Positions 1 to 64,000 of a stretch of 64,000 bases of DNA are shown here, piece after piece. Numbering within the stretch: position 1 is the stretch's first letter; the number at the start of each line of letters is the position of its first letter. The position numbers were made by a program, and so were the translations under genes. Under the pieces are notes generated by a model that was given only the letters and a program-made list of their open reading frames with translations, did no database searches and was not told where the DNA came from. Where the stretch lies: contig NC_015186.1 of assembly GCF_000202835.1 (NCBI RefSeq), forward strand, positions 1,550,001 through 1,614,000, read 5' to 3'. Source of the stretch: Acidiphilium multivorum AIU301 (GTDB taxonomy: Bacteria > Pseudomonadota > Alphaproteobacteria > Acetobacterales > Acetobacteraceae).

Positions 1-270
1 CTCGCCGCCGCGATCGAACGGGCGAAATCGACCAAGGCGGGGCCGCTGGTCGCCGCCCTGGCCAAGACCGACCGCGTCGGCACCGAGGGGCCGATGCAGT
101 TCAACGGGCCGAAGGCGCGCTTCGCCAACGGCATCGTCTATGGCAAGGGCCACGTCCGGTGGATCGACGTCCAGTGGCAGGACGGCACGCAGAAGGTCAT
201 CTGGCCGGCGGATCTCGCCAACGCGAAGCCGAAATTCCCGAGCTTCGTGAAGCTGCCGGGCTCGAAATAG
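1..270 (+). CDS. ABC transporter substrate-binding protein, C-terminal fragment
   Basis: The window opens inside this gene; 89 residues plus the stop codon are visible and the start lies outside. The fragment resembles the C-terminal lobe of periplasmic branched-chain amino acid binding proteins (LivK type): an alternating helix/strand pattern, a GTEGPMQF segment where the family has its closing strand, and an aromatic stretch (VRWIDVQWQDG) leading to the terminal strand. The family delivers a small ligand to an ABC permease in the inner membrane. The ligand cannot be deduced from this part. A strong intrinsic terminator follows 28 bases after the stop, so the gene ends its transcript. Confidence 0.6.
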   Translation, partial: LAAAIERAKSTKAGPLVAALAKTDRVGTEGPMQFNGPKARFANGIVYGKGHVRWIDVQWQDGTQKVIWPADLANAKPKFPSFVKLPGSK

Positions 271-297
271 CCCGTCCCGCCGGCCAGACCCGAACGG

Positions 298-335
298 CCC
301 GCGGCCGGAGGCCATCCTCCGGCCGCGGGTTTTTC
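298..335 (+). terminator. Rho-independent terminator after the substrate-binding protein
   Basis: A perfect 14-base-pair GC-rich stem (298-311 with 316-329) encloses a CCAT loop and is followed directly by five T residues (330-334). It separates the transporter gene from the HbpS-like gene downstream. Confidence 0.9.
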
Positions 336-409
336 CTGCCGCCCGGTCTGGACTTCGCGGCGCGGGGCCGCGAAACATCCGCCATCACCCAGTCCAACGG
401 AGTATGTCG

Positions 410-841
410 ATGTCCCGTCTCACGCTCGAAGCCGCCAACCGCATCATCGAGGGCGCCCGCGCCAGGGGCCGCGAACTCGGCCTCGCGCCGCTCACCGTCG
501 TCGTGCTCGATGCCGGCGGCCACATGATCGCCCTCGCCCGCGAGGACGGCTCGGGCATCGCCCGCGTCGAGATCGCCACCGGCAAGGCCTGGGGCGGCCT
601 CGGCGTCGGCGCCGGCTCGCGCATGCTGTTCGACCGCTGGAACGCCGGCGGCGCCGGTTTCGTCACCGCCCTTGCCGCGGCGACCGGCGGGCGCATGGTG
701 CCGGTGCCGGGCGGCGTGCTGGTCACCGCCGACGGCGCCGTGCTCGGCGCGGTCGGCATTTCCGGCGACACCTCGGACAATGACGAGGCCTGCGCCATCG
801 CCGGCATCGAGGCCGCCGGCCTCACCCCCCGCGCGAACTGA
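410..841 (+). CDS. HbpS/GlcG family heme-binding-like protein
   Basis: A 143-residue protein covering the whole small GlcG/HbpS domain (old DUF336): an N-terminal helix (LTLEAANRII), the core strand with VVVLDAGGH, a glycine-rich middle and the terminal GAVGISGDTSDNDEACA segment typical of the family. HbpS in Streptomyces binds heme in redox sensing; GlcG accompanies glycolate utilisation genes. No exact role can be assigned here. An ATG at 404 is possible, but GGAG at 399-402 is spaced correctly only for the ATG at 410, so that start is preferred. The gene stands alone between two hairpins. Confidence 0.8.
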   Translation: MSRLTLEAANRIIEGARARGRELGLAPLTVVVLDAGGHMIALAREDGSGIARVEIATGKAWGGLGVGAGSRMLFDRWNAGGAGFVTALAAATGGRMVPVPGGVLVTADGAVLGAVGISGDTSDNDEACAIAGIEAAGLTPRAN

Positions 842-891
842 CGGCCCGGCGCGCCGGAAGGCCGTTCAATCGTCTGGTCGCAAGCCGCCGT

Positions 892-920
892 CCCCGGCCG
901 GGCACGCCGCCCGGCCGGGG
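892..920. terminator. Hairpin between convergent genes
   Basis: A perfect 12-base-pair inverted repeat (892-903 with 909-920, loop ACGCC) lies between the plus-strand HbpS-like gene and the end of the minus-strand protease gene. No long T run follows on either side, so it may act as a bidirectional 3' end stabiliser or weak terminator. Confidence 0.5.
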
Positions 921-927
921 CACGCTT

Positions 928-2337
928 TCAGCCGGCCCCGTCGCCCAGCGGCACGACGATCCAGCTCGTTCCCGTCGGCCCGCCCACCAGCAGCGGCACG
1001 ACGTGCCGGCTCGCCTTCACGCCGTCCTGCAAGGCCGCCGCGGTCGTGACGAAATGCGGCCCGACGGCCTCGATCAGCGTATCCGGGAGCAGCCCGGCCC
1101 GCGCCGCCGGGCCATCCTTGGCGACCGTGATCACGATCACGCCCGCCCCGCCCGGATGCGCGGCCACACCGATGCCGAGCGCCGGAATTTCCGTCGGAAC
1201 CAGCGCGGGCTTCGCCGCCGGCTTGCCGGTCTTTCCCTTGGCGGCCGGCGCCGGCTCGATCGTGATCGCCGCCTCCTCCGTCCTGCCGCCGCGTTCATAG
1301 GTCATCCGCGCCTCGTGCCCGACCGGGATCTCCGCCAGCGCGACCTTGAAGTCATGCACCGTGGCCACCTTCCGGCCGTTCACCGCCGTCACCACGTCGC
1401 CCGGGCCGAGCTTGCCGGCGGAAGGCCCGTCCGCGACCACGCCGCCGACCACCACCCCATCGGTCGAGGCCAGATGCCAGGCCGCCTTCATGTCCTCCGA
1501 CACATGCTCGATCCGCAGCCCCGCCCAGCCGCGCTTCATCGCGCCATCGGCGATGATCGCCGCCGCCACCGGCCGCACCATGCTCGACGGAATCGCGAAC
1601 CCGATCCCGACCGACCCGCCCGAAGGCGAGTAGATCGCCGAATCGACGCCGATGACCTCCCCCTTCGCGTCCAGCAGCGGCCCGCCCGAATTGCCGCGGT
1701 TGATAGCGGCGTCGGTCTGGATGAAATCGTCATACGGTCCCGAGCCGATGTCGCGGTGCAGCGCGCTCACCACCCCCGCCGACACGCTGAAGCCGAGGCC
1801 GAACGGATTGCCGATCGCCACCACCCAGTCGCCGAGCACCAGCTGCGAGCTGTCGCCGAAATGCAGGAAGGGCACCGGATGATGCGCGTCGATCTTCAGC
1901 ACCGCGAGATCGGCCTTCTTGTCCGAGCCGACCAGCTTCGCGGTGAAGATCGAGCCGTCATGCATCGTCACCTTGATCTCGCTCGCCCCGGCGATGACGT
2001 GATGATTGGTGACGATATAGCCGGTCGGGCTGATGAAGAACCCGGTGCCGAGCGCCTGCTCGGCCTTCGGCGGCACGATCAGCGTGCTCGTGTCCGCCGG
2101 CTCCGATTTCGAAGGCGCCGCCGCCCCCTGGTCGGGCGGCGGCATCTCGCCGGACTTGTCGCCCTTTCCCTTGGAGGGATCGATGCTCTCGATATCCACC
2201 ACGGCGGGCAGCGCCGCGCGCGCCACCTGCGCGACCGCGGGCGGCGCCGGCACGGCATGGGCCGGGGACGAGGACAGCAGCAGGCCGAGCGCGAGGGCCG
2301 CGCCGGCGGTCGGAACCAAAATCGCGAAACGCATCAT
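928..2337 (-). CDS. Periplasmic HtrA/Deg-type serine protease
   Basis: A 469-residue protease for envelope protein quality control. A signal peptide (residues 1-28, cleavage likely after AHA) sends it to the periplasm. A Pro/Ser/Asp-rich linker (about 53-90) precedes the trypsin-like domain with the full triad: His113 in TNHHV, Asp143 in KADLAVLK, Ser217 in RGNSGGP. One clear PDZ domain follows (about 270-350), then an Ala/Lys/Pro-rich linker and a second, more divergent PDZ-like domain at the C-terminus. Length and two-PDZ layout match DegP/DegQ relatives. It starts 4 bases after gluQ and is probably co-transcribed with it. ATG codons at 2337 and 2334 are both possible. Confidence 0.9.
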   Translation of the reverse strand: MMRFAILVPTAGAALALGLLLSSSPAHAVPAPPAVAQVARAALPAVVDIESIDPSKGKGDKSGEMPPPDQGAAAPSKSEPADTSTLIVPPKAEQALGTGFFISPTGYIVTNHHVIAGASEIKVTMHDGSIFTAKLVGSDKKADLAVLKIDAHHPVPFLHFGDSSQLVLGDWVVAIGNPFGLGFSVSAGVVSALHRDIGSGPYDDFIQTDAAINRGNSGGPLLDAKGEVIGVDSAIYSPSGGSVGIGFAIPSSMVRPVAAAIIADGAMKRGWAGLRIEHVSEDMKAAWHLASTDGVVVGGVVADGPSAGKLGPGDVVTAVNGRKVATVHDFKVALAEIPVGHEARMTYERGGRTEEAAITIEPAPAAKGKTGKPAAKPALVPTEIPALGIGVAAHPGGAGVIVITVAKDGPAARAGLLPDTLIEAVGPHFVTTAAALQDGVKASRHVVPLLVGGPTGTSWIVVPLGDGAG

Positions 2338-2341
2338 CCTG

Positions 2342-3187
2342 TCAGAGTGAGGCGAGATCGCCGATCCGGCAAGAGACCATCTCGCGGATTTGCGCGGGCG
2401 TGGCCCCGGCGTCCCGCAGATCGCGCAGCGTCGCCGCCCGGTCGCGCTTGGCCAGCCGCCGCCCCGCCGCGTCGCGGATCAGCGGATGATGGGCATAGGC
2501 CGGATGCGGCCAGCCCAGCAGCGCCTGCAGCAGCACGTGAACATCCGTCGCCGCCCGCAGGTCCTCGCCCCGCGTCACATGCGTCACCTCCTGCGCCGCA
2601 TCGTCATGGCAGACGCAGAGATGATAGCTCGCCGGCACGTCCTTGCGCGCCAGCACCACATCGCCATGCGGCCGCGGATCGGCCTCCACCCAGCCTTCCG
2701 CCGCCTCGTGATAGCGCAGCCGCCCGGCCATCGCCGCGGCCCGGTCCATCCGCAGCCGCAGCGCATAGGGCTCGCCTTGCGCCGCCCGCGCGTCCGCCAG
2801 CGCCGGATCGAGCCCGCGGCAGGTGCCGGGATAGGCCGCCTCGGCCCCGTGCGGCGCGCCGAGGGCCGCGGCAATCGCCGCCCGCGTGCAGAAGCACCGG
2901 TAGAGCAATCCCATCGCCTCCAGCCGCGCCAGCACCGCCCGGTACTCGTCGAAATGCGCCGACTGCACCCGCACCGCGCCATCCCAGGCCAGGCCGAGCC
3001 AGGCCAGGTCCTCCAGGATCGCCTCGGCGAATCCGGGCCGGCAGCGCCCGGCATCGATATCCTCGAGCCGCAGCAGGAACCGCCCGCCCGCCCCGCGCGC
3101 CAGGTCGTGCCCGGCCATGGCCGAGGCCGCGTGGCCGAGATGCAGGTAGCCGGTCGGGCTCGGCGCGAAACGGGTGACGATGGACAT
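2342..3187 (-). CDS. gluQ: Glutamyl-Q tRNA(Asp) synthetase
   Basis: A 281-residue paralogue of the glutamyl-tRNA synthetase catalytic domain that lacks the anticodon-binding domain. It activates glutamate and attaches it to queuosine at position 34 of tRNA(Asp). The start at 3187 places RFAPSPTGYLHLGHA, the HIGH-type signature, at the N-terminus as in the family; a longer reading frame would run into the divergent esterase gene. A CxC...Y...C zinc site (CFCTR to TCRG) and a KMSKS-like RLAKRDRA motif are visible. Its substrate is made by the queA-tgt-queF-queG operon found at 15-19 kb in this window. Confidence 0.92.
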   Translation of the reverse strand: MSIVTRFAPSPTGYLHLGHAASAMAGHDLARGAGGRFLLRLEDIDAGRCRPGFAEAILEDLAWLGLAWDGAVRVQSAHFDEYRAVLARLEAMGLLYRCFCTRAAIAAALGAPHGAEAAYPGTCRGLDPALADARAAQGEPYALRLRMDRAAAMAGRLRYHEAAEGWVEADPRPHGDVVLARKDVPASYHLCVCHDDAAQEVTHVTRGEDLRAATDVHVLLQALLGWPHPAYAHHPLIRDAAGRRLAKRDRAATLRDLRDAGATPAQIREMVSCRIGDLASL

Positions 3188-3236
3188 CGGCCTCCACGAT
3201 GATACGCTCCCCCGCAAATGCAAGGAGCAGGACTTC

Positions 3237-3905
3237 ATGGCTGAACTGGACGGACCGCGCTGGGGCCCGGCGAACGGCGGCAAGGCGCGGCAACTGGTGG
3301 TGCTGTGCCACGGCGTCGGCGCCGATGGCAACGACCTGATCGACCTCGCGCCCTACTGGGCCCGCGCGATCCCCGATGCCGCCTTCGTCGCCCCGCACGC
3401 GCCCGACCCGTTCGACCTCGCCCCCTTCGGCCGCCAGTGGTTCCCGATCGGCACGCTCGACCCGCACGCGCTCGGCGGCGGCGTGCGCCGGGCCCGCGCG
3501 GCGCTCGACCCGTTCATCGACGCCGAACTCGCCCGCCTCAGCCTGCCGGCCGATGCCTATGCGCTGATGGGCTTCAGCCAGGGGGCGATGACCGTGCTGT
3601 TCACCGGCCTGCGCCGGGCGGTGCCGCCGCGGGCGATTCTCGCCTATTCCGGCGCGCTGCTCGCCCCCGAGTCGCTGCCCGCCGAACTCGCCGGCCGCCC
3701 GCCGGTCCTGCTCGTCCATGGCGAGGCCGACGAGATCGTCCCGCCCTCCCGCTCGCGCGATGCCGAGGCCGCCCTGCGCGCCGCCGGCGTGCCGGTCGAG
3801 AGCCTCCTTGTCCCGAAACTCGCCCACGGAATCGACGATTCCGGGCTGTCCCTCGGCGCCCTCACGCTCCAGCGCGCCTTCGCCGCCCCGGCCTCGCCCG
3901 CGTGA
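3237..3905 (+). CDS. Carboxylesterase / phospholipase-like alpha/beta hydrolase
   Basis: A 222-residue cytosolic hydrolase of the YpfH/acyl-protein-thioesterase-like group. The nucleophile elbow is GFSQGAM with Ser114, the acid is Asp165 in HGEADEIVP and the base is His197 in KLAHGIDD, a complete triad in the usual order. The oxyanion region is LCHGVGADGNDL near residues 23-35. AGGAG at 3223-3227 selects the ATG at 3237 over an upstream in-frame start. It is divergent from gluQ. The physiological ester is not evident from the sequence. Confidence 0.85.
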   Translation: MAELDGPRWGPANGGKARQLVVLCHGVGADGNDLIDLAPYWARAIPDAAFVAPHAPDPFDLAPFGRQWFPIGTLDPHALGGGVRRARAALDPFIDAELARLSLPADAYALMGFSQGAMTVLFTGLRRAVPPRAILAYSGALLAPESLPAELAGRPPVLLVHGEADEIVPPSRSRDAEAALRAAGVPVESLLVPKLAHGIDDSGLSLGALTLQRAFAAPASPA

Positions 3906-3967
3906 CAAGCTGTTGACATTGCGAAACCCGCCTTGCGGCCCCGGGTCGTTGGCGCCATATTTCACTC

Positions 3968-4060
3968 ATGGAATCGGTGCAGAACATTGCAGGGCGTTTC
4001 CAGTCCGAGGCCGGCCCGGTGATCTGGTCGCCCTTCTGGGAGCGGTTCAGTAATGCCTGA
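3968..4060 (+). CDS. Possible 30-residue leader peptide upstream of the HNH gene
   Basis: A short frame starting at ATG 3968 (MESVQNIAGRF...) ends with a TGA that overlaps the first codons of the HNH gene by 8 bases. Such an overlap suggests translational coupling. A TTGACA hexamer lies upstream at 3913-3918, but no convincing -10 was found. No known family is recognised; it may be an artefact of the high GC content. Confidence 0.3.
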   Translation: MESVQNIAGRFQSEAGPVIWSPFWERFSNA

Positions 4061-4613
4061 CGGCGGGCAGAACTTTCCCGCCCTCGTGTTGAACGCGGAT
4101 TTCCGTCCGCTCTCCTATTTTCCGTTGTCGCTCTGGTCCTGGCAGGACGCCGTCAAGGCCGTCTTCCTCGACCGCGTTTCCGTCCTGTCGGAATACGAGC
4201 ACGAGGTGCATTCCGTGTCCTCGGCGATGCGCCTGCCCTCGGTCATCGCGCTGAAGGATTTCGTCCCCGGCCTGCGCCAGCCCGCCTTCACCCGCTTCAA
4301 CGTCTTTCTCCGCGACGGCTTCACCTGCCAGTACTGCCACAGCCGCCTGCCCGCCCCGGAACTGACCTTCGACCACGTCATCCCGCGCGCCCGCGGCGGC
4401 CGCACCACCTGGGAGAACGTCGTCACCGCCTGCGGCGCGTGCAACCTGCGCAAGGGCTCGAAACTCCCGCGCGAATGCCACATGTTCCCCTATGAAACGC
4501 CGCGCCGGCCGAACAGCTGGGAGCTGCAGGACCGCGGCCGCGCCTTCCCGCCCAACTACCTGCACGAAAGCTGGCGCGACTTTCTCTACTGGGATACCGA
4601 ATTGGAGACCTGA
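4053..4613 (+). CDS. HNH endonuclease family protein
   Basis: A 186-residue protein with a C-terminal HNH domain. A zinc-binding CQYC pair (Cys92, Cys95) is followed by [11 protein letters not shown] with the catalytic His108, then TTWENVV with Asn122, and a second Cys pair (Cys127, Cys130) in ACGACN. The first 85 residues form a family-specific region seen in stand-alone HNH proteins of alphaproteobacteria. The natural DNA target is unknown. It sits just upstream of trpB with a 53-base gap and shows no restriction or phage genes next to it. Confidence 0.85.
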
Positions 4614-4666
4614 TCCGGTTTCATCCGCCTGCCATATCGGCTATCCGTGCGGAACGGAGAGCCAGA

Positions 4667-5877
<1,211 letters not shown>

Positions 5878-5881
<4 letters not shown>

Positions 5882-6708
5882 GCCGCATCGCCGCCACCTT
5901 CGCCCGCCTCCGCGATGAGGGCCGGGCGGGCCTGATCCCCTTCGTCGAGGCGTTCGACCCCGATCGCGAAACCTCCGCCACCCTGCTCGCCGGCATGGCC
6001 GCCCGCGGCGCCGACCTGATCGAGATCGGCATGCCCTTCACCGACCCGATGGCGGACGGCCCGACCATCCAGCAGGCCGGCCGCCGGGCGCTGCGCGCCG
6101 GTGCGACCCTCGCCGGCACGCTCGGCCTGGTGCGCGACTTCCGCGCTGTCAACGACACCGTGCCGCTGATCCTGATGGGCTATCTCAACCCCATCCTCTC
6201 CTACGGCGTCGAGCGCTTCACCGCCGATGCCGCCGCCGCCGGCGTCGATGGCGTCATCGTCGTCGACCTGCCGACCGAGGAGGCCGACCTGCTGCTGCCG
6301 CATCTGCGCCAGCACCGCATCGACCTCATCCGCCTCGTCGCCCCCACCACGACGGACGAGCGCCTGCCCGTCGTGCTCAACGACTCCTCCGGCTTCGTCT
6401 ATTACGTCTCGATCACCGGCATCACCGGCACCCGCACCGCCTCCGCCGAGGATCTCGCGCGCGACATCCCCCGCGTCCGCAAGGCGACGGACATGCCGAT
6501 CGCCGTCGGCTTCGGCGTCCGCACCCCCGCCCAGGCCGCAACGGTGGCGCGGTTCGCCGATGCCGCCGTGGTCGCCTCGGCGCTGATCGACAAGCTCGCC
6601 GCCGGCCTCGATGCCGACGGCAAGGCCCCGCCCGCCATCGTCGAGGCGGTGCTGGACGATGTCGCCGCCCTGGCCGCGGCGGTGCGCGGCGAGCGCCGCG
6701 CCGCCTGA
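5878..6708 (+). CDS. trpA: Tryptophan synthase alpha chain
   Basis: A 276-residue TIM-barrel subunit that cleaves indole-3-glycerol phosphate and channels indole to TrpB. The two catalytic acids are Glu49 (in LIEIGMPF) and Asp60 (in DPMADGP), the same numbering as the Salmonella enzyme. It starts with TTG at 5878, overlapping the trpB stop as TTGA; no other start with family-like length is available. A palindromic repeat begins 8 bases after the stop. Confidence 0.96.
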
Positions 6709-6716
6709 GGCGGTCA

Positions 6717-6768
6717 GAGCACTTTCCGATCCTTCCGGATCGGATGTAGTGCTCTATCGTATTGATAA
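6717..6768. repeat. Dispersed palindromic repeat, copy 1
   Basis: A 38-base palindrome (6717-6754) beginning GAGCACTTTCCGATCC and closing with its near-complement is followed by a conserved tail, ATTGATAA. The same unit, with a few substitutions, recurs at 63464-63514. Both copies lie between genes, as expected for REP-like elements of alphaproteobacteria. Confidence 0.75.
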
Positions 6769-6790
6769 AAAACAATAGTTTGGTGGCCTG

Positions 6791-6828
6791 CCTGTCCCTG
6801 AAATTCACCCACGAATTTCAGGGGCAGG
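6791..6828. repeat. Inverted repeat built on CTGAAATTC, related to one at 36.8 kb
   Basis: A 16-base stem (6791-6806 with 6813-6828, one wobble pair, loop ACCCAC). The right arm GAATTTCAGGGGCAGGAC is shared, with one change, with 36857-36874. It sits between trpA and the end of purD and might act on the 3' end of either transcript. Confidence 0.6.
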
Positions 6829-6831
6829 ACA

Positions 6832-8097
6832 CTACACCGCCTTGGCGCCGATATCCCGGCGGCAGAATCCGCCGGGAAAGCCGATCCGCCGCACCGCGAC
6901 ATAGGCGCGGTCGATCGCCTCGCGCAGGTCATCGCCCGTCGCCGTCACCGCCAGCACCCGCCCGCCGGCACTCACCAGCGCGCCGTCGCGCCGCGCCGTG
7001 CCGGCCTGGAACACCGTCGTCTCCGGCAGCCCGGCCACCCCGGCGAGGTCGATCGGATGGCCCTTCTCATAGGCGCCCGGATAGCCCTTCGCCGCCATCA
7101 CCACCGTCGCCGCCGCGCCGTCCCGCCAGTCGAGCCGGGTTTCCGGATCGAGCCGCCCCCGCGCCGCATCGGCGAGCACCGGCAACAGGTCGGTCCTCAG
7201 CAGCGGCAGCAGCGTCTCGCATTCCGGATCGCCGAACCGCACGTTGAACTCGATCAGCCGGGGGCCGGAGGCGGTGAGCATCAGCCCGGCGAACAGGAAG
7301 CCGCGGAACGGCGTCCCGCGCCGCGCCATCGTCCGCAGCGCCGGGCGGACGATCCGCTCCATCGCCGCCCCGATCACCGCCCCCGAGGCCGCCGGCGGCG
7401 GCGCGATCGCGCCCATCCCGCCGGTATTCGGCCCGGTATCGCCATCGCCCACCCGCTTGTGGTCCGAGGCGGTGCCGCAGAACACCGCGGCCTCGCCGTC
7501 GCAGATCGCGAACAGCGAGATCTCGGTGCCGATCAGGCATTCCTCGATCACGATCTCCGCACCCGAGGCGCCGTGCAGCCCGCCCTCCAGCATCGCCGCC
7601 ACGGCCTCGCGCGCCTCCTCATCGGTCGCGGCGACGACCACGCCCTTGCCCGCCGCCAGCCCGTCCGCCTTGATCACGATCGGCGCCGGATGCTCGTCGA
7701 GATAGGCGCGCGCCGCGCCGGCATCGGTGAAGCTGGCCCAGCCGGCCGTCGGAATCCCCGCCTCGTCGCAGATCTCCTTGGTGAACCGCTTCGAGGATTC
7801 GAGCCGCGCCGCCGCCTCGGTCGGGCCGAAACAGGCGATTCCCGCCGCCGCCAGCCGGTCCGCGAGGCCGAGCGCCAGCGGCGCCTCCGGCCCCGGCACC
7901 ACGAGGTCGATCCGCTCCGCCCGCGCGAACTCCACGAGCGCGTCGATCTCCTCGGCGCCGATCCCGACGCATTTCGCCAGCGATTCCATGCCCGGATTCC
8001 CCGGCGCGACGAAGAGTGTCTCCAGCACCGGGCTCTGCGCGAGCTTCCACGCCAGCGCATGCTCGCGCCCGCCGCCGCCGACAACCAGAACCCGCAT
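6832..8097 (-). CDS. purD: Phosphoribosylamine-glycine ligase (GARS)
   Basis: A 421-residue ATP-grasp enzyme for the second step of purine synthesis, joining phosphoribosylamine and glycine. The N-terminal domain opens with VLVVGGGGREHALAWKL. The ATP-grasp core shows KADGLAAGKGV and a metal-binding EFNVRFGDPE segment. Length is normal for bacterial PurD. It is encoded alone on the minus strand, divergent from xseA with a 54-base spacer that must hold both promoters. Confidence 0.97.
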   Translation of the reverse strand: MRVLVVGGGGREHALAWKLAQSPVLETLFVAPGNPGMESLAKCVGIGAEEIDALVEFARAERIDLVVPGPEAPLALGLADRLAAAGIACFGPTEAAARLESSKRFTKEICDEAGIPTAGWASFTDAGAARAYLDEHPAPIVIKADGLAAGKGVVVAATDEEAREAVAAMLEGGLHGASGAEIVIEECLIGTEISLFAICDGEAAVFCGTASDHKRVGDGDTGPNTGGMGAIAPPPAASGAVIGAAMERIVRPALRTMARRGTPFRGFLFAGLMLTASGPRLIEFNVRFGDPECETLLPLLRTDLLPVLADAARGRLDPETRLDWRDGAAATVVMAAKGYPGAYEKGHPIDLAGVAGLPETTVFQAGTARRDGALVSAGGRVLAVTATGDDLREAIDRAYVAVRRIGFPGGFCRRDIGAKAV

Positions 8098-8151
8098 GAT
8101 CGACCCCCTTGCGCTTGTGCAACCGGCGCGCGCTTAGCATAGTCCGCCGCC

Positions 8152-9540
8152 ATGAGCGAAACCACGGACACCGCCACCGGCAACCTGCCCGAACTCACCG
8201 TTTCCGAACTCGCCGGCGCGGTCAAACGCACGGTCGAGACCGCCTTCGGCCGCGTGCGCGTGCGCGGCGAGATCACCGAGATGAAGACCTACGCCTCCGG
8301 CCACACCTACATGGCGCTGAAGGACGAGGGGGCGAAGATCCGGGCGATCATCTGGCGCGGCAACGCCGCGCGACTCGGGCTGAAGCCGGAGAACGGCGTC
8401 GAGGTCATCGCCACCGGCCGCATCACCACCTATCCCGAGCGCTCGGAATACCAGCTCATCATCGAGCGGCTGGACTATGCCGGCGAGGGCGCGCTGCTCG
8501 CCCGCATCGAGAAGCTGCGCCTGCGCCTCACCGAGGAAGGCCTGTTCGACGCCGCCCGCAAGCGCGCCCTGCCATTGCTGCCGCGCATCGTCGGCGTCGT
8601 CAGCTCGCCCCAGGGTGCCGTGATCCAGGACATCCGCACCACCATCGCCCGCCGTTTCCCCCGCCGCATCATCCTCTGGCCGGTCGCCGTCCAGGGCGAG
8701 GCCGCCGCCGCCCAGATCGCCGCCGCCATCCGCGGCTTCGGCGCGCTGCCGGAGGCGGGCGAGGTGCCGCGGCCGGACGTGCTGATCGTTGCCCGCGGCG
8801 GCGGCTCGCTCGAGGACCTGATGGCCTTCAACGACGAGGAGGTGGTCCGCGCCGCCGCGTCCTGCCCCATCCCGCTGATCTCCGCCGTCGGCCACGAGAC
8901 CGACACGACGCTGATCGACTTCGCCTCCGACCGCCGCGCCCCCACCCCCACCGCCGCCGCCGAACTCGCCGTGCCCGACCGCATGGCGCTGGCCGCCGAT
9001 CTCGCCCAGAGCGGCGCGCGGCTGACCGGCGCGCTCACCCGCGTCACCCAGTCGGTCCGCCTGCGGCTCGACCGCGCCGCCGCCGCCCTGCCCGACCTGC
9101 CCTCGATGATCGGCACCGCCCGCCAGCGGCTGGATGATCGCGGCGAGCGCCTCGCCCTCGCCCTGCCCCGCCTCGTCGCCGCGAAGCGCGCCCAGGCGCG
9201 GGAAGTCGCCGCCCGCCTCGTGCATCCGCGCGAGATCATCGCCGCCCGCCGCCACAGCCTCGCCCTGCTCGGCCAGCGCCTCGCCGCCCCGGCCCCCGGC
9301 CTGCTGCGGGAGAACCGGCTCCGCCTCGGCGCGCTCGCCGCCCGCCTCGAAGCCCTGTCCTATCACGCGACACTGGCGCGCGGCTTCGTGATGGTGGCGA
9401 CCCCGTCCGGCGATCCCGTCACCACGCGGCGCGACGCCGGATCGAAACGCCACCTCGTGCTGCATTTCGGCGACGGCACGCTCGGCGTCCGTCCCGAAGC
9501 CGACCGCGCGCCGCCGGCGCAGACCAGCCTCGATCTCTGA
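8152..9540 (+). CDS. xseA: Exodeoxyribonuclease VII large subunit
   Basis: A 462-residue subunit of the nuclease that degrades single-stranded DNA into oligonucleotides. It shows an N-terminal OB fold (about residues 15-110, with [11 protein letters not shown] and the [11 protein letters not shown] strand), the catalytic core with [11 protein letters not shown] and [24 protein letters not shown], and a long helical region toward the C-terminus (about 280-420). xseB, the small subunit, is not in this window. Confidence 0.95.
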
Positions 9541-9552
9541 TCCGGCCGGATA

Positions 9553-10257
9553 TCAGGAGGCTGTCGGCGCCACCGGCAGCAGCGGCCCGGCGAAGACGAT
9601 CGGCATGTCCGGCTTGCCGGTGGGCGAGCCGCCGGGCGGCTCCACCGTCACCGCGATCAGCGTATGCGCCCGGCGCAGCCGCGCCGGCACGTCGTTGGCC
9701 GGCAGCCTTGTCGCCCCCGCCTGCACGAAGCCGATCGGCACCGGCGCCTCGCCCTGGCCGACCGCCCAGAGCTGCCAGACCTTGCCCGCCGGCGGCGCCG
9801 CATGCCCCACCGGCGCGATGTTCAGCGCGCCGTTCGTCTTCATCGCCACGGTGAACACCGGGCCCGACTTCGCCGACAGCACCGCGACCATCGCCGGCCC
9901 CGGCGCCCCGCGCGGCAGCACGAGCAGCAGCGCCGCCGCCACCGCGCCGGCCAGGGCGATGCCCCGCCAGACGAACAGATTGTCCCAGATCTCCCGCAGC
10001 CGGTTGCGCCGCGCCGGCGCGGCCGCGCGCGGGCTCGTCGCGCGCTCGATCGCCGCCCACACAGCCGGCCCCGGCGCCACCGGCGGCACCGCGAGCGCCA
10101 GCGGCAGCAGCCGCTCCTCCCACGCCGCCACCTCGGCGGCCAGCGCCGGATCGCGCGCGCACGCGGCCTCGAACTCCCGCCGCTCCGCGCCGCGCAGCAG
10201 GCCCAGCACGTAAAGCCCCGCCCGGTCCGGCCCGTCGTCCGCCATCGACCCGCTCAT
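9553..10257 (-). CDS. Anti-sigma factor, RskA-type
   Basis: A 234-residue membrane protein partnered with the ECF sigma factor encoded just upstream. The N-terminal cytosolic part (about 1-90) carries the short anti-sigma helical domain beginning DRAGLYVLGLLRGAERREFE. One membrane segment follows (about 97-114), then a periplasmic RskA domain with VWQLWAVGQGEAPVPIGF. No HxxxCxxC zinc motif is present, so it is not a ZAS-type redox switch. Its ATG overlaps the sigma factor stop as ATGA, showing translational coupling. The releasing signal is unknown. Confidence 0.88.
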   Translation of the reverse strand: MSGSMADDGPDRAGLYVLGLLRGAERREFEAACARDPALAAEVAAWEERLLPLALAVPPVAPGPAVWAAIERATSPRAAAPARRNRLREIWDNLFVWRGIALAGAVAAALLLVLPRGAPGPAMVAVLSAKSGPVFTVAMKTNGALNIAPVGHAAPPAGKVWQLWAVGQGEAPVPIGFVQAGATRLPANDVPARLRRAHTLIAVTVEPPGGSPTGKPDMPIVFAGPLLPVAPTAS

Positions 10258-10829
10258 CGCTCAAGACACCTTTTCAGCGCGCCGAGGGCCCGGGAAATCC
10301 AGCTCTTCACCGTGCCGAGCGGCGTGTCCGTGCGTTCGGCGATCTCGCTGTGCGAATACCCGTCGACAAACGACAGCACGACCGCGCGCCGCCAGTGTTC
10401 CGGCAGTTCGCCGAGGCAGGCGGCCAGCGCCCGCCCGTCCTCCACCGCCACCGGCATCTCCGCCGCGATATCGGGAATCTCGCCGCCATTCGCCGGCTGC
10501 CGCCGCTCGCTGTCGATCCGGTCGAGGGCGCGGTAGCGCACGATCCCGATCATCCAGGCCTTCGCCGATCCGCGCGCCCGGTCGAACCTGGCCGCATTCC
10601 GCCACACTTGCAGGAACGCCTCCTGCAAGACCTCCTCGGCCTGCGGCCGGTCGCGCAGCAACCGCAGCGCCACCCCCATCAGCATCGGCGACATGCGCCG
10701 GTAAAGCTCGCGCAGCGCGGCCGCGTCCTGCGCCTGGCAGGCCTCGACCAACCGGCCAAGCTCCTCATCCGCCGCAACCGCCCCACCGGGCGACGACGTC
10801 ACCGTTCCGTATCCTGCGCCATCGAACAT
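10254..10829 (-). CDS. ECF RNA polymerase sigma factor
   Basis: A 191-residue sigma70-family factor of the extracytoplasmic function class. Region 2 (about 25-95) includes RLLRDRPQAEEVLQEAFLQV and RGSAKAWMIGIVRYRALD; region 4 (about 130-185) has LPEHWRRAVVLSFVDGYSHS and the HTH TPLGTVKSWISRAL. It is co-encoded with an RskA-type anti-sigma factor, so it probably belongs to the SigK-like group. No clear ribosome binding site precedes the ATG at 10829; a GTG about 8 codons in could be the true start. A HiPIP-like gene lies divergently upstream and might be a target. Confidence 0.9.
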   Translation of the reverse strand: MFDGAGYGTVTSSPGGAVAADEELGRLVEACQAQDAAALRELYRRMSPMLMGVALRLLRDRPQAEEVLQEAFLQVWRNAARFDRARGSAKAWMIGIVRYRALDRIDSERRQPANGGEIPDIAAEMPVAVEDGRALAACLGELPEHWRRAVVLSFVDGYSHSEIAERTDTPLGTVKSWISRALGALKRCLER

Positions 10830-10971
10830 TGCTTATGGCATTACCGCCGCCGAGACAATCTGGATGCAGCCGCCGCGCCCGGCGCGGCGCCGCCGCCATC
10901 GGAACACAACTTTCGCGTGCATGACCGCCCTAGAAATGATAACATGACGCGCAATCCGCAGGGAGACGACG

Positions 10972-11232
10972 ATTCCGCCCCGGCCCCGCCGCTACTGGCT
11001 CGAAACATTCTGCGGCGCCCTCGCCCTGGCCGCCGCCCGGGTTCTGCGCGCCCCCCATCCGAAGGCCACGCGGGATGCCGCCGGCTATGTCCCGCATCCC
11101 TTCCGCAACGGCGCGCGCTGCGCGACCTGCGCCAATTTCCGCGCCGCCGGCGCCGCCTGCCGGCGGGTGCGCGGCGCGGTGGCGCCGGCCGGCTTCTGCA
11201 ATTTCTACACCCCGCGCCGCCGCCTGTCCTAG
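10972..11232 (+). CDS. High-potential iron-sulfur protein (HiPIP)-like, non-canonical start
   Basis: The frame ending at TAG 11230 encodes a small exported electron carrier. Its C-terminal half has four cysteines in the HiPIP arrangement: C-x2-C-x9-C-x12-C, in ARCATCANF, AACRRVRG and AGFCNFY. The N-terminus reads PPRPRRYWLETFCGALALAAA, a twin-arginine signal with RRYWL, as HiPIPs usually carry. No ATG, GTG or TTG occurs between the upstream in-frame stop (10945) and the signal. AGGGAG at 10958-10963 fits an ATT at 10972 (or the preceding ACG) as initiator. Alternatives are a sequencing error or a frameshift joining the ATG at 10944. Confidence 0.6.
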   Translation: MPPRPRRYWLETFCGALALAAARVLRAPHPKATRDAAGYVPHPFRNGARCATCANFRAAGAACRRVRGAVAPAGFCNFYTPRRRLS

Positions 11233-11296
11233 CGCCCCCGCCCTCGGGCGCGGATTGGGGTGGACCGCGCCGCCGAGATGGTCCACAAGGCAGCGG

Positions 11297-11749
11297 ATGG
11301 AGACCCGCATCGAGCGTCTGTGCGTGGCAAACGGGCTCAGGATGACCGGCCCGCGGCGCGTCATCGCGCGCGTGCTGTCCGAGGTGAACGGCCACCCCGA
11401 TGTCGACGAACTGCACCGCCTCGCCCACCGCCTCGACCCGCGGATCTCGCTTGCCACCGTCTACCGCACGGTGCGCCTGTTCGAGCAGCACGGCATCCTC
11501 GAGCGCCGCAGCCTCGGCAGCCGCCGCGCGCGCTACGAGATGTCGGGCGAGCACGACCATTTTCACCTGGTCGACCAGGACAGCGGCCAGGTGATCGAAT
11601 TCGACGAGCCGGAGACCGAACTTCTCATGCGCAAGGTGGCCGCCCGCCACGGGTTCGAACTCGTTTCCCTCAAGATCGAGCTGTTCGGCCGCCGCCTCGG
11701 CACCGCCGCGCGCGCGCCGGAGCCCGCCGGCGAGGCGGCCGGACCATGA
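11297..11749 (+). CDS. fur: Fur family transcriptional regulator
   Basis: A 150-residue ferric-uptake-type regulator. The winged-helix DNA-binding domain spans about residues 1-85, with RISLATVYRTVRLFEQHGI as recognition region. The dimerisation domain begins with the metal-binding EHDHFHLVD and continues QVIEFDEPE. The CxxC zinc pairs of E. coli Fur are absent, as is normal for alphaproteobacterial Fur/Mur proteins. The ATG at 11297 has AAGG 6 bases upstream; longer frames extend across the HiPIP gene and are rejected. Its stop overlaps the olsB start (ATGA). Confidence 0.9.
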   Translation: METRIERLCVANGLRMTGPRRVIARVLSEVNGHPDVDELHRLAHRLDPRISLATVYRTVRLFEQHGILERRSLGSRRARYEMSGEHDHFHLVDQDSGQVIEFDEPETELLMRKVAARHGFELVSLKIELFGRRLGTAARAPEPAGEAAGP

Positions 11750-12558
11750 CGGCCGAACGCCCGATGGACAGCCTGCTGGCCTTTCCGGAAATCCGGGTCG
11801 GCAATCTCGGCGTCCGCCTCGCCGCGACCGCGGCCGAGCTCGACGCCGCCCAGGCCCTTCGCTTCCGCATCTTCTACGACGAGCTCGGCGCCCATCCTGA
11901 CGCCGCGACCCTCGCCTCCGGCCGCGACCAGGACGCCTTCGATGCGATCGCCGATCATCTCCTCGTGATCGATCACGACATCGCCGACGATGCCCGCGGC
12001 GTCGTCGGCACCTACCGGCTGATCCGGCAGGACGCCCTGCCCCAAGGCAGCCATTTCTATTCGGCCGACGAATACGACATCGCGCCGCTCGAACGCTTCT
12101 CCAGCCGCCTGCTCGAGCTCGGCCGCTCCTGCGTCGACCAGGCGCACCGCTCCCGCGCCGTCATGCAGCTGCTCTGGCGCGGCATCGCCGCCTATGTGTT
12201 CCAGCACGGGATCGAGCTGATGTTCGGCTGCGCCAGCCTGCACGGCACCGATCTCGACGATCTGGCGCCGGCGCTCTCCTACCTGCACGCCCACCACCTC
12301 GCCCCGGCGCACATCCGCCCGCGCGCGCTGGAGGCGCGCTATGTCGAGATGTGCCGCCTCGGCGCCGACGAATACGACGCCCGCCAGGTCCTCGCCGAGC
12401 TGCCGCCGCTGATCAAGGGCTATCTCCGCCTCGGCGGCTTCGTCGGCGACGGCGCGGTGATCGACTGGCAGTTCAACACGACGGACATAGCCGTCGTCGT
12501 GCAGACGGATCTTGTGACCGAAAAATATTACCGCCATTACGAGCGACAGTCCCGCTGA
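11746..12558 (+). CDS. olsB: L-ornithine N(alpha)-acyltransferase
   Basis: A 270-residue GNAT-like enzyme that transfers a 3-hydroxyacyl chain from ACP to ornithine, making lyso-ornithine lipid, a phosphorus-free membrane lipid. Family signatures are AAQALRFRIFYDELGA, HLLVID, VVGTYRLIRQ, LLELGRSCV and MFGCASLHGTD. It is translationally coupled to fur. The second enzyme, OlsA, is not adjacent; the PlsC-like protein at 29955-30767 is a candidate. ATG at 11764 is an alternative start. Confidence 0.9.
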   Translation: MTAERPMDSLLAFPEIRVGNLGVRLAATAAELDAAQALRFRIFYDELGAHPDAATLASGRDQDAFDAIADHLLVIDHDIADDARGVVGTYRLIRQDALPQGSHFYSADEYDIAPLERFSSRLLELGRSCVDQAHRSRAVMQLLWRGIAAYVFQHGIELMFGCASLHGTDLDDLAPALSYLHAHHLAPAHIRPRALEARYVEMCRLGADEYDARQVLAELPPLIKGYLRLGGFVGDGAVIDWQFNTTDIAVVVQTDLVTEKYYRHYERQSR

Positions 12559-12618
12559 CAAGCCGCCGGCGCCGCTGCCGGCCCGCACGCATGACGACTG
12601 CAAGGTGAATTCGACGAC

Positions 12619-13128
12619 ATGGCCGAAGACGACGACACGCCGATCCCCGAAAGCCTCCTGCCCTACGACGAATGGACCGAGGACGCGCTCCGCCTCGTGG
12701 TGCTGCGCGCGCTCGACCATGCGTCGCGCGAGGGCATGCCGGGCGAGCATCACTTCTACATCACCTTCGCCACCGCCCATCCCGGCGTGATCATGCCCGA
12801 CCGGCTGCGCGCCCAGTATCCGGACGAGATGACCATCGTCCTGCAGCACCAGTACCGCGACCTGTCGGTAGATGCCGAGGCGCAGCGCTTCTCGGTCCGC
12901 CTCTCCTTCGGCGGCGTGCCGGCGACGCTCGACATCCCGCTCGACGCCATCACCGCCTTCGCCGACCCGGCGGTGCGCTTCGGCCTGCAATTCGCCGCCC
13001 GCGTCCCCGAAGCGCCGGAAGAAGCGCCCGCGGCCGCGCCCGAACCCGCGCCGCCGCCACCGGAGCAGGGCCCCGCCGAGGTCGTCAGCCTCGACGCCTT
13101 CCGCCGCCGCCCGCCCGCCAAAGACTGA
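12619..13128 (+). CDS. sspB: SspB family ClpXP adaptor
   Basis: A 169-residue alpha-type SspB. The family tethers substrates to the ClpX unfoldase through a folded domain (residues about 15-130, with HHFYITFATAHPGVIMP and LQHQYRDLSV) and a flexible tail that ends in a ClpX-binding peptide. The tail here is Pro/Ala/Glu-rich (about 130-155) and ends EVVSLDAFRRRPP. It lies between olsB and the fumarase gene, 15 bases before the latter's start, and may share a transcript with it. Confidence 0.9.
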   Translation: MAEDDDTPIPESLLPYDEWTEDALRLVVLRALDHASREGMPGEHHFYITFATAHPGVIMPDRLRAQYPDEMTIVLQHQYRDLSVDAEAQRFSVRLSFGGVPATLDIPLDAITAFADPAVRFGLQFAARVPEAPEEAPAAAPEPAPPPPEQGPAEVVSLDAFRRRPPAKD

Positions 13129-13143
13129 GCCCGGAGAGCCGCC

Positions 13144-14790
<1,647 letters not shown>

Positions 14791-14797
14791 GCCGGCC

Positions 14798-15193
14798 ATG
14801 AAGTTCACCGTCGACCGGATCGACCATGTCGTGCTGACCTGCTCCGACGTCGACAGGACGGCCGACTGGTACGAGCGCGTCCTCGGCATGGAGCGCGAGG
14901 AATTCGGCGCCGAGCGCCGGATCGCCCTGCGCTTCGGCGCGCAGAAGCTGAACCTGCACCAGGCCGGGCGCGAGTCCGGCCCGCAGGCGGCGAAACCCGC
15001 CCCCAGCGCGCTCGACATCTGCTTCGTCACCGCCCTCGGCACCGACTTCGTGGTGAACCACCTCCAGGCCCAGGGGGTGGACATCGTCGAGGGACCGGCG
15101 CCGAAAATCGGCGCGCTCGGCGCCATGCGCTCGGTCTACTGCCGCGATCCGGACGGCAACCTGGTCGAGATTTCGAGCTACCTCGAAGAATGA
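14798..15193 (+). CDS. VOC family protein (glyoxalase/bleomycin-resistance fold)
   Basis: A 131-residue protein with the two beta-alpha-beta-beta-beta modules of the vicinal oxygen chelate fold. It begins IDHVVLTCSDVDRTADWYERVLGM and ends YCRDPDGNLVEIS, whose terminal glutamate is the usual metal ligand. Substrate is not recognisable. It sits between fumA and queA and its TGA overlaps the queA ATG, so it is probably read together with the queuosine operon. Confidence 0.85.
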   Translation: MKFTVDRIDHVVLTCSDVDRTADWYERVLGMEREEFGAERRIALRFGAQKLNLHQAGRESGPQAAKPAPSALDICFVTALGTDFVVNHLQAQGVDIVEGPAPKIGALGAMRSVYCRDPDGNLVEISSYLEE

Positions 15194-16227
15194 ACCTCGC
15201 TGATTTCGACTATCACCTGCCGCCCGAGCGCATCGCGGCCGAACCGGCGCGGCCGCGCCACGCCGCGCGCCTGCTGCATGTCCGCGGCGACGGGCTCGAC
15301 GACCGCACCATCCTCGACCTGCCCGCCCTGCTCGCCCCCGGCGACCTGCTGGTGGTCAACGACACCCGCGTCATCCCCGCCCAGCTCACCGGGCGGCGCG
15401 GCGACGCGCGGATCGGCATCACCCTCGACCGCCCGCTGGCCGACGGCACCTGGCGCGTCCTGCTGCGCAACGCCCGCCGCGCCCGCCCCGGCGAGACCAT
15501 CGCGATCGACGGCGCCGGCGGCATCGCCGCCGAGGTGATCGACCGCGCGCCCGACGGCTCGGCGACCCTGCGCTTCGACTGCGACGCCGAGACCTTCCGC
15601 GCCATGCTCGACCGCGCGGCGAGCCTCGCCCTGCCGCCCTACATCCCCCGCCCCGCCGGCATCTCCGAACAGGACCGGCAGGACTACCAGACCATGTTCG
15701 CCGCCGAGGAGGGCGCCGTCGCCGCCCCCACCGCCGGGCTGCATTTCACCGAAACCGTCCTCGCCGCCCTCGCCGCGCGCGGCGTCGGCCTCGCCACCGT
15801 CACGCTGCATGTCGGCGCCGGCACCTTCCTGCCGGTGCGCGAGGACCAGCTCGAACGCCACAAGCTCCACGCCGAGCGCGGCCTGATCGGCCCGGAGACC
15901 GCCGCCCTGGTCAACGCCACCCGCGCGCGGGGCGGGCGCATCGTCGCCGTCGGCACCACCAGCCTGCGCGTGCTGGAGACCGCGGCCGGCGATGACGGCA
16001 CGCTCGCCCCCTGGCACGGCGAGACCGAGCTCTTCATCACCCCCGGCTACCGCTTCAAGCTGGTCGACCGGCTGATGACCAATTTCCACCTGCCGAAATC
16101 CACCCTGCTGATGCTGGTCGCCGCCTTCGCCGGGGTGGAGCGCATGCGCGCCGCCTATGCCCACGCCATAGCACGGGGCTACCGGTTCTATTCCTACGGC
16201 GACGCCTCGCTGCTGGAGCGCGCATGA
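15190..16227 (+). CDS. queA: S-adenosylmethionine:tRNA ribosyltransferase-isomerase
   Basis: A 345-residue enzyme that moves the ribosyl group of S-adenosylmethionine onto preQ1 in tRNA, forming epoxyqueuosine. Typical segments are [14 protein letters not shown] at the N-terminus, [32 protein letters not shown] and [15 protein letters not shown]. Length matches the family. It is coupled by ATGA overlaps to the VOC gene before and tgt after. Confidence 0.96.
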
Positions 16228-17354
16228 CCGGCTTCGCCTTCCACAATCTCGGGCAGGACGGCGCCGCCCGCCGCGGCCGCCTGGTCACCGCCCACGGCAC
16301 CGCCGAAACCCCCGCCTTCATGGCGGTCGGCACCGCCGGCACGGTGAAGGCGATGACGGCGGACGCCGTCCGCGCCACCGGCACCGAGATCGTCCTCGGC
16401 AACACCTATCACCTGATGCTCCGCCCCGGCGCCGAGCGCGTCCGCGCCCTTGGCGGGCTGCACCGGATGATGGACTGGCCCGGCATCATCCTCACCGATT
16501 CCGGCGGCTTCCAGGTCATGTCGCTGGCCAAGCTCCGCAAGATCGACGAGGTCGGCGTCACCTTCCGCTCGCATCTCGACGGCTCCGCCCACCACCTCAC
16601 CCCCGAATCCTCGACCGCGATCCAGAACGCGCTCGACGCGACCATCACCATGGCCTTCGACGAGTGCACGCCCTTCCCCGCCACGCACGAGCAGGCCGCC
16701 GCCTCGATGCGCCTGTCGATGCGCTGGGCGGAACGCTCCCGCGCGGCCTTCGAACCGCGCCCCGGCTATGGCCAGTTCGGCATCGTCCAGGGCAGCGTCT
16801 TCGCCGATCTCCGCGCCGAATCCGCCGCCGCCCTCACCGGCCTCGGCTTCGAGGGCTACGCGATCGGCGGCCTCGCGGTCGGCGAGGGCCAGCAGGCGAT
16901 GTTCGACACGCTGGACGTCACCACCCCCCTGCTGCCCACCGACCGCCCGCGCTACCTCATGGGCGTCGGCACGCCGGACGACCTGCTCGGCAGCATCGCC
17001 CGCGGCGTCGACATGTTCGACTGCGTGATGCCCACCCGCGCCGGCCGCACCGGCCGCGCCTTCACCTCGCGCGGCATCCTCAACCTGCGCAACGCCCGCT
17101 TCGCCGCCGAGGACCGCCCGCTCGACCCGGCCTGTCCCTGCCTCGCCTGCGCGCGCCACAGCCGCGCCTACCTGCACCATCTCTTCCGCTGCGACGAAAT
17201 GCTCGGCCCGATGCTGCTGACCACCCACAATCTGAGCTATTACCAGACGGTGATGCGCGGCGCGCGCGAGGCGATCGAGGCCGGACGCTTCGCCGCCTAC
17301 GCCGCCGCCACCCGCGACGCATGGAGCCAGGGCGATGACCGACACACGCTATGA
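16224..17354 (+). CDS. tgt: tRNA-guanine transglycosylase
   Basis: A 376-residue TIM-barrel enzyme that swaps guanine 34 of GUN-anticodon tRNAs for preQ1. Signatures include [13 protein letters not shown] (active-site Asp), the nucleophilic Asp in [22 protein letters not shown], and the zinc site C-x-C-x2-C near [17 protein letters not shown] with its terminal His. It overlaps queA by 4 bases and queF by 20 bases. Confidence 0.97.
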
Positions 17355-17799
17355 CGCGCTGCAACAGCTCGGCCGCGAGAGCCGCATGCCGGACTCGCCC
17401 GAGGCCGCGGTGCTCGAACGCGTCGCCGCCCCGTCCCGGGGGAAGAACTACGTGGTGCGCTTCACCTGCCCCGAATTCACCTCGCTCTGCCCGATCACCG
17501 GCCAGCCCGATTTCGCCCATGTCGTGATCGACTACATCCCCGATTCGTGGATCGTGGAGAGCAAGTCGCTCAAGCTCTATCTCGGCAGCTTCCGCAACCA
17601 CGGCGCCTTTCACGAGGCCTGCACGCTGATGATCGCAGAGCGCCTGGTCGACCTGCTCGCCCCGCGCTGGCTGCGCATCGGCGCCTACTGGTATCCGCGC
17701 GGCGGCATCCCGATCGACGTGTTCTGGCAGACCGGCGCCCCGCCCGAGGGCGCCTACCTGCCCGACCAGGGCGTGCCGCCCTATCGCGGCCGTGGCTGA
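17335..17799 (+). CDS. queF: NADPH-dependent 7-cyano-7-deazaguanine reductase
   Basis: A 154-residue unimodular QueF of the T-fold type that reduces preQ0 to preQ1. The catalytic cysteine lies in [16 protein letters not shown] and the family motif [20 protein letters not shown] is complete. The first 20 bases overlap the end of tgt. It supplies the base that Tgt inserts; preQ0 synthesis genes (queC, queD, queE) are not in this window. Confidence 0.96.
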
Positions 17800-18853
17800 G
17801 GCGGATCTCCGCGCCGCCATCGCCGCCCGCGCCGCCGCTCTCGGCTTCGATGCGATCGGCATCGCCCGCGCCCGCCTGCCCGAGAGCGTCCGCGACAATC
17901 TCCGCGCCCATCTCGCCGCCGGCCATCACGGCACGATGGGCTGGATGGAGGATCGCGCCGCCCAGCGGGCCGACCCCGCTTCGCTCTGGCCGGAGGCGGT
18001 CAGCGTCATCTCCCTCGGCCTGTCCTACGCCCCCGATGGCGACCCGCTCGCGACCCTCTCCCGCCCCGATCGCGGCAACATCTCGGTCTATGCCCGCAAC
18101 CGCGACTATCACGACATCATCAAGGGCCGGCTGAAGCACCTCGCCCAGTTCATCGCCGCGCGCGGCGAAGGAGTGAAGGTCTTCGTCGACACCGCGCCGG
18201 TGATGGAAAAGCCGCTGGCCGCCGCCGCCGGGCTCGGCTGGCAGGGCAAGCACACCAACCTCGTCTCCCGCCGCCACGGCTCGTGGCTCCTGCTCGGCGA
18301 GATCATGACGACGCTGGCCCTGCCGCCCGATCCGCCGCACCCCGACCGCTGCGGCACCTGCACCGCCTGCCAGGCCGCCTGCCCGACCGATGCCTTCCCC
18401 GCCCCCTACCGGCTCGATGCCAGGCGCTGCATTTCCTACCTCACCATCGAGCACAAGGGCCCGATCCCGGAGGAGTTCCGTCCCGCCATCGGCAACCGCA
18501 TCTATGGCTGCGACGACTGTCTCGCCGCCTGTCCCTGGAACAAGTTCGCCGCCGCCGGGCGCGAGCAGAAACTCGCCGCGCGCGACGACCTCCTCGCCCC
18601 CCGCCTCGCCGATCTCGCCGCCCTCGACGATGCTGGCTTCCGCGCCCTGTTCGCCGGCAGCCCGATCAAGCGCATCGGCCGCGCCCGCCTCGCCCGCAAC
18701 GTCGCCATCGCCATCGGCAATTCGGCCGATCCCGCACTCGCCCCCGCCGCCGCGCGCCTCGCCGCCGATGACGATCCCGTCGTCGCCGAAGCCGGGCGCT
18801 GGGCGGCGCGCCGGCTCGCAATCGGGCTGGCCCCGGCGCGCAAACCCGGCTAG
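17792..18853 (+). CDS. queG: Epoxyqueuosine reductase
   Basis: A 353-residue cobalamin-dependent iron-sulfur enzyme for the last step to queuosine. Two [4Fe-4S] motifs are visible: [16 protein letters not shown] (about 188-203) and [13 protein letters not shown] (about 238-250). The C-terminal part (about 280-350) has HEAT-like helices. It starts with GTG at 17792, overlapping queF by 8 bases, and closes the queA-tgt-queF-queG operon. Confidence 0.95.
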
Positions 18854-18900
18854 CCTCCGCGCACGCCAGCGTGACCGGCCAACGGTCATGCCAGGCCACT

Positions 18901-18921
18901 CGCCCCAAAACGGGCGTTTTT
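18901..18921 (+). terminator. Short terminator after the queuosine operon
   Basis: A 5-base-pair stem (CGCCC with GGGCG, loop CAAAAC) is followed by five T residues. It lies between queG and mscL. The stem is short, so its strength is doubtful. Confidence 0.5.
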
Positions 18922-18938
18922 CACGACGGGAGCATTCG

Positions 18939-19397
18939 ATGTCAGAGTCGTTCAAGCCAAAACGGCCCGCCTGGGTCGATGACTTCAAGGCCTTCCTGAT
19001 GCGCGGCAACGTGGTCGATCTGGCCGTCGCCGTGGTCATCGGCGCCGCGTTTTCCAATATCGTCAAGAGTTTCGTCGCCGACATCATCAACCCGGTCATC
19101 GGCCTGCTGACCGGCGGGGTCGATTTCTCGAACCATTTCATCACGCTCAAGGGCGCGGCCGAGCCCACCCTCGCCGCGGCGAAGAAGGCCGGCGCCGTCA
19201 CGCTGAACTACGGCGCCTTCGTCAACACGCTGTTCAACTTCCTGATCGTCGGCTTCGCGATCTTCTGGATGGTCCGCCTGATCAGCAAGCTGCACAAGGC
19301 GCCGGAACCGGCCCCTTCCGCCCCCCCGGCGCCGACGCCGACCGAACTTCTCCTCACCGAAATCCGCGACCTGCTGAAGGATCGCGGCGCGAGCTGA
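18939..19397 (+). CDS. mscL: Large-conductance mechanosensitive channel
   Basis: A 152-residue inner-membrane channel that opens under osmotic downshock. TM1 contains GNVVDLAVAVVIGAAF, the constriction-lining helix; TM2 contains FLIVGFAIFWMVRLI. The C-terminal cytosolic helix ends LLTEIRDLLKDRGAS after a Pro/Ala linker. CGGGAG precedes the ATG at 18939. Length is slightly above E. coli MscL (136) because of the N-terminus and the linker. Confidence 0.95.
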   Translation: MSESFKPKRPAWVDDFKAFLMRGNVVDLAVAVVIGAAFSNIVKSFVADIINPVIGLLTGGVDFSNHFITLKGAAEPTLAAAKKAGAVTLNYGAFVNTLFNFLIVGFAIFWMVRLISKLHKAPEPAPSAPPAPTPTELLLTEIRDLLKDRGAS

Positions 19398-19678
19398 TCC
19401 GCCCCGCGGGGCCCGAGGCCACCGCCTCCGGCCCTCATGGCGCCGCGCCCCGCCCCTCCAACGCCGGACACGCCGTGGCCTACCTGCGATCCAGCCCATA
19501 ACTTTCTGATTGCGAGAGATTTTTTGATCAACCGGATCGGCGGGCTTCGACGCGCCTGACCGTGGCGCTGGAGCCGCGGATCAAATTCTTAATGAAATAT
19601 TGCCAAACAGCAAGAATCGCGATAAGCGATATTTGGGCAGTTTTTATAGTTTTTTTACGGCATTTTGGAATTTCGTGT

Positions 19679-20245
19679 ATGAAAATTTGGAATCGCCTCC
19701 AATGCAGATGGGTGCCCTGGCACGGTTCGCGGGCCGCATGGCTGGCACTCCCTCATGCGGTCGTCGGCACCGCCTGCGTTCTGGGAGCGGCATTCACGCT
19801 GGCCGGTCACGCGGATCCGCGCCCGCCGCATCCGGTCGGGGCGCCGCCCGTCATCGCCGGTGCCCCGGGTCCGGTCGCCATGCCGATGACACCGGTCGGC
19901 GGCGTGAGCAACCCGAGTCCGTATATCGCCCCTCAGGGCGTGACCGATCAGATCCCGAATCCGGGCATTCTCTCCCAACCCATGCCGTCCTTCATACCCG
20001 CGGTGGATACCGGCCTGCCGCCCGTCCCCGGGGCCCCCAACCCGCCGCCCGTGAACGGCCATACCGGCGGCGTGCCGAGCCCCGGCCCCGGTCCCGGTCC
20101 CACCCCGGTCAACGTGCCCGAGCCGTCTTCCCTTCTCCTGCTCGGCACCGCGATCATCGGATTCCTGGGCGCCCGCTCGGCGCCGGCAATCCGCGGCGGG
20201 CTGCGGGGACTGCGTTCAGGCGGAAGGCCGGCCCGGCCCGCGTGA
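19679..20245 (+). CDS. PEP-CTERM sorting domain protein
   Basis: A 188-residue exported protein of low complexity. A hydrophobic N-terminal segment (about 24-44) ending near AGHA looks like a signal peptide. The middle is very rich in Pro and Gly. The C-terminus has the PEP-CTERM signal: NVPEPSSLLLLGTAIIGFLGAR followed by an Arg-rich tail, read by an exosortase, cut and usually coupled to glycan-rich surface material. The ATG at 19679 is chosen because it gives a normal signal peptide; an upstream in-frame start at 19562 adds an unlikely extension. The 100 bases before it are AT-rich unlike the neighbours. Confidence 0.7.
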   Translation: MKIWNRLQCRWVPWHGSRAAWLALPHAVVGTACVLGAAFTLAGHADPRPPHPVGAPPVIAGAPGPVAMPMTPVGGVSNPSPYIAPQGVTDQIPNPGILSQPMPSFIPAVDTGLPPVPGAPNPPPVNGHTGGVPSPGPGPGPTPVNVPEPSSLLLLGTAIIGFLGARSAPAIRGGLRGLRSGGRPARPA

Positions 20246-20384
20246 CGCTGATCGTCCGGGACGGCATCGCCGCCCGGCCCGAACCCGCAGATCGCCACCG
20301 GCAAGCCCGGCGCGGCCCACCGCCGCCCCGGGCCGCGGCGCTGGCCGCGGGGTCCGGTCCGCCCCGCGATGCCCTCCGCGCCGG

Positions 20385-21089
20385 TCAGACCACCCCGAGC
20401 GCCGCCAGCGCCGGCACGACCAGCGCGGTCGCCACCGCCGTCAGCCCGACGCCGAGCGCCGCGTAGGCGCCCGCCTCCGCATCGCGCGCCACCGCTTCCG
20501 CGGCGCCGATCCCGCTGCCCGCCACCCCGGCCGCGAGGCCGAAGGCCCGATGATCCTCGATCCCGAGCCAGCCCAGCAACGGCCGCGCCGCGATCGCCAC
20601 GATCACCCCGCCGGCGATCGCGAACACCGCGGCGAGCGGTGGCGCGGCGCCGATCTCCCGCGCCACCGCCATCGCGATCGGCGTCGTCGCCGCCTTCGGC
20701 GCCATCGCCAGCCCCAGCGCGCCGCTGCCGCCGCACGCCGCCAGCACCAGCGGCCCGGCGATCGCCGCGGTCAGCGCGCCGGCGGCGAGCGAGACCAGAA
20801 CCGCCAGGCTGTCCCGCGCGATCGCGCCGAGATTGCGCGCCAGCGGCACGCCCAGCGCCACCGTCGCCGGCCCGAGCAGCCAGGAAACCGGCGCCGCCCC
20901 GCGCGCATAGGCCGCGTAGGGCACGTGCCCCGCCACCAGCCCCGCCATCACCGCGAGAATCGCCACGAGAGTGGGGTTCAGCGCCGGATGCCGCACAAGC
21001 CGCGCCAGCCGCAGCGCCGCCTCGAAGGCCAGCACCGTGCCGGCGGCGAACCCGATTCCCGGCAGCGCGCCGCTCCACATCTCACTCAT
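20385..21089 (-). CDS. lrgB: LrgB/CidB family membrane protein
   Basis: A 234-residue integral membrane protein with about seven hydrophobic segments and the family blocks GPATVALGVPL, MAPKAATTPIAMAVA and RAFGLAAGVAGSGIGAAEA. In Staphylococcus the LrgAB/CidAB pair modulates murein hydrolase export and programmed lysis; in plants and some bacteria homologues carry glycolate or pyruvate. Which applies here is open. It overlaps lrgA by 8 bases. Confidence 0.88.
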   Translation of the reverse strand: MSEMWSGALPGIGFAAGTVLAFEAALRLARLVRHPALNPTLVAILAVMAGLVAGHVPYAAYARGAAPVSWLLGPATVALGVPLARNLGAIARDSLAVLVSLAAGALTAAIAGPLVLAACGGSGALGLAMAPKAATTPIAMAVAREIGAAPPLAAVFAIAGGVIVAIAARPLLGWLGIEDHRAFGLAAGVAGSGIGAAEAVARDAEAGAYAALGVGLTAVATALVVPALAALGVV

Positions 21090-21519
21090 GGCCGCCCGCC
21101 GCCGGCAACGCCGCCCGCGGCGCCGAAGCCCGCGACCCGAGCAGCAGCCGCATCGTCAGCCCCGTCACCGCCAGCGCCAGCAGCGAGGAGACGACCAGCG
21201 CCGCCGCCACCGCCGGCCAGGCCGCCCGCAGCGCGCCGGCACCGGTCATCACCCCCACGCCCGCCGGCACGAAGAACAGCGCATAGCGCCGCAGCAGCAG
21301 CGCCCCCGCCTCGCCGGCCGCGACGGCCGCCCGCCCGCGATGCGCGGCAAGCAGCGCCGCCAGCATCACCATGCCCACCAGCGCCCCCGGCAGCTTCACC
21401 GGCAGCAGCGGCGCCACGGCGCCGCCTGCCGCAAGGCAGCCGAGCACCACCGCGAACCCCGCCGCAAGCCGCACCGCCGTCGCCACCCCTGTCGTCCGAA
21501 ATTCCGAAATCCGGCGCAT
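21082..21519 (-). CDS. lrgA: LrgA/CidA family membrane protein
   Basis: A 145-residue, four-helix, holin-like membrane protein, the partner of LrgB. The LPVKLPGALVGMVML block and ALFFVPAGVGVM are characteristic. It is first in the minus-strand lrgAB unit and divergent from a LysR regulator 104 bases away, the arrangement used by cidABC/cidR. Confidence 0.85.
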   Translation of the reverse strand: MRRISEFRTTGVATAVRLAAGFAVVLGCLAAGGAVAPLLPVKLPGALVGMVMLAALLAAHRGRAAVAAGEAGALLLRRYALFFVPAGVGVMTGAGALRAAWPAVAAALVVSSLLALAVTGLTMRLLLGSRASAPRAALPAAGGHE

Positions 21520-21623
21520 GTCCCTCTCTCCTCATCGCCCGATCCCATTTGCGCCCACCGCCGCCCGTGCTGTAGAAGCAGAAATCGCAATTCATTTTTG
21601 TCCCGCCAGCACAAGCCCGCCCG

Positions 21624-22553
21624 ATGGATGAACTCGCCCGCCTCCGCGCCTTCGTCCGCGCCGCCGAGCTCGGCAGCTTCTCCGGCGCCGCGCGCGAGGC
21701 CCGGCTGCCGCCCTCCTCGGTCTCGCGCGCCATCGCCGCCCTCGAGGCCGAGCTCGGCGCCGCGCTGTTCAACCGCTCGACCCGCAAGCTGCATCTCACC
21801 GAGGTCGGCTTCGCCTTTCTCGAACGCGCCCGCCGCGTGCTCGCCGAGCTCGACGAGGCCCGCGCCGTCGCCGCCGATCTCAACGCCCGGCCGCAGGGCC
21901 TGCTGCGCCTCAACGTCCCCTCCGCCTTCGGCCGGCTGCACGTCATGCCCTTCCTGCCCGGCTTCGCCGCCGCCTGGCCGGACATCCGCATCGACCTCAC
22001 CCTGAGCGATTCGGTGGTCGACATCATCGATTCCGGCACCGATCTCGCCATCCGCATCGGCGCGCTGGAGGAAAGCCGGCTGATCGCCCGCAAGCTCGCG
22101 CCGCACCGCCGGGTCCTCTGCGCCGCCCCCGCCCTGCTCGCCCGGCACGGCCCGGTCGCCACGCCGGACGATCTCGCCCGCCTGCCGCACCTCCTTTTCG
22201 CGCTGCAGCCGCACGACCGTTGGCTGCTGACCGATCCGGGCGGACACCGGCACGACATGCCCCTCACCGGCCGCCTCCGCCTGAACGACAGCGAGGCCCT
22301 GCTCGCCGCCGCCCGCGCCGGGCTCGGCGCGGCGCTGCTGCCCTTCTGGGTCGCCGGCGCCGCGCTGCGCGCCGGCGAGCTGGTCCGCCTACTGCCCGAC
22401 CACCAGGCGATGTTCTGGCCCGGCGAGCGCTTCATCTGGGCGGTCTACCCGCCCAAGCGCGTGGTCCCGCCCAAGGTCCGCGCCTTCATCGACGGCTTCG
22501 CCGCCCATCTCGGCGCCCCGCCCTACTGGGAGCGCGACGCGACGCCACCCTGA
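21624..22553 (+). CDS. LysR family transcriptional regulator
   Basis: A 309-residue regulator. The N-terminal winged helix (about 1-62) has the HTH SFSGAAREARLPPSSVSRAIAALE; the C-terminal effector domain (about 90-295) has the LysR fold with LRLNVPSAFGRLHVMPFL and LSDSVVDIIDSGTDLAIRIG. By position it is the likely regulator of the divergent lrgAB genes, binding the 104-base spacer that contains a locally AT-rich stretch near 21575-21600. The sequence groups with the CrgA/AaeR-like LysR branch. Confidence 0.88.
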   Translation: MDELARLRAFVRAAELGSFSGAAREARLPPSSVSRAIAALEAELGAALFNRSTRKLHLTEVGFAFLERARRVLAELDEARAVAADLNARPQGLLRLNVPSAFGRLHVMPFLPGFAAAWPDIRIDLTLSDSVVDIIDSGTDLAIRIGALEESRLIARKLAPHRRVLCAAPALLARHGPVATPDDLARLPHLLFALQPHDRWLLTDPGGHRHDMPLTGRLRLNDSEALLAAARAGLGAALLPFWVAGAALRAGELVRLLPDHQAMFWPGERFIWAVYPPKRVVPPKVRAFIDGFAAHLGAPPYWERDATPP

Positions 22554-22629
22554 TCCCCGCGCGGGCGCCTATTGCCTCGCGCCCGCATGATTGCCAGAAC
22601 ATCCCCGAGGCGAGTTAGAGGAGCTGAAC

Positions 22630-24012
22630 GTGTTGAAGATCGCGATCATCGGCGGCGGCTATGTCGGCCTGGTGTCGGCGGCGTGCTTCGCCGAATTCGG
22701 CGTCAGCGTGATGGTCGCGGAAACCGACCCCGCGCGGCTCGACCGCCTGCGCCGCGGCGAGATCCCGATCTACGAGCCGGGGCTCGATCCGCTGGTCGAG
22801 CGCAACCGCGCCGCCGGCCGTCTCGGCTTCACCGGCCGCATCGAGGAGGCGATCGCCGGGGCCGAGGCGGTGTTCATCGCCGTCGGAACCCCCTCGCGGC
22901 GCGGCGGCGGCCATGCCGACCTGTCCTATGTCTTCGCCGCCGCCGAGCAGGTGCTGGCGGCACTCGACCACCCGACGGTGCTGGTCACCAAATCCACCGT
23001 CCCGGTCGGCACCGGCCGCCGCCTCGCCGCCCTCGCCGCCGCCCGCCGCCCCGACCTTGCGATCGACGTCGCCTCGAATCCGGAATTCCTGCGCGAGGGC
23101 AGCGCGATCGGCGACTTCATGCGGCCGGACCGCGTCGTCGTCGGCGCCGAGACCGAGCGCGCCCGCGAGGTGCTGCGCGCCCTCTACCGCCCGCTCAACC
23201 TGATCGAGACGCCGATCCTGATCACCGGGCTCGAGACCGCCGAACTCATCAAATACGCCGCCAACGCCTTCCTCGCGATGAAGGTCACCTTCATCAACGA
23301 GATGGCCGATCTCTGCGAGGCGGTGGGGGCGGACGTGCACGGCGTCGCCCGCGGCATGGGGCTCGACCGGCGGATCGGCGCCAAGTTCCTCCACCCCGGC
23401 CCCGGCTTCGGCGGCTCCTGCTTCCCCAAGGACACGCTCGCCCTCGCCCGCATCGCCCAGGACGCCCGCGCCCCCTCCCGCCTGACCGAGGCGGTGGTCG
23501 CGGTGAACGACGCGCGCAAGGCCGGGCTCGGCCGCCGCGTGCTCGATGCCGCCGGCGGCTCGGTGCGCGGCATGCGCGTCGCCGTGCTCGGCCTCGCCTT
23601 CAAGCCCGAGACCGACGACATGCGCGATTCCCCGGCGATCCCGCTGATCGAGGCGCTCGCGGATGACGGCGCCGACATCATCGCCTATGATCCGGCGGCG
23701 ATGGCGGCGGCGAAACCCCTGCTGCCCGCCGCGGTGCGCTATGCCGAAACCGCCGAGGCGGCGATCGAGGGGGCGGCGGTGCTGGTCGCCGTCACCGAAT
23801 GGAACGAGTTCCGCGCCCTGGCCCCGGCCTGGCTCGCGGCGCGGATGCAGGGCCGGCTGATCGTCGACCTGCGCAACATTTTCGACCCGGCGGCGATTCG
23901 CGCCGCCGGTTTCGTGTATCATGGCGTGGGTCGCGGCAGCGTTTCGCAATTGGCCGCGAACCCTGAATTTGAGCAGGATTTTGAGCAGGACAGGGAGTTT
24001 TCCGATGGATGA
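22630..24012 (+). CDS. ugd: UDP-glucose 6-dehydrogenase
   Basis: A 460-residue NAD-dependent enzyme that oxidises UDP-glucose to UDP-glucuronate for surface polysaccharides. The Rossmann motif is IAIIGGGYVGLVSAACFAE, and the catalytic cysteine lies in GFGGSCFPKD. KSTVPVGTG and NPEFLREGSAI are also conserved. GTG at 22630, preceded by AGAGGAG at 22617-22623, is preferred over an ATG at 22591. The C-terminal end carries a small in-frame duplication (FEQD repeated, 23970-23993). It overlaps the next gene by 8 bases and starts the glycan operon. Confidence 0.93.
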   Translation: MLKIAIIGGGYVGLVSAACFAEFGVSVMVAETDPARLDRLRRGEIPIYEPGLDPLVERNRAAGRLGFTGRIEEAIAGAEAVFIAVGTPSRRGGGHADLSYVFAAAEQVLAALDHPTVLVTKSTVPVGTGRRLAALAAARRPDLAIDVASNPEFLREGSAIGDFMRPDRVVVGAETERAREVLRALYRPLNLIETPILITGLETAELIKYAANAFLAMKVTFINEMADLCEAVGADVHGVARGMGLDRRIGAKFLHPGPGFGGSCFPKDTLALARIAQDARAPSRLTEAVVAVNDARKAGLGRRVLDAAGGSVRGMRVAVLGLAFKPETDDMRDSPAIPLIEALADDGADIIAYDPAAMAAAKPLLPAAVRYAETAEAAIEGAAVLVAVTEWNEFRALAPAWLAARMQGRLIVDLRNIFDPAAIRAAGFVYHGVGRGSVSQLAANPEFEQDFEQDREFSDG

Positions 24013-25750
24013 ATTGACCGCCGGCGCCACGGCCGGCGACGCGCCGCCCGAACTCGCCATGGCCGGCGCCTACCCCGACTTCGCCAATCCCGAGCTGCTC
24101 GCCGCCATTCCGCTGGACGCGCGGACGGTGATCGACATCGGCTGCAGCGGCGGCGCGCTCGGCGCCGCCTATCTCCGCCTCAACCCCGCCGCCCGCGTGC
24201 TCGGCATCGATACCGACGAGGCGGCGCTCGCCATCGCCCGCACCCGCCTCACCGAGGTCGCCCGCTGCGACATCCAGGCCGAGGACCTGCCCTTCGACCT
24301 CTCCGGCGGCGTCGACGTCCTGGTCTATGGCGACGTGCTGGAACACCTGGCCGATCCCTGGGCCGTGCTCGCCCGCCATGTCCGCCACCTCAACCCCGGC
24401 GGCGCGGTGGTCGTCTGCTTCCCCAATGTCGAGCACTGGAGCATCGCCTACCGGCTGTTCGCCGGCCGGTTCGACTATGACGAGCGCGGCCTGCTCGACC
24501 GCACGCATCTGCGCTTCTTCACCCCGCGCACCATGCGCGCCCTGCTCGAACGCGCCGGCCTCACCCCGTGCGACGTCCGCTCCCGCCCGAGCGATGCCGC
24601 CGCCGCCGCCCGCTTCGTCGAGGCGATGCGCCCCGGCCTCGCCGCGATCGGCGTCGATCCGGCGGAATATCTCGGCCGCGCCACCCCCGTGCAGTTCGTC
24701 TGGCGCGCCAGCCTCGCCCCGCGCGAGCGCCTGGTCGTCGCCTCCACCATGCTGCCGCCGCAGGGCGGCGTCTCCGATGTCCGCGTCATCGAGCCGGCGG
24801 CGGCGCTGGCGAGCGACCCCACCGTCTTCAGCGTCGTCCGCCAGGAAGCCGAGATCGCCCCGATGATCGAGGGCGCGCCGCACATCGCCGTGCTGCACCG
24901 CCCGCTGCTGGTCGGCGACTCCGGCCGCGCCCGCCTGCGCGCGCTGATCGATCGCGGCTTCCTCGTCGTCACCGAGTTCGACGACCACCCCGATTTCCTC
25001 GCCGCCCGCGGCATCGATGTCGCCGAGCTGCTCTCCTTCACCGGCGTCCACGCGATCCAGACCAGCACCGAGCCGCTCGCCGCCACCCTCGCCGCCTGGA
25101 ATCCCGAGGTCGCGGTCTTCCCCAACGCGATCCGCGCGCTCGACCCGCCGGCCAACTTCGCCAACCCCGACCGCCTGACCCTGTTCTTCGGCGCCCTCAA
25201 CCGCGAGGAGGACTGGGCGCCCTTCATGCCCGTGCTGAACGAGGTGCTGCGCGCCGTCGGCCCGCGCCTGCACCTGCTCGTCATGCACGACCGCGCCTTC
25301 TTCGACGCGCTGGAGACGCCGAACAAGGAATTCGTGCCGATCTCCGACTACGCGACCTATCGCAGCCGCCTCGCCGGCTGCGAGATCAGCTTCATGCCGC
25401 TGGCCGACACGCCCTTCAACCGCGCCAAGTCCGACCTGAAATACATCGAGGCCGGCGCCGCCCGCGTCGTTCCCCTGGCGAGCCCGGTGGTCTATGGCGA
25501 CTCGCTGCGCGACGGCGAGACCGGCCTGATCTTCACCTCGCCCGACCATCTGCGCATGCAGCTCCTCCGCCTGCTCGCCTATCCCGAGGCCGCCCGCCGC
25601 CTCGCCGATTCCGCCCGCGCCGAGGTCGCCGCGAACCGGATGCTCGCCTACCAGGTCCGCGCCCGGACCGACTGGTACCGCGCCCTCTGGGCCCGCCGCG
25701 CGGAGCTGGACGCCGCCCTCCGCGCCCGCGTCCCGGCCCTGTTCGCGTAA
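24005..25750 (+). CDS. Methyltransferase-glycosyltransferase fusion protein
   Basis: A 581-residue two-domain protein. Residues about 30-220 are a class I SAM methyltransferase: motif I VIDIGCSGGALGAAYL, then VLGIDTDEAAL and GDVLEHLADPW, with the LRFFTPRTMRALLERAGL helix of sugar-linked methyltransferases. Residues about 240-575 look like a GT-B-type glycosyltransferase C-lobe: LVVASTMLPPQGGVSDVR, FFGALNREEDW, SDLKYIEAGAARVVPLASP and GETGLIF. It lies between ugd and another methyltransferase, so it probably decorates and extends a surface glycan. Acceptor and donor are unknown. Confidence 0.8.
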   Translation: MDELTAGATAGDAPPELAMAGAYPDFANPELLAAIPLDARTVIDIGCSGGALGAAYLRLNPAARVLGIDTDEAALAIARTRLTEVARCDIQAEDLPFDLSGGVDVLVYGDVLEHLADPWAVLARHVRHLNPGGAVVVCFPNVEHWSIAYRLFAGRFDYDERGLLDRTHLRFFTPRTMRALLERAGLTPCDVRSRPSDAAAAARFVEAMRPGLAAIGVDPAEYLGRATPVQFVWRASLAPRERLVVASTMLPPQGGVSDVRVIEPAAALASDPTVFSVVRQEAEIAPMIEGAPHIAVLHRPLLVGDSGRARLRALIDRGFLVVTEFDDHPDFLAARGIDVAELLSFTGVHAIQTSTEPLAATLAAWNPEVAVFPNAIRALDPPANFANPDRLTLFFGALNREEDWAPFMPVLNEVLRAVGPRLHLLVMHDRAFFDALETPNKEFVPISDYATYRSRLAGCEISFMPLADTPFNRAKSDLKYIEAGAARVVPLASPVVYGDSLRDGETGLIFTSPDHLRMQLLRLLAYPEAARRLADSARAEVAANRMLAYQVRARTDWYRALWARRAELDAALRARVPALFA

Positions 25751-25774
25751 CCGGCGCGCGCCCATCTGCCGGAG

Positions 25775-28700
25775 ATGACGACCAGCCCCCCCCAGCCCGC
25801 CACCGCCCCGGCGATCCGCGTCCACTGGCCGGACGCGCCGGCGGCGCCGCAGGATCTCGTCTGCCCGAACTGCGGCGCCGAAGGCCCCAAGCCCCGCCTG
25901 CTCGACGTCGCCTGGACCGCGCCCAAGCTGCCCCGCGGCGACCGCAAGCCGGTGCTCGCCTGCCCCGCCTGCACCGCCCGCTTCTACCCGCCGCTGCGCG
26001 TCCCCAACTATGGCGACCCCGACGTGATGGACTGGGGCTGGCACCAGTTCCACATCCAGCACGGCGCCGGCCTCGTCGCCATCACCCGCCTGCTCGGCCG
26101 CATCGCCCGCAAGCCCGGCACGCGCTGCCTCGAAATCGGCTGCGGCTACGGGTTCGGCCTCGATTTCGCCCGCCACGCGATGGGCTGGACCTGCCTCGGC
26201 ATCGACCCCTCGCCGATGGCCCGCGTCGGCGCCGCCGATCTCGGCCTCGACATCATCGACGGCTATTTCCCCGACGCCCTGCCCGATGCCGCGCCATGGG
26301 ACGTCATCGCCGCGACCGAGGTGATCGAGCACGTCCAGCGCCCCGCCGCCCTGCTCGCCGAGCTGCGCGCCCGCCTGGCGCCGGACGGCATCCTCCTGCT
26401 CACCACGCCGGACGGCGCGGCGATCGACCGCGCCACCCCGGAAACCGACCTCGCCCAGCTCCTCGCCCCCGGCATCCACATGGTCTTCCAGACCGAGGCG
26501 AGCCTGCGCCGCCTGCTCGAATCCGCCGGCTTCGCCAATGTCCGCGTCGGCCGCGAGGGCTTCACCCTGGTCGCCTATGCCGGCGCCACCCGCGGCGCGC
26601 TGGCCGAGGACGATGCCGCCCAGCGCCCGCGCTTCCGCGCCTGGCTGGCCGATCGCGCCCGCGCCCTCGATCCGGTCTCCGATCCCGGCCTCGGCTTCGC
26701 CGCCCGCGCCCTGTTCGAGGCGGCGGTCGATCTCGACTGGCCGGCCGCCGCCGCCGCCCGCTCCCACCTCTGGCCGGCCATCCGCGCCCGCTACGGCTTC
26801 GAGCCCGACGCGCTGGAGGCGATCCCGGCGGACTGGATGAGCCTGCCCCTCGCCCGGCTGAACGAGGTGATGCCGCTCAATCTCGGCATGATCCTGCACG
26901 CCGAGGCCAGCCGCCTGCGCGCCGCCCCGGCCACGCGGCCGCGCGCCGGCGCCGTCTTCGCCCTCGCCGGCGATGCCGCCGCCGCCCTGCACGCGGCCCT
27001 CGCCCGCCTCACCCTGAACGACGCGCTGGCCACCCAGCTCGCCTTCCGCGCCGCCGCCGAGGCCGCGCTCGAGGCCGCCCGCGTCGCCGCCCCCGAAACC
27101 CCGCTCCGCTTCGCCGCCCTCGCCAGCCGCGCCGCGCCGGAGGCCGAACGGCGCGACGTGCTCTGGCGCGGCGTGATCGAACTGGTGAATGCCGGCGCGC
27201 CGGAGCGCGCCCGCGCGCTGATGCAGGCGGAAGGCCTCGCCGAACCCGGCCCCGACCTGCCGCACGTCACGCGGCGGGACGCGCTGATCGTGCTCGGCCA
27301 GCTCGCCCTTGGCCCGGGCGGCGACCCGCGCCGCGCCATCGCCCTCGCCGAGCGCCTCGGCGCCGACGCCCCCTCCAGCCCCGGCGCGCCCCTCCTGCTC
27401 GGCGCCGTCGTCCGCCTGTCGAACGACGGCGAGGAAGCCGCCCTCGTCCCGCTGCTGCACCGCGCCGCCCCGCTCTGCGCCGGCCGCACCGACGCGCTCG
27501 GCACCGACGCCTCGAACGCCCTCGCCGGCGCCATCGCCCGCCATGCCGACCCGGCCGAGATCCCGCTCCTGCTCCGCCCGCTGCGGATCGACGCGCGGCG
27601 CCGGGTCGAGGCGGTGCTCACCGCCTTCACCCGCCTCGTCGCCGCCGGCCGCCACGACGAGGCGGTGGCGATGGCCGATGCCGAGAACATCGTCAGCCAC
27701 GCCGTCGCCCGCGACGACGCGATCGGCCGCGACACCCGCCTCGCCCTCGCCCTGCTCGACCTCGCGACCGGCGACCCGGCGGACGTTCCCGCCCGCATCG
27801 CCGGCCTCGCCCTCGGTCCGGCGGCGCAGCGGGACATGCTGATCGACGGGTTCTGCCGCCTCGTGAACGCCGGCCGCTACGCCGACGCCGCGACCTATGC
27901 CGAGGCCGCCGGGATCGAGGCGCTGGCCGCGAGCGGCGGCGGGAACGATCCCGCCGCGGCCGACGCGCTGACCGCGCTCGCCATCCTCGACCTCGTCACC
28001 GGCGATCCCGCCCGCGCGCCCGCCCGCATCGCCGCGGTGCCGCTCGCGCCCGAGCGCCGCCGGCAGATCACGCTCGGCGCCTTCGTCACCCTGGTCAACC
28101 GCGCCCGCTACGACGAGGCCATCGCCCTCGCCGAGTCCGCCCCGATCGCCGACTGGGCCGCCGCCGGCGATGCCGACGGGCACGACGCCGCGATCGCCCT
28201 GATCGCCCTCGCCCTCGTCGCCGGCGACCCCGCGATCCTGCCCGCCCTGCTCGACGGCCTGCCGCATCTCGACACCGCCGCGCGCGGCGACGCGCTGGTC
28301 CAGGCCGCGCTCCGCCTGCTGCATCTCGGCCGGCCGGACGAGGCCGCCCGCCTGCTCGCCCCGGTCGACGAAGCCGCCCTCGCCCCGGCGGCGCGGATCG
28401 AGCTGCTCGCGGCACGGGCCGGCTGCGCCGCCGCCGCCGGCGACACCGCCGCCCTCGCCGACCTGCTCGACCGGCTGGATGCCGAGGGCGCCGATCCCGG
28501 CCGGCTCGCCGGCCTCGCCGTCGGCCGCTTCGTCAGCGCCGTCCATGAAGGCGATTTCGCGGCGGCGGACCGGCTGCGCCGCCGCGTCGAGCCCGCCTTC
28601 GACGGGTTCGCTCCGGCGGCGAGCCCGGCGCTGCGCGGCGCCGGCTTCGCCCTCGGCCTGCTCGAATTGCAGGAACCCGCCCGCCCGCACCGCGCCGAAC

Positions 28701-28915
28701 GCGCCTTCGCCGCCGTCCGCCGCGGCTTCGCCGCCGACCTCGCCGAGGGCGACGCCGCCCCGGCGCTGTTCTGGGAAGCCCTGCGCGGCGAGATCATCGC
28801 CCTCCACCGCACCGGCCGCGCCGCCGAGGCCGCGGCCCTGGGCCGGGCGATGCTCGCGCGCTATGAGGGCGCTCCCGACAGTCTCAGGACCGAACTGGCC
28901 CCGCCCGCCCGATGA
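25775..28915 (+). CDS. Large SAM methyltransferase with helical repeat C-terminus
   Basis: A 1046-residue protein, unusually long for its family. Residues 29-70 hold a zinc-ribbon-like pair (CPNCGAEG and CPAC). Residues about 105-270 are a SAM methyltransferase with CLEIGCGYGFGLDFA, LGIDPSPMARVG and ATEVIEHVQRPAALL. From about 320 the sequence is Ala-rich and helical. Residues about 604-860 contain roughly four degenerate copies of a 74-77 residue unit marked by GDPA near 666, 743 and 817 and by LVNAGRYADAA-like helices, a TPR-like solenoid. It is probably a glycan-modifying enzyme with a scaffold tail. A small GC-rich gap of 24 bases separates it from the preceding gene. Confidence 0.75.
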   Translation: MTTSPPQPATAPAIRVHWPDAPAAPQDLVCPNCGAEGPKPRLLDVAWTAPKLPRGDRKPVLACPACTARFYPPLRVPNYGDPDVMDWGWHQFHIQHGAGLVAITRLLGRIARKPGTRCLEIGCGYGFGLDFARHAMGWTCLGIDPSPMARVGAADLGLDIIDGYFPDALPDAAPWDVIAATEVIEHVQRPAALLAELRARLAPDGILLLTTPDGAAIDRATPETDLAQLLAPGIHMVFQTEASLRRLLESAGFANVRVGREGFTLVAYAGATRGALAEDDAAQRPRFRAWLADRARALDPVSDPGLGFAARALFEAAVDLDWPAAAAARSHLWPAIRARYGFEPDALEAIPADWMSLPLARLNEVMPLNLGMILHAEASRLRAAPATRPRAGAVFALAGDAAAALHAALARLTLNDALATQLAFRAAAEAALEAARVAAPETPLRFAALASRAAPEAERRDVLWRGVIELVNAGAPERARALMQAEGLAEPGPDLPHVTRRDALIVLGQLALGPGGDPRRAIALAERLGADAPSSPGAPLLLGAVVRLSNDGEEAALVPLLHRAAPLCAGRTDALGTDASNALAGAIARHADPAEIPLLLRPLRIDARRRVEAVLTAFTRLVAAGRHDEAVAMADAENIVSHAVARDDAIGRDTRLALALLDLATGDPADVPARIAGLALGPAAQRDMLIDGFCRLVNAGRYADAATYAEAAGIEALAASGGGNDPAAADALTALAILDLVTGDPARAPARIAAVPLAPERRRQITLGAFVTLVNRARYDEAIALAESAPIADWAAAGDADGHDAAIALIALALVAGDPAILPALLDGLPHLDTAARGDALVQAALRLLHLGRPDEAARLLAPVDEAALAPAARIELLAARAGCAAAAGDTAALADLLDRLDAEGADPGRLAGLAVGRFVSAVHEGDFAAADRLRRRVEPAFDGFAPAASPALRGAGFALGLLELQEPARPHRAERAFAAVRRGFAADLAEGDAAPALFWEALRGEIIALHRTGRAAEAAALGRAMLARYEGAPDSLRTELAPPAR

Positions 28916-29958
28916 ACACCGCCCAGCTGCTCCGCGCCGCCTGGCGCGCCCTCCGCCACGCCTGGACCCTCGCCGCCATGACCGTCGCCGCCGGGCTCGG
29001 CCGGCTGCGCAACCCGCACCAGGTCATCGCCCGTAAGCCGGATGGCGGCATCGTCCTCGGCCCCCGCGTCGTCCTCTTCCTGCACTGGGACCGCGGCGGC
29101 CGCGTGCGCGAGGCGCTGTTCGACTACATCGCCCAGCTCGCCGCCTCCGGCCGCTCGGTCGTCTTCGTCACCAATGCCGGCGCGCTCGACCCCGGCGCCG
29201 AGGCCCGCCTGCTCGCCCTCTGCGCCGGCATTCTCGTCCGCCGCAACATCGGCTACGATTTCGGCGGCTGGCGCGACGCGATCGAGACGCTCGATCTCCC
29301 GCAATCCGGCACCGAGGAGATCATCATCGCCAACGACAGCATTTTCGGCCCGGTCCGCCCGATCGATTCGATGCTGCTCCGGCTCGACTACGACGAAGCC
29401 GATGTCTGGGGCCTCACCGAGAGCTGGCAGCGCCGCTACCACCTGCAATCCTATTTCGTCGCCTTCGGCCCGCGCGCCATCCGCAGCCCCGCCTTCCGCC
29501 GCTTCTGGTCCGGCGTGATCCCCGCGCCGTCGAAACCCTACGTGATCGGCAAATACGAGGTCGGCCTGACCCAGGCGATGATCCGCGCCGGCCTGCGCGT
29601 CGCCGCCCTCTGGCCCTACGAGGCGCTGACCCGGCAGATCACCCGCGACCAGCTCGCCCCCTATCTCGACATCGAGCCCGGCGGCCGCGCCGACCCGCAC
29701 GACCTCACCCGCTGGCTGCACATCCTGCGCCTGCGCGACGCGATCGCCCGCCGCCGCCCGCTCAACCCGACCTCGGATCTCTGGCGCCACCTGCTGCTGT
29801 CCGGCTATCCGTTCATCAAGCGCGAACTGCTGCGCGACAACCCCACGAAGGTCGAGGATATCGGCGACTGGGCCGACCTGCTGCGCGACGAACTCGGCGC
29901 CGACCCCGCCCCCATCCTCGCCGACCTGCGCATGATGCTGCGCGGCGACGCACCATGA
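28912..29958 (+). CDS. Rhamnan synthesis protein F (RgpF)-like
   Basis: A 348-residue protein matching the RgpF family of polysaccharide assembly glycosyltransferases. Recognisable blocks are VVLFLHWDRGGRVREALFDYI, VRRNIGYDFGGWRDAIE, IIIANDSIFGPVRPID and the WGLTESWQRRYHLQSYF strand. The YDFGGWRD motif is a hallmark. It overlaps its neighbours on both sides by 4 bases, placing it firmly in the glycan operon. The sugar added cannot be read from sequence. Confidence 0.85.
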   Translation: MNTAQLLRAAWRALRHAWTLAAMTVAAGLGRLRNPHQVIARKPDGGIVLGPRVVLFLHWDRGGRVREALFDYIAQLAASGRSVVFVTNAGALDPGAEARLLALCAGILVRRNIGYDFGGWRDAIETLDLPQSGTEEIIIANDSIFGPVRPIDSMLLRLDYDEADVWGLTESWQRRYHLQSYFVAFGPRAIRSPAFRRFWSGVIPAPSKPYVIGKYEVGLTQAMIRAGLRVAALWPYEALTRQITRDQLAPYLDIEPGGRADPHDLTRWLHILRLRDAIARRRPLNPTSDLWRHLLLSGYPFIKRELLRDNPTKVEDIGDWADLLRDELGADPAPILADLRMMLRGDAP

Positions 29959-30767
29959 CCCGGCGGGCCATGACGAAAACACTCTCCGGCGCGCGGATGT
30001 ACGCCCGCCTCGCCGCCGTGCTGGCCTGGACGATGGCGCTGCTGCCGGTCCAGCTCGTGCTGATCCGCCGGCCCGGCCGCGCCAAGCGGGCGCTGCCGCT
30101 GCGCTACTGGGGCGGCGTGGCCCGCATCCTCGGCCTCGAACTCCAGGTCATCGGCACCCCCGCCGCGACCGACGAGCGGCCCGTGCTGTTCGTCTCCAAC
30201 CACACCTCCTGGCTCGACATCGTCGCCCTCGGCGCGGTGCTGCCGGGCTGCTTCATCGCCAAGGCGGATGTCGGGCGCTGGCCCGGCATCAGCGCCGTCG
30301 CCCGCGCCGGGCGCACCATCTTCGTCAGCCGCGCGCGCACCGGCGCCGGCCGCGAGCGCGCCGAGCTCGCCGAGCGCCTCGCCGCCGGCGACAGCCTGAT
30401 CCTCTTCCCCGAGGGCACCACGTCGGACGGCGCGCGGGTGCTGCCCTTCCGCTCCAGCTTCCTCGCCCTCGCCGAGACCGACCCGCCGCCGCTGATCCAG
30501 CCCGTCACCATCGTGTACGACCGGATGGATTCGCTGCCCGTCTGCCGCCGCAACCGCCCCCGCATCGCCTGGTACGGCGACATGGACATCGCCTCGCACT
30601 ACGCCGAGCTCGGCCGGCACGACTGGCGCGCCACCATCGTGCTCGACGACCCGATCGAGCTCGACGGCGGCCGCAAGGCGCTGACCGCGACCCTCGAACG
30701 CCAGATCGCCGCCCGCGCCGCCGCGATCCGCCAGGGCCGCTTTCCCGGCCCCTTCACGAAAGCATAA
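29955..30767 (+). CDS. plsC: 1-acyl-sn-glycerol-3-phosphate acyltransferase-like (PlsC/OlsA)
   Basis: A 270-residue membrane-associated acyltransferase. The catalytic HX4D motif is NHTSWLD; FPEGTTSDG is the acceptor-binding motif. An N-terminal hydrophobic segment (about 15-38) anchors it. The family adds the second acyl chain to lysophosphatidic acid; the homologue OlsA acylates lyso-ornithine lipid. As olsB is elsewhere in the window without an adjacent olsA, either function is possible. It is the last gene of the glycan operon. Confidence 0.85.
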   Translation: MTRRAMTKTLSGARMYARLAAVLAWTMALLPVQLVLIRRPGRAKRALPLRYWGGVARILGLELQVIGTPAATDERPVLFVSNHTSWLDIVALGAVLPGCFIAKADVGRWPGISAVARAGRTIFVSRARTGAGRERAELAERLAAGDSLILFPEGTTSDGARVLPFRSSFLALAETDPPPLIQPVTIVYDRMDSLPVCRRNRPRIAWYGDMDIASHYAELGRHDWRATIVLDDPIELDGGRKALTATLERQIAARAAAIRQGRFPGPFTKA

Positions 30768-30778
30768 CCGGAATCCGC

Positions 30779-30809
30779 TTGACAGCGCCGCCCCACGATC
30801 TGCGATAGT
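30779..30809 (+). promoter_or_regulatory. Possible sigma70 promoter of the miaB operon
   Basis: TTGACA at 30779-30784 and GATAGT at 30804-30809 are separated by 19 bases, slightly long. They lie about 100 bases before miaB in the only sizeable gap upstream of the operon. Confidence 0.3.
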
Positions 30810-30907
30810 TACGATCATGGAATCGGGAGCAATCTCATTCTTCCGCGCTTGACCCGTCCGGCGTCCCGGCACATCCACTGGGCAAACCCTTGCCCGGATG
30901 AACTGGA

Positions 30908-32260
30908 ATGACCGAGACCGCCTCACGCCGCACGCTGCACATCACCACCTGGGGCTGCCAGATGAACGTCTACGACAGTGGACGCATGGCGGACGTCCTG
31001 CGCCCGCTCGGCTACCGGCAGGTCGCCACCCAGGATGCGGACATGGTGATCCTCAACACCTGCCACATCCGCGAGCGCGCCTCGGAAAAACTGTTCTCCG
31101 AGCTCGGCCGCCTGCGCGCGCTCAAGGAGTCCCGCGGCGGCGCGATGATGATCGCCGTCGCCGGCTGCGTCGCCCAGGCCGAGGGCGCGGAAATCCTCGC
31201 CCGCGCCCCGCATGTCGATCTCGTGGTCGGCTCGCAGGCCTATCACCGCCTGCCCGAGCTGATCGCCGAGATCGAGGCGAAGCGCCGCGCCGTGATCGAC
31301 ACCGACTTCCCCGCCGCGCAGAAATTCGACCTCCTGCCCGAGGACCAGGCCAGCCAGGGCCCGATCGCCTTCCTCGCCATCCAGGAAGGCTGCGACAAGT
31401 TCTGCACCTTCTGCGTCGTCCCCTACACGCGCGGCGCCGAGGCCAGCCGCCCGGCCGCCGCCATCCTCGCCGAGGCCCGCCGCCTCGTCGCCGGCGGGGC
31501 GCGCGAGATCGCCCTGCTCGGCCAGAACGTCAACGCCTGGCACGGCGAGGCGCCGGACGGCGCCACCTGGAACCTCGCCCGCCTGCTCGCCGAACTCGCC
31601 GACATCGATGGCCTCGCCCGGCTGCGCTACACCACCTCCCACCCGCGCGACATGGATGCCGCGCTGATCGCCGCGCATCGCGACAATCCGAAGCTCATGC
31701 CCTTCCTGCACCTGCCCGTGCAGTCCGGCTCGGATGCGATCCTCGCCCGCATGAACCGCCGCCACGGCGCCGACCTGTTCCGCCGCATCGCCGGCGAGCT
31801 GCGCGCGGCCCGGCCCGACATCGCGCTCTCGTCCGATTTCATCGTCGGCTTCCCCGGCGAGACCGACGCCGATTTCGCCGCGACGATGCGGCTCGTCCGC
31901 GAGACCGGCTTCGCCCTGGCCTACAGCTTCAAATACTCCCGCCGCCCCGGCACCCCCGCCGCCGACGCCGCCGACCAGATCGACGAGGCGGTGAAGGATG
32001 CCCGCCTGCAGGAACTCCAGGCCGTCCTCCGCGACCAGCAGCACGCCTTCAACCGCGCCCAGGTCGGCCGCAGCTTCGAAGTCCTCTTCACCGGCCCCGG
32101 CCGCCATCCCGGCCAGTCCACCGGCCGCTCGCCCTACCTGCAGCCCGTCGTCGTCGACAATGCCGACATACCGCCCGGCACCCTGCGGACGGTGAAAATC
32201 GTGCAGTCCAACCCCAATTCTCTCATGGCCAGTCTCACACAGGAGCAGATCGCCGCTTGA
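30908..32260 (+). CDS. miaB: tRNA-2-methylthio-N6-dimethylallyladenosine synthase
   Basis: A 450-residue radical-SAM methylthiotransferase acting on i6A37 of tRNAs that read U-starting codons. The N-terminal UPF0004 domain binds one cluster ([31 protein letters not shown]). The radical-SAM CxxxCxxC is [13 protein letters not shown] domain ends the protein (about 375-440). Its TGA overlaps the TTG start of phoH, opening the miaB-phoH-ybeY-corC unit. Confidence 0.97.
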
Positions 32261-33258
32261 GCCAGATCGTCACATCCCAGCCCCCCCGGCTGTCCCGCAC
32301 CCTCACCTTCAACGACAACGGGTTGCTCTCCATCCTGCTCGGCGATCACGACCGCAACCTCGCCCGCCTCGAAAAGCGCCTGCATGTCCGGCTCGCCTGC
32401 CGCGGCAACCGGGTGTCGATCTCGGGCGAGCCCGACCAGGTCGCCGCCGCCGAAACCGCGCTTTCGGCGCTCTACGACCGTCTCGCCCGCGGCGAGCAGA
32501 TCTCCGGCGCCGAGGTCGATGCCGCCGCCCGCCTGGTCGATCCCGCCGCCGAGCCCCGCCTGCCGCTGTCCGACCTGCCGGCGATCCGCACCCGCAAGGG
32601 CGTGGTCGGCCCGCGCAGCCCCGGCCAGGCCGCCTATATCGAGGAGCTTTCCCGCCACGAGATGGTCTTCGCCATCGGCCCCGCCGGCACCGGCAAGACC
32701 TATCTCGCCGTCGCCCAGGCCGTCGCCATGCTCACCTCCGGACGGGTCGACCGCATCGTCCTCTCCCGCCCCGCGGTCGAGGCCGGCGAGCGCCTCGGCT
32801 TCCTGCCCGGCGACATGAAGGAGAAGGTCGACCCCTATCTCCGCCCGCTCTACGACGCGCTGCAGGACATGATGCCCGGCGAGGTCATGGCCCGCCGCAT
32901 GGCCGCCGGCGAGATCGAGATCGCCCCGCTCGCCTTCATGCGCGGCCGCACCCTCGCGCATGCCTTCGTCATCCTCGACGAGGCGCAGAACACCACCCCG
33001 GCGCAGATGAAGATGTTCCTCACCCGCATGGGCGAGGGCACCCGCATGGTCATCACCGGCGACCTCTCGCAGATCGACCTGCCGCCCCACAGCCGCTCGG
33101 GCCTGGCCGACGCGCTGGAGACGCTGGAAGGCGTCTCCGGCATCGGCGTCACCCGCTTCAATGCCGGCGACGTGGTGCGCCACCCGCTGGTCGCCCGCAT
33201 CGTCGAGGCCTACGACCACCGCTCGGAGGCGCAGCGCGAGCGCGCGCGGGACCTGTGA
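32257..33258 (+). CDS. phoH: PhoH-like ATPase (YbeZ)
   Basis: A 333-residue cytosolic P-loop ATPase. After an N-terminal KH-like region (about 15-85) comes the PhoH domain with Walker [12 protein letters not shown] and Walker [23 protein letters not shown] follows. YbeZ works with YbeY in 16S rRNA maturation and ribosome quality control. The TTG at 32257 forms a TTGA overlap with miaB, matching the pattern in the operon. Confidence 0.93.
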
Positions 33259-33707
33259 GCGAGCCTCCAAGTAGCCTCCCCCGCGGCGCCGCGCTGCGGG
33301 GGCTGATCCACATCGCCGAGCCCCGCTGGCGCCGCTTCGTGCCGGACGCCGAGCGCGTGGTCGCCCGCGCGCTCGATGCCGCCGGCGCCGCCTGCCCGGT
33401 CATCCTGGCCGACAACCGCACGGTGAAGGCGCTGAACGCGCGCGACCGCGGCCGCAACAAGCCCACCAACGTCCTCACCTACGAGATGCCGCCGGAGATC
33501 ATCCTCGCCCTCGGCGTCGTCCTGCGCGAGGCCCGCGCCGCCCGCCGCCGCCCGGCGCACCACCTCGCCCATCTCGTCGTCCACGGCGCCCTCCACCTCG
33601 CCGGCGAGGACCACCACGAAGCTGGCGAGGCCCGCCGGATGGAACGCCTCGAAACCCGCCTCCTGCACCGCCTCGGCGTGCCCAACCCGTGGAAATACGC
33701 GTCGTGA
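33255..33707 (+). CDS. ybeY: Endoribonuclease YbeY
   Basis: A 150-residue metal-dependent RNase for 16S rRNA 3' end processing. The zinc site [20 protein letters not shown] provides three histidines in the HGxLHLxGxDH pattern. The N-terminal strand [19 protein letters not shown] is typical, although the usual FP of NVLSFP is replaced by YE. It starts with GTG overlapping the phoH stop. Confidence 0.94.
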
Positions 33708-34558
33708 GCGGCAGCTGGTTCTCCCGCCTGCTCAGCAAGATGCGCGAGCAGCCCGACCTGCGCCAGCAGATCGGCGAGCTGATGGAGGAAGCCGCCGCGG
33801 AAGCCGGCGGCGAGGAGGGCGGCACCGGGCTCGACCGCCAGGAACGCGCGCTGATCGCCAACGTCCTCCGCCTGCGCGGCATCACCGCCGACGACGTGAT
33901 GATCCCCCGCGCCGACATCGTCGCCATGCGCGCCGACGTCACGCTGGACCAGGCGATCGACCAGATCCGCCGCGAGGGCCATTCCCGCATGCCCGTCTTC
34001 GGCGAGCATCTCGACGACATTCTCGGCATGGTCCACATCAAGGACGTGGTCGGCTACACCGGCCGCCCCGAGGCGTTCTCGCTGCGCGCCATCCTCCGCC
34101 GCCCGCTGATGGTCGCCCCGCAGATCCCCGTCCTCGACCTGCTGCTGCAGATGCGCCAGCGCCGCACCCATCTCGCCCTCGTCATCGACGAATATGGCGG
34201 CGTCGACGGCCTCGTCACCATCGAGGACCTCGTCGAGACCATCGTCGGCGACATCGACGACGAGCACGACGAGATCGAGGGCCCGCTGATGATCGACCGT
34301 GACGACGGCGCGGTCGATCTCAACGCCCGCCTCCCGGTCGAGGACTTCACCACCCGGTTCGGCGACTTCCTGACCGAGGAGGAAAAGGAAGCCGATCTCG
34401 ACACGGTGGGCGGCCTCGTCTTCACCCTCGCCGGCCGCGTGCCCACCCGCGGCGAGATCATCTCCCACCCCGCCGGCATCGAGTTCCTGATCCTCGACGC
34501 CGATGCCCGCCGCATCCGCCGCCTGCGCGCCCGCCGCATCGCCCCCGAATCTTCCTGA
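33704..34558 (+). CDS. CorC/HlyC family CBS-domain protein
   Basis: A 284-residue cytosolic CBS-pair protein of the YbeX/CorC family. Two CBS domains (about 60-185) begin with [11 protein letters not shown] and contain [22 protein letters not shown]. The C-terminal CorC_HlyC domain (about 195-275) has [21 protein letters not shown]. YbeX homologues act in magnesium/cobalt efflux or ribosome assembly. GTG at 33704 gives a 4-base overlap with ybeY; an in-frame ATG at 33689 is the alternative. The usual next gene, lnt, is missing. Confidence 0.9.
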
Positions 34559-34682
34559 TCCCAGCCCGCCGGATACGCGCATCCGTGCCGTCCCGGCAAG
34601 GGTCTTTTGCCGCCCCCGTGCCTACCGCGCCGGCGCGCGCGGGCGCACATCGGGGGCAGACCACCACGCAAGGACCAAGACC

Positions 34683-34898
34683 ATGACGCGCAAGATCCTG
34701 TTTTCGCTCCTCCTCGCCCTCGCCGCCCCGGCGGCCCATGCGGCGGCGACGCACGACGTCCCCTGGTTCGCCCGCCACGCCGCCGCCCGCCAGGCCGCCA
34801 TCGCCGCCTGCGCCGCCAATCCCGGCGATCTCGCGGCCAGCCCGGACTGCATCAACGCCGCCGCCGCCGCCCGCGCCACCCTCGCCCGCGAGCTCTGA
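34683..34898 (+). CDS. Small exported protein, EexN-like C-terminus
   Basis: A 71-residue protein. A signal peptide (1-20, AAHA cleavage) is followed by a short mature part: WFARHAAARQAAIAACAANPG then SPDCINAAAAA. Two cysteines and the NPG...C.NA pattern resemble the end of EexN entry-exclusion lipoproteins, but no lipobox Cys is present and no conjugation genes are near. AAGGA is upstream of the ATG. Function is unknown. Confidence 0.6.
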   Translation: MTRKILFSLLLALAAPAAHAAATHDVPWFARHAAARQAAIAACAANPGDLAASPDCINAAAAARATLAREL

Positions 34899-34979
34899 GC
34901 GCCCCCCGAACCACGCCGGACGCCTGCCGCGGCAATGCTGCACTGCAACAAAAACAATCCGCGCGTCCCGCGTCCGTGC

Positions 34980-35042
34980 TAGAAAAATCCCAGGACGTTT
35001 CCTCCCTGAACTTGGCGGTGCTCAGGCACCGCCTTTTTCTTT
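34980..35042 (+). ncRNA. Probable mmgR/suhB-family (alpha-r8) small RNA
   Basis: Between the small exported protein gene and a convergent hydrolase gene lies TTTCCTCCCT (34998-35007), which from memory is the ultra-conserved single-stranded decamer of the alphaproteobacterial mmgR/suhB sRNA family. It is followed at once by a perfect 8-base-pair terminator (35014-35021 with 35026-35033) and a T-rich run. Flanking CCA and TGG could close the loop, as in the family. In Sinorhizobium mmgR limits PHB granule accumulation. The 5' end given is an estimate. Confidence 0.7.
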
Positions 35043-35045
35043 TTC
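35014..35045 (+). terminator. Rho-independent terminator of the small RNA
   Basis: GGCGGTGC pairs perfectly with GCACCGCC around a TCAG loop, followed by TTTTTCTTTTT. The hairpin also contains the last codons of the convergent minus-strand hydrolase gene. Confidence 0.9.
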
Positions 35046-35807
35046 GAGGCCCAGCGTCCCGATCCACCCGGCGATCGCCGCCTCGACCCGCCCCTCGATC
35101 CCGAAATACCCGTGCGGGCCGAGCGAGCCGCAAGGCCGGTCTCCCGCCGCCCCGCCCGCGACCATCCGCACCGTCACCGACGATGCGCCGCCCAGCGCCC
35201 GCGCGACCGCCGGCGCCTGTCCGGGCGGCGCGACCGGGCAGCGGTCGTCCCGGTTGGCGACGATCAGCACCGGCGCCCGCACCGCGGCGGGATCGGCGTC
35301 GAACACCGTCATCCGGCTCAGCCTTCCCGGCACCGACACCGTCTCCGTGAGCACCACCCCGGCGATGCTCCCCGCCGCCGCGTGCGCCGCCCCGTTCACC
35401 GCGCCGATCGTCCCCTGGCTGGTGCCGAACAGGATCACCGGCGCCCCGATCCGCCGCCGCGCGAGCCGCACCAGCCCGCCGACGACCGCGGCAAAGCCCG
35501 GCCCATGCCGGTGGCCGCGCAGGTCGCGCCCGCCCGGCGCGTCCGGAATCACCACCGCGAAGCCCCGCCGCACCCAGTCCCGCCTCGTGCGGACGAGGAA
35601 ATTCGCGCCATGCCGGAACCGCCCCGTCCGCGTCAGCCCGACCCGCCCGGTCCCGCCCGGCAGCATCACCAGCGTCGCGCGCGGATGCGCCGGGCGCAGC
35701 ACCAGCACGCGCTCCGGCCCGAGCGCCGTGTCCAGCCGCACCACCCGCGCCCGCGCCGCCGCCAGCGGCAGCCAGGCCAGCGCCAGCGCGGCAAGCAGGG
35801 CGCGCAT
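35022..35807 (-). CDS. Exported alpha/beta hydrolase
   Basis: A 261-residue protein with an N-terminal signal peptide (about 1-20, ARA). The alpha/beta hydrolase core shows LVMLPGGTGRVG (oxyanion region), the nucleophile elbow FGTSQGTIG and an acid in VANRDDRCPVA; a late HGYFG histidine may complete the triad. The start at 35807 keeps the signal peptide and avoids overlap with the DUF1330 gene. Its 3' end lies inside the sRNA terminator hairpin of the opposite strand. Substrate unknown. Confidence 0.75.
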   Translation of the reverse strand: MRALLAALALAWLPLAAARARVVRLDTALGPERVLVLRPAHPRATLVMLPGGTGRVGLTRTGRFRHGANFLVRTRRDWVRRGFAVVIPDAPGGRDLRGHRHGPGFAAVVGGLVRLARRRIGAPVILFGTSQGTIGAVNGAAHAAAGSIAGVVLTETVSVPGRLSRMTVFDADPAAVRAPVLIVANRDDRCPVAPPGQAPAVARALGGASSVTVRMVAGGAAGDRPCGSLGPHGYFGIEGRVEAAIAGWIGTLGLEKEKGGA

Positions 35808-35817
35808 CCGCCCGCGC

Positions 35818-36129
35818 TCAGGCCGCGCCGGGCTGCGCCCCGTCATACCCCTCGACCACCACCACATCGGCGACCGACGCCCCCTCGCGCAGCGCCTTCG
35901 CCCTCGCGTATTCGGGCGAGTGGTAGCAGGCCAGCGCCGCCGCGTGGTCGGGGAATTCCAGCACCACGATCCGCGACCGCATCCCGCCCTCGACCGCCTC
36001 CGCCGCCCCGCCGCGCACCAGGAACCGCGCGCCATATTTCGCGAACGCCACCGCGTTCTCCCGCACATAGGCCGCATAGGCCTCGGCGTCGCTGACATCG
36101 ACGCTCGCGATCCAGTATCCCTTCGCCAT
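35818..36129 (-). CDS. DUF1330 domain protein
   Basis: A 103-residue protein matching DUF1330, a dimeric alpha/beta-barrel fold: it starts AKGYWIASVDVSDAEAYAAY, has FLVRGGAAEAVEG and the RIVVLEFPDHAAALACYHSPEY block. The biochemical role is unknown. GAGGAG is well placed before the ATG at 36129, so a longer upstream extension is rejected. It is 10 bases from the hydrolase gene and likely shares a transcript with it. Confidence 0.85.
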   Translation of the reverse strand: MAKGYWIASVDVSDAEAYAAYVRENAVAFAKYGARFLVRGGAAEAVEGGMRSRIVVLEFPDHAAALACYHSPEYARAKALREGASVADVVVVEGYDGAQPGAA

Positions 36130-36185
36130 ATTTCTGCTCCTCCTCGCCATCGCGGGCCGGCCGGCGCCCGCCCGCCGCGGCCGCG

Positions 36186-36803
36186 TCAGCGATTGATCAC
36201 CACGAGGCTGCTGCGAAGCGTGTAGATCGTGCCGGACATCACCGTCCACACCCGCCGGGTGTTCGCGCTCGCTGCCTGCGCCTTCTCGTGCAGCCCGTTC
36301 CCCACCGCCGCCTCGATCTCATGGCAGCCCGGCCACATGTGTTGGGTGTCCTTCGCCCCCGGCGCCGTCACGTAATACCAGGTCTTCGTCGTGTCCTGGT
36401 ATTTCAGGATGGACCAGCTGTTCACCTGCCCCTTGCTCACGCCCATCGGCAGCGCCTTCATGATCATGCCGGAAAACTTCTTCCGCCATTGCTTCTTGAT
36501 CTGGTCGGTGAACGAGGCCCGGATCTCCGCCCCCTCGAACCCGTGGCGGGCGTTGCAGGTGATCACCTCGACCGTGCGGATATTGGGGTTCATCTTCTGC
36601 CACGCCCTGATGTTCGCGAGAAACGCGTCCGCCTCCATCGTGCAGAACTTGTAGGCGTCGCCATGCCCCCAATAGACCAGCGTGTCGACGCTGCCGCGTC
36701 CGAACGGCGTATCGCCGACCTCGCTGATCAACGATCCCGGATTCGCCGCCTGCAACGCCTCCGCCCGCTTCTTGTGGTCCGCCTGATAAATGATGTGAAT
36801 CAC
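36186..36803 (-). CDS. Hypothetical protein, possible His-Cys (C80/CHAT-like) fold
   Basis: A 205-residue protein without a confident family. The segment DTLVYWGHGDAYKF (His47) and, 36 residues on, RTVEVITCNARHG (Cys83) match the His-Gly and Cys placement of caspase-like C80/CHAT peptidases. The rest contains many aromatic residues (WSILKYQDTTKTWYYVTAPG) and no signal peptide or membrane segment. GTG at 36803 has GGGAGG just upstream; the longer frame reads through a repeat and is doubted. It is isolated. Catalytic activity is inference only. Confidence 0.55.
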   Translation of the reverse strand: MIHIIYQADHKKRAEALQAANPGSLISEVGDTPFGRGSVDTLVYWGHGDAYKFCTMEADAFLANIRAWQKMNPNIRTVEVITCNARHGFEGAEIRASFTDQIKKQWRKKFSGMIMKALPMGVSKGQVNSWSILKYQDTTKTWYYVTAPGAKDTQHMWPGCHEIEAAVGNGLHEKAQAASANTRRVWTVMSGTIYTLRSSLVVINR

Positions 36804-36828
36804 GCCGCCGCCTCCCAGGATTTGTTGT

Positions 36829-36879
36829 CCGGCGTCCCGGATCCGAGATCCACCGCGAATTTCAGGGACAGGACGCCGG
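36829..36879. repeat. Inverted repeat containing the GAATTTCAGGG element, copy 2
   Basis: CCGGCGTCC (36829-36837) pairs with GGACGCCGG (36871-36879). The right part holds GAATTTCAGGGACAGGA (36857-36873), nearly identical to the right arm of the repeat at 6791-6828. It lies just upstream of the His-Cys protein gene. Confidence 0.5.
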
Positions 36880-37011
36880 CGCGCCGCCCCGCGATCATCA
36901 TGAGGCGGCAACGATGCTTTCATCGCCGTCTTGCCGGCAAATCCGTCAACCGGCAATGACCGGCGTCACATCGCCCTTGCCCACCCCCCTTCCGCCGTGG
37001 TCCTTTCGGGC

Positions 37012-37611
37012 ATGGCCAGCGCCGTCCCCCTCGCCAGTCCCGCCAGCCGCTTCGCCGCGATCATCGCGGCGCTGTGCGACCGCGTGGCCGCCGAGGGTCA
37101 CCGGCGCGGCATCGCCGGCCCCTTGGTGATCCTGATCTGGACGCGCCTGCGCCGCCTCGCCGCCCGTCTCGCCGCGGCGCTGGACGGTCCGCAGCGCCCC
37201 CCGCGCCCCCGCCATCCCGCAACCGCCCGCCAACCGGCCCCGGCGCGCCCGCGCCCGCTGCCGCGCCGCCTCGGCTGGCTCGGCACCCTCATCCCCGGCG
37301 CCGCCGCCGCCGCCGGCCAGCTTCGCGACCTGCTCGCCGACCCCGAAATCCTCGCCCTCGCCGCATCCATCCCGGCCGCCGGCCGCGCCCTGCGCCCGCT
37401 CTGCCACGCCCTCGGCCTGCGCCCGCCGCCGGCGCTGCGCCGCCCCAAGATCCCCGATCGAGCACCCGATCCGGCAGCCGATACCGCGCCCGATCCCGCC
37501 GCCCTGCCGCCACCGTGCGCCGCGCCACCGGCTTCGGCCGCGGGCCCGACGCCCGCCGCGCGATGCGCGCCTTCTCCCCCCGCAAGCCGGCGCCGCCGAA
37601 ACGGCGCCTGA
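37012..37611 (+). CDS. Hypothetical protein, Acetobacteraceae type
   Basis: A 199-residue basic protein with no known domain. The core LPRRLGWLGTLIPGAAAAAGQLRDLLADPEILALAASIPAAGRALRPLC resembles a conserved segment of hypothetical proteins I associate with Acetobacteraceae. The N-terminal region has one hydrophobic helix (about 35-50) and the tail is Pro/Ala-rich. Function unknown. The ATG at 37012 is chosen; an earlier in-frame start at 36931 overlaps the opposite-strand region. Confidence 0.55.
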   Translation: MASAVPLASPASRFAAIIAALCDRVAAEGHRRGIAGPLVILIWTRLRRLAARLAAALDGPQRPPRPRHPATARQPAPARPRPLPRRLGWLGTLIPGAAAAAGQLRDLLADPEILALAASIPAAGRALRPLCHALGLRPPPALRRPKIPDRAPDPAADTAPDPAALPPPCAAPPASAAGPTPAARCAPSPPASRRRRNGA

Positions 37612-37673
37612 CCTGCGCCGCCTCACCGCGCCATTTTCGTTACGTTTTCAAAACAAGATACGGCTGAGCCGGC

Positions 37674-39542
37674 TCAGGCCGCCCGGCCGAGCCGGGCGGT
37701 ATCCTGCCGGCGCAACAGCTCGCGATAGGGGCCGGGGCGCGACGCCAGCGCCGCCGGCGATCCCTCGTCGACGATCCGCCCCTCCGCCATCACCACGATG
37801 CGGTCGAAATCGCGCAGCGTCGCCAGCCGGTGCGCCACCGCGATCACCGTCCGGTTGCGCGCCAGCCGGTCGATCGCCTCCTGCACCGCCGCCTCGCTTT
37901 CGGAATCGAGCGCCGACGTCGCCTCGTCGAGCAGCAGCACCGGCGCGTCGCGCAGCACCGCCCGCGCGATCGCGAGGCGCTGCCGCTGCCCGCCCGACAG
38001 CTTCATCCCCCGCTCGCCGACCAGCGTGTCATACCCCTGCGGCAGGGCCATGATGAAGTCATGCGCGTTGGCCGCCCGCGCCGCCGCCTCCACCTCGGCA
38101 TCGCCGGCATCGGGCCGGCCATAGCGGATATTCTCCCGCACCGAGCGGTGGAACAGCTGCACGTCCTGCGAGACGACCGACAGGATTTCCGCGAGGCCCT
38201 GGCGGCTGAGCGCGGCGATGTCGGTGCCATCGATCGTCACCCGCCCGCGCGCCGGATCGTATTGCCGTTGCAGCAGGGCGAGCAGCGTCGTCTTGCCCGA
38301 GCCCGACCGGCCGACCAGGCCGACCTTCTCGCCGGGCGCCACGGTCAGATTCACCTCCTTCAGCACCGCCCGCCCGTCCGGATAGGCGAAATCGAGATCG
38401 GCGAAGCTCACCGCCCCGCGCGCCTGCGGCAGGGCCCGCGCGTCCGCCGCGTCCATCATGTCGTGCGGGATCAGGAGCGAGGCCAGCGCCTCGTGCAGCC
38501 GCGCCCAGTCCTGCACCATCTCGACCAGCGCGATCGCGAGATCGCGCGTGCCGTGCAGGACGGTGAAGCCGAGCGTCGTCACCAGCACGACGTCGCCGGG
38601 ACTCGCCGCATGGTCGAGCCAGCGGTCGATGATCCAGGCGAGCATGCCGGCCGTCAGCAGCGCCGTGGTGACCGCGTGGAAGCTCCGCAGCCCTTCAAGG
38701 TAGTTCAGGCTCGCCCGGCGCGCGCGCATCTCGCGCCCGACATCCTCGGCGAAGCGCTGCCGCTCGCGGAACATCGCGCCGAAGGCGCGGACGACGGCGA
38801 CGTTGTTGATCACATCGACCAGCTCGCCATCCACCGAGGCCGCGGCCTCGGCATAGTCGCGATGCAGCCGCCGCCCCTTCGCCGCCAGCCAGGCCAGCAC
38901 CGCCCCCAGCGCCAGCGCGATGCCCAGCAGCGCCAGCCCCATCGCCGGATCGACGCTGGTGATCATCACGATCGCGAGAACGACCGCCAGCGCCGGCGGC
39001 AGCACGTTCCACACCATCAGGTTCTCGAGCCGGAAGACCGCATTGCCGGTCACGCTGATGCGGCCGGCCAGCATGCCGGGCCGGCGGTCGGCGAAGAAGC
39101 CGGGCGAATGGCCAAGCGTGTGGTTGAACAGCGCGCGCCGCAATTCCCCGGTCACCGCCACGAAACTGCGCGCCGCGACGAACCCGCCGATCCGCCATGC
39201 GAGATTGTCCGCGGCGATCAGCCCGGCGAGGAGCATGAAAGCCCCCCAGACCGCGCCGCGCTGATTGGCGGTCAGCACATCGACCAGGTTCTTCACGGCA
39301 TATTGCGACAGCACAGAACAGGCGACCGCGGCGACGACGGAAAGCACGATCGTCGCATGTCCCGGCGCGTGCCGCAGGATCGCCCGCAGCAGAAAGCGCT
39401 GCGGACGCGATGCCGGCGGTGCGGAGAGCGGAATGGCAAGCGGCGCCGATGCCTCCGGCGCCGGCGATCGGCGGGGTGCGCTTTCGATTCCTTCCGCTTC
39501 TGCAATCGCCTTTTTGTGATCCGGCATGGTCTCGGGCTCCAT
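37674..39542 (-). CDS. ABC exporter, fused permease and ATPase
   Basis: A 622-residue half-transporter of the MsbA/multidrug type. After a charged N-terminal tail (1-50) come six membrane helices (about 65-350), then a nucleotide-binding domain with Walker A GRSGSGKTTLL, Q-loop SVVSQDVQLF, signature LSGGQRQRLAIARA and Walker B VLLLDEATSAL. It would work as a homodimer exporting a lipid, drug or glycan. A second ATG a few codons in (39527) is an alternative start. No substrate clue is given by the neighbours, although a GT4 glycosyltransferase is divergent. Confidence 0.9.
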   Translation of the reverse strand: MEPETMPDHKKAIAEAEGIESAPRRSPAPEASAPLAIPLSAPPASRPQRFLLRAILRHAPGHATIVLSVVAAVACSVLSQYAVKNLVDVLTANQRGAVWGAFMLLAGLIAADNLAWRIGGFVAARSFVAVTGELRRALFNHTLGHSPGFFADRRPGMLAGRISVTGNAVFRLENLMVWNVLPPALAVVLAIVMITSVDPAMGLALLGIALALGAVLAWLAAKGRRLHRDYAEAAASVDGELVDVINNVAVVRAFGAMFRERQRFAEDVGREMRARRASLNYLEGLRSFHAVTTALLTAGMLAWIIDRWLDHAASPGDVVLVTTLGFTVLHGTRDLAIALVEMVQDWARLHEALASLLIPHDMMDAADARALPQARGAVSFADLDFAYPDGRAVLKEVNLTVAPGEKVGLVGRSGSGKTTLLALLQRQYDPARGRVTIDGTDIAALSRQGLAEILSVVSQDVQLFHRSVRENIRYGRPDAGDAEVEAAARAANAHDFIMALPQGYDTLVGERGMKLSGGQRQRLAIARAVLRDAPVLLLDEATSALDSESEAAVQEAIDRLARNRTVIAVAHRLATLRDFDRIVVMAEGRIVDEGSPAALASRPGPYRELLRRQDTARLGRAA

Positions 39543-39749
39543 CGGTGCGGGTCTTTATCGAGGGGCGCCGCCAAATTTCCTGTCTTCATGTGGCATTTCG
39601 GCAATAGCGCCAGCCGGCGGCGCCCCCGGCACTCCCTACCTTGGCATCGAATGCGGCAGCATTTGGGCAAATACCGCCCGATGACTGCCACATCGGGGCG
39701 TCCTGCTAACGCTCGTAAAAACAATCCAGCAGCGAGGAGTCAGGCACTC

Positions 39750-40799
39750 ATGAAAATCGCCCAGATTGCACCTCTGACTGAAGCGGTTCCGCCGAAATTC
39801 TATGGCGGCACCGAACGTGTCGTCTCCTTCCTGACGGAAGAACTCGTCGCGATGGGTCACGACGTCACGCTGTTCGCGAGCGGGGATTCGGTAACCGCCG
39901 CCGAACTCGACGCCGTGTGGCCGCGCGCGCTGCGGCTCGACCCCGGCATCCGCGATACGCTCGCGCCGCATTTCATGCTGATGGAACGGGTCTACCGGCG
40001 GGCCCACGAGTTCGACGTGTTGCACTTCCATAACGATTACTGGCCGGCCTCGCTGTTCGCGCGCCAGCGCACCCCCTTCGTCACCACGCTGCACGGCCGG
40101 CTCGACCTGCCCGAACTCGGCCCCGTCTACGACGAGCTGCCGGTGATGAACCTGATCTCGATTTCCGACTCCCAGCGCCAGCCGCTGCCGGAAGCGAATT
40201 TCGTCGCCACGGTCCAGCACGGCCTGCCGAAGGACCTGCTGACGCCGCGCGAGCGTTCGCGCGACTATGTCGCCTTTCTCGGCCGCATCTGCCCCGAAAA
40301 GCGGCCCGACCGCGCGATCCGCATCGCCCGCGCCGCCGGCATGGATCTGCGCCTCGCCGCGAAAGTAGACCGTGTCGACGAGGAATATTTCGAAACCGGG
40401 ATCAAGCCGATGCTGGGCCCCGATGCCTGCCTGATCGGCGAAATCGGCGAGGGAGAAAAATCCGAATTTCTCTCCGGTGCCCGCGCGCTGCTGATGCCGA
40501 TCGACTGGCCGGAACCCTTCGGCCTGGTGATGATCGAGGCCATGGCCTGCGGCACGCCGGTGATCGCCTGGCGGCACGGCTCGGTGCCCGAGATCGTCGA
40601 GGATGGCGTCACCGGCTTCATCGTCGAGAGCGAGGCGGAGGCGGTCGCCGCGCTCGACCGGGTGCACCAGCTCTCCCCGTCCCGCATCCGCGCGACGTTC
40701 GAGGCCCGCTTCACCGCGCGGCGGATGGCGGAGAACTATCTCGAGATCTACGAAACCCTCGCGCGCCCGCGCGTCGGGCGCCTCCGCCTCGCGGTCTGA
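39750..40799 (+). CDS. Glycosyltransferase family 4 protein
   Basis: A 349-residue GT-B glycosyltransferase. The N-lobe begins KIAQIAPLTEAVPPKFYGGTERVV, the sugar acceptor side; the C-lobe holds the donor-binding LGRICPEKRPDRAIRIA and the E-x7-E motif in PEPFGLVMIEAMACGTPVIA. GAGGAG at 39734-39739 supports the ATG at 39750; upstream extensions in the frame are antisense to the ABC exporter. Family members make trehalose-like or surface glycans. Confidence 0.9.
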   Translation: MKIAQIAPLTEAVPPKFYGGTERVVSFLTEELVAMGHDVTLFASGDSVTAAELDAVWPRALRLDPGIRDTLAPHFMLMERVYRRAHEFDVLHFHNDYWPASLFARQRTPFVTTLHGRLDLPELGPVYDELPVMNLISISDSQRQPLPEANFVATVQHGLPKDLLTPRERSRDYVAFLGRICPEKRPDRAIRIARAAGMDLRLAAKVDRVDEEYFETGIKPMLGPDACLIGEIGEGEKSEFLSGARALLMPIDWPEPFGLVMIEAMACGTPVIAWRHGSVPEIVEDGVTGFIVESEAEAVAALDRVHQLSPSRIRATFEARFTARRMAENYLEIYETLARPRVGRLRLAV

Positions 40800-40820
40800 C
40801 CGCCAGCGGCCGATCGCACG

Positions 40821-40848
40821 CGCCCCGGCGGCATGGCCCGCCGGGGCG
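40821..40848 (+). terminator. Hairpin after the GT4 gene
   Basis: A perfect 11-base-pair stem (40821-40831 with 40838-40848, loop CATGGC) starts 21 bases after the stop codon. No T run follows, so termination efficiency is uncertain. Confidence 0.45.
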
Positions 40849-41019
40849 TCGGCGCGGGCGTGAGAAGATCGGCCGGTCCATCGTTCGGGGCCATTCCGCA
40901 TTGCCGGCATGGCCATGGCACACCGGCGATGCCGGCAAGCCGCGCCAACTCACTGCATGATAGAATGAATAACGGACGCGGGCGCGACGCTGTCGCGACA
41001 TCGTGCGGATCGCGGTCGA

Positions 41020-41047
41020 TTGACATGCTCCCAAGCCAGTCTAGTGT
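41020..41047 (+). promoter_or_regulatory. Possible sigma70 promoter of the sugar ABC operon
   Basis: TTGACA (41020-41025), 16 bases, TAGTGT (41042-41047), located 30 bases before the ATPase gene. The -35 is perfect and the -10 weak. Confidence 0.35.
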
Positions 41048-41077
41048 CACGGCAGGGAAACGTTTGGGACGCACTCC

Positions 41078-41914
41078 ATGCCAACCGAACTGCCGGTCAC
41101 GCCCGATCCGCATCCACCGGCGCCGGCCGCGAACCCGGAAGCGCCGGTGCTGCGGGTGTCGGGCATCGGCAAGTCCTACGGTCATATCCGCGCCCTCACC
41201 GATGTCAGCCTCGACATCCATCCAGGCGAAGTCGTCGGCCTCGTGGGCGATAACGGCGCCGGCAAGTCCACCCTCGTCAACATCATCGCCGGCGCGATCC
41301 GTCCCTCCGCCGGGCGGCTCGCCGTCGATGGGCGCGAGGTGCAGTTCGGCTCGGCGCTCGATGCCCGCCTCGCCGGGATCGAGGCGGTGTATCAGGATCT
41401 CGCCCTCGCCCTCGATCTCGACATCTGGGCCAATGTCTTTCTCGGCCGCGAAAGGCTGCGGCCCGGCCTGCTCGGGCGCCTCGGCTTTCTCGACAAGGCG
41501 GCGATGCGGGAGACCGCGCTCGGCGGATTGCGGCGCACCGGCATCCGCATCGGCTCGGTCCGCACGCCCTGCCGCGCGCTGTCCGGCGGCCAGCGCCAGG
41601 CCGTCGCGGTCGCGCGCGGGCTGATCTGGGGGTCGCGCCTGCTGCTGCTGGACGAACCCACCGCGGCCCTCGGCGTCGAGCAGCAGGCCAAGGTCGGCGA
41701 ACTCATCGCCGCCGTGCGCGACCAGGGCATTCCCGTGATCCTGGTCAGCCACAACATGCCGCAGGTCCATGCGCTGTGCGACCGGATCGTGGTGCTGTTC
41801 CGCGGCCGCAAGGTGGCCGACCGGGACGCGCGGTCGATGACGATCGAGCACACGATCGCCTGCATCACCGGCGCCGGCCTGGCGAGCGCGGATGCGGCGG
41901 GGAGCGCGCCGTGA
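41078..41914 (+). CDS. Sugar ABC transporter ATP-binding protein
   Basis: A 278-residue single-domain ATPase. Walker A is GDNGAGKSTLV, signature LSGGQRQAVAVAR, Walker B LLLLDEPTAALG, switch His in VSHNM. The closest type is FrcA-like sugar ATPases; most RbsA/XylG homologues have two domains (about 500 residues), so this is the short form and must dimerise. A Pro-rich 20-residue leader precedes the domain. It overlaps the permease gene by 4 bases. Confidence 0.92.
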   Translation: MPTELPVTPDPHPPAPAANPEAPVLRVSGIGKSYGHIRALTDVSLDIHPGEVVGLVGDNGAGKSTLVNIIAGAIRPSAGRLAVDGREVQFGSALDARLAGIEAVYQDLALALDLDIWANVFLGRERLRPGLLGRLGFLDKAAMRETALGGLRRTGIRIGSVRTPCRALSGGQRQAVAVARGLIWGSRLLLLDEPTAALGVEQQAKVGELIAAVRDQGIPVILVSHNMPQVHALCDRIVVLFRGRKVADRDARSMTIEHTIACITGAGLASADAAGSAP

Positions 41915-42960
41915 GCGGCCCGTCGAACCCGCCGCGCGGCGCGGAGGCGGCGGTCGTGGCGCCGGATGCGCGGGGCGGCTCTCGCGCGCTGCTCGAATTC
42001 CTCTCCCGGCACGGCGAGATCTGGACGCTGTTCATCCTGCTCGCGCTCATCGCCGTGTTCGGGATCGCGAGTCCGGATTTCTTCAGCCGCGCGAGCTGGC
42101 TCGCCACCTCGCAATTCGCGGTCGAATACCTGCTGCTCGGGCTTGGCGAGACCTTCGTGATCATCACCGGCGGCATCGATCTCTCGGTCGGCGCCATTCT
42201 CGGCCTCTCCGGCATGGTCGGCGGCCTGGTCATGCGCGCGCTGATTCACGCCCATGCGGCGAATGGCGAGACCATCGCCGCCGGCATCGCCGCGGCACTG
42301 GCGAGCGGCGCGCTGGTCGGCTGGGTGAACGGCACGCTGATCACCCGGCTGCGGCTCACCCCCTTCGTCGTCACGCTCGGCATGCTGTCGATCTGCACCG
42401 GCGGGATCTACCTGCTCAATGGCGGGCGCAATGTCGGCACGATTCCGGACATCGTCGGCACCGCCGGCTCCTTCGCGATCGGCGGGTGGATGCCGGTCAC
42501 CGTGCTGGTCGCCGCGGTGTTCTGCATCATCTGCGCCGTGGTGCTGGCGCAGACCCGCTTCGGGCTGCGGACCTACGCGGTGGGCTCGAACCCGCTGGGT
42601 GCCGGGCGCGCGGGCATCGACGTGCGGCGGCATCTGGTGAGGATCTACACGCTGGCGGGATTTCTCGCCGCCGTCGCCGGGCTGATGGTGATGGCGCGCT
42701 TCGCCTCGGCCTCGGTCCAGGCCGGCGCGAACGACGAACTCGACGCGATCACCGCCGTCGTCATCGGCGGCGCCAGCCTGTTCGGCGGTCGCGGCACCAT
42801 CCTTGGAACCGTGGTCGGCGGCTTCGTGATCACGGTCATGGTCACCGGGCTGATCCTGATCGGCGTGCAGCCGTTCTGGCAGCAGGTGGCCGTCGGCGCG
42901 ATCCTGATCCTGGCCGTCGCCATGGACCAGCTTCGCGACAGGCTGCTGGAGTCGATCTGA
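41911..42960 (+). CDS. Sugar ABC transporter permease (RbsC-like)
   Basis: A 349-residue inner-membrane protein with about nine to ten helices. The family hallmark GETFVIITGGIDLSVGAILGLSG is present, as are AVGSNPLGAGRAGIDV and AVVIGGASLFGGRGTILGTVVG. It starts with GTG at 41911. The pair with the upstream ATPase and downstream binding protein forms a complete ribose-type importer. Confidence 0.93.
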   Translation: MSGPSNPPRGAEAAVVAPDARGGSRALLEFLSRHGEIWTLFILLALIAVFGIASPDFFSRASWLATSQFAVEYLLLGLGETFVIITGGIDLSVGAILGLSGMVGGLVMRALIHAHAANGETIAAGIAAALASGALVGWVNGTLITRLRLTPFVVTLGMLSICTGGIYLLNGGRNVGTIPDIVGTAGSFAIGGWMPVTVLVAAVFCIICAVVLAQTRFGLRTYAVGSNPLGAGRAGIDVRRHLVRIYTLAGFLAAVAGLMVMARFASASVQAGANDELDAITAVVIGGASLFGGRGTILGTVVGGFVITVMVTGLILIGVQPFWQQVAVGAILILAVAMDQLRDRLLESI

Positions 42961-43004
42961 CCGGAAACGGCCGCCGCGAACCCGGCGGCAAAGGGGAGGA
43001 CATC

Positions 43005-43994
43005 ATGGCCACAACACGCAGACAACGGATTTCCCGCCGCGGCGCCACGCTGGCGCTCGGCATCGCCGGCGGCCTCGCGCTGGCCGGCGGCGCGGCCCGG
43101 GCGGGCGGCAAGACGATCGCGCTGGTGCCGGGCATCGCCACCGATCCGTTCTACATCACGATGCAGCATGGGGCGGCGGCGGAAGCGAAGAAGCTCGGCC
43201 TGCACCTGATCTGGCAGGGCGGCAGCAGCTTCTCGCCGGAGACGCAGATCCCGGTGCTGCAGGCGCTGCTCGCCAAGCACCCGGCCGCCCTGCTCGTGGC
43301 GCCGACCAACGAGAAGGCGCTGATCAACCCGATCAGGCAGTTCATCGCCGCCGGCATTCCGGTGATCTCGGTCGACACCACGATCAGCGATACCGCGATC
43401 CTGAAAAGCCGGATCACGTCGAACAACGTCCAGGGCGGCGCCTCGGCGGCGCGGGCGATCGCCGGCTTCGCGCACGGGAAGGGCGATGTCGCGGTGATCA
43501 ACGTCAAGCCCGGCATCTCGACGACCGATGCGCGCCAGAAGGGCTTCCTCGCGCAGATGAAGCACTACAAGGGCATGAAGGTCGTCGCCATCGAATACGA
43601 TGACGACAGCCCGACCAAGGCCTTCACCGAAGCCCAGCTGCTGCTGCTCAAGTATCCGCACCTCAAGGGCATCTTCGCCACCAACGTGTTCTCCGGCGAG
43701 GGCGTCGGCAAGGCGGTGGTCGCCGCCGGCAAGAAGGGCAAGGTGGATGTCGTCGGCTACGACGCCGAGCCGGGCGAGGTGAAGCTGCTCAAGCAGGGGG
43801 TGATCAGCACCCTGATCGTCCAGCGCCCGGCCGAGGAAGGCCGCCTCGGCGTGAAATACGCCTATGACATCCTGACCGGAAAGAGCGCGCAGGTGCCCGC
43901 CTCGAAGCGGCTCGCCAATATCACGGTCACGACGGCCGAGGCGTCGAACCCAACCTACGCCAAATACTTCTACAGCGCGCATCTGTCGCACTGA
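43005..43994 (+). CDS. Sugar ABC transporter substrate-binding protein
   Basis: A 329-residue periplasmic binding protein of the RbsB/type I family. An Arg-rich N-terminus (RISRRGATLALGIAGG) suggests a Tat or Sec signal peptide cut near ARA. The mature part has the two Rossmann-like lobes, with LVPGIATDPFYITMQHGAA and IPVISVDTTISD. AGGGGAGG lies before the ATG. The sugar or polyol bound is not deducible. Confidence 0.92.
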   Translation: MATTRRQRISRRGATLALGIAGGLALAGGAARAGGKTIALVPGIATDPFYITMQHGAAAEAKKLGLHLIWQGGSSFSPETQIPVLQALLAKHPAALLVAPTNEKALINPIRQFIAAGIPVISVDTTISDTAILKSRITSNNVQGGASAARAIAGFAHGKGDVAVINVKPGISTTDARQKGFLAQMKHYKGMKVVAIEYDDDSPTKAFTEAQLLLLKYPHLKGIFATNVFSGEGVGKAVVAAGKKGKVDVVGYDAEPGEVKLLKQGVISTLIVQRPAEEGRLGVKYAYDILTGKSAQVPASKRLANITVTTAEASNPTYAKYFYSAHLSH

Positions 43995-44102
43995 GGCGGC
44001 CGGCCGGGCGTCCTGGCCGGGGCGTCCGGAAACGGCGGTCCGCCGGGCCATCATGTCCGAAAACGGCGAGCATCCGGCGTCCCGCCGTGCCATGATGCGC
44101 TC

Positions 44103-45614
44103 ATGGAACTCGACCCCGATGCCTGCTACCGCGCCCTCGCCACGCGCGACGCCCGGTTCGACGGGCGCTTCTTCACCGGCGTGCGCACCACCGGAATCTA
44201 TTGCCGGCCGGTCTGCCCGGCGCGCACGCCGCGGCGCGAGAATGTCCGCTTCTTCGGCTCCGCCGCCGCCGCCGAGGCCGCCGGGTTCCGCTCCTGCCTG
44301 CGCTGCCGGCCGGAATCCTCGCCCGATCTCGCCGCCTGGCGGGGCACGTCGAACACCGTCAGCCGCGCCCTCGCGCTGATCGCCGAGGGCGGGCTCGACG
44401 GCGCGGCGGTCGACACGCTGGCCTTCCGGCTCGGCCTCGGCGAGCGGCAGTTGCGGCGGCTGTTCCGCCAGCATCTCGGCGCCTCGCCGGTCGCCGTGGC
44501 GCAGACAAGGCGGGTGCTGTTCGCCCGGCAACTGCTCACCGAAACCGCGATGCCGCTGGCCGACGTGGCGCTCGCCGCCGGCTTCGGCAGCGTGCGCCGC
44601 TTCAACGCGACCTTCCGCGCGCTCTATGGCAGCGCGCCGGGCGCGCTGCGCCGCGCGGGACAGGTAGCGGCGGCAGAACCGTCGGGCATCACCCTCACCC
44701 TGCCCTACGCGCCGCCCTATGACTGGGCGGCGATGGCGGATTTCCTCGCCGCGCGGGCGATCGACCAGGTCGAACGGATGGACGATGCCGGGCGATACCA
44801 CCGCAGCGTCGCGCTCGGCGGCGCGCGGGGGACGGTCAGCATCGCGCATGACGCGCAGGCCTGCGGGCTGCGGGCGACGATCCGCTTTCCCGCCGTGGCG
44901 GCGCTGGCGACGCTGGTCGGCCGCATCCGCCGGGTCTTCGATCTCGGCGCGGACCCGCTCGCCATCGGCCGCCACCTCGCCGCCGACCGGCTGCTCGCGC
45001 CGCTGGCCGCGGCCCGGCCGGGGCTGCGCGTGCCGGGCGGCTGGGACGGGTTCGAACTCGCGGTGCGCGCCGTGCTCGGCCAGCAGGTGAGCGTGCGCGC
45101 GGCGGCGCGGCTGGCGGGACGGCTGGTCGCCGCCCATGGCGCGCCCCTGGACGGCGGCGGGCCGGCCGGGCTCGCGCGCGTCTTTCCCGAACCCGCCGCA
45201 TTGCTGCAGCTCGATGCCGTCGCGCTCGGCATGCCGCGCGCCCGCGCCCGCACGATCGAGACGCTGGCCGCCGCCGCGCTGCGCGACCCCGGCCTGTTCC
45301 GGGCCGGGCGCTCGCTCGACGAGACGGTGGGCCGGCTCGTGGCGCTGCCCGGGATCGGGGAATGGACCGCGCATTACATCGCGCTGCGCGCCGCCCGCGA
45401 GCCGGATGCGTTCCCGGCGTCCGACGCCGCCCTGCTGCGGGTGGCGGCGCGGCTGACCGGCGCACGGCCGAACCCGGCCGACCTCGCCGCGCGGGCGGAA
45501 GCCTGGCGACCCTGGCGCGCCTATGCCGCGCAGCATCTGTGGGCGGCGGATGCCGCGCACCATCCGCGGGCGGCATCCGCCGCCCCGGCCGAAGGAGACG
45601 ACGATGGCGCCTGA
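44103..45614 (+). CDS. alkA: Ada-AlkA fusion: methylation-sensing regulator and 3-methyladenine glycosylase
   Basis: A 503-residue DNA-repair protein. Residues 1-75 form the Ada metal-binding domain with the zinc cysteines Cys34, Cys38, Cys65 and Cys68 (GIYCRPVCPAR, SCLRC); Cys34 would accept a methyl group from phosphotriesters. An AraC-type double HTH follows (about 85-185). Residues about 195-480 are AlkA, with VLGQQVSVRAA, the HhH LPGIGEWTAHYIALRA and the catalytic Asp in FPASDAALL. The O6-alkylguanine domain of E. coli Ada is absent and is encoded by the next gene. Confidence 0.92.
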   Translation: MELDPDACYRALATRDARFDGRFFTGVRTTGIYCRPVCPARTPRRENVRFFGSAAAAEAAGFRSCLRCRPESSPDLAAWRGTSNTVSRALALIAEGGLDGAAVDTLAFRLGLGERQLRRLFRQHLGASPVAVAQTRRVLFARQLLTETAMPLADVALAAGFGSVRRFNATFRALYGSAPGALRRAGQVAAAEPSGITLTLPYAPPYDWAAMADFLAARAIDQVERMDDAGRYHRSVALGGARGTVSIAHDAQACGLRATIRFPAVAALATLVGRIRRVFDLGADPLAIGRHLAADRLLAPLAAARPGLRVPGGWDGFELAVRAVLGQQVSVRAAARLAGRLVAAHGAPLDGGGPAGLARVFPEPAALLQLDAVALGMPRARARTIETLAAAALRDPGLFRAGRSLDETVGRLVALPGIGEWTAHYIALRAAREPDAFPASDAALLRVAARLTGARPNPADLAARAEAWRPWRAYAAQHLWAADAAHHPRAASAAPAEGDDDGA

Positions 45615-46161
45615 ACCGCTGTTCCTCGACCGGATCGAGTCCCCGATCGGGACGATGCTGGTCATCACCGATGCGGCGGGCGCGCTGCGCGCGCTCGACT
45701 GGCCGGACCACGAGGCGCGGATGCGCCGCCTGCTGCGGCGCCATTTCGGCGCCGAGGGGACGGGCTTCACGCTCGCGGCGCGGCCGGCCCCCGCCGCGCT
45801 GCGCGAGGCGCTTCTCGCCTATTTCGCGGGGCGGGCGGACGCGCTGGGCGGCATCGCGGTGCGGACCGGCGGCACCGCGTTCCAGCGCGCGGTCTGGGCG
45901 GCGCTGCGGGGCATTCCGGCGGGGGAGACGCTGAGCTATGGCGCCCTCGCCGCGCGGATGGGCCGGCCGCGCGCCGTCCGCGCCGTGGGGCTGGCCAACG
46001 GCGCCAACCCGGTCGCCATCGTCGTGCCGTGCCACCGCGTCACCGGCGCCGACGGATCGCTGACCGGCTACGCCGGCGGGCTGGAGCGCAAGCGCTGGCT
46101 GCTCGCGCACGAGGCGGCGATGCAACCGCGCGGGTGGGCAAACGCCGGCACTCCGGGGTAG
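45604..46161 (+). CDS. ogt: Methylated-DNA-protein-cysteine methyltransferase
   Basis: A 185-residue suicide repair protein that takes methyl groups from O6-methylguanine onto Cys143 in IVVPCHRVTG. TAFQRAVWAALRGIPAGET and the arginine finger region ARMGRPRAVRAVG are normal. It overlaps the ada-alkA gene by 11 bases and has GAAGGAG as ribosome binding site, so the two make an alkylation-response operon, probably induced by the methylated upstream protein. Confidence 0.95.
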   Translation: MAPEPLFLDRIESPIGTMLVITDAAGALRALDWPDHEARMRRLLRRHFGAEGTGFTLAARPAPAALREALLAYFAGRADALGGIAVRTGGTAFQRAVWAALRGIPAGETLSYGALAARMGRPRAVRAVGLANGANPVAIVVPCHRVTGADGSLTGYAGGLERKRWLLAHEAAMQPRGWANAGTPG

Positions 46162-46197
46162 GTTTCGGTATCGTCACCCCGGAAGGAAATGAGGCCG

Positions 46198-47391
46198 ATG
46201 ACCCCCGAGTCCCCCGCCGCCCGCAAGCCAGGCCGCCTGTTCTTCGCCAACCCCGGCCCGACCAACATTCCCGACTCCGTGCTGCGGGCGATGGACCGGC
46301 CGACGACCGATTTCATGAGCGCCGATTTCATCGAGGTCTATGACCGCGCGGTGGCGGGGCTGAAGCGGCTGCTGTTCACCACCGGCGAGGTGTTCATCTA
46401 CACCTCCAGCGGCCACGGCGCCTGGGAGGCGACGCTGCAGAACCTGTTCTCGCCGGGCGACCGCATCCTGATGCCGGAGGCCGGGTATTTCTCCCGCGTC
46501 TGGGGCGCGATGGCGCGCGCGCTCGGCCTCGAGGTCGAAATGCCGGAGGCCGACTGGCGGCGCGGCCCCGATATCGGCGCGATCGCGGAGCGTCTCGCCG
46601 CCGACACGGCGCACGAGATCAAGGCGATCTGCATCGTCCATAACGAGACCTCGACCGGTGTTGCCGTGCCGCTGCCCGAGATCCGCGCCGCACTCGACGC
46701 CGCCGGCCACCCGGCGCTGCTGCTCGCGGACACGATCTCCTCCTTCGGCTCGATCGAATTCCGCATGGCCGACTGGGGGATCGACGCCGTGGTGGGCGGC
46801 AGCCAGAAGGGGCTGATGCTGCCCGCCGGCCTCGCCTTCACCGCGGTGAGCGAAAAGGCGCTCGCCGCCCATGCCCAGGCGCGGCTGACGCGGTTCTATT
46901 TCGACTGGACCAGGATGATGGCGCGCCGGCACCGCAGCTTCACCGGCACCGTGCCGATCGCGCCGTTCTACGGCCTGCTGGAATCCGTGCGGCTGATCGA
47001 GGCGGAGGGGATCGAGGCGGTGTGGCGCCGGCATCACCGCCTCGCGGAAGCGACGCGGCGGGCGGTTTCGGTCTGGAGCGGGAACCAGGGCGTGGCCTTC
47101 TATTGCGCCGATCCGGCCAGGCGGTCGGATTCGGTGACGGCGATCCGCATGCCCGAGGGGCACGATGGCGAGGCGGTGCGGCGGATCGCCTATGACCGGT
47201 TCAACGTCTCGCTCGGCGCCGGGCTCGATCCGCTCGGCGGCAAGGTGTTCCGCATCGGCCATATGGGCGATCTCAACGAGGCGATGCTGCTCGGCACGCT
47301 CGGCGTGGTCGAGATGGCGCTGCGCCTCGCCCGCGTGCCGCACGCGCGCGGCGGCGTGGACGCGGCGATCGAATATCTCGGCGCCGGCTGA
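46198..47391 (+). CDS. Class V aminotransferase, serine/alanine-glyoxylate type
   Basis: A 397-residue pyridoxal-phosphate enzyme. The N-terminal FANPGPTNIPDSVLRAMDRPT, the TSSGHGAWEATLQN phosphate-binding loop, DTISSFGSIEFRM and the Schiff-base lysine in VVGGSQKGLMLPAG identify the serine-glyoxylate/alanine-glyoxylate group. It transaminates glyoxylate to glycine. AAGGA at 46183-46187 fits ATG 46198 better than ATG 46189. A single gene, with an AT-rich gap after it. Confidence 0.88.
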   Translation: MTPESPAARKPGRLFFANPGPTNIPDSVLRAMDRPTTDFMSADFIEVYDRAVAGLKRLLFTTGEVFIYTSSGHGAWEATLQNLFSPGDRILMPEAGYFSRVWGAMARALGLEVEMPEADWRRGPDIGAIAERLAADTAHEIKAICIVHNETSTGVAVPLPEIRAALDAAGHPALLLADTISSFGSIEFRMADWGIDAVVGGSQKGLMLPAGLAFTAVSEKALAAHAQARLTRFYFDWTRMMARRHRSFTGTVPIAPFYGLLESVRLIEAEGIEAVWRRHHRLAEATRRAVSVWSGNQGVAFYCADPARRSDSVTAIRMPEGHDGEAVRRIAYDRFNVSLGAGLDPLGGKVFRIGHMGDLNEAMLLGTLGVVEMALRLARVPHARGGVDAAIEYLGAG

Positions 47392-47631
47392 ACCCGGCCC
47401 CGCCGGTTTCGATCACGAACTGTTTACAGGCAGGACATTTTGTGGGAGACCCGGTTCATCGAAGAATCGTAATGAAATGCTTTTCTAAAAGTCGAGGAAT
47501 TTAATGTGATAATTATTTGTCAATTTTGATTTCCATCTGCCGCGACGGGCATGTCGTGTTTTCAGTATCGTGATGCCCGGCCGCGGCGATCTTTCCGATC
47601 AGTCACGCTTTTCAAGAAGAAGAATTTTCCC

Positions 47632-48012
47632 GTGAGAATCATTCAAAAGACTGCCCTGACGATGATCCCGCTGCTCGCGCTGGCCGGGTGCGGCCGGACC
47701 GGCCCCAGTCCGAAAGAGGCGAAGCAGGCGATCAAGGATCAGATCAACGCCGCGCTGCAAAAGGAAATGGCCGCCGCCGGCAGCAACGCCATGGCCCGGA
47801 GCATGGCCACCGATGTCGCCCATTCGGCGATTGCCGGGATCGACAAGATCAAGTTCAAGGCGGTTTCGTGCAAGTCCGCGGAGCAGGGCATCTACCGATG
47901 CCAGATCAAGATGGCCGCGCCGGACGGCAGCACCGCCACCAAGCCCTTCGACTTCAGGAAGCATGACGGTCACTGGGAATATATCGTCCATCCGGCCGGC
48001 ATTCTCCCTTAA
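47632..48012 (+). CDS. Hypothetical lipoprotein
   Basis: A 126-residue protein with a lipoprotein signal peptide: LLALAGC gives the lipidated cysteine at about residue 21. The mature part is charged and helical (KEAKQAIKDQINAALQKEMAAA) with a small strand-rich end (GIYRCQIKMAAPDG). GTG at 47632 is the likely start. The upstream 240 bases (47392-47631) are far more AT-rich than the genome around and hold no gene; they may be a regulatory or acquired stretch. Confidence 0.65.
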   Translation: MRIIQKTALTMIPLLALAGCGRTGPSPKEAKQAIKDQINAALQKEMAAAGSNAMARSMATDVAHSAIAGIDKIKFKAVSCKSAEQGIYRCQIKMAAPDGSTATKPFDFRKHDGHWEYIVHPAGILP

Positions 48013-48031
48013 CGCACACGGAACAATCGAC

Positions 48032-48817
48032 ATGCAGATGAAACATCTCGCTGCTGCCGCCCTCGCGGCGGCAGCGCTCGTCGGCGGCTGCGCGCCAGCC
48101 TCCGCCGCCACGCCCGCGGCGAAGCCGGCCATCGACATCATGGGCATCAAGTTCGGCATGACACCCGCCGATGTGCGGCAGCTGATCGGCGCCCACAAGG
48201 ACATGTTCCCCAACGCCGCCATCCAGCAGGGGCAGTACCGCATGCCGGACGGCAAGACCTTCGTTGCCGACATGACGGTGACCAGCCATTCCGACCCGCG
48301 GAATTTCGCGGATGACATCTCCCAGACGATCTTCATCCAGTACACCTCGCCGGCGAGCGGCAACAAGGTTGTCGCGGTCAACCGCGAGGCGACGTTCCCG
48401 TCCGACGCGAAGGATCTCGGCAAGGCGCCGGGCGTGCACGACCTGTTCGCGGCCATGCTGTCGCAATACGGCACGCCGGACGGCTTCACGATCGGCGCGG
48501 TCGACTGGACCGGGGCGAACCCGGCCCACAAGCTGGCCGACAATATCTACACGCTGCAGAGCGGCTGCATCTCCGGCGCGTTCAACGCGGTGCCGTCCCA
48601 GCTCTACAACGGGTCGAAGGACTGCCCGCAGGTGCTGCAGATCACCATGTCGGCCAACAACAGCTTCGGCGGGCATGTCCAGTTCCTGTCGGAACTGATG
48701 CTCGATGCCGGCAGCATCTACAGCGACATCGCGCGCGAGCGCGCGGCCGCGGCAAGCCAGCAGGCGAAGACCGTCTCCCACGCCAACCAGCAGCCGGCGG
48801 CGAAGCCCTCGCTCTGA
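48032..48817 (+). CDS. Hypothetical lipoprotein
   Basis: A 261-residue protein with LVGGC as lipobox (Cys20). The mature part begins after an Ala/Pro linker with IDIMGIKFGMTPADVRQLIG, a pattern seen in exported proteins of unknown role, followed by a strand-rich domain with two cysteines (SGCISGAF, KDCPQVL) that may form a disulfide. It follows the previous lipoprotein by 19 bases and precedes a DUF4870 gene. Function unknown. Confidence 0.65.
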   Translation: MQMKHLAAAALAAAALVGGCAPASAATPAAKPAIDIMGIKFGMTPADVRQLIGAHKDMFPNAAIQQGQYRMPDGKTFVADMTVTSHSDPRNFADDISQTIFIQYTSPASGNKVVAVNREATFPSDAKDLGKAPGVHDLFAAMLSQYGTPDGFTIGAVDWTGANPAHKLADNIYTLQSGCISGAFNAVPSQLYNGSKDCPQVLQITMSANNSFGGHVQFLSELMLDAGSIYSDIARERAAAASQQAKTVSHANQQPAAKPSL

Positions 48818-48854
48818 ATTCAGGCTTGCCGCCATTCCAGACCGGAGTTCCAAC

Positions 48855-49217
48855 ATGTCAGACCAGAATGCCATCGCCAGCGATCTTGCCGCCACCAACG
48901 ATCGCAACTTCGTCGTGATCTTCACCCTGGCCAGCCTTTTCTTCGGCGTATTCTCGCCGCTCGTCGGCTATTTCGTCGCGAAGGACGGCACCACGACCAG
49001 AAAGCAGATCGTCGAACTGCTCAATTTCCAGATCACCGTGCTCGGCCTGATGCTGATCGCCTATCTCCTGACCGCGACGCTGATTCTCTCGGTCGTCGGC
49101 ATTCCGCTCGCGATCATCGTCGGGGTCGCCGACGTGATCATGCTGATCCTCGGCGCGATCCGGGCCTCCCGCGGCGAGAGCGTGCGCTACCGCTTCACCT
49201 TGCGCCTGTTGTCGTGA
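48855..49217 (+). CDS. DUF4870-like membrane protein
   Basis: A 120-residue protein with three hydrophobic segments (about 19-42, 58-76, 78-102) of the DUF4870 type, including FGVFSPLVGYFVAKDG and a short amphipathic loop between the last two. GGAG precedes the ATG. Together with the two lipoproteins it forms a small envelope-related set. Its 3' end overlaps by 23 bases the end of the convergent DUF167 gene. Confidence 0.7.
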   Translation: MSDQNAIASDLAATNDRNFVVIFTLASLFFGVFSPLVGYFVAKDGTTTRKQIVELLNFQITVLGLMLIAYLLTATLILSVVGIPLAIIVGVADVIMLILGAIRASRGESVRYRFTLRLLS

Positions 49218-49590
49218 CGCCGGGCGGCGCCTCGCCGGCGCCGCTCACCGCCGCCAGCGGACCGGCGAATTCAGCGGCGCTGCCGCCCACCACGAGCACC
49301 AGTTTGTCGCGCGCCTGACCGCCGGCACGCAATGCGAGGCGCGCGGCGCCGACGCCAAGCCACGCGGCCAGCGCCTTCAGAACCGCGTCATTGGCACGGC
49401 CGTCTTCCGGCGGCACAACCACGGCCAGGCGGAGACGCGCCGGCGGCCAGCCCGGTGCCGCCGCGGCCGGGACGACCGGGCCAAGCCGCGCCCGGCGCGC
49501 GCCAGGCTGAACCTTGAGGGCAACGAGCAACCCCGCCTCGCTCTCCAGCCAGAACGGCACGGATGCGGCTGCCCTCATCGCCGGCGCCAT
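49195..49590 (-). CDS. DUF167 (YggU-like) protein
   Basis: A 131-residue protein of the small YggU/DUF167 family: LLVALKVQPGARRARLG, RLRLAVVVPPEDGRANDAVLKALAAWLGV and RDKLVLVVGG form the known alpha/beta core. Biochemical role unknown. Its C-terminal 40 residues run past the domain and are antisense to the DUF4870 end. Start at 49590 or 49578. Confidence 0.75.
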   Translation of the reverse strand: MAPAMRAAASVPFWLESEAGLLVALKVQPGARRARLGPVVPAAAAPGWPPARLRLAVVVPPEDGRANDAVLKALAAWLGVGAARLALRAGGQARDKLVLVVGGSAAEFAGPLAAVSGAGEAPPGVTTTGAR

Positions 49591-49956
49591 CTTTCCGCGG
49601 CATCATGTGAAAGCGGCTCCCGCGATGGCGGCCTGCGGCCGGGCGGATTGTCGGCTGTCTCGATCATGGCTGAGCCCGTACGTGCGCTTCCTTTTGCGGC
49701 GTCGCAAGAGCTGCGCCGAATCGGAACATCGCGGCGCGTGCGGAAACACTTTGAAATTTCCACATCTTTCCGAAAGATGATGATATTTCCTTGGTCATTT
49801 CAAACCGTTACCTGAATTGCCGAAGCGGGGCATCCGGATACCACCAATTCATCAAACATCCATCGTACCTGAAGCAGTCGTCGGACGAGATAGCGGCTGA
49901 TCCGCAGGAAAAATGAACGGCGACACAGCGGCCTGAGGATTCTTGTGGGAGGAACC
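49591..49956. other. Intergenic region before the monooxygenase regulator genes
   Basis: No gene is seen in these 366 bases. From about 49740 they are AT-rich. TTTGAAAT (49750-49757) and ATTTCAAA (49797-49804) form an inverted repeat that encloses a smaller hairpin CATCTTT-CCG-AAAGATG (49763-49779). It may be a regulator site for the genes at 49957 and 50552. No sigma54 element was found here. Confidence 0.4.
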
Positions 49957-50433
49957 ATGGTCACCATCGTCACCAAAACCCAGGGCCCGCGCCCTGAAGA
50001 CGTCCGGATGCGGGAGATTCTCCGGCGCAACCAGGGAACGATCACGCGCATCGCCGACCACATCACCGCCGGCGGCTACTCGGCGCGCAAGGCACCGAAG
50101 CCGGCCCCCGAGGCCAGCGGCCTGATCATCAGCACGGGCGCTGCCTCGCGCCCCGACACCACGGCGGCCGCCCCATCCGTGCGGATCAGCGTGAATGGGC
50201 GTGTCTGCCTCGTCGACGGGAACACCGGCTACCAGTTGCATCACCTGGGAACCCTGCAGCGGCGTGGCGGCGAGGAGATTTTCGTGCTGGCCACCGATGC
50301 CAACGGATTCATCGCGCCCGTGGCGCCCGAGATCGCGGCGCCGCTCGGCACGCTGGACGGCACGCGGCTTTCCCCGTCCTATGGCGAGGACGAACTGGCC
50401 GCCGAAATCGGCGTTCGGCTGGGCATTGGCTGA
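49957..50433 (+). CDS. Hypothetical protein linked to the sigma54 activator
   Basis: A 158-residue protein with no known family. The N-terminal 40 residues are charged and probably helical; residues 45-75 are Ala/Pro/Ser-rich; the C-terminal half (VRISVNGRVCLVDGNTGYQLHHLG to DELAAEIGVRLG) looks like a small folded domain. GGGAGGA precedes the ATG. It is the only gene between the AT-rich region and the activator gene, on the same strand, so it probably belongs to the monooxygenase regulon or the sensing circuit. No function is claimed. Confidence 0.6.
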   Translation: MVTIVTKTQGPRPEDVRMREILRRNQGTITRIADHITAGGYSARKAPKPAPEASGLIISTGAASRPDTTAAAPSVRISVNGRVCLVDGNTGYQLHHLGTLQRRGGEEIFVLATDANGFIAPVAPEIAAPLGTLDGTRLSPSYGEDELAAEIGVRLGIG

Positions 50434-50551
50434 CGCGATCTCCGCGCCGCGCCGCGCGACCCGCCCGCCGGACGACCTGAAAGGCGGCGATGCGGCGGCA
50501 CGCGGGCCGCGCACGGAGGAGTTCAGCACCCCCTACGACGAGCACACCACG

Positions 50552-52486
<1,935 letters not shown>

Positions 52487-52491
52487 ACGGC

Positions 52492-52518
52492 AAGGGCGGC
52501 CGGAATCCAGCCGCCCTT
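52492..52518. terminator. Bidirectional terminator between activator and chaperonin genes
   Basis: A perfect 9-base-pair stem AAGGGCGGC/GCCGCCCTT (52492-52500 with 52510-52518, 9-base loop) lies 5 bases after the activator stop and 11 bases from the groEL-like stop on the other strand. The outer AA/TT ends give short T runs both ways. Confidence 0.65.
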
Positions 52519-52529
52519 GACGCCGGAGA

Positions 52530-54164
52530 TCATGCGCGGCCGAGACGCTCGGCGCCGCCGCCGCGGGCGGGAGACGCGGTCGGGTCTTCCTCGTCCTCAC
52601 CCAGATCGCCCACCAGCGTTTCCGTGGTCAGGATCAGCTTGGCGACCGAGGCGGCGTTGCGCAGCGCCGTGCAGGTGACGCGGACGGGATCGATGATGCC
52701 GGCATCGTACATGTTCTGGAACGTGCCGATGGCGGCATTGTAGCCGAAACCGCCATTCACCGCCGAGACCTGGGCGACCACGTGGTCGGGGTCGCCGCCG
52801 GCATTGGTCACGATGCGCCAGAGCGGGCGGGTGAGGATGGAGCGGACGAGCTTCACCCCTTCCGCGACATCGCCGCCGACGCCGGCCAGAACCTCGTCGA
52901 GCACCGGGCCGATCTGCGCCAGCGCGGTGCCGCCGCCGGCAACCACCCCCTCCTCGCTCGCGGCGCGCACGGCGGCGAGCGAATCCTCGATCAGCTGGAT
53001 GGTGCGCTTCTGCTCGACCGGCGTCGCTCCGCCGGCATAAAGTATGGCGGTACCGCCGGAAAGCTTCGCGAGGCGCTCGCGCAGCTTGTCCTGCTCGATA
53101 TTGGGCGGGGCGACATCGTGCATCCGCTGCACCTGCGCCCGGCGCGCGGCGATCGCCGCCGGATCGCCGGCGCCGCCGATGATCGCGGTGTGCGTCGCAC
53201 TGGTGCGCACCCGCTCGGCGGCGCCGAGATCGGCCGCCGTGACGTCCTCGACCCGGCCGCCAAGATCGCGGGCGATGACGCGGCCGCCGGTGATGATGGC
53301 GATATCCTCCATCATCGCCTTGCGCCAGTTGCCGTATTCGGGCGGATGCACGACGAGGTAGCGGCCCGGCCCGTCGCGCCCGAGCAGGCTGACGACGACC
53401 TCCGGCGCCACCTCCTCGGCGATCACGAGAAGCGGGCGGTGGGCGTCGGCGGCGAGCGCGCGCGCCGCATCGAGCGCATGGGGATCGCGGATCTTGAGAT
53501 CCGTCATCAGGATCAGCGGCCGTTCGAGCACGGCTTCCATCTTCTCCTGATCGGTCACCATGTGATGCGAGATATAGCCGCGATCGAAGGACATGCCTTC
53601 GACGACCTCGAGCGTCGTTGCGGTGGTCACGCTGAAGTCGGTGGTGATCACGCCCTCGGCGCCGACGCGCGCGAAGGCCTCGGCGACCAGCGCGCCGAGA
53701 TGCGGCTCGGTTGCGGCGATGTTGGCCACCGCGGCGAGCATGCCGTTGCCGGAAGCCGGCCGGGCCGCTTCCTTGAGGGACGATGCCACGCGCTCGACCG
53801 CGAGATCGATCCCGCGGATGAGATCGACCGCGCGGGCGCCGCGCTCGCTGGCCTCGACGCCGGCCTGGACGAGCGCGTTGGCGAGCACGATCGCGGTGGT
53901 GGTGCCGTCGCCCGCGAGTTCGTTGGTCTGCATCGAGACCTCTCGGACGACCTGCGCGCCCATGTTCTCGAACCGGTTCGGCAGCTCGATCTCCACCGCG
54001 ATGCTGACGCCATCGCGCGTGACCATCGGCGTGCCGATCGGCCGGTCGATCATCGCGTTCATGCCTTTAGGCCCGAGCGTGGGCTCGACGGCCGCCGCGA
54101 GCCGGCCCACACCGCGGGCCAGCGCACGCCGGGCTTCGGAATTATGCAGAAGCAGCTTAGCCAT
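52530..54164 (-). CDS. Dedicated GroEL-like chaperonin of the monooxygenase operon
   Basis: A 544-residue group I chaperonin. The ATPase site shows TLGPKGMNAMID, DGVSIAVEIE and Asp86 in AGDGTTTAIV; VVAGGGTALAQIG is the third nucleotide motif. Unlike housekeeping GroEL, it ends DLGEDEEDPTASPARGGG without GGM repeats and has no groES beside it. In mycobacteria a chaperonin of this sort, MimG, is needed to fold the MimA hydroxylase; the same role is expected here. It is the last gene of the minus-strand unit, 44 bases after the amidohydrolase. Confidence 0.9.
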   Translation of the reverse strand: MAKLLLHNSEARRALARGVGRLAAAVEPTLGPKGMNAMIDRPIGTPMVTRDGVSIAVEIELPNRFENMGAQVVREVSMQTNELAGDGTTTAIVLANALVQAGVEASERGARAVDLIRGIDLAVERVASSLKEAARPASGNGMLAAVANIAATEPHLGALVAEAFARVGAEGVITTDFSVTTATTLEVVEGMSFDRGYISHHMVTDQEKMEAVLERPLILMTDLKIRDPHALDAARALAADAHRPLLVIAEEVAPEVVVSLLGRDGPGRYLVVHPPEYGNWRKAMMEDIAIITGGRVIARDLGGRVEDVTAADLGAAERVRTSATHTAIIGGAGDPAAIAARRAQVQRMHDVAPPNIEQDKLRERLAKLSGGTAILYAGGATPVEQKRTIQLIEDSLAAVRAASEEGVVAGGGTALAQIGPVLDEVLAGVGGDVAEGVKLVRSILTRPLWRIVTNAGGDPDHVVAQVSAVNGGFGYNAAIGTFQNMYDAGIIDPVRVTCTALRNAASVAKLILTTETLVGDLGEDEEDPTASPARGGGAERLGRA

Positions 54165-54208
54165 TTTGTCTCCCTTCGGCCGATGGCCGGCGTGCTGCGT
54201 GGACCGGC

Positions 54209-55231
54209 CTATTCGGCGGCGACCGCGAGCGGCGAGGCCGCAAGCGCCGCCTTCTTCGCCGCGATGTCGATGCCGTAGAGCTTCGCGGCGTTGAGGCCGA
54301 GGATCTTTTCCTTGATCGCCGGGGTGAGGTCGATGCCGCGCTCCTGCTTCACATCTTCAGGCAGCTCGAAGTTCCAGAATTTCTCGACCAGCCAGCGCGG
54401 CGTCCAGATCGCGTAGTCGGAGCCGAACAGGATGCGGTCCTCGCCGAGCCAGAACAGCAGCTCGCCCATGATTTCGGCGAAGTAGCGCGGCCGGGAATGG
54501 ATGAAGGGCAGGACGACCGCGAGGCCGCCATAGACGTTGGCCTCCTGCACCGCGATCCAGCAGAAATCGTCGATGCGCGGCTGGCCGCAATGCTCGACCA
54601 CCCAGTTGAGATTGGGGAAGTCGGTCGCCGCATAATCGACGTCGTGAACGTCGAAAGCGTCCTTGCTCAGCGGGATGATGGTCGGGCCCTTGTGGACGTG
54701 CATGTTCCTGATGCCGAGCTTCTCGCAAAGCTCGAAGCATTTGTATGCCTCGGGATCGTTCAGACGCCAGCCGCGGGAGGCTCCGTTCCATTCGGCGGTG
54801 TAGAGTTTCACGCCCTGGATATTGTATGTTTCTTTCATGTAATGGATGTATTCGAGCGCCTTCTCGCCGTCCCGCGGGTCGAACGCGCCATTGACGATGA
54901 AGCGCTCGGGGTAGCGGGCGGCGACGTCCGCATTGCGTTCGATCGTGTTGAAACCTGTCTTGTAGAAATCCTTGAGGTAGGTCGACTGCACGATCGCGAC
55001 ATCGTCGGGGCCGTCGATGAAGAGGTCGCGATAGAGATCATCGGCGCTGTATTTCTCGAACTTCTCCTTCGGCCACAATTTGTCGGCGGGGCTGAGCGCG
55101 TTGTGATAGGCGAAGAAGCATTCGATGAACTGCTTGCCGTGAATGTTGCTCTGGTTCGCCGGGCTGCCGTCCCAGAAATGGGTGTGGCCGTCCACGATGA
55201 AGATTTCCTTACCCTCAGGCGTTACGAACAT
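54209..55231 (-). CDS. Amidohydrolase family protein of the monooxygenase cluster
   Basis: A 340-residue TIM-barrel metal-dependent hydrolase of the amidohydrolase-2 (ACMSD-like) family. Metal ligands are visible in VDGHTHFWDG (HxH), NMHVHKGPT, VVEHCGQPR and FGSDYAIW. In mycobacterial and rhodococcal propane/phenol monooxygenase operons a similar gene precedes the chaperonin; its substrate has not been settled. GGAGG just before the ATG at 55231 fixes the start. Confidence 0.85.
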   Translation of the reverse strand: MFVTPEGKEIFIVDGHTHFWDGSPANQSNIHGKQFIECFFAYHNALSPADKLWPKEKFEKYSADDLYRDLFIDGPDDVAIVQSTYLKDFYKTGFNTIERNADVAARYPERFIVNGAFDPRDGEKALEYIHYMKETYNIQGVKLYTAEWNGASRGWRLNDPEAYKCFELCEKLGIRNMHVHKGPTIIPLSKDAFDVHDVDYAATDFPNLNWVVEHCGQPRIDDFCWIAVQEANVYGGLAVVLPFIHSRPRYFAEIMGELLFWLGEDRILFGSDYAIWTPRWLVEKFWNFELPEDVKQERGIDLTPAIKEKILGLNAAKLYGIDIAAKKAALAASPLAVAAE

Positions 55232-55308
55232 GGTTTCCTCCACGTGTTGATTGCTTGCTGGGCGGCGCGCCACGCGCTTGCCGCGCGGGCGCGCCGGAGT
55301 GCCGCGGT

Positions 55309-55677
55309 TCAGATGTATTCGAAGACGTCGTCCATGTTGCCGAACAGGATCACGGTGTTGTCATCGACGCGGACCATGCGACCGTAATGCGTCGAGGTGT
55401 TCACCTCGAAGATTTCCGCCGTCATCTCGCGGCCGAGATAATCGCCGATCTCGTCCATCTTGAAGATCAGCTTGCCGTGACCGTCGATACGGATCAGCGC
55501 CGGCTGGTAGGTGACGGTGACGCCGGGCTTGTCGCTCATGAATTCGGCGATGGCGCGGGCCTCGACCGAATCGTTCATGGTGACACCGCACTGATCCGAG
55601 ATCGTCTGCTCGAAGGTGATGTCCTTCATCTGCTTGAAGATGGTCGAATGGGTCGCGTCGCGTGCTGCTGTTGACAT
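55309..55677 (-). CDS. mimD: Monooxygenase coupling (effector) protein MimD-like
   Basis: A 122-residue regulatory component of the soluble di-iron monooxygenase. It lacks cofactor ligands and has the MmoB/DmpM fold with CGVTMNDSVEARAIAEFMSD and IDGHGKLIFKMDEIGDYLGREM. It binds the hydroxylase and tunes electron transfer and substrate access. CAGGAG precedes the ATG. It follows the small subunit gene by 23 bases. Confidence 0.9.
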   Translation of the reverse strand: MSTAARDATHSTIFKQMKDITFEQTISDQCGVTMNDSVEARAIAEFMSDKPGVTVTYQPALIRIDGHGKLIFKMDEIGDYLGREMTAEIFEVNTSTHYGRMVRVDDNTVILFGNMDDVFEYI

Positions 55678-55700
55678 GATGTTATCTCCTGTGCGGGGCG

Positions 55701-56756
55701 TCAGGCGAGGCCGAGTTCGCCGAGGATCTTGCCGATGCGCTCCTGCGACTGCGCCCTGACATCCTGGAACGAGACGGGTTTGGAATGGGGCATCGACCAG
55801 ATCGGTTGCAGGCCGAGGGCCGCCTTGTCGGCGAGGGCGCGGTGTTTTTCGAGCCAGCCATGGAGAATCGCCCGGTTCTCGCCGCCATGTGTCTCGTCGT
55901 TGGCGAGGAGGTAGATGAGGTCGATCGTGTTCGCGAGGTTGCGTTCGTAATCGGCCTCGGCGGCGGAGATCACCGGCGGGGTGACGAAATCGTTGTTGGC
56001 GGCGGCGACCTGCATCAGGAAGCCGGAGCGGAACAGCTCGCCCACCAGCGGCTCGAAGACGATGTTGATCGCGAAATACTGTTCGAGATAGTCGCTCGAC
56101 CCCATGATCGTCTCGACCGCCTCGCGCGTGCCCTGCCAGATCGGGTCTTCGAGCCAGGCGACCTTGCCGAGCTCGTCGTTCCAGCCGGGAATGTCCATGC
56201 CGATTTCGGCGAGGTAGAGCGTGATGTCCTGCGCGAGGCGCATCTTGTAGGATGAGTTGGTCAGCGTCGCGTTGTTGATCATCTGCGTGTAGCCATAGCG
56301 CTGCGCCTGCATCAGCGAGGTGCCGAGCCCGAATTCGGCATGTTTCCAGGCGCCGAGATGGGTTTGCAGGATGCGCTGCCAGGCCTTGTCGAAATTCGCC
56401 GGCGCGCCGGCGCGGCGGGCATTGGCGATCACGCTCTGCACCATGGTCTCGATGCGGGACTGGCGCTGGTAATGCGTGCGCTCCCATTCCTGGTCCGGCG
56501 CGCGGAAGGCATGCCAGTTGCTGCTTTTCAGCGCCGTGGCGTCCTTCACATAAGCACCCTTGCCGTTGGCGAAGGAGATGATCCAGTTCTGGATCAGGTA
56601 GCGCTCGGGATCGGGCTGGACATCGACCGTGACGTCTTCGTAATGGGTGGCGCGCTTGCCGCGCGGCTCGAAATAGCGGTAGCGGCGGCTGTCGGAATCC
56701 GCGAAGATCGCCGCTCCCGCGGCACCCGATCCGACTGAACTCGACAAGGCTGGCAT
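55701..56756 (-). CDS. mimC: Monooxygenase hydroxylase small (beta) subunit MimC-like
   Basis: A 351-residue hydroxylase beta subunit, helical and related to the ferritin-like alpha subunit but without iron ligands, as is normal. Typical segments are RRYRYFEPRGKRATHYEDVTVDVQ, LGAWKHAEFGLGTSLMQAQRYG and LGKVAWLEDPIWQG. It pairs with MimA as an (alpha-beta)2 core. GGGAG lies ahead of the ATG at 56756. Order A-B-C-D with the reductase second is that of mimABCD/prmABCD. Confidence 0.92.
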   Translation of the reverse strand: MPALSSSVGSGAAGAAIFADSDSRRYRYFEPRGKRATHYEDVTVDVQPDPERYLIQNWIISFANGKGAYVKDATALKSSNWHAFRAPDQEWERTHYQRQSRIETMVQSVIANARRAGAPANFDKAWQRILQTHLGAWKHAEFGLGTSLMQAQRYGYTQMINNATLTNSSYKMRLAQDITLYLAEIGMDIPGWNDELGKVAWLEDPIWQGTREAVETIMGSSDYLEQYFAINIVFEPLVGELFRSGFLMQVAAANNDFVTPPVISAAEADYERNLANTIDLIYLLANDETHGGENRAILHGWLEKHRALADKAALGLQPIWSMPHSKPVSFQDVRAQSQERIGKILGELGLA

Positions 56757-56798
56757 TGTTTCTCTCCCTGGGTTTCGGTTGGCCCGTGCGGCGCGCGA

Positions 56799-57890
56799 TC
56801 AGTGACCGGCGGGTACGGGAACGCTCGAGGATGTGGTGAACCTGTCAAAGAAGACGCGCTCGTTTTCGAAGCCGTTCATGAACAGCACCGGCTGCAGCGC
56901 ATCGATCATGGGGGGTGGTCCGCAGGCATAGACGTCGCCCTCGCCGTCGATGCCGAGCGCCTTCAGCCTGGCGTCGACACATTCATGCACGAAGCCGCGT
57001 TCGCCCTCCCAGCCGGCATCGCCGCTCGCGTGCGAGAGAACGGGGATGAATTCCAGCTCCGGGTGGCGGTCCGCAAGCTGCGCGATGCGGTCCAGATGGA
57101 ACAGATCCTCCCGCGTGCGCGCGCCGTAGAAGAAGTAGACCGGCCGGCTTTCGCCGCTGGCGAAATGGTCGTTCAGGATCGACCAGATCGGCGACATGCC
57201 GGAGCCGGCGCCGACCAGGATCAGCGGTCCGGTTCGTCCTTCCCGTCGGAAGCAGGTGCCGTAGGGCCCGGTGAGGGAGACATCGGCGCCGATCCTGATT
57301 CCGCCGCTGTCGAGTTCTCCGGAGAATTTTCCTTCGGGATATTTCTTGATGATGAAGGAGAGGCTTTTGGTTTGGTCCGGCGTATTTGCCATGGAAAACG
57401 AGCGCGTAATCGTCTCCCCTTTTTCCGTGGTGACGGTAATGTCGACATATTGTCCGGCCCAGAACTTGATCGGGGAGTCGAGGTCGATCGTGATTCCGCG
57501 AATGTCGTGCGTCAGCCGCGAAATCTCGCTGATCCGGCCGCTGAAGGTCCGCACCGCGATCGACCGCGACAGAACCTCCTCGTCATAGTTGAGAAGCTCG
57601 ACCTCCATGTCGGAATAGGCGATCGCGCGGCAGAGCAGGATATGGCCGCTCTCCCGCTCCGTGTCGTTGAGCGCGAAGGTCGAGTACCTGAGCATGTCGA
57701 CCTCGCCATCCGTCAGGATGCACTTGCAGGCCGAACACTGGCCCTCCTTGCAGCCATGCGGCAGGGCGATGCCCTGGCGGAACGCGGCGTTGAGCACCGT
57801 CTCGCCATCCTCGACCTCGAACTCGACCCCGACCGGTTCGAGCCTGACCGTATGCGTACCACCCATCTGGCCGATCTCCCGAAAGTCCAT
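56799..57890 (-). CDS. mimB: Monooxygenase NADH reductase MimB-like
   Basis: A 363-residue flavo-iron-sulfur reductase passing electrons from NADH to the di-iron site. The plant-type [2Fe-2S] ferredoxin domain (1-100) has Cys47, Cys52, Cys55 and Cys87. The FAD domain has RSFSMANTP (163-171), and the NAD domain has VGAGSGMSPIW and CGPPPMIDAL. The ATG at 57890 with GGAG 4 bases upstream is taken rather than the GTG one codon earlier. An 83-base gap with a stable hairpin separates it from mimA. Confidence 0.93.
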   Translation of the reverse strand: MDFREIGQMGGTHTVRLEPVGVEFEVEDGETVLNAAFRQGIALPHGCKEGQCSACKCILTDGEVDMLRYSTFALNDTERESGHILLCRAIAYSDMEVELLNYDEEVLSRSIAVRTFSGRISEISRLTHDIRGITIDLDSPIKFWAGQYVDITVTTEKGETITRSFSMANTPDQTKSLSFIIKKYPEGKFSGELDSGGIRIGADVSLTGPYGTCFRREGRTGPLILVGAGSGMSPIWSILNDHFASGESRPVYFFYGARTREDLFHLDRIAQLADRHPELEFIPVLSHASGDAGWEGERGFVHECVDARLKALGIDGEGDVYACGPPPMIDALQPVLFMNGFENERVFFDRFTTSSSVPVPAGH

Positions 57891-57933
57891 CACGCTCCGG
57901 CTGGGTTGCCGGAGATGTCGCGTTGAGAAGGAA

Positions 57934-57960
57934 GCGGGAGCCGGGGCGAACGGCTCCCGC
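57934..57960 (-). other. Intercistronic hairpin between mimA-like and mimB-like genes
   Basis: A perfect 9-base-pair stem (57934-57942 with 57952-57960, 9-base loop) stands in the 83-base gap after the large-subunit gene. There is no long T run, so it may stabilise the upstream message, cause partial termination or mark RNA processing, lowering reductase relative to hydroxylase. Confidence 0.55.
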
Positions 57961-57973
57961 GAAGTGCGCCGGA

Positions 57974-59641
57974 TCAGTTGAACGGCGTGATCGTGAAGCC
58001 CGCGCGATATTCGGCGATATGCTTCGCGCGATCCTCCGGGCTCATCTCCCGCAGCAAGGTGAGCGGCGAGAGCAGGGTGTGGCCGCGCACGTCATCGAGC
58101 GTCCACAGTTCGCTGTCCTCGAAGCGCAGATGCGGCTGGGGCACCAGGGTCTTGCCGTCGGAGCGGACGAAGTTGAGATCCTTGATCGCGTCCGCGAGAT
58201 CCCAGCCGTGATAGACCGTCTCCCACTCGCGCTTGCCGCTGAAGCGGCCCATCGCGGGGGTCGGGCGGCCCTGATATTCGTCGGCGAAGGCCTCGACGGC
58301 GGTCCAGCGATCGAGCTCGTGGGCGAAGGTGTGCAGCTTGCCGTCGATTTCGTCGACCACCATGTCCTCGCGGATCAGGCAGGGGACGAGGCAGCTCCAG
58401 CAGCGATGCGGATAGACGTAGCCGACATCCTGGTTGAAGGTGATGACCGTCTCGCCGCGATGGCTGAGCTTGTCGTACCATTTCCAGAAATCGCCGAACT
58501 TCGCGTACCAGCCGGGGTATTTGTGTTCGAACCACTCGAAGTCCGCCTCGCGCTGGGCCTCGATGCGCCAGAAGTTCACCGGCCAGCCGACGGCGAAGAA
58601 CTGGGCGACGTGGTGGACATAGAGCTTCTCGGTCAGCCGCTTCCACGCGGCCTGGACGTCGTCGTGATGCACCTTGATGCCGTATTTCTCGAGCGGCAGC
58701 ATGTAGGTGCGGTAGTAATCCTCGAAGATCCAGCGGTGCCACATCTCCGCATAGGATTCCTTCGACTTGTCGCGATTGGTGGTGCCGTATTCGATGAAGG
58801 TGCCGATCGCGGCATCGACGATCGCGTGGTTCTGCCAGAAGGCGTAGCGCAGGTCGCGTTCGAGCAGGAGATGGTTGTCCGGCTCCTTGAGGGCGGCCAT
58901 CAGCATCGAGTGGCCGTTGCCGATATGCCGGCTCTCGTCGGACTGCACCGAGAGGAAGACGGTCGGCAGCGCGTAGTCGCCGTTGCGGGCGGCCTCGGAG
59001 GGCATGGCGACGAACAGCGTGTTGGTGAACGCGGTTTCAGCGACGACGGTGAGATACATGCAGGCGGCGGTCATCGTGTCGCCGGTGATGAACCCCTCGC
59101 CGAACTGGCGGCCGATCGTGGTCGCGTAGCATTTGCCGAAGGCTTCCTCGGTGATGTCGAAGCCCGCCGGGTCGATGTAGTTCTCCATGTACCATTTCTT
59201 GAGGTTCATCTGGATGGTCGAGTGGCGGAACTCGTCGACCATCTGCATGGTGAACCCGGTGCGCAGATCCTCGCCCGGCGCGAGGCGCGCGACCATCGCC
59301 ATCGAGCGCGCCGCCGAGATTTCCGGGAAGGGGATGATCGCCAGGAACAGCTTCATCCATTCGACCCAGCGCGGCTCGACATTGCGGAACATGTCGCCGC
59401 GCAGCGCCGCATCGAGCGCGCCGTAGACGCGGTTGTCCTTCTCTTCCTGCATCGGGAAGTAGGAGCGCAGCACCTGCTTCATCGGATCGCGCGGTGCCTT
59501 GGTGATCTTGTAGTCCGTCGGGAAGGTCATCGCTTCCTGGACATAGGTCGGGTTCCACCCGAGGTCGGAAATCTTCCTGGTCGCCTCGCCGACGGATATG
59601 CCGCGCTGCGAGGTAATCTTGTTGAGCGTCAAGGACGTCAT
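57974..59641 (-). CDS. mimA: Soluble di-iron monooxygenase large (alpha) subunit, MimA/PrmA-like
   Basis: A 555-residue catalytic subunit that hydroxylates a small substrate with O2. All six iron ligands of MmoX are present with a constant -7 offset: Glu107, Glu137-x2-His140 (DEFRH), Glu202, Glu236-x2-His239 (DESRH). Thr206 matches the catalytic Thr213 of MmoX; at the Cys151 position there is Gln144, as in toluene/phenol enzymes. Closest known relatives are mycobacterial MimA and group 5/6 propane monooxygenases, which use propane, acetone or phenol. GGAGG supports the ATG at 59641; the longer frame is untranslated leader. Confidence 0.93.
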   Translation of the reverse strand: MTSLTLNKITSQRGISVGEATRKISDLGWNPTYVQEAMTFPTDYKITKAPRDPMKQVLRSYFPMQEEKDNRVYGALDAALRGDMFRNVEPRWVEWMKLFLAIIPFPEISAARSMAMVARLAPGEDLRTGFTMQMVDEFRHSTIQMNLKKWYMENYIDPAGFDITEEAFGKCYATTIGRQFGEGFITGDTMTAACMYLTVVAETAFTNTLFVAMPSEAARNGDYALPTVFLSVQSDESRHIGNGHSMLMAALKEPDNHLLLERDLRYAFWQNHAIVDAAIGTFIEYGTTNRDKSKESYAEMWHRWIFEDYYRTYMLPLEKYGIKVHHDDVQAAWKRLTEKLYVHHVAQFFAVGWPVNFWRIEAQREADFEWFEHKYPGWYAKFGDFWKWYDKLSHRGETVITFNQDVGYVYPHRCWSCLVPCLIREDMVVDEIDGKLHTFAHELDRWTAVEAFADEYQGRPTPAMGRFSGKREWETVYHGWDLADAIKDLNFVRSDGKTLVPQPHLRFEDSELWTLDDVRGHTLLSPLTLLREMSPEDRAKHIAEYRAGFTITPFN

Positions 59642-59879
59642 GTCTTCAAACCTCCACCTTGTTTGCGCCCGGGTCCCCTGACCCCGGCGGAAAGCGGCCA
59701 CACACGCCGCCGTTCGAGTTGTCGACGGGATCGAGCCCGCCCAGTGGATCACGGCAAAGGTCTGCGAACGATCCGGTCTGGCAACGACGAACGCGCGTCG
59801 GCCGCCAGCCATGTTTCCTCCGTTCCTTCGTTCTTGTGGCACCGCGCCTGGCGCGATGGGTTTCTTCTGCCCGATGTTC

Positions 59880-59896
59880 TGCAAGTCGTGTGCCAA
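59880..59896 (-). promoter_or_regulatory. Sigma54 promoter of the mim-like operon
   Basis: Read on the minus strand: TTGGCAC, ACGAC, TTGCA, an exact fit to the -24 (TGGCAC) and -12 (TTGCA) elements with five bases between. It lies about 240 bases upstream of the large-subunit ATG, and the window also encodes a matching sigma54 activator. Confidence 0.9.
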
Positions 59897-59969
59897 GCGG
59901 GGCGGGCCGCGCAAAGCCGGCGCCAGGGCCGTTTAGGACACAGGGCGGCACTGCGCCGGACACATGGGC

Positions 59970-60017
59970 TGTAAAGAAATCTTACACCTGTAAATGACAG
60001 CTGTAATACTGTTGTCA
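59970..60017 (-). promoter_or_regulatory. Candidate upstream activator sites
   Basis: Two imperfect dyads stand 75-120 bases upstream of the -24 element: TGTAA-N7-TTACA (59970-59986) and TGACA-N13-TGTCA (59995-60017). Position and symmetry suit binding of the AcoR/MimR-type activator dimers. No footprint evidence is available from sequence alone. Confidence 0.5.
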
Positions 60018-60054
60018 TTCCGAACATCTTCATCTTTTTCTATGAGTTATCAAA

Positions 60055-60083
60055 TTGACTTTGCCGCGGACCGGAAGCTAAGT
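60055..60083 (+). promoter_or_regulatory. Possible sigma70 promoter of the beta-propeller cluster
   Basis: TTGACT (60055-60060), 17 bases, CTAAGT (60078-60083), placed 57 bases before the GTG at 60140. The -10 is poor. Confidence 0.28.
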
Positions 60084-60139
60084 CTTGGCCCCAGAAGATC
60101 GGCGCGGCTCTGCCGGCCGATCGGGCCGAGGAGACGAAG

Positions 60140-60610
60140 GTGTCCGAAAAGAAGCGGCGAACCCGAAATCCGGCTGCATCCACGTGGAACGAGGACGACG
60201 CGGTCGATCAGCTCATGCGGCTGATGTCGCGCGATCTGGTGTTCACCATGACATTTCTCGGCGAGAGCCAGCATAGGATGCAGCGGCATTTCGAGACATT
60301 CATCACCGATGCCCTCGCCGCGGCCGGAGTGACTCAGGAGACGCACCCGATGATTCGGCTGTTCATCGAGCGGCATGCCGCCCTGCTGCGGGAATTCGTG
60401 TTTTCCGGCGTGGCACTTTCACGGCAGTTCGGGATCGGCGAGATCGAGCGGCTGATCGGCGATGCGTCGTCGCTGCTGCGGATCGATATCTGGGACCAGC
60501 TCAGGAGCCATATCGAGATGGCGGAAACCCGGTTCCGCGCCCAGCTTCCCGACCTGCCGCGGCAGCTCGCCGATTTCGAGGCGCCCGCGCCGCCGGAGGC
60601 CAGGCCATGA
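60140..60610 (+). CDS. Hypothetical helical protein, first gene of divergent cluster
   Basis: A 156-residue, mostly helical cytosolic protein with no recognised family. A basic N-terminal tail (KKRRTRNP) is followed by helices around DAVDQLMRLMSRDLVFTM, HRMQRHFETFITDAL and SLLRIDIWDQLRSHIEMAETRF. GGAG at 60130-60133 fits the GTG at 60140. Its stop overlaps the next ATG (ATGA). It is transcribed away from the mim-like operon and shares its regulatory region. Function unknown. Confidence 0.65.
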   Translation: MSEKKRRTRNPAASTWNEDDAVDQLMRLMSRDLVFTMTFLGESQHRMQRHFETFITDALAAAGVTQETHPMIRLFIERHAALLREFVFSGVALSRQFGIGEIERLIGDASSLLRIDIWDQLRSHIEMAETRFRAQLPDLPRQLADFEAPAPPEARP

Positions 60611-60915
60611 GCGGCGCGATGGCCGAACGGCGGCGGCTGTTGGGCCGCCGCCTCGAACTCGTCGGCGTGATGTGCGGGCTGAATGCCGAGGCATTGCGCG
60701 TATTGCAGAACCTTGCCGCCATCGAGATCGACATCCAGCGGCTGGAGGCCGAGGACGATGGCGATGCGCCGCCGGCGCCGGAGCAGTTGCGCGCCGCCAC
60801 CGATGAAGCCGCCGCGCTGCGCGATGCGCAGGCCGCGTGCGAGATGCGGATCGAGACGGTGGAGGCGGAGATGTCCGAGATCGACCGGTTGCTGGCGGCG
60901 ATGACGGACGACTGA
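60607..60915 (+). CDS. Hypothetical coiled-coil protein
   Basis: A 102-residue protein made of two predicted long helices: ERRRLLGRRLELVGVMCGL and LRDAQAACEMRIETVEAEMSEIDRLLAAM, separated by an acidic, Pro-containing turn (EDDGDAPPAPE). The heptad-like spacing suggests an antiparallel coiled coil. It is coupled to the preceding gene and followed after 16 bases, with GGAGGAAAGG, by the beta-propeller gene. Function unknown; a binding role in a complex with its neighbours is inference. Confidence 0.65.
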   Translation: MSGAMAERRRLLGRRLELVGVMCGLNAEALRVLQNLAAIEIDIQRLEAEDDGDAPPAPEQLRAATDEAAALRDAQAACEMRIETVEAEMSEIDRLLAAMTDD

Positions 60916-60931
60916 ACGGAGGAAAGGTGCG

Positions 60932-62062
60932 ATGAACCAGGCTGGCCCGCGAACGCTCACCCTTTTCGACCTGCTCGGACGCGTCTGGCACTGCAGCGCG
61001 CCGGCCGGCGCGCTGTGCTTCGGCGGCGATGGGACGGCCGTCGCCTTTGCCTGCGCCGACGGTACGGTGGCGGTGGCTGCGATCGAGGATCCCGAACCGC
61101 CGGAGACGCGGATCCGGATCAGCGGCGATGTCGGGCAGGCGACGATCCGCCCGCGCGCGCGACCACCCGCACCGCTTGCCATCTCGCCTTCCCTGCATGA
61201 CGGCGCGCCGCCGATCGCGGCCGGCGATGGCGGCGGCTTTCTGGCCGGCACGCGGGACGGCGAGATCGTCGTGCTGGGGGCGGACGGCGCGGTGCGCGGC
61301 ACGCGGGCGCGGATCGACGGCCCGGTGATCGCGCTTGATCATGCGGCTGCGGTGGCGATCACCGCGGTCGCGGGCAGCGACGCCGTGCAGCTGTGCCAGG
61401 GCGTGGGTGCGCTATCCGACGAGCTGGCCGACGATGGCGAAGGCGAGATCGTCGGCATCCGCCTCTCGCCCTCCGGACGGCATCTCGCCATTGCGCGGAG
61501 CGAGAGCCTGAGCATCGTGGCGATCGACGGCAGCGGCCGGGCGCCGATGGTGTTTGGCCTGCTGTCGCGCCCGCTGTCGCTCGCCTGGCGGGAGGACGAG
61601 GCCTGGCTCGCCTGCACGCTGGCCGAGGGAGGGTTCCTGATGATCGATTGCGAGGGCGGACGCAGCGGCACCGTCACCGGGTTTCCGATGGCGACGCGCG
61701 ATGCCGCCTGGAGCGGGCCGGCCGCGGCGTTCGTGGCATCCGGGGCGTTTCGCGTCGCCGCCTGGTCGATGGCGACGCCGCCGCTCGATGGCGACATGAC
61801 CGGCGCGCTGGTCAGCGGCCGGGCGGGGCTGGTGGCGGTGGAGAGCGTTGCCGCACATCCGGCGCGTCCGCTCGTCGCGGCGGGTTACGCCAACGGCCAG
61901 ATCCTGCTCGTCCAGATCGGCGGGCGGGACGAACTGCTCGTGCGCCCCGGCGGCAGCGCGGTGACGGCACTCGGCTGGTCGGCTGACGGGCACCACCTCG
62001 CCGCCATCGGGGCGGACGGGATGGTGAGCATCATGGCGTTTCCGGACCGGATGTTCAAATGA
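60932..62062 (+). CDS. WD40-like beta-propeller protein
   Basis: A 376-residue protein built of repeated strand groups ending in patterns such as FGGDGTAVAFACADGTVAVAAI, IRLSPSGRHLAIARSESLSIVAI and LGWSADGHHLAAIGADGMVSIM, which are WD40-like blades; about six or seven can be counted loosely. No signal peptide or catalytic motif is seen, so it is probably a cytosolic interaction platform. The final TGA overlaps a possible ATG of the next small gene. Confidence 0.7.
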   Translation: MNQAGPRTLTLFDLLGRVWHCSAPAGALCFGGDGTAVAFACADGTVAVAAIEDPEPPETRIRISGDVGQATIRPRARPPAPLAISPSLHDGAPPIAAGDGGGFLAGTRDGEIVVLGADGAVRGTRARIDGPVIALDHAAAVAITAVAGSDAVQLCQGVGALSDELADDGEGEIVGIRLSPSGRHLAIARSESLSIVAIDGSGRAPMVFGLLSRPLSLAWREDEAWLACTLAEGGFLMIDCEGGRSGTVTGFPMATRDAAWSGPAAAFVASGAFRVAAWSMATPPLDGDMTGALVSGRAGLVAVESVAAHPARPLVAAGYANGQILLVQIGGRDELLVRPGGSAVTALGWSADGHHLAAIGADGMVSIMAFPDRMFK

Positions 62063-62088
62063 CCACAGGCGGAGAAAGGGAGACGGAC

Positions 62089-62265
62089 ATGCAGGTGCAG
62101 ATGACCGACGAGGAACGGAGCAAGGACGAGTTCTTCCAGCGCGTTGCCCAGCTTTCGGAAGAGATGGTGGCGCGGCACGGGCGGGAATTCACGATGGGCA
62201 CGCTTGTGCTCGCCGCGCGCTGGATCGCGGAGAACCGGATCGGCAGCGAGACGGCGCCGTCCTGA
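62089..62265 (+). CDS. Hypothetical 58-residue protein
   Basis: A small acidic helical protein (TDEERSKDEFFQRVAQLSEE, FTMGTLVLAARWIAENRIG). AGGGAG at 62077-62082 selects the ATG at 62089; an ATG at 62059 that overlaps the propeller gene would give 68 residues. It ends the plus-strand cluster and converges with the ribbon-helix-helix gene. Function unknown. Confidence 0.6.
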   Translation: MQVQMTDEERSKDEFFQRVAQLSEEMVARHGREFTMGTLVLAARWIAENRIGSETAPS

Positions 62266-62272
62266 CGGCGTT

Positions 62273-62536
62273 TCAGGGGCTCCGCCGGCGATAGAGAATG
62301 CACGCGGCGCGCAGCAGCGAGGCGAGATTGTCGATATCGCCGAACCAGTCCTCCGCCTCATCGTGGAGCAGGGCGATCAGACGCGGGACGGAGACGCCTT
62401 CCGCCGTGGCGATCTCGCCCAGCGCGTCCCAGAAGACGCGTTCGAGCCGCACGCTGGTCGACCGGCCGGAGAGCCGGACCGAGCGGCTGGTCTGGGCGAA
62501 ATCCGCAGGGTCGCGGCCTTGCAGAAGATTGCACAT
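62273..62536 (-). CDS. Ribbon-helix-helix domain protein
   Basis: An 87-residue protein with an RHH_4-type domain: SRSVRLSGRSTSVRLERVFWDALGEIA then SVPRLIALLHDEAE. This family resembles small DNA-binding repressors, the strand RSVRL/TSVRL contacting DNA as a dimer. GGGAGGA before the ATG at 62536 fixes the start; the longer frame lacks support. It converges with the 58-residue gene, 7 bases apart, and could be the local regulator. Confidence 0.75.
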   Translation of the reverse strand: MCNLLQGRDPADFAQTSRSVRLSGRSTSVRLERVFWDALGEIATAEGVSVPRLIALLHDEAEDWFGDIDNLASLLRAACILYRRRSP

Positions 62537-62827
62537 CGTTCCTCCCTGCCGCCGCCTTGGTGGCGCCGGCTTCGGGTTCATGACCCGGTTCAGGCACAAC
62601 CCGTGCAAACGCGGTGCCAGCGCGGCAAGGACAACCGGAACCGAAGGATTTCGTGCCGGACCGGTGATCGGCGCCTGGCGCTCGCTGCTCAGAAACGGAA
62701 CGATCGTGCGCGGGTTCTGTTCTGCTTCAGGTCAAAGCCGGGCCGCCGCGGAAGCCGCGGGATGGACGGGTTGGGCTGCGGGCGGGACGCCCGTATAACC
62801 CGCATCGGAGAAAAGGAGAGACGACGC

Positions 62828-63223
62828 ATGGCCAAAGCGATCCACAGCATGATCCGCGTGCTCGACGAGGCGCGCTCGATCGCGTTCTACGCGCAGGCTT
62901 TCGGCCTGGAGATCGCAGATCGGCTCGATTTCGACACGTTCACGCTGGTCTACATGAGCAATGCGGAAAATGATTTTGAACTCGAACTGACGATCAACAA
63001 GGGCCGCACCGAACCCTATGCGCTCGGCGATGGCTATGGCCATATCGCCTTCTGCGTCGACGATCTCGACGCCGAGCACGCGCGGTTCGACGCGGCGGGC
63101 TGGGCGCCGCGCAAGATCGTCGAGTTCAGGCGCGACGGCACGCTGCTCGCGCGGTTCTTTTTCGTTGCCGATCCGGACGGATATCAGATCGAGGTGCTGC
63201 AACGCCACGGCCGCTATCGCTGA
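62828..63223 (+). CDS. gloA: Lactoylglutathione lyase-like VOC protein (glyoxalase I)
   Basis: A 131-residue VOC-fold enzyme close to glyoxalase I, which turns the methylglyoxal-glutathione adduct into lactoylglutathione. The four metal ligands are at the expected places: His6, a Glu near 51-53 in DFELEL, His72 in GYGHIAF and Glu122 in YQIEVLQ. GGAGAGAC is upstream of the ATG. Length is close to E. coli GloA (135). Confidence 0.85.
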   Translation: MAKAIHSMIRVLDEARSIAFYAQAFGLEIADRLDFDTFTLVYMSNAENDFELELTINKGRTEPYALGDGYGHIAFCVDDLDAEHARFDAAGWAPRKIVEFRRDGTLLARFFFVADPDGYQIEVLQRHGRYR

Positions 63224-63238
63224 GCGGCCGGGGACGGC

Positions 63239-63442
63239 TCAGCGGAAGGCGCAGCCCGGCTTCATGCCAAGCCGCCGCAGCAGCATGGCGGCGGGGCAGA
63301 AGCCGGTGATACCGGCCTGGAACAGGTTGAGCCCCACCAGCGCGGTGAGGACGTAGAACCACGGGCTCACCAGCCAGCCCAGCGCGAGACTGAGCAGCAC
63401 CATGAAACCCGCGAAGCTGAGAACGGTCTTGTCCACATTCAT
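63239..63442 (-). CDS. DUF2892 (YgaP-like) membrane protein
   Basis: A 67-residue protein with two hydrophobic helices (about 6-24 and 26-45) and the family end NLFQAGITGFCPAAMLLRRLGMK. Such domains occur alone or fused to rhodanese modules in YgaP. A Cys in GFCP is conserved in the family. The start at 63442 (MNVDKT) matches relatives. It ends 16 bases from the gloA-like stop on the other strand. Confidence 0.8.
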   Translation of the reverse strand: MNVDKTVLSFAGFMVLLSLALGWLVSPWFYVLTALVGLNLFQAGITGFCPAAMLLRRLGMKPGCAFR

Positions 63443-63463
63443 GACAGCATGTCCCTTGCCCTG

Positions 63464-63514
63464 GAGCACTTTCCGATCCTGCTGGATCGGATGTCGTGCT
63501 CCATCATATTGATA
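63464..63514. repeat. Dispersed palindromic repeat, copy 2
   Basis: Same element as 6717-6768: a palindrome opening GAGCACTTTCCGATCC, closing with GTGCTCC, then the tail ATATTGATAA. It lies between the thioredoxin 3' end and the DUF2892 gene. A second small dyad, ATCCGATCAGATG/CATCTGATCGGAT, follows at 63529-63560. Confidence 0.75.
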
Positions 63515-63571
63515 ACCTGAGCATCCTTATCCGATCAGATGACGCCATCTGATCGGATGATGCTCTGAACA

Positions 63572-64000
63572 TCACGCCGCCGCCGCGAGGTGGCGGCGCG
63601 CGAAATCGACGATCGCCTGAGCGCTCATGGCCCCGGCGCTCTGGCCGATGACCCGACCGCCCCTGAGCAGGAACAGCGCCGGGATGCCGCGCACGCCGAG
63701 GCGGGCGGAGATCTCCGGCGCCTCGTCGGCATTGAGCTTGAGCAGCCGGACCTCCGGTTCGAGGATGGTGGCCGCCTGCTCGAATTGCGGCGCCATCATC
63801 CGGCACGGTCCGCACCAGGGCGCCCAGACATCGAGCAGGAGGGGAATCCCGTCCCGCTCGGCGTGGCGCTCGAAGCCGGCCTGGTCGACCTCGACGGGAT
63901 GGCCGTCGAACAGCTTGCGGTGGCAGGCGCCGCATTGCGCGGCCTGCGCCGGGCGCGCCGGCGGGATGCGGTTCACCGCGCCGCAATGCGGACAGACGAG
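63572..64000 (-). CDS. trxC: Thioredoxin 2 (TrxC-type), N-terminus cut by the window
   Basis: A cytosolic thioredoxin with an N-terminal zinc ribbon. Reading past the internal GTG at 63976 to the window edge gives CPHCGAVNRIP, the first half of the zinc site; CGAC completes it. The active site is WAPWCGPCRMMAP, and the cis-proline is in RGIPALFLLRGG. Only the first few codons are missing. TrxC proteins respond to oxidative stress and reduce protein disulfides. Starting the gene at 63976 would wrongly remove half of the zinc ribbon. Confidence 0.92.
   Translation of the reverse strand, partial: LVCPHCGAVNRIPPARPAQAAQCGACHRKLFDGHPVEVDQAGFERHAERDGIPLLLDVWAPWCGPCRMMAPQFEQAATILEPEVRLLKLNADEAPEISARLGVRGIPALFLLRGGRVIGQSAGAMSAQAIVDFARRHLAAAA

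Follow-up and report, generated by a model that had tools for sequence, protein, structure and literature searches.

A Group V soluble di-iron monooxygenase operon of probable foreign origin in Acidiphilium, with DUF59 and alcohol dehydrogenase genes at a second locus

Gene content of the operon and its surroundings

The window (the whole stretch of DNA analysed, 64,000 nucleotides) contains six minus-strand open reading frames, confirmed at the coordinates in Table 1 and free of internal stops. Their products are a soluble di-iron monooxygenase (SDIMO) of Group V (MimABCD/PrmABCD-type), an amidohydrolase and, as the second chaperonin of the genome, a dedicated GroEL. The ferredoxin domain of the reductase MimB, which has a possible alternative GTG start at 57893, carries a CX4CX2C [2Fe-2S] motif (C47, C52 and C55), with C87 as the probable fourth ligand. 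Downstream of mimD lie only the genes for the hydrolase and GroEL, about 45 bases apart, and the GroEL-like protein lacks the GGM tail. A search for a second mimABCD copy returned a single set in the host genome. The genome has two Cpn60 genes, the operon copy and one at C6:3096542-3098050, which bears out the dedicated chaperonin proposed in an earlier sequence-only reading. The acidophilic host proposed there was supported as well, with another contig of the genome matching Acidiphilium multivorum plasmids at 97%.

The whole system is larger than six genes and spans approximately 49.9-63.2 kb, including a sigma-54 activator, a conserved sigma-54 promoter motif, a divergent module and a glyoxalase-I-like gene. 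Relatives of MimA are encoded in 534 stretches of the genome collection, far above chance, and all counts of 80 relatives refer to the best 80 of these 534. Of 72,556 plasmid records, 5 encode the 156-amino acid protein of the module, and each of these also carries mimA. The structural model of the protein (pLDDT 77) gave no fold match (best Foldseek E 2.0), and no PDB relative was found by sequence. Homologues of the 102-amino acid gene were recovered in 59 (Aminobacter query) or 50 (window query) of the best 80 of 534 relatives. The glyoxalase-I-like (VOC) protein scored 119 bits against the lactoylglutathione lyase GloA model (cut-off, 165) and has a homologue in 12 of the best 80 of 534. 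The small protein beside the activator had no match in Pfam, PHROG or NCBIfam and is 49% identical to the product of an equivalently placed Aminobacter gene.

Table 1. Features of the monooxygenase locus (window coordinates). Counts are from the best 80 of 534 relatives.
Feature	Coordinates	Strand	Details
Small protein without assigned family, beside activator	49957..50433	+	Predicted start
Sigma-54-dependent activator (GAF-AAA-Fis)	50552..52486	+	Predicted start; convergent with operon
GroEL-like dedicated chaperonin (MimG-like)	52530..54164	-	544 aa; Cpn60_TCP1 196 bits
Amidohydrolase, conserved SDIMO partner without assigned function	54209..55231	-	340 aa; Amidohydro_2 179 bits
mimD/prmD, coupling protein	55309..55677	-	122 aa; Pfam MmoB_DmpM 91 bits
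mimC/prmC, hydroxylase small (beta) subunit	55701..56756	-	351 aa; Pfam Phenol_Hydrox 257 bits
mimB/prmB, NAD(P)H reductase	56799..57890	-	363 aa; Pfam Fer2 + FAD_binding_6 + NAD_binding_1
mimA/prmA, SDIMO hydroxylase large (alpha) subunit	57974..59641	-	555 aa; Pfam Phenol_Hydrox 206 bits
Sigma-54 -24/-12 promoter motif TGGCACACGACTTGCA	59880..59895	-	254 bases upstream of mimA start
Possible activator-binding sites ATGACA-N13-TGTCAT and TTACA-GG-TGTAA	59982..60018	-	Sequence motifs
Divergent module gene 1, helical 156-aa protein without assigned family	60140..60610	+	Homologue in 69/80
Divergent module gene 2, 102-aa protein without assigned family	60607..60915	+	Sequence homologues
Divergent module gene 3, WD40-repeat protein	60932..62062	+	Homologue in 80/80
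Divergent module gene 4, 58-aa protein without assigned family	62089..62265	+	Homologue in 80/80
Ribbon-helix-helix protein (RHH_4)	62273..62536	-	Aminobacter and Methylocella have homologues close to mim
Glyoxalase-I-like (VOC) protein	62828..63223	+	66% to gene beside Methylocella tundrae operon

Assignment to Group V and comparison with known systems

Subunit A aligns with methane monooxygenase alpha chains at E107, E137, H140, E202, E236 and H239 and at the T206-N207 pair. We take the six carboxylate and histidine residues to be the di-iron ligands, based on the presumed identities of the iron-binding residues of MmoX. The gene order (alpha, reductase, beta, coupling protein) matches that given for Group V (PMC4428276). 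Subunit A is 64% identical to two Rhodococcus prm-type sequences and groups with PrmA-type proteins, away from other SDIMO groups, in a tree with long branches whose PrmA references were these two sequences, M. smegmatis MimA being left out. Other actinobacterial plasmid SDIMOs reach at most 38% identity, a 69-residue fragment with 43% not being counted, and phenol/toluene-type SDIMOs 24-29%, with the group labels of both sets of records being those we assume. Thus, the ligand alignment, the identity to Rhodococcus prm-type sequences and the tree uphold the proposed MimA/PrmA lineage, the phylogeny with these references giving no grounds to refute it. Subunit D scored 110 bits against the MimD model (NCBIfam NF045941), below the cut-off of 150, and we therefore place the system in the Group V lineage rather than designating D a MimD equivalog.

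Conservation of MimA is high across Alphaproteobacteria (75-95%), and the window protein is 90-95% identical to Rhizobiales/Rhodobacterales sequences among the best 80 of 534 relatives. Clusters from Aminobacter, Labrys, Mesorhizobium and Rhizobium, with MimA at 90-95%, share with the window the A-B-C-D-amidohydrolase-groEL order, the divergent module (hyp155, hyp105, WD40 and hyp63) and the sigma-54 promoter. Aminobacter also has a convergent activator. To our knowledge, none of these alphaproteobacterial clusters has a characterised member. The Methylocella propane monooxygenase (PrMO) shares A-B-C-D, a GroEL-like frame, a sigma-54 activator and the nearby VOC protein. In M. tundrae, MimA is 77% identical to that of the window, but the cluster has genes for cytochrome c, GDH3 and GMC proteins, and the stretch examined gave no match to the amidohydrolase or to DUF59.

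The actinobacterial mimABCD/prmABCD clusters (M. smegmatis, RHA1, BCP1 and TY-5; PMC4428276) agree with the window in subunit order and in having an amidohydrolase and a GroEL of their own; Rhodococcus JS3073 was among our actinobacterial comparison sequences. However, the actinobacterial block contains a DUF59 gene (metal-sulfur protein) and an alcohol dehydrogenase (ADH) gene before groEL, and the Rhodococcus and Mycobacterium regulator is upstream and divergent rather than convergent (PMC4428276). The mycobacterial layout claimed in the sequence-only reading therefore holds for the subunit order, amidohydrolase and GroEL but is incomplete, DUF59 and ADH being absent in place.

Promoter and predicted regulation

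Sigma-54 sites matching at 10 or 11 of 11 positions were present at 84 of 97 loci, many of them close kin, against 0.35 expected from single-base shuffles, whereas the best site of the actinobacterial locus L140 matched at 8 of 11 only. Half-sites of the GTTACA/TGTAAA type are enriched upstream of the sigma-54 site across 64 loci, many near-identical, and palindromes upstream of the promoter occur at 54 of the 64 (25 expected). Both enrichments are suggestive, because the loci are closely related. The activator is 67% identical to the one beside the Aminobacter operon and is absent from beside the operon in the sister genome, G004. The promoter motif is present in the DNA itself, and the sigma-54 activator would be the regulator of the operon.

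DUF59 and ADH genes at a second locus

The order A-B-C-D-amidohydrolase-DUF59-groEL is found in 77 of the best 80 of 534 relatives, and the fetched stretch includes ADH in 71 of these 80. In contrast, the window operon lacks both genes, and its sister contig (L003) likewise has no DUF59 gene between amidohydrolase and groEL. Intact copies of the DUF59 ("iron-sulfur assembly") and ADH genes are located 1.63 Mb from the operon (C6:3238101-3240965), together with a regulator/activator and a second amidohydrolase and without mimABCD. The amidohydrolase of this second locus is 91% identical to that of Acidiphilium G010 and clusters with it, whereas the operon amidohydrolase clusters with Rhizobiales. 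The second locus, a resident one, may supply DUF59 and ADH in trans. Although the enzyme type is already known, this two-locus split is unusual.

Within the family, 18 of 18 mimA-positive genomes encode DUF59, against 3 of 281 that lack mimA; within the genus, the figures are 7 of 7 mimA-positive and 0 of 6 mimA-negative genomes. These rows share ancestry and are not phylogenetically independent. In five of the seven mimA-positive members of the genus, the gene is separated from mimA, either by lying on a different contig or by 1.63 Mb. DUF59 was not seen in the Azospirillum and Methylocella mim clusters within the stretch examined. The host protein retains the two cysteines that do not vary among 11 proteins, which range from Alphaproteobacteria to Rhodococcus. 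It has a DUF59/MIP18-like domain and a C-terminal helical domain lacking a structural match; in the fold search, the N-terminal domain alone was matched (best E 0.013).

DUF59 could participate in metal or cluster insertion into Mim-type monooxygenases, a connection that is purely correlative. We tentatively propose, at somewhat less than even odds, that DUF59 is an obligate trans-acting Mim maturation factor, with the imported core using the resident copy, and that the divergent WD40/helical module is a dedicated accessory system. The Acidiphilium genome would then amount to an experiment of nature, the acquired core having lost its own DUF59 and working with the resident copy. The combination of an apparently imported core without DUF59 and ADH, resident copies elsewhere and near-perfect DUF59/mimA co-occurrence offers a direct genetic test of the role of DUF59. 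The WD40/small-protein module, two genes of which have homologues in all of the best 80 of 534 relatives, is a further untouched target.

Predicted function and substrate

The reading that we favour, with a probability of roughly 0.7, is that a complete Group V core was imported as a block from a Rhizobiales/Rhodobacterales-type donor, is aided in trans by resident DUF59 and ADH, and serves in acetone or propane use. The block would comprise all six operon genes (A to D, amidohydrolase and GroEL), behind the sigma-54 promoter, together with the divergent accessory module. A common ancestor of two Acidiphilium genomes would have received it, and in these genomes it would now replace the resident Acidiphilium version. 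Electrons from NAD(P)H would flow via B to the di-iron hydroxylase (A and C), D would couple O2 activation to hydroxylation, and the dedicated chaperonin may be needed to fold the hydroxylase. The second locus would provide DUF59 and a secondary-alcohol/acetol dehydrogenase. The enzyme would hydroxylate acetone to acetol and propane to propanols, and acetol could be converted to methylglyoxal and lactate via ADH and the neighbouring glyoxalase-I-like protein.

Acetone or propane is the likeliest candidate substrate. In an actinomycete, a MimABCD-related cluster with Adh1 is reported to be induced by acetone (PMC7176365). The related Methylocella enzyme converts propane mainly to 1-propanol, and the GMC gene Msil_1641 is required for acetol in Methylocella silvestris (PMC7364539). 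A GMC protein adjoins the Methylocella and Azospirillum operons, but a search of the host genome with the Azospirillum protein, run without a positive control, gave no match for a GMC-type acetol oxidoreductase. This leaves a gap in the acetone route unless ADH fills it. If active, the system would add a further acidophilic heterotroph to the organisms that oxidise C3 compounds; we found no report of a Group V monooxygenase in Acidiphilium in the open-licence literature searched.

It is rather unlikely, if worth serious attention, that the main natural substrate lies outside the C3 compounds, such as phenol, a methyl ketone or a ketone of plant origin, and that acetone and propane are adventitious. 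Phenol oxidation is also reported for Group V enzymes (PMC8394569), and many close relatives come from rhizobia or from other Alphaproteobacteria of soil or sea rather than from known gas-seep bacteria. However, the neighbourhood is of a C3 type, with the ADH of the second locus and the VOC gene here and GMC, cytochrome c and VOC genes in related clusters. Still less probable is a decaying passenger whose enzyme became inactive after the loss of DUF59 and ADH. The two conserved genes missing in place, the additional lack of the activator beside the operon in G004 and the GMC gap would fit such decay, but every reading frame is intact, as are DUF59 and ADH at the second locus. Furthermore, between G000 and G004 MimA is 99% and the amidohydrolase approximately 100% identical, against 89% for the DNA from groEL through the end of the window, which suggests that the operon is under purifying selection.

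Origin of the operon

Import of the core, as favoured above, agrees with the distribution of MimA, which is full-length in 6 of 12 other same-genus genomes, at 99% identity in G004 and 80-82% in five, compared with up to 95% in Rhizobiales. The mim clusters of other Acidiphilium genomes and of the same family encode the same system but form a separate clade (MimA, 80-83%; GroEL, 57-61%), and trees place the operon with Rhizobiales/Rhodobacterales. MimB is 59-60% identical to the congener version versus 81-83% in Labrys and Mesorhizobium, and GroEL 59-61% versus ~80%.

AU tests rejected one clade of 17 same-family rows, the window and L003 for A (p-AU 0.00026) and a native clade including Caballeronia for groEL (p-AU 0.00036) and C (p-AU 3.5e-6), and vertical inheritance is thereby rejected for these three genes. 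For the amidohydrolase, a clade of the window, G004 and all native-type rows was not rejected (p-AU 0.11), whereas a genus-only clade was (p-AU 2.3e-7); a quick search for this tree missed a better one by 20.8 log units. The groups for amidohydrolase, groEL and C included Caballeronia and the second amidohydrolase of the genome, which sit among native rows. As judged from these comparisons, the operon is shown to differ in origin from the other Acidiphilium copies.

The sequence-only reading had also suggested acquisition, from a GC content lower than that of the flanks. Acquisition is supported by the trees and AU tests (A, groEL and C) and not by composition. Total GC is 0.59-0.64 from amidohydrolase through A and ~0.70 in groEL, with flanks (38-52 kb) at 0.62-0.79, so that the lower GC applies to five of the six genes and not to groEL. 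Base composition is ruled out as proof of import because the low GC arises from codon positions 1 and 2 and GC3 is native-like (0.82-0.90 in the six genes; mostly 0.83-0.92 in comparison genes).

Plain vertical descent of the operon within Acidiphilium, its rhizobial similarity reflecting only strong constraint on MimA, is very improbable: the conservation of MimA, native-like GC3 and unrejected wide amidohydrolase clade would suit this, but five other same-genus genomes have a distinct version grouping with the same family, the less conserved B and groEL split likewise (59-60% versus 81-83%; 59-61% versus ~80%), and, with the models applied, a single clade is rejected by the AU tests for A, groEL and C as well as, inside the genus, for the amidohydrolase.

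A clean vacated site for the resident core was looked for in the host genome and not found. In this genome, the sequences that flank the G003 core lie at two separate sites (C6:3736883-3740310 and C6:1310744-1315060). No tRNA gene was found at the borders, the 38-64 kb part of the window having been scanned. At the right flank, a sulfide:quinone-reductase-like gene is 97% identical in G004 and 68-72% or weaker in other same-genus genomes.

Genome context and enzyme family

The window corresponds to bases 1,550,001–1,614,000 of contig C6 (3,749,411 bases) in a genome of nine contigs and 4.21 Mb. NCBI now places the genus Acidiphilium in the Acidocellaceae (order Acetobacterales); "same family" refers here to GTDB's Acetobacteraceae. 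The six minus-strand genes that the sequence-only reading had located at 52530–59641 are intact, have exactly those coordinates and encode the expected domains. The mimA frame is also open upstream (window 59642–59812), where a further ATG at 59812, with a good ribosome-binding site, would lengthen the protein by 57 residues; in relatives the shorter start is annotated. The genome has two Cpn60 genes and two Phenol_Hydrox genes. Because the latter are those of the hydroxylase alpha (A) and beta (C) subunits, it holds a single soluble di-iron monooxygenase (SDIMO) of this kind. Translations of the region to the right of the window, next to the mim region (L103:5011–18442, a fetched C6 locus), include a sulfide:quinone-reductase-like gene, an RND efflux pair and a hydrogenase-4/NDH-like membrane cluster.

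Subunit A aligns to methane monooxygenase alpha chains across residues 15–519 and keeps the di-iron ligand positions. It shares 64% identity with two Rhodococcus alpha subunits of the prm type, 77% with the Methylocella tundrae protein and 78–84% with those of Azospirillum and Caballeronia. Other SDIMO types on actinobacterial plasmids do not exceed 38%, except for one 69-residue fragment (43%). The gene order A, B (reductase), C, D (coupling protein) is that described for actinobacterial prm/mim operons in PMC4428276, and the scheme quoted in PMC9213486 classes the enzyme in Group V. The assignment to the mim/prm type is supported by the prm-type affinity of A and by gene order; D scores 110 bits against the NCBIfam MimD model, below its cut-off of 150. 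"Mim" is used here as a type name, the prm-type references compared being two Rhodococcus sequences. The enzyme itself belongs to a known kind. Among the open-licence papers searched, we found no report of such an enzyme in Acidiphilium. The parts that deserve specialist attention are the helper genes split from the imported core and the strict association with DUF59.

Operon layout and helper genes

The mycobacterial layout proposed for the operon held for subunit order but not for the accessory genes, as DUF59 and alcohol dehydrogenase (ADH) genes are missing. In Rhodococcus, M. smegmatis and Gordonia, genes for a hydrolase, a metal-sulfur-cluster enzyme, an ADH and GroEL are described downstream of prmABCD (PMC4428276). 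Among relatives (the best 80 of 534 stretches encoding a relative of A), 77 have the order A-B-C-D-amidohydrolase-DUF59-groEL. The exceptions are the locus of the sister genome G004 (L003), a contig end (L030) and a Rhodoblastus locus also missing the amidohydrolase (L053). Amidohydrolase and groEL are ~45 bases apart in the window, so the operon is without two of the conserved genes.

Homologues of both are found 1.63 Mb from the operon at a resident locus (locus 2), with a second amidohydrolase gene between them and a sigma-54 activator gene divergent from ADH. No mimABCD match was found within the 20 kb fetched around locus 2. Directly after the resident DUF59 (L156:14977–19459), translations point to a dimethyl-sulfoxide-reductase-type molybdopterin oxidoreductase set; genomes G003 and G007 share that neighbourhood ~1.5 kb past DUF59, up to the ends of the fetched loci.

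Accessory genes located outside the six-gene operon
Gene	Coordinates	Identity
Glyoxalase-I-like (VOC)	window 62828–63223	66% to Methylocella tundrae cluster's gene
ADH	C6:3,238,101–3,239,141	66% to Aminobacter gene
DUF59	C6:3,240,234–3,240,965	44% to Aminobacter gene

Divergent from mimA is a module encoding 156-aa (helical), 102-aa, WD40 and 58-aa proteins, with homologues in 69, 59, 80 and 80 of the 80 relatives, respectively, and on the strand opposite mimA in 73. Family searches gave a match of note only for the WD40 protein. The 156-aa protein occurs in just five of 72,556 plasmid records, each with mimA. The glyoxalase-I-like gene is present within the fetched stretch in 12 of the 80 relatives.

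The motif TGGCAC-N5-TTGCA precedes the mimA start by 254 bases. Of 97 mim loci, 84 have a sigma-54-type site matching 10 or 11 of 11 positions, where single-base shuffles predict 0.35; the best site in a Rhodococcus locus (L140) matches only 8. At 40–200 bases upstream of this site, TTACA/TGTAA-type half-sites are enriched across 64 loci, a set that includes many close relatives. The activator gene convergent with the operon is 67% identical to that at the same position in Aminobacter.

Proposed function

As is established for the family, B would take electrons from NAD(P)H and pass them, by its FAD and [2Fe-2S] centres, to the di-iron site of A; D would act as effector and the chaperonin would fold the enzyme. 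Mim proteins are reported to be strongly induced on acetone, with Adh1 of the cluster proposed for acetol oxidation (PMC7176365), and growth of knowledge on Methylocella silvestris shows that its use of acetol requires the GMC oxidoreductase Msil_1641 (PMC7364539). Because the window's genome has no match to the GMC protein of the Methylocella/Azospirillum kind but does have ADH, we propose a route in which Mim would convert acetone to acetol, the locus 2 ADH acetol to methylglyoxal, and the VOC gene product methylglyoxal to lactoylglutathione. The regiochemistry and the acetone step of this route are tentative, given that the Methylocella enzyme is described as making mainly 1-propanol and acetone oxidation there is ascribed to other enzymes (PMC7364539).

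Evidence for import of the operon

Full-length MimA is encoded in six of 12 other same-genus genomes, at 99% identity in G004 and 80–82% in the other five; the proteins of Labrys, Mesorhizobium, Ensifer and Aminobacter are 94–95% identical to the window's. In the alpha-subunit tree (106 rows), the window and L003 fall within a Rhizobiales/Rhodobacterales clade. Another clade (support 89) is formed by 17 same-family rows (four same-genus; the G007 row was dropped as a duplicate), and forcing the window and L003 to join them was rejected (p-AU 0.00026). Similarly, native rows (other Acidiphilium and same-family copies) plus Caballeronia form supported clades in the groEL tree (31 rows) and the C tree (33 rows), and adding the window and L003 was rejected (p-AU 0.00036 and 3.5e-6, respectively). 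The amidohydrolase tree (28 rows) has the same split; a clade of the window and L003 with all native-type rows was not rejected (p-AU 0.11), but one with the genus alone was (2.3e-7). The locus 2 amidohydrolase groups with Acidiphilium (91% identity to G010) and that of the operon with Rhizobiales; both histories coexist within one genome.

Acquisition, as suggested by the sequence-only reading, is therefore supported by the trees and AU tests of A, groEL and C, but not by the base composition that reading cited. Five of the six operon genes have a low total GC. However, the native-like GC3 of all six (0.82–0.90) led us to reject composition as a sign of import, as comparison genes are mostly at 0.83–0.92 (two flanking frames with values near 0.70 may have been wrongly chosen). 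The locus 2 amidohydrolase has a similarly low GC (0.625) and a GC3 of 0.92. Because G004 resembles the window's genome both at locus 2 (96% identity across 1,915 bases) and over the operon block and right flank (90% across 15.9 kb), the simplest reading is a single import that predates the split of the two species. The stop codon of groEL is exactly where the similarity to G004 ends, and in that genome the next 4.1 kb did not contain the activator.

Co-occurrence of DUF59 and mimA

The same-family set comprised 299 genomes including the window's, which the mimA and DUF59 counts are both taken to cover. MimA, called at a minimum of 80% identity (distant SDIMOs and a 40-residue fragment in genome G062 scored as absent), is present in 18. 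All 18 encode a DUF59 protein (E <1e-40), versus three of the 281 others (G107, G283 and G285), or five with the inclusion of two weak matches (E near 3e-4). Within the genus, DUF59 is present in 7/7 genomes with mimA and 0/6 without; in five of these seven, the gene is either on a different contig from mimA or at a distance of 1.63 Mb, with linkage possible in drafts where contigs are short. At E 1e-5, DUF59 matches 17 of the 72,556 plasmid records; mimA is present in 12 (in one, the last 37 residues only) and the remaining five are distant (29–36%). The Azospirillum and Methylocella mim clusters are counter-cases, as DUF59 was not found in the stretches seen.

An alignment of 11 diverse DUF59 proteins, including the genome's own, has invariant DPELDE and CRGL motifs and two invariant cysteines, numbered 58 and 229 in the first row. 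The Aminobacter model (pLDDT 80) has an N-terminal DUF59/MIP18-like domain matching 3lno (probability 1.0, E 0.013) and a C-terminal helical domain with no structural match.

On a Rhodococcus aetherivorans BW2 plasmid (L100), there was no prmB, prmC or prmD match between the alpha-subunit frame and the dehydrogenase, amidohydrolase, DUF59, ADH and GroEL genes; this operon is possibly degraded. The same-genus genome G006 has no mimA; it encodes two distantly related SDIMO alpha subunits of other kinds (29–33% identity) at C10:1018489 (L094) and C18:36872 (L096), each followed by beta-like frames.
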